Positions 1 to 33,862 of a stretch of DNA of 33,862 nt are shown here, piece by piece. This DNA is from Synergistota bacterium. Its GTDB lineage: Bacteria; Synergistota; Synergistia; Synergistales; Aminobacteriaceae. Positions within the stretch are counted from its first letter, which is position 1; the number at the start of each line of letters is the position of its first letter. Location: NCBI GenBank assembly GCA_022704435.1, contig JAKJGK010000012.1:1-33862 (forward strand), in the 5' to 3' direction. Position numbers and translations under genes: made by a program. The notes beneath the pieces were generated by a model that saw only the letters and a program-made list of their open reading frames with translations, did no database searches and had not been told where the DNA came from.

Positions 1-1782
1 CGGGCCCGCCTCGTGTATCCCCTTCCTGAACGAAAGCCGCGCGGCCAGCTTGAACGACATCTCGGAGCTGTCGACGTCGTGGTACGATCCGAAGTATAGC
101 GTGGCCTTGAAGTCGACTACGGGGAAGCCGGCCAGGGGGCCCTTGACCATGTTCTCGCGCAGCCCCTTCTCAACCGCCGGGATGAAGCCCTTGGGGATGG
201 CCCCTCCGACGATGCTGTCCTCGAACTCGAATCCCGCGCCCCTCTCGAGCGGGGTGTACCTTATGTGGACATCGCCGTACTGGCCGTGTCCGCCGGTCTG
301 CTTCTTGTGCTTGCCCTGAGCCTCCGCGGTCTTTCGTATCGTCTCCCGGTACGGGACCTGCGGGGTCTTTATATCAAGGTCGACCCCGTAGCGCTCCTTC
401 ATCTTGGCCAGGACTATGTCGATGTGCATGTCGCCCATGCCGGAGAGCACGCTGTCGTTCGTCTCCGGGTTCTTCTCGTAGCTGAGGCTGAGGTCCTCCT
501 CTAGCGTCTTGTTTATCGCGTTGCCCAGCTTGTCCTCGTCCGCCCGGCTCTTAGCTGTTATCGCCACGCTGTACACGGGCTTGGGGAACTCGACGGGAGG
601 ATAGAGGAGCTTCGCCCCCTTCAGGCCAAGCGTGTCACCGACCTGGACGCTCTGCAGCTTCGGCAGGGAGAGGATGTCGCCAACCACTATCTCCTTTACG
701 TCCTTGCCCTCCTTGCCGGTCATGAACTTCAAGGAGCTGATGCGCTCGTCCTCGTGCTTGTTGACGTTGTAGATAGTATTGTCCGAGGTAAGGGTCCCGG
801 AGTTGACCCGGATGAACGAGAGTTTTCCGACGAACGGGTCCACCATGATCTTGAAGCACGAGGCGGAAAAGGGAGCCGACGGGTCTGGCGCGACCTCCAC
901 GGACTCGCCGTCCCTGGTCGCCGTGCGAGGGCGGGACTCCAGTGGCGACGGAAAGTAGTCCACTATGAAATCAAGCACCTGGTGAACTCCGATGTTAAGG
1001 GTGGAGGAGCCTGGGAAGACGGGGAGCAGGAGGCGTTTGGAGATGGCCTTCCTGAGGACCGGGATGAGCTCGTCGTCCGATATGGCCTCGCCGTCCAGGT
1101 ATCGCATCATCAGGTCGTCATCGGCCTCGACCACCGCCTCCACCAGGGCCTCCCTCGCCGCCGCCGCCGCGTCGGCCATGTCCGCCGGGATATCCCCCTC
1201 GACGTACTTGCCGGAGCCGTTGGTCTCGTAGGAGTACGCCCTCCCCTTGAGGACGTCTATCACGCCCTTGAAGGACGACTCGCTGCCGATGGGCAGGAAG
1301 ACCGGGACGGCCTTGTCGCTGTAGTCCGACCTTATGTCCGAGAGGACCTTCTCAAAGTCGGAGTTCTCCCTGTCCAGCTTGGAGATGAAGAATGAGGCGG
1401 GGAGTCCGAACTCCTCTCCCGTCTGCCATGCCTTGTCGGTCTGAACCTCGATTCCGCTTGTTCCGCTGACGACGAGTATCAGCGAGTCGGCGACTCCCAC
1501 GGCGGAGCGCATCTCGCCCACGAAATCCGCAAATCCCGGCGTGTCCAGGGCAAAGAGGGTCTTCCCCCCTCTCTCCATGGTAATGAGCGATGTGTTGATC
1601 GAGATCTGCCTTTTCTGCTCCTCCTGGGAAAAGTCGCTGACCGTATTTCCGTCCTCGACCCTCCCAAGCCTCGTCGTCACTGCGCAATCAAAGAGCATAG
1701 CCTCCACTAGGCTGGTCTTGCCCGCCCCTCCGTGGGCGGCCAGGGCAAAACTACGGGTGTTCTCAGGCTGACGGGTTCCCAT
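1..1782 (-). CDS. fusA: Elongation factor G paralog, C-terminus beyond the window
   Basis: Translational GTPase of the EF-G family. It is open through base 1, giving the first 594 residues of a protein normally near 690. Visible: P-loop AHGGAGKT (residues 16-23), switch II DTPG (80-83), a guanine-specificity motif reading SKLD (134-137) where NKxD is usual, and later EF-G domains with GGHGQYGDV and GGAIPKGF. The P-loop variant, RQISI in place of RGITI, and SKLD resemble the divergent EF-G-like (FusA2-type) paralogs more than the housekeeping EF-G. A canonical copy would then be expected elsewhere in the genome. The ATG at 1782 has an AGGAGGT ribosome binding site about 8 bases upstream. It follows gatB but has its own promoter. 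Its exact role (translocation, recycling or other) cannot be told from sequence. Confidence 0.92.
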   Translation of the reverse strand, partial: MGTRQPENTRSFALAAHGGAGKTSLVEAMLFDCAVTTRLGRVEDGNTVSDFSQEEQKRQISINTSLITMERGGKTLFALDTPGFADFVGEMRSAVGVADSLILVVSGTSGIEVQTDKAWQTGEEFGLPASFFISKLDRENSDFEKVLSDIRSDYSDKAVPVFLPIGSESSFKGVIDVLKGRAYSYETNGSGKYVEGDIPADMADAAAAAREALVEAVVEADDDLMMRYLDGEAISDDELIPVLRKAISKRLLLPVFPGSSTLNIGVHQVLDFIVDYFPSPLESRPRTATRDGESVEVAPDPSAPFSASCFKIMVDPFVGKLSFIRVNSGTLTSDNTIYNVNKHEDERISSLKFMTGKEGKDVKEIVVGDILSLPKLQSVQVGDTLGLKGAKLLYPPVEFPKPVYSVAITAKSRADEDKLGNAINKTLEEDLSLSYEKNPETNDSVLSGMGDMHIDIVLAKMKERYGVDLDIKTPQVPYRETIRKTAEAQGKHKKQTGGHGQYGDVHIRYTPLERGAGFEFEDSIVGGAIPKGFIPAVEKGLRENMVKGPLAGFPVVDFKATLYFGSYHDVDSSEMSFKLAARLSFRKGIHEAGP

Positions 1783-1841
1783 TGCCAACTACCTCCTCCG
1801 GCGTTTCATTCCTTCCCTGCGCACGACAGGGCAACTGGGTT

Positions 1842-1870
1842 ATCTTACTAACAGCGCCTCCGTTAGTCAA
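1842..1870 (-). promoter_or_regulatory. Sigma-70-like promoter for the EF-G paralog, with inverted repeat in the spacer
   Basis: On the minus strand, TTGACT (1865-1870) and TAAGAT (1842-1847) are separated by 17 bases, about 60 bases before the EF-G start. The spacer holds an inverted repeat, CTAAC-N9-GTTAG (1848-1866), which overlaps the last two bases of the -35 box. That is a position where a repressor could act. The promoter call rests on consensus and spacing; the operator is speculative. Confidence 0.6.
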
Positions 1871-1902
1871 TGAATCGTTCAGAAAACAGAGATGGGCGCG
1901 GG

Positions 1903-3393
1903 TCATTCCATCCCCTCCAGAAAACGGGCGATCACGTCCTCGACCGCGCCCGGAGTTGCCCTTCCCCGTGTCTCCTTCATCACCAGGCCGCAGATGAACT
2001 TTCTCTTCTTGCCCTTGAGGTCCCTGCCGCCCATGATCTCCGCGAGCACATCAGGGTTCGCGTCGAGCACGGATTTCGCGGCCAGCTCCAGGTCCTCCTG
2101 CGACAGCCCCCCGTGTGCGCCGCACCTGTCCGTCGCTTCCTGGAGCGACAGCCCCCGGTCCACCATCAACCCGAAGATCTCCTTGGCGACCGTAGTCGAG
2201 GCCCTGCCCTCATCAAGCATGCTCACGAGCAGCCCCAACTCCTCGGGCCTGACGGGGCACTCCTCTATGCCGACTCCCCGTTCGTTCAGAACCCTGAGCA
2301 CCTCGGTGCGAACCCAGTTGGAGGCGCGCAGGGGGGAGGCGCCGGAGCGAACGCACCTCTCGTAGTAGTCCGCGAGGGCCGGCGTCTCGACCAGGACTGC
2401 CGCGTCGACCTCGCTCAGCGAGTAATCGCCGATGAAGCGGGCCTCTCTCTCCCAGGGCATCTCGGGGAGGGAGCTCCGGATCGCGTCCAGCATCTCCCTG
2501 CTCACCTCAATCGGGCCAAGGTCGGGGTCGGGCAGGCAACGGTAGTCCAGGGCGGCCTCCTTGCTTCTCATCGAGGTGGTCACGCCTTCTCCGTCGTTCC
2601 AGTGCCTGGTCTCGCGCTCCAGGGTCCCCCCCGACTCAAGTGTCGCCCTCTGCCTTCGGATCTCGTACTCCAGGGCTCTCTCAACCGAGCGAAGTGAGTT
2701 CATGTTCTTTATCTCGGCCCGGTCCCCCCTGTACAGGATCTCTCCAGTGTCAGCGTTACTTTTCACCACCGAGACATTCGCATCGACGCGCATCGAGCCC
2801 CTGTCCATGTCGCCGTCCGAAACCCCCAGGTAGCGGACGAGCCTTCGAAGCGCGGATACATACTCCCTGGCCTCGCGCGGCGAACCTATGTCCGGGTCGG
2901 ATACTATCTCGGCGAGCGGGACCCCTCCTCTGTTGAAGTCCGCGTAGGACTCCCGCGCCCCCTCCAGCCTGCCGTCCGCGGCGGAGTGCACCAGCTTGCC
3001 CGCATCCTCCTCCAGGTGCAGGCGGGTAATGCCGATCCTCTTCGGCGAGCCCCCGTCACCGCTGATATACAACTCGCCCCTGTCCGCCAGTGGCCGGTCA
3101 TACTGGCTGACCTGGTAGGCCTTGGGCAGATCGGCGTAAAAATAGTGCTTCCTGTGGAAGATGGTGCCGTCGTGTATCTCGCACGACAGCCCCATGGCCG
3201 CCCTGACGGCCAGCTCCACGGCCCTCGCGTTGAGCGTGGGAAGCGCGCCTGGCAGGCCGAGGCACACCGGGCAGACGTTGGTGTTCGGCTCCGCGCCGAT
3301 GTAGTCCGTCGAGCAGGGGCAGAAGAGCTTGGACTCCGTCGCCAGCTGGACGTGGATCTCCAGGCCGATAACCGGGGTGTAGACGTGTCTCAT
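1903..3393 (-). CDS. gatB: Asp-tRNA(Asn)/Glu-tRNA(Gln) amidotransferase subunit B
   Basis: The tRNA-binding and kinase-like subunit of GatCAB. It phosphorylates Glu or Asp on misacylated tRNA so that ammonia can displace the phosphate. The 496 residues are full length. The N-terminus has the family pattern VIGLEIHVQL, a zinc-type Cys set (C25, C27, C41, C44), and conserved HLEEDAGKLVH and IKNMNSLRSVERALEYE blocks. The C-terminus is the helical YqeY-like tail. The start ATG overlaps the gatA stop as ATGA, so translation is probably coupled. GatB looks intact, which contrasts with the altered GatA encoded next to it. Confidence 0.97.
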   Translation of the reverse strand: MRHVYTPVIGLEIHVQLATESKLFCPCSTDYIGAEPNTNVCPVCLGLPGALPTLNARAVELAVRAAMGLSCEIHDGTIFHRKHYFYADLPKAYQVSQYDRPLADRGELYISGDGGSPKRIGITRLHLEEDAGKLVHSAADGRLEGARESYADFNRGGVPLAEIVSDPDIGSPREAREYVSALRRLVRYLGVSDGDMDRGSMRVDANVSVVKSNADTGEILYRGDRAEIKNMNSLRSVERALEYEIRRQRATLESGGTLERETRHWNDGEGVTTSMRSKEAALDYRCLPDPDLGPIEVSREMLDAIRSSLPEMPWEREARFIGDYSLSEVDAAVLVETPALADYYERCVRSGASPLRASNWVRTEVLRVLNERGVGIEECPVRPEELGLLVSMLDEGRASTTVAKEIFGLMVDRGLSLQEATDRCGAHGGLSQEDLELAAKSVLDANPDVLAEIMGGRDLKGKKRKFICGLVMKETRGRATPGAVEDVIARFLEGME

Positions 3394-4886
3394 CGTTCAC
3401 TCCTCCTCTCCCCGGCCTCGTCGCGGGACGCGCGGACTCTCTCGATCGCGGCGGCCGCGGCCAGCAGCCCGGCCTCCCCCCTTCTGGGGGCGATCAGTTG
3501 AACGCCCGCCGGAAGCTCGCCTGCGCCTGCGGCGTTGAACGACAGGGCGGGAAGCCCCGCCAGGCTCGCCTGGACCGTGAAGGACAGGGACAGGCTCATG
3601 CCGAAGTAGTCTCCGTCGAACTCTCCCCTGCGGAAGGCAGTGGTCGGGGTCGTCGGGAGGGCTATGAGATCGCATCCGGCGAGGGCGTCGAGGAGCTCGC
3701 CGACTATCCGGCGCCTGACGTTGGAGGCCCTCAGGTAGCAGTCCTCGTAGCGGTCCGAGCCCAGGATGTAAGTGCCTGCCGCCGCCACCCTCTTCACTTC
3801 CCTGCCGAAGCCCTTGCCCCTGGTCCCGAGGTAGAGCGAGTTCAGCGAGTCAGCCTCCGCAGAGAGGCCGTGGCGCACCCCGTCGAATCGCGCGAGGCTG
3901 GAGCTCGCCTCCGCTGCCAGGAGTACCTGGTAGCACGCCAATCCGTGGTTGAAGGAGAGCGGAAGGTGGACCTCGACGAGCTCCGCGCCGGCCTCCGCCA
4001 GCATGGCCAGGGTTCTGTCGAGGGCTTCGCGGCAAGCGCCCGCGAGGTCGCTTCCTCCCCGCATCTCGGCTACCGTCGCGATCCTCCTGCCCGCCAGGGG
4101 TCTTCTCGCGTCCTTGCCATCCGGCACTGCGACGGCTGCCATATAGTCGGGTCGATCTCCCGGGCTGGACATGGCATCCCTGGGGTCGTGGCCGGATATG
4201 ACCGAAAGGGCCAGGGCGGCATCCTCCACCGTGCGCGACAGTATCCCGAGCTGGTCCATCGACGGGGCAAGGGCTGCGACCCCCCATCGGCTGACAAGGC
4301 CGTAGGTGGGCCTCAGTCCGTAGACCCCGCAGTAAGAGGCGGGCTGCAGCAGGGATCCCCCTGTGTCGCAGGCGAGGGCGAGCGGCGCGTAGCCTGCCGC
4401 GACTGCAGCGGCGCACCCTCCCGCGGATCCCCCAGGGACCCTCCCAGGGTCGCAGGGGTTCGCGGTCGCCCCGAAGGCGGAAGTCTCTGTCGAGCAGCCG
4501 ATGGAGAACTCGTCCATGTTGCCCTTCGCGCAGATGATCGCGCCGGAGGAATCCAGCATCTCCGATGCTGCGGAGTCGTAGGGTGCGATCCACCCCTCGA
4601 GCATCCGGCTTGCGCAGGTCGTAGGCGTCCCGCGGACGCAGATTCCGTCGTCCAGCACCACCGGGACACCCGACAGGGGCCCTGGCCCTTCGCCGCGCGA
4701 GAGGCTTGCGTCCAGGCGCTCGGCCGCGTGCCCCGCCCTCTCCTCGAGGACTGCCAACAGCGCGTGAAGATTCGGCTCCCGCTCCCTCGCGGTCTTCATG
4801 AAGACATCCACCGTCTCTAGCGGCCGGAGTTCTCCCTCGCTCACCCGGCGCGCCGTCTCCGCGGCGGTCATGGATAACTGCATCAC
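3390..4886 (-). CDS. gatA: GatCAB subunit A (amidase family) with altered catalytic site
   Basis: By homology this is the glutaminase subunit that supplies ammonia to GatB. The 498 residues align with GatA along the whole length (MDEFSIGCSTETSAFG, DTGGS, GLRPTYGLVSRWG, SLAGLPALSF). The amidase triad is Lys - cis-Ser - Ser (Lys79, Ser154, Ser178 in the Staphylococcus aureus enzyme, from memory). With the GTG start the positions fall at the same numbers: Ser154 (GGSAGG) and Ser178 (DTGGS) are kept, but residue 79 is Asp (VVLDDGICVRG instead of the usual LKDN). GGSSGG is GGSAGG, GGSIRQP is GGSLLQP, and the Asp of the usual YLxD segment before the NLAG-like motif is Leu434. Glutaminase activity is therefore doubtful. 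The start is GTG 4886 or ATG 4883; both overlap the gatC stop. Confidence 0.93.
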   Translation of the reverse strand: MMQLSMTAAETARRVSEGELRPLETVDVFMKTAREREPNLHALLAVLEERAGHAAERLDASLSRGEGPGPLSGVPVVLDDGICVRGTPTTCASRMLEGWIAPYDSAASEMLDSSGAIICAKGNMDEFSIGCSTETSAFGATANPCDPGRVPGGSAGGCAAAVAAGYAPLALACDTGGSLLQPASYCGVYGLRPTYGLVSRWGVAALAPSMDQLGILSRTVEDAALALSVISGHDPRDAMSSPGDRPDYMAAVAVPDGKDARRPLAGRRIATVAEMRGGSDLAGACREALDRTLAMLAEAGAELVEVHLPLSFNHGLACYQVLLAAEASSSLARFDGVRHGLSAEADSLNSLYLGTRGKGFGREVKRVAAAGTYILGSDRYEDCYLRASNVRRRIVGELLDALAGCDLIALPTTPTTAFRRGEFDGDYFGMSLSLSFTVQASLAGLPALSFNAAGAGELPAGVQLIAPRRGEAGLLAAAAAIERVRASRDEAGERRSER

Positions 4887-5215
4887 AAGGAGCCCTCCTC
4901 GCCCTGCGGATCCAGTATCCTCGGTACGACGAAGAACGACCCGCTCCTCGTGGGCGCCGCATCCAGCACCGCGTCCCTTACGTCCGAGCGCCGAACGGCA
5001 TCCTCCCTGGCCCGCGCGCGGGGCGACCCGAGCGAGGGTTCGCCCCCGGCCGAGACCGCCACCCCCGCCAGCTCGTCGGCGTAGCCCATGAATTCGTTTA
5101 TAAAACCGGCCAGGTCAATCGTCTCCTCCTCGTCCATGAAGATCCTGGCATTGCTTGCGATGCGCGCTGCCAAGGCAATCTCCTGCGCGCCAACACCCTG
5201 TTTTCTCAGTGCCAT
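4883..5215 (-). CDS. gatC: Asp/Glu-tRNA amidotransferase subunit C
   Basis: Small subunit (110 residues) that wraps the GatA-GatB interface. The N-terminus has the helical GatC pattern (IALAARIASNARIF... LAGFINEFMGYADEL) and the C-terminus has the typical FFVVPRIL strand that ends GatC proteins. The middle (about residues 55-85) is longer and more Arg/Ala-rich than usual. The ATG has AGGAGG (5224-5229) eight bases upstream. The 89-base gap to ligA shows no clear promoter or terminator, so gatCAB is probably read through from ligA. Confidence 0.93.
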   Translation of the reverse strand: MALRKQGVGAQEIALAARIASNARIFMDEEETIDLAGFINEFMGYADELAGVAVSAGGEPSLGSPRARAREDAVRRSDVRDAVLDAAPTRSGSFFVVPRILDPQGEEGSL

Positions 5216-5304
5216 TCAAAAGAACCTCCTGATTCAAGCGACAGAAAAACCGCCGCTCGAGAAAAATCACCGGCCGCGCAGGGATCATCGAGCCCGGGAG
5301 CGCT

Positions 5305-7395
<2,091 letters not shown>

Positions 7396-8973
7396 CTACT
7401 CCTCGGGCGTCTCCTTTTCCTTCGAGGCCACCGGCCTCATGGTCGGGAAGAGGATGACGTCGCGGATGGACCTGGAGTCGGTCAGGAACATGACCAGCCG
7501 GTCCACCCCTATCCCCAGGCCTCCGGTCGGGGGCAGGCCGGTCTCGATCGCGTTTATGAAGTCCTCGTCGAAGTCGTGCGCCTCGTCGTCGCCGGCCTCT
7601 TTCTTCCTGAGCTGGTCCTCGAACCGCGCCCTCTGGTCAACTGGATCGTTGAGCTCGCTGAAGGCGTTCGCGACCTCCTTGCCGCAGATGAACAGCTCGA
7701 AGCGGCGGGTGTAGTCCGGGTCGGACGGGTCCCGCTTGGCCAGGGGGGAGATCTCCGTCGGGTGACCGGTGACGAAGGTGGGCTGGATGAGCTTCTCCTC
7801 CACGAAGGCCTCGAACATCAGGTTGAGCACCAGGAAACGGCTCTCGTCTCCCTTCAGCTCGACCCCCCGATCCCTGGCGATGCGCCTGGCCTCCTCGTCG
7901 TCATTGATCTCCCTGAAGTCTATCCCGGTGTACTCCCTCACCAGGTCGAGCATCGAGCCCCTCTTGAACGGCCTGGTGAAGTCCAGGTCCACATCCTGGT
8001 AGCGCACGGGTCCCGAGTTGTCCGGGCCGCGGACCGCGGCGGCGGCGTTCCGTATGATCTCCTCCGTCAGGGTCATCATATCCTCGTAGTCGGCGTAGGC
8101 CCAGTAGACCTCCATCGCGGTGAACTCGGGGTTGTGCATGGGGCTCAGACCCTCGTTGCGGAAGTTCTTCCCGAGCTCGTACACCCTGCCGAACATACCC
8201 ACGATAAGCCGCTTGAGGTAGAGCTCGGTGGCGATCCGCAGGTACATCTCCATCCCCAGGGCGTTATGGTAGGTCTTGAAGGGGCGGGCATTGGCCCCCC
8301 CGGCGAGTACGGACAAAATCGGCGTCTCGACCTCCAGGGTCCCGTGGTCCTCCAGTGTCTTGCGTATGGATGAAATGATCCTGGAGCGCTTGCGGAAGGT
8401 GTCGCGCACCTCGGGGTTGGCGATCAGGTCGGTGTAGCGCCTGCGGTAGCGCAGCTCGGTGTCCCTCAGCCCGTGCCACTTCTCGGGCAGAGGGCGAAGG
8501 GCCTTGCTGAGCAGCACCAGCTTCCTGACGTGAAGCGTCAGCTCGCCGCGCTGCGTCCTGAACGGGTGGCCCGCGACCCCGACCCAGTCGCCGGAGTCGA
8601 CCCACTTCTTCACGAAGGAGTAATCCTCCTCCCCCATGGCGTCCAGCTGGAGATAGAGCTGCAGGATGTCGGTCTCGTCGGCCAGGTTGGCGAAGGTGGC
8701 CTTGCCGTGCTTGCGAAGGGTCATCACCCTGCCGGCGGTCACTATCTCCGCGGACTCGTCGATCTCGTCGACGGCGAGATGCTCGAAGTTCCTGCGCACG
8801 TAGTCCAGATGATGCTTCCACTCCCACTTCTCGTGAAGATAGGGGTTGTAACCCTCCTCGGTCAGCAGGCGCTCCAGCTTGTCCCTGCGCTGGCGCACGA
8901 TCTCGTCGCCAGGGCCGCCGTCCGCCTCCTCCACCGGCGCATTCAGGAGCTCCCTTTCATTCTGCGCATCCAC
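7396..8973 (-). CDS. lysS: Lysyl-tRNA synthetase, class II
   Basis: Charges tRNA-Lys. An N-terminal OB-fold anticodon-binding domain (around GRVMTLRKHGKATFANL) precedes the class II core: motif 2 region (GKNFRNEGLSPMHNPEFTAME) and motif 3 (GLGIGVDRLVMFLTDSRSIR). A GTG at 8973 is chosen as start because GGGGAG (8983-8988) lies nine bases upstream, giving 525 residues. An in-frame TTG at 8994 would lie upstream of that ribosome binding site. The gene sits 38 bases after the dus stop, within the coaX-dus-lysS-ligA-gatCAB run. Confidence 0.97.
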   Translation of the reverse strand: MDAQNERELLNAPVEEADGGPGDEIVRQRRDKLERLLTEEGYNPYLHEKWEWKHHLDYVRRNFEHLAVDEIDESAEIVTAGRVMTLRKHGKATFANLADETDILQLYLQLDAMGEEDYSFVKKWVDSGDWVGVAGHPFRTQRGELTLHVRKLVLLSKALRPLPEKWHGLRDTELRYRRRYTDLIANPEVRDTFRKRSRIISSIRKTLEDHGTLEVETPILSVLAGGANARPFKTYHNALGMEMYLRIATELYLKRLIVGMFGRVYELGKNFRNEGLSPMHNPEFTAMEVYWAYADYEDMMTLTEEIIRNAAAAVRGPDNSGPVRYQDVDLDFTRPFKRGSMLDLVREYTGIDFREINDDEEARRIARDRGVELKGDESRFLVLNLMFEAFVEEKLIQPTFVTGHPTEISPLAKRDPSDPDYTRRFELFICGKEVANAFSELNDPVDQRARFEDQLRKKEAGDDEAHDFDEDFINAIETGLPPTGGLGIGVDRLVMFLTDSRSIRDVILFPTMRPVASKEKETPEE

Positions 8974-9011
8974 TATGCAACTCTCCCCTTTCAAAAACCG
9001 TTCGCACCACT

Positions 9012-10022
9012 CTATCTGATATCCGGCGACACCCGGGTCTCACGCTCCTCGAGCATCGCCCTGAGCTCCTCCCACGAGAGGACCTCGGCCGCGGTCCGCC
9101 TGAGCGCCCCCACCCCCGGCTGTCCCCGGAACATCCCCGAGAGAAGCCTTTTCACCATGAGCGCCGCGATTCGCTGCCCCGCCTCGGCGCATACGCTATC
9201 CCCGAACTCAAGCAGGAGAGCCGTCTGTCTGTCGGGCGCGGGGTCCAGCAGCTCCGGGCTCGTGTCGAGTCCAAGGTGCGCCAGGGTCCTTGGCAACAGG
9301 AACGGGTCCGCGATCACGCCCCTGGCGAGCATTACCGCCACGCAGCCCCCCTCCACGTATTCGGCCGATCTCTCCGTCGTGAAGATGTCCCCGCTCGCGC
9401 AGATCCTCCCCGGAAACAGCGCGGCCAGTCGAACCGGGAGGGATGCGTCGGCTGAACCTTCGTACCTCTGGGCGGGGGTCCTTCCGTGCACGGTCACCGA
9501 TGCGGCCCCGGACCGGAGGAGCCCTTCGCAGAAGGACTCGGTGGACAGGGGCGAGGTTGAAGGGCACTTGCGGATCTTCGGCCAGACCGGGAGCCCCAGG
9601 GAGGCCAGGCGGGCGACCATCTCGAACGCGATGCCCGGCCTTTCGAGAAGCATCGACCCGGCCCCCTTCTTGAGCACCTTGGGCATCGGGCAGGCCATGT
9701 TGATCCCGACGGCGGCGAAACCCCGCTGCTGGCGCAAGGCCACCTCGACACCGGCCGACAGGGTCTCAACATCCCCGGCAAAAAACTGGGCGATCACGGG
9801 CGCCTCTCCGTCGAGTATCGACAGCATCCTCCCGGTCCTGGTCCTCTGTTGGCCGCGTTCTAGCGCGAGCAGCCCGGCGCAGCTTATCATCTCCGTGTGG
9901 ACGGCCCCCGCTCCCAGCCTGGAGAAGAGGAGTCGCAGCGAGGGGATCGTCACCCCCGCCAGGGGCGCGAGCAGCACGGGGTTGTCCAGAAGCAGGCCCC
10001 CTATCGAGAATTTCAGGGGCAT
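9012..10022 (-). CDS. dus: tRNA-dihydrouridine synthase (DusB-like)
   Basis: FMN-dependent reduction of uridine in the tRNA D-loop. The TIM-barrel start LAPLAGVT, the catalytic cysteine motif NMACPMPKVLKKGAGS (Cys111), the HGRTPAQRYEGSAD motif, SGDIFTTE and VMLARGVIADPFLL match the family in order. An ATG at 10022 gives 336 residues and overlaps the coaX stop by ten bases; a longer frame reading inside coaX has no supporting signal. The usual Lys-Ile/Val-Arg active-site strand reads WPKIRKCP. The specific uridine target cannot be decided by eye. Confidence 0.94.
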   Translation of the reverse strand: MPLKFSIGGLLLDNPVLLAPLAGVTIPSLRLLFSRLGAGAVHTEMISCAGLLALERGQQRTRTGRMLSILDGEAPVIAQFFAGDVETLSAGVEVALRQQRGFAAVGINMACPMPKVLKKGAGSMLLERPGIAFEMVARLASLGLPVWPKIRKCPSTSPLSTESFCEGLLRSGAASVTVHGRTPAQRYEGSADASLPVRLAALFPGRICASGDIFTTERSAEYVEGGCVAVMLARGVIADPFLLPRTLAHLGLDTSPELLDPAPDRQTALLLEFGDSVCAEAGQRIAALMVKRLLSGMFRGQPGVGALRRTAAEVLSWEELRAMLEERETRVSPDIR

Positions 10023-10786
10023 TCCGGGCGGTTCCTGTCGAATATGAGCCTCAGCCCCTCCAGGGCGAGCCACTGGTCCACGCGGGTGATGGTCTCCGAG
10101 AGGGAGGCCATCTCGGGCGAATGCCCCCCGGTCGCGACTACCTCGGTCCTCTGTCCCAACTCCTTCCAGGTCCTCCTTACCAGGCGATCGACGAGCCCGG
10201 CGTTGCCGAACATGATCCCGGCCTGTATGGAGCCGATCGTGTTGTTGCCGATAACGCTCCCTGGAGGTACCAGCGAGACCTGGGGAAGCTTGGCGGTCCT
10301 GCCGAACAGCGCCTCCATCCCGGTGACGAGCCCGGGGGCTATCGCCCCGCCTATGTAGGCGCCGTCCTTGTCCAGGATGTCGAGAGTTATGGCGGTTCCA
10401 AAGTCCACCACTACGAGGGGAGCCCCGTAGCGAGCCCTTCCGGCCACGGAGTTGACCAGCCTGTCCGCGCCGACCTCGTGCCTGGGGGAGTAGGCTATCT
10501 CAAGGCCAAGGTCGAGTTCGGCGGTCACCTTGACCGGGCTGACCCCCAGGTACTCCTCCAGCCCCTCTCGCAGGGCGCTGTCAAGCGACGGAACCACGCT
10601 CGAGAATATCGCGCCGTCGATTCCACCTGCATCAATGCCAGATATCGACAGCAGATTCAAAAGGTATATGCCCAGCTCGTCGGATGTGTGACGCTCCGAC
10701 ATCAAGCGCCAATGCCTCTTCAGCTCCGCACCTTCGTAGATTCCGATCACAGTGGTGGTGTTTCCGACGTCGATTACGAGCAGCAT
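10013..10786 (-). CDS. coaX: Type III pantothenate kinase
   Basis: First step of coenzyme A synthesis, phosphorylating pantothenate. It belongs to the ASKHA fold: phosphate-1 motif IDVGNTTT at residues 5-12, GADRL and VVDFGTAITLDIL in the middle, and GGAIAPGL later, matching CoaX in order. The second ATG at 10786 is preferred because GGAGG lies five bases upstream, giving 257 residues. The ATG at 10798 has no ribosome binding site. First gene of the run ending in gatB, with a promoter about 80 bases upstream. Confidence 0.96.
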   Translation of the reverse strand: MLLVIDVGNTTTVIGIYEGAELKRHWRLMSERHTSDELGIYLLNLLSISGIDAGGIDGAIFSSVVPSLDSALREGLEEYLGVSPVKVTAELDLGLEIAYSPRHEVGADRLVNSVAGRARYGAPLVVVDFGTAITLDILDKDGAYIGGAIAPGLVTGMEALFGRTAKLPQVSLVPPGSVIGNNTIGSIQAGIMFGNAGLVDRLVRRTWKELGQRTEVVATGGHSPEMASLSETITRVDQWLALEGLRLIFDRNRPECP

Positions 10787-10864
10787 GTCTGCCTCCATGT
10801 CTCAATGACCCGGGTTTTCGCGCAGGATGGCCGCGATTCAGAAGTTGAGCCGGGACAACATGAT

Positions 10865-10873
10865 ATTATACCA
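10865..10873 (-). promoter_or_regulatory. Extended -10 promoter for the coaX run
   Basis: Minus-strand TGG-TATAAT gives a perfect -10 box (10865-10870) with the TGn extension (10871-10873). No convincing -35 is present at 16-18 bases, which is usual for extended -10 promoters. It lies about 80 bases before the coaX start, downstream of the hairpins that follow the hydrolase gene. Confidence 0.55.
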
Positions 10874-10921
10874 CTTGCTAGGCGAGCCTTTGCGGCGGAG
10901 GATGTCGCCGCTCTCGGCAGA

Positions 10922-10955
10922 GGAGGGGACGGCGCTGCGGAGCGCCGGCCCCTCC
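10922..10955 (-). terminator. Long GC hairpin downstream of the exported hydrolase
   Basis: Two 7-bp arms (10922-10928 with 10949-10955, 10930-10936 with 10941-10947) form one hairpin with a single mismatch and a four-base loop. It lies between the hydrolase stop and the coaX promoter. Neither side has a T-run, so it is either an atypical terminator or a 3'-end stabilising structure. Confidence 0.45.
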
Positions 10956-10980
10956 CGACAAACCCTTGCTTTCTATTGCA

Positions 10981-11007
10981 TCCCCCCGCCGTCGACGCGC
11001 GGGGGGA
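10981..11007 (-). terminator. Second GC hairpin after the hydrolase stop
   Basis: A perfect 9-bp stem, TCCCCCCGC with GCGGGGGGA (10981-10989 and 10999-11007), and a nine-base loop, starting about 18 bases past the hydrolase stop. It has no T-tract. Together with the hairpin at 10922-10955 it probably marks the end of the hydrolase transcript. Confidence 0.45.
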
Positions 11008-11024
11008 GCGCCGAACAAGGCCGC

Positions 11025-11945
11025 CTACTGCAGGAATGCCAGGACCGCCTCCCTGAACTCCTTGTAGAAGGGTTTCTCCATCATCATGGCGTGAGACGCG
11101 CCGGGCACGACCTTCAGCATGGACTCCTTGTTCTTCAGCGTGCCAAAGGCCTCCTCGCACAGTTCGACCGACACGTACGGATCCTTGTCGCCGACGATGA
11201 GCAGGGTTGGAGCTTCTATGGAGGCCGTGGGTATCAGCCTCTCGTCCGCGCCGACCAGAAGGTCGCGCCGTCCGCCGTTCGGACTCCCCTTTCCGTCATA
11301 CCTCCAGCAGTTGGACAGGAAGGTGGCCACGACGCTCGGCTCCGTGATGTCGTAGTCTATCCGGCCGTCCTCCTTGACCTGGAAGTCCCCCGCCGCATGC
11401 TCCCACGTGTTCTTGTTAAAGGGAGACTTCACCTCGAAAACCCCCAGCCCCGCGACTATGGGGGCATACAGGACAAGCTTCCCGACCTTCTCCGGGTGGT
11501 TCGCGGCAAAGCGACCGCCCGTCACAGTCCCCCAGCTCCACCCCAGGACATCCAGCCTCTGCTGTCCACTGCGCTCAAGCACCAGGTCCGCGGCAGCGGC
11601 GATATCCTCAGCCGCGTAATTCGAGTCCGGCATGTAGCCGTCCTCCACCTCCTGCGAGGACCCGTACCCGGCAATATCCAGCATCCAGACGGTGAACCCG
11701 TTGGAGGCCAGGAATCTAGCCAGGCTGTAGTCGCCGGTATCGACGTCGAACTCGTGCGATGAATAAGTGAGGCCGTGGACCAACAGCAGCTGCCTGTCTC
11801 CGGGCGCCTCCTCCGAGAACATCCGCTGCAAGTGAAGGTTTATCCCGTTCCTCTCGAGCGGCACGACATCAGTGACTATTCCGGCCGCGAAAGCGGCTCC
11901 CCCCTGCAGAAGCACCAGGGCTACCAACAGAATCCTGGCCAACAT
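11025..11945 (-). CDS. Exported alpha/beta hydrolase
   Basis: A 306-residue protein with a hydrophobic signal peptide (residues 1-21, likely cut near AFAA). The fold is alpha/beta hydrolase: oxyanion-hole LLLVHGLTYSS (53-63), nucleophile elbow GWSWG with Ser137, acid in VGDKDPYV (Asp253 or Asp255) and His285 in GASHAMM. Substrate unknown; an esterase, lipase or S33-type peptidase would fit. The start at ATG 11945 is supported by GGGGGG seven bases upstream and by the signal peptide. An in-frame start 16 codons earlier would spoil the leader. The gene has its own strong promoter directly after the comEC stop. Confidence 0.88.
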   Translation of the reverse strand: MLARILLVALVLLQGGAAFAAGIVTDVVPLERNGINLHLQRMFSEEAPGDRQLLLVHGLTYSSHEFDVDTGDYSLARFLASNGFTVWMLDIAGYGSSQEVEDGYMPDSNYAAEDIAAAADLVLERSGQQRLDVLGWSWGTVTGGRFAANHPEKVGKLVLYAPIVAGLGVFEVKSPFNKNTWEHAAGDFQVKEDGRIDYDITEPSVVATFLSNCWRYDGKGSPNGGRRDLLVGADERLIPTASIEAPTLLIVGDKDPYVSVELCEEAFGTLKNKESMLKVVPGASHAMMMEKPFYKEFREAVLAFLQ

Positions 11946-12020
11946 TGCACAACCCCCCTGTTTTGGATTTGAGCCTGTCCCGCACGGAAGCAACCTCGGG
12001 CCGGGCTGAACTGCGTCACA

Positions 12021-12048
12021 ATAATAGTGTTATAACCGGTTCTGTCAA
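12021..12048 (-). promoter_or_regulatory. Near-consensus promoter for the exported hydrolase
   Basis: On the minus strand TTGACA (12043-12048) and TATTAT (12021-12026) are 16 bases apart. The -35 begins three bases after the comEC stop. An 8-base palindrome AACCGGTT (12034-12041) sits in the spacer and might bind a regulator. This is one of the strongest promoters in the window by consensus. Confidence 0.65.
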
Positions 12049-12051
12049 GCA

Positions 12052-13533
12052 TCAAAGGACCAGCACCGCGATAAGCAGGAATACACCCGCCCCCGCGACC
12101 GTCCTCCCTCTCAGCGGGTACAGTCCTCCCGCCACGGTCAGCACGAACAGTCCGCCCCCCAGGGCGGCCAGCACCGGGTTCCAACCGGCGGTCCAGGGTG
12201 TCAGGCCGGCGAGCGAGTCCGCAGCGATCTCCCACAGCGTGAACAGCCCCTCCGCCGCAGAGGCGAGCAGCCTTCCTCCTGGAAGGCCGACTAGGAGGGG
12301 AGCCGACAGGAAGAAGGCAAGCGGGTACAGCGCGGAGAAGAGGGGCAGGGCGACGAGGTTGAGGAGGAGCCCGGCGAGGGGAACGCTACCGAACACCGCC
12401 GCGACCTGCGGGTATGCGGCGAGCCAGACGAGCACGCTCGAGGCGGGAAGAGTCCAGATCGAGAGGCAACGTTCGGCCAGTGCCGCGAGCAGCATCGCCG
12501 CGATGACCGACAATCGCCAGCCAACGTCGAAGAACCATGCCGGGCGCCACAGCAGCAGGAACAACGCGGCCATCGCGACGGAGTTCAGCGCGTTCCCCCT
12601 CCTCCCGAGGGCGACCCCCAGCAGAAGGAGCTGAAGCATGATGGCGGCGCGAAGAGCCCCCGGGGCTCCCCCGGCCAGCAGGGCGTACCCCCACAATACC
12701 AGGCTCGCGGCGGCCACCGCGACGCGCCTCGGGACACGCGTCCGGACCAGGGCGGAGGTGAGGATCTTCCATAGTCCCAAGGCGACCAGGCCCACGTGAA
12801 ACCCAGACACGGCCAGCAGGTGAGAGGTCCCCCACCGCCGGTGCGCCTCGTCGAGGTCCGGGTCGCGCACGCCGAGTACCGCCGCCAGCATGTACCCCCT
12901 CGTGCGCGGAGGCAGGGTCAGAAGCATCCTCCTGCGGAGCGCGGTTCGCCAGGACGCGAGAGAGGGTCCGCCATCGCCCCGGGAAGTCGAGCTCGCCTCG
13001 ATCTCGATCCTGGCGCCCCTTGCGCTCCAGTAGAGGTCCTCCCGGAACGACGAACCCTCTCTTGGCGCGATGCGGCGCGCCACACCGGAGAATGAGAGCA
13101 AGTCCCCCTCCATCACGTGCCTGTCTGGCGGGAGTTTCAGCAGGTACCTGTCCGCCTCCGCGTCGACCAGGACCGCGCGCCTGGCGCCCCACGAGCGTTC
13201 AAGCACCACCGTTCCGCGCTCCGACACGGTCCCCTCCGGGAGCGGCGGCTGGCGCACCAGGACAGTGCAGCAGAAGATGGAAACAATAAATGACATCAGG
13301 GCAAGGCCGCCTGCGTAGAGCAGCAGGCGGGGCGGCCTTCGCTCGGAGAGAACCAGTACAAGTCCTGCGACCACCAACGGCGCGAGCAGGGCCGCGACGA
13401 CCGCCGGGATGCCGCGATTCACGGACGCCAGCGAGACAGACAGCCCCGCGAGCGGGAAGACGAGGGGCGCGCGCGCCAGCCCCTCGCGCGGCACAAAGGG
13501 CACGCCCTGTCGGTCCGTCTCCTCGCGTCTCAT
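12052..13533 (-). CDS. comEC: ComEC-type DNA uptake channel protein lacking the nuclease-like domain
   Basis: Membrane channel protein for DNA uptake in natural transformation. The 493 residues contain two or three N-terminal membrane segments, a soluble OB-like region (about 100-190), and the ComEC competence domain with the diagnostic HLLAVSGFHVG, followed by many hydrophobic helices. It ends after the membrane domain: the C-terminal metallo-beta-lactamase-like domain of longer ComEC proteins (about 750 residues) is absent. The stop is followed directly by the next promoter rather than by frame remnants, so this looks like the short architecture rather than a recent truncation. Its ATG overlaps the comEA stop (ATGA). 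Confidence 0.9.
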   Translation of the reverse strand: MRREETDRQGVPFVPREGLARAPLVFPLAGLSVSLASVNRGIPAVVAALLAPLVVAGLVLVLSERRPPRLLLYAGGLALMSFIVSIFCCTVLVRQPPLPEGTVSERGTVVLERSWGARRAVLVDAEADRYLLKLPPDRHVMEGDLLSFSGVARRIAPREGSSFREDLYWSARGARIEIEASSTSRGDGGPSLASWRTALRRRMLLTLPPRTRGYMLAAVLGVRDPDLDEAHRRWGTSHLLAVSGFHVGLVALGLWKILTSALVRTRVPRRVAVAAASLVLWGYALLAGGAPGALRAAIMLQLLLLGVALGRRGNALNSVAMAALFLLLWRPAWFFDVGWRLSVIAAMLLAALAERCLSIWTLPASSVLVWLAAYPQVAAVFGSVPLAGLLLNLVALPLFSALYPLAFFLSAPLLVGLPGGRLLASAAEGLFTLWEIAADSLAGLTPWTAGWNPVLAALGGGLFVLTVAGGLYPLRGRTVAGAGVFLLIAVLVL

Positions 13534-14237
13534 CGTACGGTTACGCTCTCCCTCATCGCCTCGAGTTTTTTGGGCCCGATCCCCTTGACGTCCAGCAAAT
13601 CCTCCACGGAGCGGAAAGGTCCCCTGGTCTCCCTGCGATCGATTATCGCCCTCGCTGTAACCGGTCCTACTCCGGGGATGGTCTCAAGCTCGGCCGCAGA
13701 TGCGGTGTTAACGTTCACCCTGGCGTCCTTTATGAACGAGATGGACGCAGGTGGGGACCCCGAGGATCCTCCGGCCACCGAGGGCGAGACGGGCGAGTCC
13801 GCCCGCAAAGAGGGGACGTGGACGTGCACCCCGTCGGCGAGGGGAGAGGCTAGATTGACCTGCACCGGGTCGGCCTGTGGCCCAAGCCCGCCCGCAGCCT
13901 CGACGAGCTGGAACACCCGGCTGCCCGAGGGCAAGCTGTAGACCCCTGGCGAACGGACCTCCCCCGTTATGTACAGCACCCAGGGCGCTCCTTGCGTCGG
14001 CTCCGCCGCGCCGCCAGGCCCCGCGCCGCCGGTTGCGGGCGTCGGGGCCTCCTTCCTTCCGCCGGCCCGGTCGATCGTGGGAGCAGGTCCGGCCACTGTC
14101 TCCGAGGGTCCGCTGACGATCTTGCCTGAGAAGGAATAGACCAGCAGGCCGGCCAGCACGAAGCAGGCCACCCCTATCGCGAAGAAGGCGAGGCCTGCGT
14201 ACTTGCTGCCGGGCCTGCGGTCGAACGAGCCGCCCAT
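13530..14237 (-). CDS. comEA: ComEA-type DNA-binding competence protein
   Basis: Membrane-anchored DNA receptor that acts with ComEC. Visible order in 235 residues: short basic N-terminus, membrane helix (about 14-35), Pro/Ala/Gly-rich linker, SLBB-like domain (VLYITGEVRSPGVYSLPSG), second linker, and paired helix-hairpin-helix motifs (VNVNTASAAELETIPGVG and LLDVKGIGPKKLEAM). Adjacent to and translationally coupled with comEC. No clear ribosome binding site precedes the ATG; it lies 11 bases after the miaB stop and may depend on reinitiation. Confidence 0.93.
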   Translation of the reverse strand: MGGSFDRRPGSKYAGLAFFAIGVACFVLAGLLVYSFSGKIVSGPSETVAGPAPTIDRAGGRKEAPTPATGGAGPGGAAEPTQGAPWVLYITGEVRSPGVYSLPSGSRVFQLVEAAGGLGPQADPVQVNLASPLADGVHVHVPSLRADSPVSPSVAGGSSGSPPASISFIKDARVNVNTASAAELETIPGVGPVTARAIIDRRETRGPFRSVEDLLDVKGIGPKKLEAMRESVTVR

Positions 14238-14248
14238 GTCCGCCCGGT

Positions 14249-15580
14249 TCAGCGGGAGGCCGGGAGCAGGCGGCCATCCAGACGCCAGCTCTCTCCGCCC
14301 GTGATCTCCACCCTCGCGAACCTTCCCAGGAGCTCCTCGCCGCCCTCGACCAGCACCACCTTGTCGGACGGAGTCCTCCCCTGGAGCAGGCCGCTGCCCC
14401 TCGGCGCCAGGTCGTCGATCAGGATGTCGTACTCACTGCCCACCAGCGAGCTGTTTATCTCGCGGGCTATCCTCGCCTGGAGCGCGTTGACCTCGTTCAG
14501 TCGCCTCATCTTGACCTCCCCAGGTACCTGGTCCTCCCTGGAGGCCGCGGACGTCCCCTCCCTGGGCGAATAGGCCGCGGAGTGCACCAAGTCGAACCGG
14601 AACTCCTCAAGAGCGTCCAGAGATCGCCGAAAATCGTCGTCCGTCTCCCCCGGGTGCCCTACAATAAGGTCGGTCGTTAGCCCCGCCCCCGGCAGGCGCT
14701 CACGGATCGACGACACCGCCGCCCGGTACTGGTCGAGGTTGTAGCCCCTGTTCATCATCTTCAACACCCGGTCGCTGCCGGACTGGATGGGAAGGTTTAC
14801 CGAGGGGCAGATCACGTCCCCGTGAGCGGCCATCACATCCGCTATGTCCGGCGTGAAATCCCGAGGGTGGGACGTGACGAACCGAAGAAGGCGGACGCCC
14901 GTTTGAACCGCGACGTTCCTGAGCAGCGACGAGAAGCGGTAGCCGTCCGGAAGGTCGCTCCCGTAGCTGTTGACGTTCTGACCCAGCAGGGTGACCTCCA
15001 GGACTCCGTCGGCCACCAGCGCCCTCACCTCGTCCAGTATCTCCCCCGGTCGGCGCGATACGAAGCGTCCCCTCACGTAGGGGACTATGCAGTAAGAGCA
15101 GAAGTTGTCGCAGCCGTGAGCGATCGTGACGAATGCCCTCCAGCGGTTGACCCTCTCCGTGGGCGCTCCGGGGAGGTCGATGAACGCCCTCGGATCGTCG
15201 TCCATCAGGAATACTCGCGACTCCTCGTCCTGAACCAGCATCGACAGGGCGGGCGGAAGAGCTCCAATGTGCCTCGGCCCGGCCACCAGGCGAACCCAGG
15301 GGAAGCGTGCGGCCATCGCGTGGCCGACCCTCTGGGCGACGCATCCGGTCACCGCGACCGTCGGCCTCCCCTCCCGCTTCCACCGGGAGGCGAAGCGACC
15401 CAGGTCGCTCCACACCTTCTGCTCCGCCTTGTCGCGAATGCTGCAGCCGTTCAGCACGACCAGTTCCGCCTCGTCCTCCGGGCTCTCCTCCCAACCCATG
15501 TTTACCAGAGCGGTCTTCATCTTGTCTCCATCGTAGACGTTCATCTGGCATCCGTATACCTTGATGGCGAACTTGTGCAA
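14249..15580 (-). CDS. miaB: tRNA i6A37 methylthiotransferase MiaB
   Basis: Radical SAM enzyme that adds a methylthio group to isopentenyl-adenosine 37 of tRNAs. In 443 residues: the N-terminal UPF0004 domain with cluster cysteines Cys11, Cys46 and Cys80; the radical SAM motif CDNFCSYC (Cys157, Cys161, Cys164); the typical YSPREGTSAA stretch; and a C-terminal TRAM domain. The start is TTG at 15580, supported by GGGAGG seven bases upstream. First gene of the miaB-comEA-comEC run. MiaB rather than MtaB or RimO is judged from the VYGCQMNVYD and YSPREGT signatures. Confidence 0.96.
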   Translation of the reverse strand: MHKFAIKVYGCQMNVYDGDKMKTALVNMGWEESPEDEAELVVLNGCSIRDKAEQKVWSDLGRFASRWKREGRPTVAVTGCVAQRVGHAMAARFPWVRLVAGPRHIGALPPALSMLVQDEESRVFLMDDDPRAFIDLPGAPTERVNRWRAFVTIAHGCDNFCSYCIVPYVRGRFVSRRPGEILDEVRALVADGVLEVTLLGQNVNSYGSDLPDGYRFSSLLRNVAVQTGVRLLRFVTSHPRDFTPDIADVMAAHGDVICPSVNLPIQSGSDRVLKMMNRGYNLDQYRAAVSSIRERLPGAGLTTDLIVGHPGETDDDFRRSLDALEEFRFDLVHSAAYSPREGTSAASREDQVPGEVKMRRLNEVNALQARIAREINSSLVGSEYDILIDDLAPRGSGLLQGRTPSDKVVLVEGGEELLGRFARVEITGGESWRLDGRLLPASR

Positions 15581-15606
15581 TAATTACCCTCCCATGAAGG
15601 ACCTCT

Positions 15607-15636
15607 TTGACGAGCTCCCTCCAAGGTCATTATAAC
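15607..15636. promoter_or_regulatory. Overlapping divergent promoters for miaB and the exported protein
   Basis: On the plus strand TTGACG (15607-15612) and TATAAC (15631-15636) are 18 bases apart, leading to the gene at 15705. On the minus strand a perfect TATAAT (15629-15634) lies about 50 bases before miaB, though without a good -35. The two -10 boxes share bases, so the promoters could not both be occupied at the same time. Confidence 0.5.
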
Positions 15637-15704
15637 CTCGCTCTCGAAAAAGGAGAAATGAGGTAGAATAGGGGTCGATGATTCCGCAGACGGGAGGAGA
15701 GACA

Positions 15705-16175
15705 GTGTCCAGGTCATCATCAGTCATAGCGGCGATGTTGTTCGTCGTTCTAGCGTCGGCGGCCGCCCTGGCCTCGGCGGACCTTCCGGATCTGCCGGGC
15801 CTCTTGGCCGGGCCTCTTCGCGTCACGCCGCTGGAGGCACCCTCCGGGGCGTTCGGGGAGTGGATGTACCGCGAGTACAGGAACGCAAGGGGCGGGGTGA
15901 TCGAGGCGACCATGATGTCCGGCCCCGGGGCCGGTCCACTGGTTGCCGGGCCTGAAGGGACCATAGCGGACGACCGCCCCTTAGGATTCGGATCGACATA
16001 CGAGGTCTTCCGCCTCGAGGGGATGCTGACCGTGTTCGAGGAGATACCGAACGTGGGCAGGTCGCTCGTCCTAAGCCTTGGCGAGGACACAACCCTCACG
16101 CTGGAGTCAAGCTCGGCAGCGAGAGAGGAGCTCGAGGCCGCGGCGCTGCTGGTAGCTCGCGCAAATCTGCGATAA
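15705..16175 (+). CDS. Unrecognised exported protein
   Basis: No family is recognised. The 156-residue product begins with a signal peptide (VSRSS, then a hydrophobic run VIAAMLFVVLASAAALASA, cut probably before DLPDLPG). The mature part is mostly beta-prone and acidic, with FGSTYEVFRLEGMLTVFEEIP near the middle and an Ala/Glu-rich C-terminus. GTG 15705 is preferred because GGAGGAG lies five bases upstream; an in-frame ATG at 15678 precedes that site. The signal peptide and ribosome binding site support the plus strand over the antisense frame in the same place. Flanked by a promoter and a strong hairpin, so it is probably monocistronic. Confidence 0.75.
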   Translation: MSRSSSVIAAMLFVVLASAAALASADLPDLPGLLAGPLRVTPLEAPSGAFGEWMYREYRNARGGVIEATMMSGPGAGPLVAGPEGTIADDRPLGFGSTYEVFRLEGMLTVFEEIPNVGRSLVLSLGEDTTLTLESSSAAREELEAAALLVARANLR

Positions 16176-16188
16176 GCACACTAAAGAC

Positions 16189-16214
16189 GGGGGAGCGCAC
16201 CTGCGCGCTCCCCC
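16189..16214 (+). terminator. Terminator hairpin shared by the converging transcripts
   Basis: A perfect 10-bp stem GGGGGAGCGC with GCGCTCCCCC and a six-base loop, followed by TTCGTT on the plus strand and GTCTTTAG on the minus strand. It lies between the convergent exported-protein gene and rubredoxin, so it can serve both. Confidence 0.75.
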
Positions 16215-16245
16215 TTCGTTGCCTCGGTCAAGACCGGTGCCTGGT

Positions 16246-16407
16246 CTACTCCTCCGGCTCGAACATGTCCTTCGCCACAGCGCAGACCGGGCAGACCCAG
16301 TCCTCCGGGACGTCCTCGAACGCTGTCCCCGGGGCCACCCCGTTGTCCGGGTCCCCCTCTGCAGGATCGTAGACGTAACCACAGACGGTGCACACGTACT
16401 TCTTCAT
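16246..16407 (-). CDS. Rubredoxin
   Basis: Small one-iron electron carrier of 53 residues. Four ligands are in place: Cys6 and Cys9 (CTVCGY) and Cys39 and Cys42 (CPVCA), with the usual [14 protein letters not shown] and EDWVCP segments. In anaerobes rubredoxin commonly feeds electrons to enzymes that remove oxygen or superoxide; the partner is not in this window. The ATG at 16407 is chosen because it gives the standard MKKYVC start and has GGGGG upstream. It has its own promoter just past the M24 peptidase stop. Confidence 0.97.
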
Positions 16408-16447
16408 GGCAGTTCCCCCTTTTCGGATCAGGATCAGTACCTCGATC

Positions 16448-16475
16448 ATTATATAGGCCGGGAGGAAAAAGACAA
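16448..16475 (-). promoter_or_regulatory. Promoter for rubredoxin
   Basis: On the minus strand TTGTCT (16470-16475) and a perfect TATAAT (16448-16453) are 16 bases apart, about 40 bases before the rubredoxin start and 29 bases past the preceding stop. This suggests expression independent of the upstream peptidase. Confidence 0.6.
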
Positions 16476-16503
16476 CCTCTGACGGCCCCATCGGCCGAAC
16501 CGC

Positions 16504-17610
16504 TCAGAGTGATATCTCCCTGGTGCTCCGGCCCCTGCCTCCCGAGATGCAGACCGCGCCCGACCCCGTCACCAGGTAGTCGTCCTCGATGCGCATGCCG
16601 CCCCACCCCTCGATGTAGATGCCCGGTTCGATGGTGACGACGTCCCCTTCACGGAGGACATCCTCCGACAGGGGCGAGAGCCGGGGGGGCTCGTGGATCT
16701 CCAGCCCCAGGCCGTGCCCCAGGCCGTGGCTGAAATTGCCTCCCCACCCTCTGTCGGTGATTATTCCTCTTGCCACCGAATCCACGAGGCTGCCTGTGAC
16801 CCCCGGCCTCAAGGCCTCGGCCGCCGCAGCGGCGGCCTCCAGCAGGACGGCCTCTATCTCGCGCCCCTTGGGCGACAGGGGCCCCATGGAGAAGTTCCTG
16901 GTCAGGTCGGACATGTACCCGTCAACCGTGGCACCGAAGTCAACCGTCACAATGTCTCCGAGTTGGAACGCCCTCTCCGTGGCCCTGCCGTGCGGCATGG
17001 CCCCCCTCTCCCCGGAGGCCACGACAAATCTGCCGCCCTTCCAGCCGCATTCGGCCCCCTTTTTTCTGACCAGGTACTCCAGCAGGGCGTTGAACTCAAT
17101 CTCGGTCATGCCGACGCGCACATGTTCCAGCGCCTCCTCGTAGGCCGAGCAGGCTATCTCTGCCGCCCTCGAGACGGCCGCCACCTCCACTCCATCTTTG
17201 CACCTGCGCAACGAGGGTAGAAGCGCGGAGCAGTCCCTCCACACCGGCACGCTCCTCTCCAGGCTGCGGAACATGTCGACCGAGAGCCTCCCAGCCTCGA
17301 AACCGGCTGTGCTCCATCCGCCGTCGCGCAGAGCCATCACGGTCCTGTCGCGCAGCGATTCGCGCCCCTGCAGGACGACTTCGAAGGGGGACTGCTCCCT
17401 GGCCTGTACCGCGTAGCGTCCGTCCGTCACCAGCATGGCCCTGTTCGGCGATATCAGCAGAGCGCAGCTGCTGCCGGTGAAGCCCGATATGTAGGCCACG
17501 GATTCGCCGTTGTAGTTCTCCGAGGACAGGACCACGAGGACGTCCAGCTCCTCCTCCGCCATCATGGCGCGCAACATGCCAAGGCGGCTCTCAATATGGC
17601 TGAAAGGCAT
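16504..17610 (-). CDS. M24-family aminopeptidase (Xaa-Pro type)
   Basis: Two-metal peptidase that removes an N-terminal residue, typically before proline. The N-terminal creatinase-like domain (about 1-135) is followed by the pita-bread domain with all five metal ligands: Asp224 (VDFGA), Asp235 (SDLTR), His299 (HGLGHG), Glu328 (IEPGIY) and Glu342 (MRIEDDYLV). Its 368 residues fit the PepQ/YpdF-like Xaa-Pro peptidases. The ATG has GAGGAGG just upstream and lies 19 bases after the queH stop. Peptide breakdown fits an amino-acid fermenter. Confidence 0.94.
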   Translation of the reverse strand: MPFSHIESRLGMLRAMMAEEELDVLVVLSSENYNGESVAYISGFTGSSCALLISPNRAMLVTDGRYAVQAREQSPFEVVLQGRESLRDRTVMALRDGGWSTAGFEAGRLSVDMFRSLERSVPVWRDCSALLPSLRRCKDGVEVAAVSRAAEIACSAYEEALEHVRVGMTEIEFNALLEYLVRKKGAECGWKGGRFVVASGERGAMPHGRATERAFQLGDIVTVDFGATVDGYMSDLTRNFSMGPLSPKGREIEAVLLEAAAAAAEALRPGVTGSLVDSVARGIITDRGWGGNFSHGLGHGLGLEIHEPPRLSPLSEDVLREGDVVTIEPGIYIEGWGGMRIEDDYLVTGSGAVCISGGRGRSTREISL

Positions 17611-17628
17611 GACACTCCTCCTCTAGCT

Positions 17629-18249
17629 CTATACCCACCGGCCCGCGCCTCCCGCCATGCTGTAGACGCATCCGCAGTAGCCCTGCCTGTACAGTCCGTA
17701 CTCCCTGGACAGAGCGACGGACCGAAGAAAACCGTCCCTCTTTCTGAACACCCGGACGAGCCACTCAAGCCCGTGCCCGGCCGCGCACTCCGCGCCTATC
17801 CTGTTTATCAAGTCCGCATCCTTGTGCGGACTGATGGTGAGCGTGGTGCAGAGCACGCCCGCCCCCTCCCGCAGAGCCGCCCGGGCTGCACCCTCAAGCT
17901 GAAGCCGAAAACACAGGGCGCACCGCCTCCCTCCCTCCGGCTCGTCGGCGAGGTGCGACGTCTCCTCGAGCCAACGGCCAGCTTCGCAGGAGCCGATCAC
18001 AATACGACCCCCCATGCGCGCCGCGAGAAGCGACAGGGCCTCGCGCCTCCTGGCCTCCTCGTCGGACGGGTGTATATTCGCCCCGTACCAGTAGGGGAGG
18101 ACCTCGTACCCTTCGGCCCGCAGATCCAACCACGGGACGCTCGCATCCGGGGCGCAGCACGCGTGCAGGAGCAGTCTTCGCCCCTCCGCGACAACGGGCG
18201 TCCCGGCATCCCGCCGAGAGCGGCCGCTACTTGAGAGACTCGAAGGCAT
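17629..18249 (-). CDS. queH: Epoxyqueuosine reductase QueH
   Basis: Last step of tRNA queuosine synthesis, by the QueH route rather than QueG. Motifs in order over 206 residues: LLLHACCAPDA (paired Cys about 30-31), YGANIHPSDEE, GGRRCALCFRLQLE, TTLTISPHKD, and RKRDGFLRSVALSREYGLYRQGYCGCVYS. The first motif reads CCAPD, where many homologs have CCAPC. The reading starts 23 bases inside the 3' end of the transketolase gene. No better in-frame start is seen, and the first 20 or so residues are unlike the family, so the exact start is uncertain. Confidence 0.93.
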   Translation of the reverse strand: MPSSLSSSGRSRRDAGTPVVAEGRRLLLHACCAPDASVPWLDLRAEGYEVLPYWYGANIHPSDEEARRREALSLLAARMGGRIVIGSCEAGRWLEETSHLADEPEGGRRCALCFRLQLEGAARAALREGAGVLCTTLTISPHKDADLINRIGAECAAGHGLEWLVRVFRKRDGFLRSVALSREYGLYRQGYCGCVYSMAGGAGRWV

Positions 18250-27111: not shown

Positions 27112-27588
27112 CTACAGGGTGAATTTACTGAACTGCGACCTGATGCCGCTGACCGCCTCGGCGAGCTTTTCGGGATCGAGCACCATCTCCATCATGCTGA
27201 TCTGCTCTTCCCATGCCGCCGCGTCGCACTCGTCCCTGATCTCCTGCTCGAACACGTGATACACTGCGAGTCCAGACTGGACTCCGGCCAATGGTCCTGC
27301 AAATGTAGGGTCTCCGTTGCTCACCGTCTCGGCGTAGATCTCCGCGCCTTCCGCATCGGACGATCCCAAGACGACGACCAGGTTCTCCGGCCCGTACTTC
27401 TCAGCAGCGTCCTTGATACGCTGCTGATTTTGCAGATCCATGGCACCTGCGGCGGTTCATACGAAGCACTCGGTGACCGAGAAGACGACCTCGGCGCCGC
27501 TATCTTTGAGACACGCTTCCATAGCGGGGCCGGGAACGCCGTCGCGTTCACCAAGCAGGAGGATTTTCTTTCCTGCCAGCTTTCCCAT
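27112..27588 (-). CDS. grdA: Glycine reductase selenoprotein A
   Basis: Small selenoprotein that receives the carboxymethyl group from GrdB as Se-carboxymethyl-selenocysteine and passes it to component C; it is reduced again by thioredoxin. The 158 codons include one in-frame TGA (27457-27459) at codon 44, in [14 protein letters not shown], the redox CxxU site. Sec at 44 agrees with the position recalled for characterised GrdA. N-terminus [20 protein letters not shown] and later [20 protein letters not shown] match the family. The ATG at 27588 has GGAGGT eight bases upstream, preceded by an A/T-rich stretch (27601-27625) that may aid ribosome loading. Reading only after the TGA would give a false 109-residue protein. 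Confidence 0.97.
27432..27459 (-). promoter_or_regulatory. Selenocysteine UGA and candidate SECIS of grdA
   Basis: Six bases after the UGA, GCAGGT (27445-27450) pairs with ATCTGC (27432-27437, one G-U) around a seven-base loop GCCATGG. No GGU apical loop is formed, so it differs from the grdB element. The Sec assignment is firm from homology; this fold is a candidate only. Confidence 0.5.
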
Positions 27589-27653
27589 GCTCTTGCACCT
27601 CCAAGAAAATTATTTTTGTTATTTAGTCGTTGCCTGTCGTCAGTGCAACCGGA

Positions 27654-28940
27654 TCAGATGGTGTAAGCGCCCAGCCTGGTGAAGCCCAGTTCGCTGGTCG
27701 CTCCGATTATCGCCTGGAGCTCGACCGTGATGGTCCCGTCCGCGGCCAGCGAGCCCTGCCAGCCTCCGGCGATGACGTTGGCCTCCTCGGGCACGCCTAT
27801 GACCCTGTCCATCGGTGGAAGGACCACGACCTCGTTGGCGTTACCTGCGGTTACGCAGGCGTCGCCCTCCGGGCAGGAGTCCGCCAGAGACTGGCTCGCG
27901 CCGTCCTGGCCGGCGTACTCGTCCGTCAGCAGGGTGGTCTTGATGCCGGCGCGCTCCGCCTTCCAGCAGTTCATCACCAGGTCCGCGTCCGGGTTGCCGA
28001 AGCCCTCCTCGGAGATCAGCAGACCCTCCACGCCCAGCGTCTTCGCGAGGTTGATCGAATAGGAGGAGCTCCTCTTCTTGTCGGCCAGCGTGACGTTCTC
28101 GTTGGTGATTATGCAGCCCAGGAAGTTGAAGTCCTTGCCGTGGCGTTTGAACATGTTGTGGATGATCGGGTTGTTCTGATGAGAGTAGGTATTGTTCTTG
28201 TCGCAGGCGGACACGCAGTTGCCGGAGACAATGGCGCCGTCCATCACCTCGGTCGGGTTGATCAGGGTGGGCAGGGTCTTCTTCGCGTCCACACCGTACA
28301 CGTAGGTGTCGTGAAGCAGCCCCTGCGACTGGAGCATGTACAGGTAGGCGACCTTGGGCAGCCCGGGATGCGCGTGCATCGCGTCCTTTAGCGGCAGAGT
28401 CTCGTAAGTCTCGACGACGTCCGCCCTGGTTCCGACGCACTTGCCCGCCAGGTAGGCGGCGGTCTTCAGGCCGGCCATCCGGCAGGCCGTCTCGTAGTCG
28501 TGCTTCTCTATTCCCTCCACGTTCTCGAGGATTACCACGACGTTGCAGGTGCCCGAGTAGGGCGTGTACTCGGCCCCCGGCCCCTTCATATCTATGATGC
28601 CCTCCTGGAAGCGGACTATCTTGCCGGTGGTCACGACCGCAGCGCCGGACAGGACCAGGGTCTTGCCCTCGCCGACGGTGTCCACGTCCGAGACCATTCC
28701 GGGGAACACTCCCCCTGGTCCCTCCATCTTGAACCTGGGCTCGATCACGTCCTTGACCGGCAGGATGCGCACGCTCTCCCCCGGCACGGCGAAGTCGACG
28801 TCTACCCTGGCGAGCCGCTCGTCGCCGGAGAGCAGCGATAGCAGCTCCTGCTTGTTGACCGTCAGCACTCCGTCCTTGACAGCGGTCCTCTCTCCCCAGG
28901 CCAGCTTGTTCACTTTTACCTTGTGCAGCTCAAGTTTCAT
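27654..28940 (-). CDS. grdE: Glycine reductase component B, pyruvoyl proprotein
   Basis: Proprotein that cleaves itself into two subunits; the new N-terminus of the C-terminal part becomes a pyruvoyl group that forms a Schiff base with glycine. The processing cysteine is Cys242 in IVSGNCVSACDKNN, followed by SHQNNPIIHNMFKRHGKDF. Length of 428 residues is typical. The N-terminus contains MEGPGGVFPGMVSDVDTVG and the C-terminus GASQSLADSC and ELGFTRLGAYTI. The ATG has GGGGGGAG upstream. Third gene of the operon, 36 bases after trxA and 65 before grdA. Confidence 0.97.
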   Translation of the reverse strand: MKLELHKVKVNKLAWGERTAVKDGVLTVNKQELLSLLSGDERLARVDVDFAVPGESVRILPVKDVIEPRFKMEGPGGVFPGMVSDVDTVGEGKTLVLSGAAVVTTGKIVRFQEGIIDMKGPGAEYTPYSGTCNVVVILENVEGIEKHDYETACRMAGLKTAAYLAGKCVGTRADVVETYETLPLKDAMHAHPGLPKVAYLYMLQSQGLLHDTYVYGVDAKKTLPTLINPTEVMDGAIVSGNCVSACDKNNTYSHQNNPIIHNMFKRHGKDFNFLGCIITNENVTLADKKRSSSYSINLAKTLGVEGLLISEEGFGNPDADLVMNCWKAERAGIKTTLLTDEYAGQDGASQSLADSCPEGDACVTAGNANEVVVLPPMDRVIGVPEEANVIAGGWQGSLAADGTITVELQAIIGATSELGFTRLGAYTI

Positions 28941-28976
28941 GACTGTACGTCTCCCCCCTTTTTGAGATGACGCGGG

Positions 28977-29297
28977 CTACTTCAGAAGAGCCTCGACGTT
29001 CTCCCTGATCTTCTCGAGCGTGACATCTCCGCCGCTTATGCGCGCGACCTCCGCCCCATCCTTCCAGAACAGGAATGTGGGCAGCGCCATGACCTTGTTG
29101 TTTATGGCCACCCTGCGGTTCTCGGAGACATCCACCGAGCAGAACTTCACCCTGCCCGTGTAATCGTCCGCCATCGTATGAACGTTGGGCAACAGCGCCA
29201 TGCAGGGGCCGCACTTCGGTCCCCAGAAGTCCACGAGCACCGGAAGCTCGCTCTCCTTGACCTCTGCGTCGAAATTCTCCTTATTCAATTCCACCAT
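28977..29297 (-). CDS. trxA: Thioredoxin of the glycine reductase operon
   Basis: Electron donor that recycles oxidised GrdA. A 106-residue thioredoxin fold with active site WGPKCGPC (Cys29, Cys32), cis-Pro in MALPTFLFWKDG, and FCSVDVSENRRVA. The active-site tetrad CGPC is standard, but Trp is followed by Gly-Pro-Lys instead of Ala-Pro/Glu-Trp. Its start overlaps the grdX end by 17 bases. No thioredoxin reductase gene accompanies it here, although trxB sits beside trxA in several clostridial grd clusters. Confidence 0.96.
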   Translation of the reverse strand: MVELNKENFDAEVKESELPVLVDFWGPKCGPCMALLPNVHTMADDYTGRVKFCSVDVSENRRVAINNKVMALPTFLFWKDGAEVARISGGDVTLEKIRENVEALLK

Positions 29298-29730
29298 CCA
29301 TCCTCACCCCCTTTTCAGAATGCTGAATTCGCACGTGTTTAATCAGTCCGTACCGGGACAGGCTCTCCTTGATCAGCTCGGCGTCTATAAAGGCGTAATC
29401 CTCGCGCGCGTCCAAAGGCACGTCCTCCGGCCACAAAATTTTGCGAGACTGGCCGGAATAGGTCAAAATGGCGTTCTCGATGTACTCCAACGAGAGAAGG
29501 TCGGTCGGGGCGACGCCTGCCGGGGGCTCCTCCAACAGGATGGAGCGGTAGGGGTGCTGGTGAGGCCTGAGGTTGCCGTACATCGGGTGCGACAGGAGCA
29601 CCCACCCCGCGTGCACTCTGTCCCTGGCGCGCCTCAGGACATCAAGCGTGGAGCCGTCGACGAAATCGCAGACTTTCGAGATCTCCTTCAGGAAGGGGTT
29701 GTTGGTGACAAGCAAGCTGCGACAGGACAT
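29281..29730 (-). CDS. grdX: GrdX family protein
   Basis: Small protein found at the head of glycine reductase operons; its function is not established. The 149 residues contain the family-like segments LVTNNPFLKE, FVDGSTLDVLRRARD, AGWVLLSHPMYGNLRPHQHPY and LLSLEYIENAILTY. The C-terminal 45 or so residues (WPEDVPLDAREDYAFIDAEL...) extend beyond the GrdX length I recall. ATG 29730 is chosen because GAGGAGG (29738-29744) lies seven bases upstream; an ATG two codons earlier is too close. First gene after the glycine riboswitch. Confidence 0.85.
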   Translation of the reverse strand: MSCRSLLVTNNPFLKEISKVCDFVDGSTLDVLRRARDRVHAGWVLLSHPMYGNLRPHQHPYRSILLEEPPAGVAPTDLLSLEYIENAILTYSGQSRKILWPEDVPLDAREDYAFIDAELIKESLSRYGLIKHVRIQHSEKGVRMDGGIE

Positions 29731-29840
29731 CCTCATGCCTCCTCAAGAGCAGAGCACAGGTACTCGTAACTCTCTGTCGCATAGCCCCAAGGGATTGAAC
29801 GTCTCGCATGGGGGAGCTATTTTTTTCAGAGGCCCGTCCC

Positions 29841-29930
29841 GCCGCAATCCTTTCGCCTGAGAGTTTCCGCCCCTATCGGGGGGCATTGCCCCTTCGGCGC
29901 TCTCCTGATGAGGAGAGTCTCTCTTGCGGC
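29841..29930 (-). ncRNA. Glycine riboswitch aptamer upstream of the grd operon
   Basis: The minus strand shows the glycine aptamer core in order: GGAGAGCGCCGAAGGGGCAA, then GGAAACTCTCAGGCGAAAGGA. The outer helix P1 is formed by GCCGCAA (29924-29930) and TTGCGGC (29841-29847). Only one aptamer is evident. Further 3', arms around ATAGC and GCTAT (about 29775-29822) form another helix that could be a remnant or partner domain. No U-tract terminator follows on this strand, so control is more likely at translation of grdX or by an unseen structure. Transcription probably starts near 29944. Confidence 0.9.
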
Positions 29931-29950
29931 ATTCATCCGGAAGCGGCTTC

Positions 29951-29979
29951 ATTTTCACACATAGGAAAATGGCCGTCAA
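29951..29979 (-). promoter_or_regulatory. Promoter of the riboswitch-grd operon
   Basis: On the minus strand TTGACG (29974-29979) and GAAAAT (29951-29956) are 17 bases apart, with a TGn extension (TGT) before the -10. The predicted start, near 29944, lies just before the riboswitch P1 helix. Confidence 0.65.
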
Positions 29980-30003
29980 GCCCCTTTTTGTGAAATCCGG
30001 GGC

Positions 30004-30052
30004 AAAAAAGAGGGCGGGGCCGATCTCTTGCACAAGATGCGGCCTCCGCCTC
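30004..30052 (-). terminator. Rho-independent terminator of the NSS transporter gene
   Basis: A long hairpin (outer arms GAGGCGG and CCGCCCTC-like with one-base bulges, inner GGCCG / CGGCC) is followed on the minus strand by TTTTTT (30004-30009). It lies 47 bases after the transporter stop and just before the riboswitch promoter, insulating the grd operon. Confidence 0.75.
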
Positions 30053-30098
30053 TGCCCCCGCGAGGGAGCGGTTGATCAGTACACTTGCGGGAACACAC

Positions 30099-31442
30099 CT
30101 ACCACTTCAGGCCGGTGTAGAATATGTAGAGAATGGCCGCAGGGGCGACCACGCGGCAGATCCAGATCCAGACCTCGAGAAGGGTGAACCCGTGCGCACC
30201 CTCGTTGGTGACCTCTTTCCTTGCGTCATTGGTCCAGAACCAGCCCACGAAGAGGGAGATGAAGACACCGCCCAGCGGGAGCAGGACGTTGGACGACAGG
30301 AAGTCCATGGCGTCGAAGAAGTCCTTTCCGTAGACCTTCGGCGCTCCCGACAGGGAGGTCGCGCAGGGCACGCCGAGGGCGAAGATGAGGAAGCCCATTA
30401 TAACGGCGGCCTTGGGGCGGCTCCAGCCTCTGTCGATGAAGTAGGCTGAGACGACCTCGAGCAGGGAGATCGCGGATGTGAGGGCGGCGATGTAGAGCAG
30501 CAGGAAGAAGAGGGCCGACCAGATCATGCCGCCGGGCATCATCGCGAAGACCGAGGGCAGGGTCACGAAGGTCAGACCCGGGCCGGCGCCGGCGTCCACC
30601 CCGAACGCGAAGACCGCCGGGAAGATGACGAGTCCGGCGAGGAAGGCCACCAGGGTGTCTATGACGCAGACCTGCACGGCCGAGCTCGGCAGGGTGGTCT
30701 GCTTGTCGACGTAGCTGCCGTAGGTGATCATGCAGCCCATCCCGAGGGAGAGGGAGAAGAACGCCTGGCCGAGCGCGGTGGCTATGCTGGTGCCGGTGAT
30801 CTTGGAGAAGTCGGGCCTAAGGTAGAAGTCGAGTCCCTTCGCGGCGCCTTCAAGCGTGACGGACCTGGCTATCAGCACGAACAGTATGAGGAAGAGAGCC
30901 GGCATGAGGAACTTGCAGTACTTCTCGATCCCCTCTCCCACGCCTTTGTACACCACCCAGATCGTAGTCAGCATGAAGACCGCCTGGTAGGCTACAACCA
31001 GGGTCGGGTTGGAGACGAAGGCGCCGAACACGTCGCCCGCCTTGCCGGCCAGTCCCTCGGCCATAAGCCCGGTGAACGAGTGGAAGAAGTACTTGATCGT
31101 CCATCCGCCGACGACCCCGTAGAACGAAAGAATCGTAAAGCCGGATACTATGCCCATCCAGCCCACAACGGGCCAGAGCCCGCCGGCAAGCTTCTGGAAG
31201 GAGCCTACCGCGTTCAGCTGGGCCTTTCTGCCTATCGCCATCTCAGCGAGCATGACCGACGAGCCGATGACTATGACCAGGGCGATGTAGACCAAAACAA
31301 AGGCCGCTCCGCCGTTCTGCCCGGTGATATACGGGAAACGCCAGATGTTGCCGAGTCCGACCGCGGAGCCGGCGGCCGCCAGGATAAATCCTATTTTGCT
31401 ACCCCACTGCTCTCTTTCCGCATTCTGTGTCATTGTTCCCAT
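30099..31442 (-). CDS. Sodium-dependent amino-acid transporter (NSS/SNF family)
   Basis: LeuT-type Na+ symporter of 447 residues with about 11 membrane helices. The first helix holds the unwound substrate and Na+ site AAAGSAVGLGNIWRFPY, followed by GGAAFVLVYIALVIVIG. FSLSLGMGCMITYGSY marks helix 6 and the TSAISLLEV stretch helix 8. Family members carry amino acids or amines; the substrate is not readable here, but its place just upstream of the glycine reductase operon suggests an amino acid. An ATG at 31442 and one at codon 4 are both near a GGAGGGG site. Transcription is insulated from grd by a terminator. Confidence 0.95.
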   Translation of the reverse strand: MGTMTQNAEREQWGSKIGFILAAAGSAVGLGNIWRFPYITGQNGGAAFVLVYIALVIVIGSSVMLAEMAIGRKAQLNAVGSFQKLAGGLWPVVGWMGIVSGFTILSFYGVVGGWTIKYFFHSFTGLMAEGLAGKAGDVFGAFVSNPTLVVAYQAVFMLTTIWVVYKGVGEGIEKYCKFLMPALFLILFVLIARSVTLEGAAKGLDFYLRPDFSKITGTSIATALGQAFFSLSLGMGCMITYGSYVDKQTTLPSSAVQVCVIDTLVAFLAGLVIFPAVFAFGVDAGAGPGLTFVTLPSVFAMMPGGMIWSALFFLLLYIAALTSAISLLEVVSAYFIDRGWSRPKAAVIMGFLIFALGVPCATSLSGAPKVYGKDFFDAMDFLSSNVLLPLGGVFISLFVGWFWTNDARKEVTNEGAHGFTLLEVWIWICRVVAPAAILYIFYTGLKW

Positions 31443-31553
31443 ACCCCTCCTTTGTTATCGATTTAACCTCGTGCACCGCGCAATATATACTATCTTTCTT
31501 ATCCCCACCCCCTCGTAGATACGGACATTTACAATATGCATCAGTCGAAGGGT

Positions 31554-31581
31554 ATTATACACTAGAATGCGGTTCTTCCAA
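31554..31581 (-). promoter_or_regulatory. Promoter for the NSS transporter, in the divergent region with hypC
   Basis: On the minus strand TTGGAA (31576-31581) and a perfect TATAAT (31554-31559) are 16 bases apart, giving a leader of about 105 bases. On the plus strand TATTAT (31553-31558) overlaps this box, with TTTACA 19 bases upstream, a weaker candidate for hypC. No glycine riboswitch is seen in this leader. Confidence 0.5.
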
Positions 31582-31645
31582 CCGAAATTTCGTTTTTCTT
31601 TTTTCCTGGGGTAGAATAGCGCCCGAGAGGGAGTGAACTAAAAAT

Positions 31646-31879
31646 ATGTGTCTTGCAATTCCACATGTCATTACAGAAATCCTGGACGACGGTGCCGCCG
31701 TAGCGGTGGCCGGCAGGGTACGAGCCGAGATCAGGACCGACCTCATAGACTCCCCTACGCCGGGAGATACCGTGCTGGTCCACGCCGGATTCGCCATCGA
31801 GAAGCTGGCCCCGGAGGAGTCCGCCGAGCTGATGAACCTGTGGGAGGAGATCCGCAGGCTCTCGGGCGGGGAGGCCTGA
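31646..31879 (+). CDS. hypC: Hydrogenase maturation chaperone HypC
   Basis: Small chaperone (77 residues) that works with HypD to build the Fe(CN)2CO group of [NiFe] hydrogenases and hands it to the large subunit. The N-terminus is the invariant MCLAIP with Cys2. GDTVLVHAGFAIEKL is the typical HypC/HupF beta barrel, followed by a C-terminal helix. Four bases separate it from hypD. No hydrogenase structural gene is present in this window. Confidence 0.95.
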   Translation: MCLAIPHVITEILDDGAAVAVAGRVRAEIRTDLIDSPTPGDTVLVHAGFAIEKLAPEESAELMNLWEEIRRLSGGEA

Positions 31880-31883
31880 GGGG

Positions 31884-32954
31884 ATGGACCGTGTAACAGC
31901 CGCCTCGCAGGCGCTGAAGCGCCTTGTCGACTCCCCGGTATCCGTGATGGAGGTATGCGGCACTCACACGGTATCCATCTTCCGCTCGGGGATCCGGAGC
32001 CTCCTCCCCCCCGAGCTCGGACTGGTTTCGGGGCCGGGCTGCCCGGTTTGCGTCACCGACCAGGGGGAAATCGACTGCGCCCTGTCGCTGCTGGACAGAG
32101 GCGCGGTTGTCGCCGCATACGGGGACATGTTTCGGGTGCCGGGGGAGTCGGGATCCCTCGCTTCCAAGCGGGAGAGGGGTTTCGACGCCAGGGTCGTCAC
32201 CAGCGCGTTTGACCTGCTCGCAATGGCCGAGGGAGACCCTGTCAAAGAGGTGGTCTTCCTAGCGGTCGGCTTCGAGACCACGGCTCCTGCCACGGCTGCC
32301 CTGCTGATCGAGGCCTCGAGGAGGGGGATTCGCAATCTTTCGGTGCTCTCCTTTCACAAGCGCACGCCCCCGGCCCTGGCGTCGCTGTCGGCCGACCCGG
32401 GGCTTCGCATATCCGGCTTCCTGCTGCCAGGCCACGTGAGCGTAATCCTAGGCCACGCCCCGTTCTCCTTCCTGGCATCCGACAGGGGCATACCTTCCGT
32501 CATAGCCGGCTTCGATCCGGAGCAGATTGTCTCGGGGCTGGTGGACATCGCGCTTCAACTCCACTCGGGGGAGGCCGCGCTGCACTCTGTCTACGGACGC
32601 GCGGTGCGCCCGGAGGGCAACAGGAGGGCGTTGGAGCTGATGGACCGGGTTTTCGAGTCGAGGGACTCCTGCTGGAGGGGGCTCGGCCCGCTGGCAAAAT
32701 CCGGCCTTGCCCTGCGAGCGGAGTTCTCCGGCTTCGACGCGGAGAAGAGGTTCGAGTTAAAACCGGAGCAGGGACGCACGCCCCCAGGGTGCAGGTGCGG
32801 CGATGTGCTGACAGGTCGAATCACACCGCACGAGTGCCCCCTGTTCGGCAGCGCATGCACCCCCGCCTCGCCGACGGGCCCTTGCATGGTGTCGGCCGAG
32901 GGGACTTGCGGGGCGTACTTCAAGTTCTCCAGGAGAGGGGGAGGCCCGCGATGA
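31884..32954 (+). CDS. hypD: Hydrogenase maturation protein HypD
   Basis: [4Fe-4S] protein that with HypC assembles the cyanide and carbonyl ligands on iron. 356 residues. Conserved MEVCGTHT (Cys25), SGPGCPVCVT (Cys53, Cys56), AVGFETTAPATA and SFHKRTPPAL are present, plus the C-terminal cluster cysteines (GCRCGDVLTG, CPLFGSACTP, GPCMVSAEGTC). The stop overlaps the hypE start (ATGA), indicating coupled translation. Confidence 0.97.
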   Translation: MDRVTAASQALKRLVDSPVSVMEVCGTHTVSIFRSGIRSLLPPELGLVSGPGCPVCVTDQGEIDCALSLLDRGAVVAAYGDMFRVPGESGSLASKRERGFDARVVTSAFDLLAMAEGDPVKEVVFLAVGFETTAPATAALLIEASRRGIRNLSVLSFHKRTPPALASLSADPGLRISGFLLPGHVSVILGHAPFSFLASDRGIPSVIAGFDPEQIVSGLVDIALQLHSGEAALHSVYGRAVRPEGNRRALELMDRVFESRDSCWRGLGPLAKSGLALRAEFSGFDAEKRFELKPEQGRTPPGCRCGDVLTGRITPHECPLFGSACTPASPTGPCMVSAEGTCGAYFKFSRRGGGPR

Positions 32955-33862
32955 ACAGCATAGGGCTGGGACACGGGAGCGGAGGTCGCCAGAGCCAGGA
33001 GCTCGTCGAGAGTCTGTTGAGACCGTTCTGTTCGCTCGGGATAGGGCCGGAGCTTGAGGACTCCGCGCTGCTGCCCGGCGGATACGCCATGACGGTCGAC
33101 GGCTTCACCGTCTCCCCCCGGAGGTTCCCCGGCGGAGACCTTGGACACCTGTGCGTCTGCGGCTGCGCTAACGATCTCGCGATGAGGGGGGCGTCCCCCG
33201 ACTTTCTGGGGCTGGGCGTCATAATCGAGGAGGGTTTCCCGGCCGAGGAGCTGCTGGAGTACATGGAGAGCGCGGCGGAGACCTGTTCGTCGCTTGGGAT
33301 GAGGCTAGCAGCAGGAGACACCAAGGTGGTGCCCGCAGGGACGGTCGACGGCGTGTATTTCACGGGCAGCGCGTTCGGCCGCGTCATGAGCCCGCGCCCG
33401 CTCGGAATGTCGAACTTGAGGGAGGGCGATTCCCTGGTGGTGACATCGTCGATCGGTCGGCACGGGGCGGTGATCGCGGCCGCCAGGTTCAACCTGTCGG
33501 TGGAGGGGCTGACCAGCGACTGCGCGCCGCTCTGGCCCGCGCTCGAGCCCCTGCTGGGCATCGACGGACTGAGGTGCATGAGGGACTGCACGCGCGGAGG
33601 GCTTGGCACGGTCCTGTGCGAGTGGGCGGAGTCGACCGGGCTGCACCTCTCGATCGACGAGTCCGCTCTGCCTGTCGGCGAGGATGTGCGCTCTCTGTGC
33701 GACGTGCTCGGGTTCGACCCCATATACATGGCTTGCGAGGGGTGCGCCGTGATAGCGGTAGCGCCCTCGTCGGTTGATCTCGTCCTCGAGCGCCTCTCGT
33801 CATCGCCCCTGTGCGCAGGTGCGGCGGTCATCGGCGGGGCGCTCGACGCCGAGCCGCGCGGA
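32951..33862 (+). CDS. hypE: Hydrogenase maturation protein HypE, C-terminus beyond the window
   Basis: Makes the thiocyanate donor for the hydrogenase iron ligands from a carbamoylated C-terminal cysteine, with HypF. The first 304 residues are present: LGHGSGGRQSQELV at the start, DSALLPGG, GDTKVVPAGTVDG and CTRGGLGTVLCEWAE, the AIRS-like fold. The reactive C-terminal Cys motif (normally PRIC or similar) would lie beyond the right edge, so activity cannot be judged. hypF, hypA and hypB are not in the window. Confidence 0.95.
   Translation, partial: MNSIGLGHGSGGRQSQELVESLLRPFCSLGIGPELEDSALLPGGYAMTVDGFTVSPRRFPGGDLGHLCVCGCANDLAMRGASPDFLGLGVIIEEGFPAEELLEYMESAAETCSSLGMRLAAGDTKVVPAGTVDGVYFTGSAFGRVMSPRPLGMSNLREGDSLVVTSSIGRHGAVIAAARFNLSVEGLTSDCAPLWPALEPLLGIDGLRCMRDCTRGGLGTVLCEWAESTGLHLSIDESALPVGEDVRSLCDVLGFDPIYMACEGCAVIAVAPSSVDLVLERLSSSPLCAGAAVIGGALDAEPRG

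Follow-up and report, generated by a model that had tools for sequence, protein, structure and literature searches.

What sustains a GatCAB amidotransferase whose GatA subunit has lost residues that hold and hydrolyze glutamine? The question is raised by a gatA gene in a stretch of 33,862 nt (hereafter, the window; contig JAKJGK010000012.1, assembly GCA_022704435.1) from a Synergistota bacterium of the Aminobacteriaceae, in which the catalytic Lys, near-invariant across the GatA family, is replaced by Asp. The favored answer, given a probability of roughly 60%, is that free ammonia feeds this GatCAB, in which GatA is a pseudo-glutaminase, and that the complex likely acts in tRNA-dependent asparagine synthesis. 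A limited search of the open literature did not reveal any previous description of such a GatA.

The gatCAB Locus and the Residues Lost From GatA

The window carries the gene order lysS-ligA-gatC-gatA-gatB, in which gatC, gatA, and gatB are adjacent, overlapping open reading frames arranged as in relatives (Table 1). The order from lysS to gatCAB is conserved in a sister species of the same genus (G002) and in a sibling species of that genus (G003). The gatA start codon is GTG, or the ATG directly after it. In addition to its amidase-signature domain (PF01425), the GatA of the window is similar to GatA overall: its fold model (pLDDT 93) has GatA 3h0l as the best PDB match (TM 0.91), with further GatA matches to 2df4 and 4wj3. 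Against TIGR00132, it scores 411 bits, below the curated cut-off of 481, and the G002 protein scores 421, compared with 551 for GatA of another sibling species of the genus (G001).

Table 1. Features of the window that bear on GatCAB and its nitrogen source.
Feature	Position	Strand	Remarks
gatB	1903..3393	-	Kinase/transamidase subunit; ATP/Mg residues kept (GLEIH, LEEDAGK, EIVS, KNMNS)
gatB motif	2512..2547	-	DYRCLPDPDLGP against family consensus DYRYFPxPDLPP; Y286C, F287L, P293G, shared in kind with G002
gatA	3390..4886	-	Putative pseudo-glutaminase subunit, 498 aa; PF01425 388 bits (cut-off 27)
gatA codon 434	3585..3587	-	Gln-binding Asp (S. aureus D425) to Leu (YLxD is SLSL); Gln in G002
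gatA codon 367	3786..3788	-	Gln carboxylate-binding Arg (S. aureus R358) to Val; Met in G002
gatA codon 180	4347..4349	-	Arg of GGSIRQP to Leu (GGSLLQP); from alignment
gatA codon 178	4353..4355	-	Nucleophile Ser kept; alignment with S. aureus GatA
gatA codon 155	4422..4424	-	Second Ser of GGSSGG to Ala (GGSAGG); from alignment
gatA codon 154	4425..4427	-	cis-Ser kept; alignment with S. aureus GatA
gatA codon 79	4650..4652	-	Catalytic Lys to Asp (GAC; VVLDDGI); common to G002
gatC	4883..5215	-	Short, diverged; 35 bits (cut-off 47)
ligA-like ORF	5305..7395	-	DNA ligase, judged from its sequence; lies upstream within the gene order
lysS	7396..8994	-	Head of the conserved gene order
AgcS gene	21404..22798	-	Amino acid carrier
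Glycine/sarcosine reductase genes	23018..28940	-	Component C alpha and beta, GRDB selenoprotein B, GrdG-like

Residue equivalents were taken by alignment from the S. aureus GatA structure: K79, the residues following S154 (Ser) and S178 (Arg), R358, and D425. All four substitutions named in a preliminary description of this DNA (K79D, S155A, R180L, and Leu434) are present in the minus-strand sequence, as are both triad serines that it reported as retained, Ser154 and Ser178. A fifth loss, that of the Arg equivalent to R358, had been overlooked. In the yeast GatFAB structure, the equivalent Arg and Asp grip the bound glutamine, and the equivalent Lys completes the Ser-cisSer-Lys site (PMC4027206). 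In the GatA of the window, the two serines of this triad are accompanied by Asp79, and the Arg/Asp pair is replaced by Val367 and Leu434 (Met and Gln in G002). Each of the two genomes has one gatA. The window's own genome (G000) has no second canonical gatA, and its sole other amidase-family gene, on contig C34, is not a GatA. The loss of the triad Lys and of the glutamine-gripping residues strongly supports a predicted loss of glutaminase function, in line with the initial proposal that this GatA may not hydrolyze glutamine.

The synthase side of the complex appears to be kept. Equivalents of the yeast GatB residues E34, H36, E156, E186, N230, and S232, whose roles in ATP/Mg binding have been assigned (PMC4027206), are present in GatB of both the window and G002. 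The preliminary description had regarded GatB and GatC as intact; this holds for the catalytic residues of GatB, but not for its YRYFPxPDLPP motif, which is changed, nor for GatC, which is short and scores under its cut-off. The altered GatB motif, together with the faster evolution of GatA, GatB, and GatC described below, could reflect weakening of the whole complex.

Distribution of the Losses Among Relatives

GatA of G002 is 62% identical to that of the window and carries the same losses. As an independent species has the same substitutions at this overall identity, a sequencing error or a local assembly fault is ruled out. The same conclusion had been drawn earlier from the argument that each change needs several bases; that argument is unsafe, because a single base change from the likely codons suffices for S155A and for R180L. 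The original observation is confirmed, and its interpretation is partly supported.

The substitutions are common to the window's genome and G002 and are not shared by the whole clade, GatA being canonical in the sibling species G001 and G003. Among 128 other aligned GatA rows, which represent Synergistota and many other phyla and in part repeat the same gene through overlapping fetches, 125 have Lys79. Of the remaining three, one is a fragment, and two, the window's own copy and that of G002, have Asp. Conservation is similar for Arg180 and R367 (each in 125 of the 128 rows) and for D434 (124). A further ten GatA genes, all from genomes in which glutamine synthetase gave no match, are canonical as well. 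The two affected species represent one evolutionary event, and their independence is low. Horizontal gain of the unusual GatA is unsupported: the operon position is the same, and the GatB and LysS trees also pair both species.

Other changes at this locus are seen in the phylum. In G007, GatA retains the Lys and has lost Asp434, and gatB homology is split over three separate frames, a state that represents either decay or an assembly error. G004, a further genome of the genus to which G001, G002, and G003 belong (82% complete), has no GatA match and only two amidase relatives. Several genomes have no gatA match, among them G065 at 100% completeness.

tRNA Charging and the Probable Role of GatCAB

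GlnRS (730 bits) and AsnRS (475 bits) are detected by family models in G000; the models also find both in G002, and domain matches to both occur in all ten genomes tested. The preliminary description had asked for such a search. As the genome has both synthetases, charging of tRNA-Gln and tRNA-Asn does not in itself require GatCAB, and the possibility that the complex is essential for want of GlnRS or AsnRS is ruled out. Full-length AsnB gave no match in G000 or G002. Because GlnRS and AsnRS charge both tRNAs and full-length AsnB was not found, the likely function of this GatCAB is in asparagine synthesis. Bdellovibrio has AsnRS, GlnRS, and GatCAB without an Asn synthetase, and its GatCAB has been proposed to form asparagine on the tRNA (PMC4206432). 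GatCAB of the window probably has a similar role in tRNA-dependent asparagine synthesis, with Asp-tRNA-Asn as the presumed substrate.

Only three tRNA-synt_2 proteins were found, namely AspRS, AsnRS, and LysRS. The single AspRS is of the bacterial type, and its RDLGG motif is identical in species with a putatively glutaminase-dead GatA and in those with an active one, which lends no support to a non-discriminating AspRS. Neither tRNA-Asn, for which U1-A72 would be the identity pair of the tRNA-dependent route, nor tRNA-Gln was found in the 1.1 Mb (half) of the G002 genome that was covered.

Selection on GatA After the Loss

Both species carry the dead site, so the divergence between G000 and G002 measures selection after the loss. 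GatA dN/dS between them is 0.28 (bootstrap 0.21–0.35) by simple counting (Nei–Gojobori), at a dS of about 1, which is near saturation, and contrasts therefore weigh more than the absolute values. The corresponding estimates for the neighboring genes are 0.18 for GatB, 0.38 for GatC, 0.15 for LigA, and 0.07 for LysS. Within GatA, constraint is strongest in the former catalytic core (0.06 for residues 146–195; 0.12 for residues 70–240), with values at or below those of active-enzyme pairs of similar divergence (0.11–0.13 and 0.07–0.20, respectively), whereas residues 301–490 show 0.27 versus 0.10–0.15 in such pairs. GatA has been under purifying selection since the split of the two species.

At 37 sites that are invariant in the GatA family, both species have the identical new residue. 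On the stem shared by the two species, the GatA tree shows a burst of 0.76 changes per site, compared with 0.25 for GatB and 0.13 for LysS, and GatA, GatB, and GatC have all evolved somewhat faster than in relatives. The positions that would grip glutamine drift between the two species (V/M at 367, S/R at 431, and L/Q at 434). This pattern fits a catalytic site that was rebuilt and then held, rather than merely abandoned; shared ancestry of the 37 changes and constraint on the structural core could also produce it. As the rebuilt core is under stronger constraint than the remaining protein, the earlier label of GatA as a scaffold is incomplete.

These data bear on the view that GatCAB, dispensable where GlnRS and AsnRS are present, is vestigial and in slow decay, with the glutaminase residues lost first and the rest following. 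The presence of both synthetases in the ten genomes tested, the state of gatB and Asp434 in G007, the genomes such as G065 without a gatA match, and the raised dN/dS of GatA and GatC all speak for such decay. However, after a dS of about 1, the three genes are still open, adjacent, and in order in both species, dN/dS is well under 1 and falls to 0.06 in the old catalytic core, and the new residues at the 37 sites are identical, which makes slow decay unlikely.

The burst on the stem followed by strong conservation of the former core would also be consistent with a repurposed complex, in which the remodeled GatA pocket (Asp79, Gly81, Ala155, Cys158, Ala172, Cys173, and Leu180) binds another ligand, or the complex has a non-amidating role such as binding of tRNA or AspRS. 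Recruitment of a GatA-like protein has a precedent in the s-triazine enzyme AtzE, which has a GatC-like partner and is a close fold match (6c62). Yet the ATP/Mg residues of GatB are kept in both species, as is expected only if a tRNA-bound acid is still phosphorylated, and the operon contains no new partner gene; repurposing is accordingly considered rather improbable.

It is very improbable that ammonia comes in trans from another enzyme (a glutaminase or asparaginase), or that GatA hydrolyzes an amide by altered chemistry through Ser154 and Ser178: both serines are present and the C34 protein has an intact Lys-Ser-Ser motif, but the latter is far from GatA (31% identity), is encoded elsewhere and has homologs in G003 and G004, and the glutamine-holding positions 367 and 434 drift freely. 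We know of no amidase-signature mechanism without Lys.

Nitrogen Economy and Ammonia as the Proposed Amide Donor

No glutamine synthetase was detected in G000, G002, or G007, whereas each of the ten other close relatives tested has one. Across the phylum, 20 of 188 genomes gave no match to this enzyme, as did 7 of the 116 good ones. All genomes with a degraded GatA fall among those without a glutamine synthetase match. Thirteen other genomes without a match keep a canonical GatA. The thirteen counterexamples rule out loss of glutamine synthetase as a sufficient cause of GatA decay; the loss thus looks permissive.

Other glutamine-dependent functions also appear reduced. CarA and the GlmS glutaminase domain gave no match in G000, G002, or G007. 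A class II glutaminase domain is found in neither G000 nor G007, and in G002 only in PurF. The 1.1 Mb of the G002 genome that was covered yielded none of glmS, carA, carB, and the glutamine synthetase gene. Single absences are weak, as G000 is a draft of 94% completeness in 236 contigs; those common to G000, G002 (97% complete), and G007 (95%) are stronger, although still from drafts. The GMP synthetase (GuaA) of G002 has GIGPGMH where GICYGMQ is expected, and has lost the glutaminase Cys, making it a second putatively dead glutaminase in that species. Glutamine would still be used by some enzymes, only less, because PurF and PyrG of G002 retain the glutaminase Cys and GuaA of G000 is intact.

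The glycine/sarcosine reductase genes and the amino acid carrier gene in the window fit an ammonia-releasing fermentation. Ammonia use by GatCAB is supported indirectly by these reductase genes, by the absences of glutamine synthetase, CarA, and GlmS, and by the GuaA of G002. Ammonium chloride can substitute for glutamine in the yeast GatFAB complex (PMC4027206), so that the ammonia chemistry needs no invention.

In the ammonia-fed GatCAB proposed here, GatA would keep its fold and its partners and would no longer hold or hydrolyze glutamine. Free ammonia would enter through the remodeled GatA pocket and pass along the tunnel to GatB, and the complex would still phosphorylate and amidate misacylated tRNA, the likely reaction being conversion of Asp-tRNA-Asn to Asn-tRNA-Asn. 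In the order of events that we infer, the lineage would have lost glutamine synthetase during ammonia-releasing amino acid fermentation, making glutaminase chemistry dispensable. As judged from sequence, a catalytically dead glutaminase is retained under selection beside an intact synthase site.

A broader version of this scheme is put forward tentatively. In a fermenter that releases ammonia, the loss of glutamine synthetase might have driven several amidotransferases to shift from glutamine to free ammonia as nitrogen donor. GatA might have been rebuilt into a selected ammonium entry port that feeds the old tunnel, with the acidic Asp79 replacing the catalytic Lys, and GuaA of G002 and the possibly decaying GatCAB of G007 might be independent steps on the same road.

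Comparison With Known Systems

If this reading is correct, a natural, selected, glutaminase-dead GatCAB would imply that, even without glutamine, the GatA shell and the ammonia tunnel are important, and would provide a natural separation-of-function enzyme for probing the coupling between the glutaminase and kinase sites. It would also tie the chemistry of a translation enzyme to the nitrogen economy of the cell, glutamine synthetase not having been found in these lineages.

The complexes of S. aureus (2df4) and A. aeolicus (3h0l) share with that of the window the adjacent gatC-gatA-gatB genes, the GatA fold (TM 0.91), the triad serines, and the GatB ATP/Mg residues. Unlike in these complexes, GatA of the window lacks the Lys, the following Ser, Arg180, and the equivalents of R358 and D425, and falls under the TIGR00132 cut-off; GatC and the GatB YRYFPxPDLPP motif are diverged.

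A retained, inactive glutaminase domain is also a feature of carbamoyl phosphate synthetase I (CPS I). This enzyme, which uses ammonia (PMC6022934), represents a glutamine amidotransferase lineage that turned ammonia-only, as GatCAB of the window may have done. However, its glutaminase is of the unrelated class I (Cys) type, and CPS I is a metazoan urea-cycle enzyme activated by N-acetylglutamate, whereas GatA of the window is an amidase-signature Ser enzyme acting on tRNA. NAD synthetases form one family in which the nitrogen donor is glutamine or ammonia, depending on the lineage (PMC3376133); the ammonia users have no glutaminase domain, whereas the window lineage retains a putatively dead one under selection.

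The combination of AsnRS, GlnRS, and GatCAB, with no full-length AsnB found in the window species and no AsnB in the other, is shared with Bdellovibrio, in which AspRS has been shown to be non-discriminating (PMC4206432); the window species has one AspRS of the bacterial type. AtzE/AtzG (6c62) resembles the present case in that a GatA-fold protein changed its role and still has a GatC-like partner. AtzE retains the triad and is active as a hydrolase, whereas GatA of the window is without Lys79 and its GatB is kept.

Glutamine metabolism in the draft genome and its relatives

Whole-genome searches of three Synergistota genomes, each at least 94% complete, gave no match for glutamine synthetase: the draft genome containing the window (G000), its sister species (G002) and a third genome (G007). 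The enzyme is present in ten close relatives. Similar searches of G000 and G007 gave no match for a GlmS or PurF glutaminase domain; in G007, neither the GuaA glutaminase domain nor a class II glutaminase was matched.

The GMP synthetase of the sister species has lost its glutaminase nucleophile, GIGPGMH replacing GICYGMQ and APTSGGRV replacing MSHGDxV, and its ATP-pyrophosphatase motif is intact; the gene continues past the contig end.

The only tRNA-synt_1c match in the whole of G000 is GlnRS, and this draft gave no match for GluRS. As gltX lies about 14 kb from glnS in the sister species, the missing GluRS is probably a gap in the draft.

GatCAB genes in other genomes

In G007, gatB homology is split across three reading frames, and the adjoining gatA lacks the glutamine-binding Asp. 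These changes might reflect either a second lineage in the process of losing GatCAB or assembly errors.

In genome G088, an otherwise canonical GatA reads Phe at the position of the nucleophile Ser178 (GGFIRQP); this may reflect either a mistake in sequencing or inactivation at an early stage. Genome G091 carries canonical gatA twice, with about 8 kb between the copies. In the window, component C and GrdG-like genes cluster with the selenoprotein B gene.

Locations of genes discussed in the text
Feature	Source	Positions
Glycine/sarcosine reductase component C genes	Window	23018-25714
Glycine/sarcosine reductase selenoprotein B (GRDB), part	Window	26048-27094
GrdG-like gene	Window	27654-28940
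GMP synthetase	G002, contig C73	L256:1363-2580
Split gatB	G007, contig C183	L096:3320-4869
gatA, Ser178 to Phe	G088, contig C10	L335:2899-4329
Canonical gatA, two copies	G091, contig C5	L334:2751-4124 and 10542-11972
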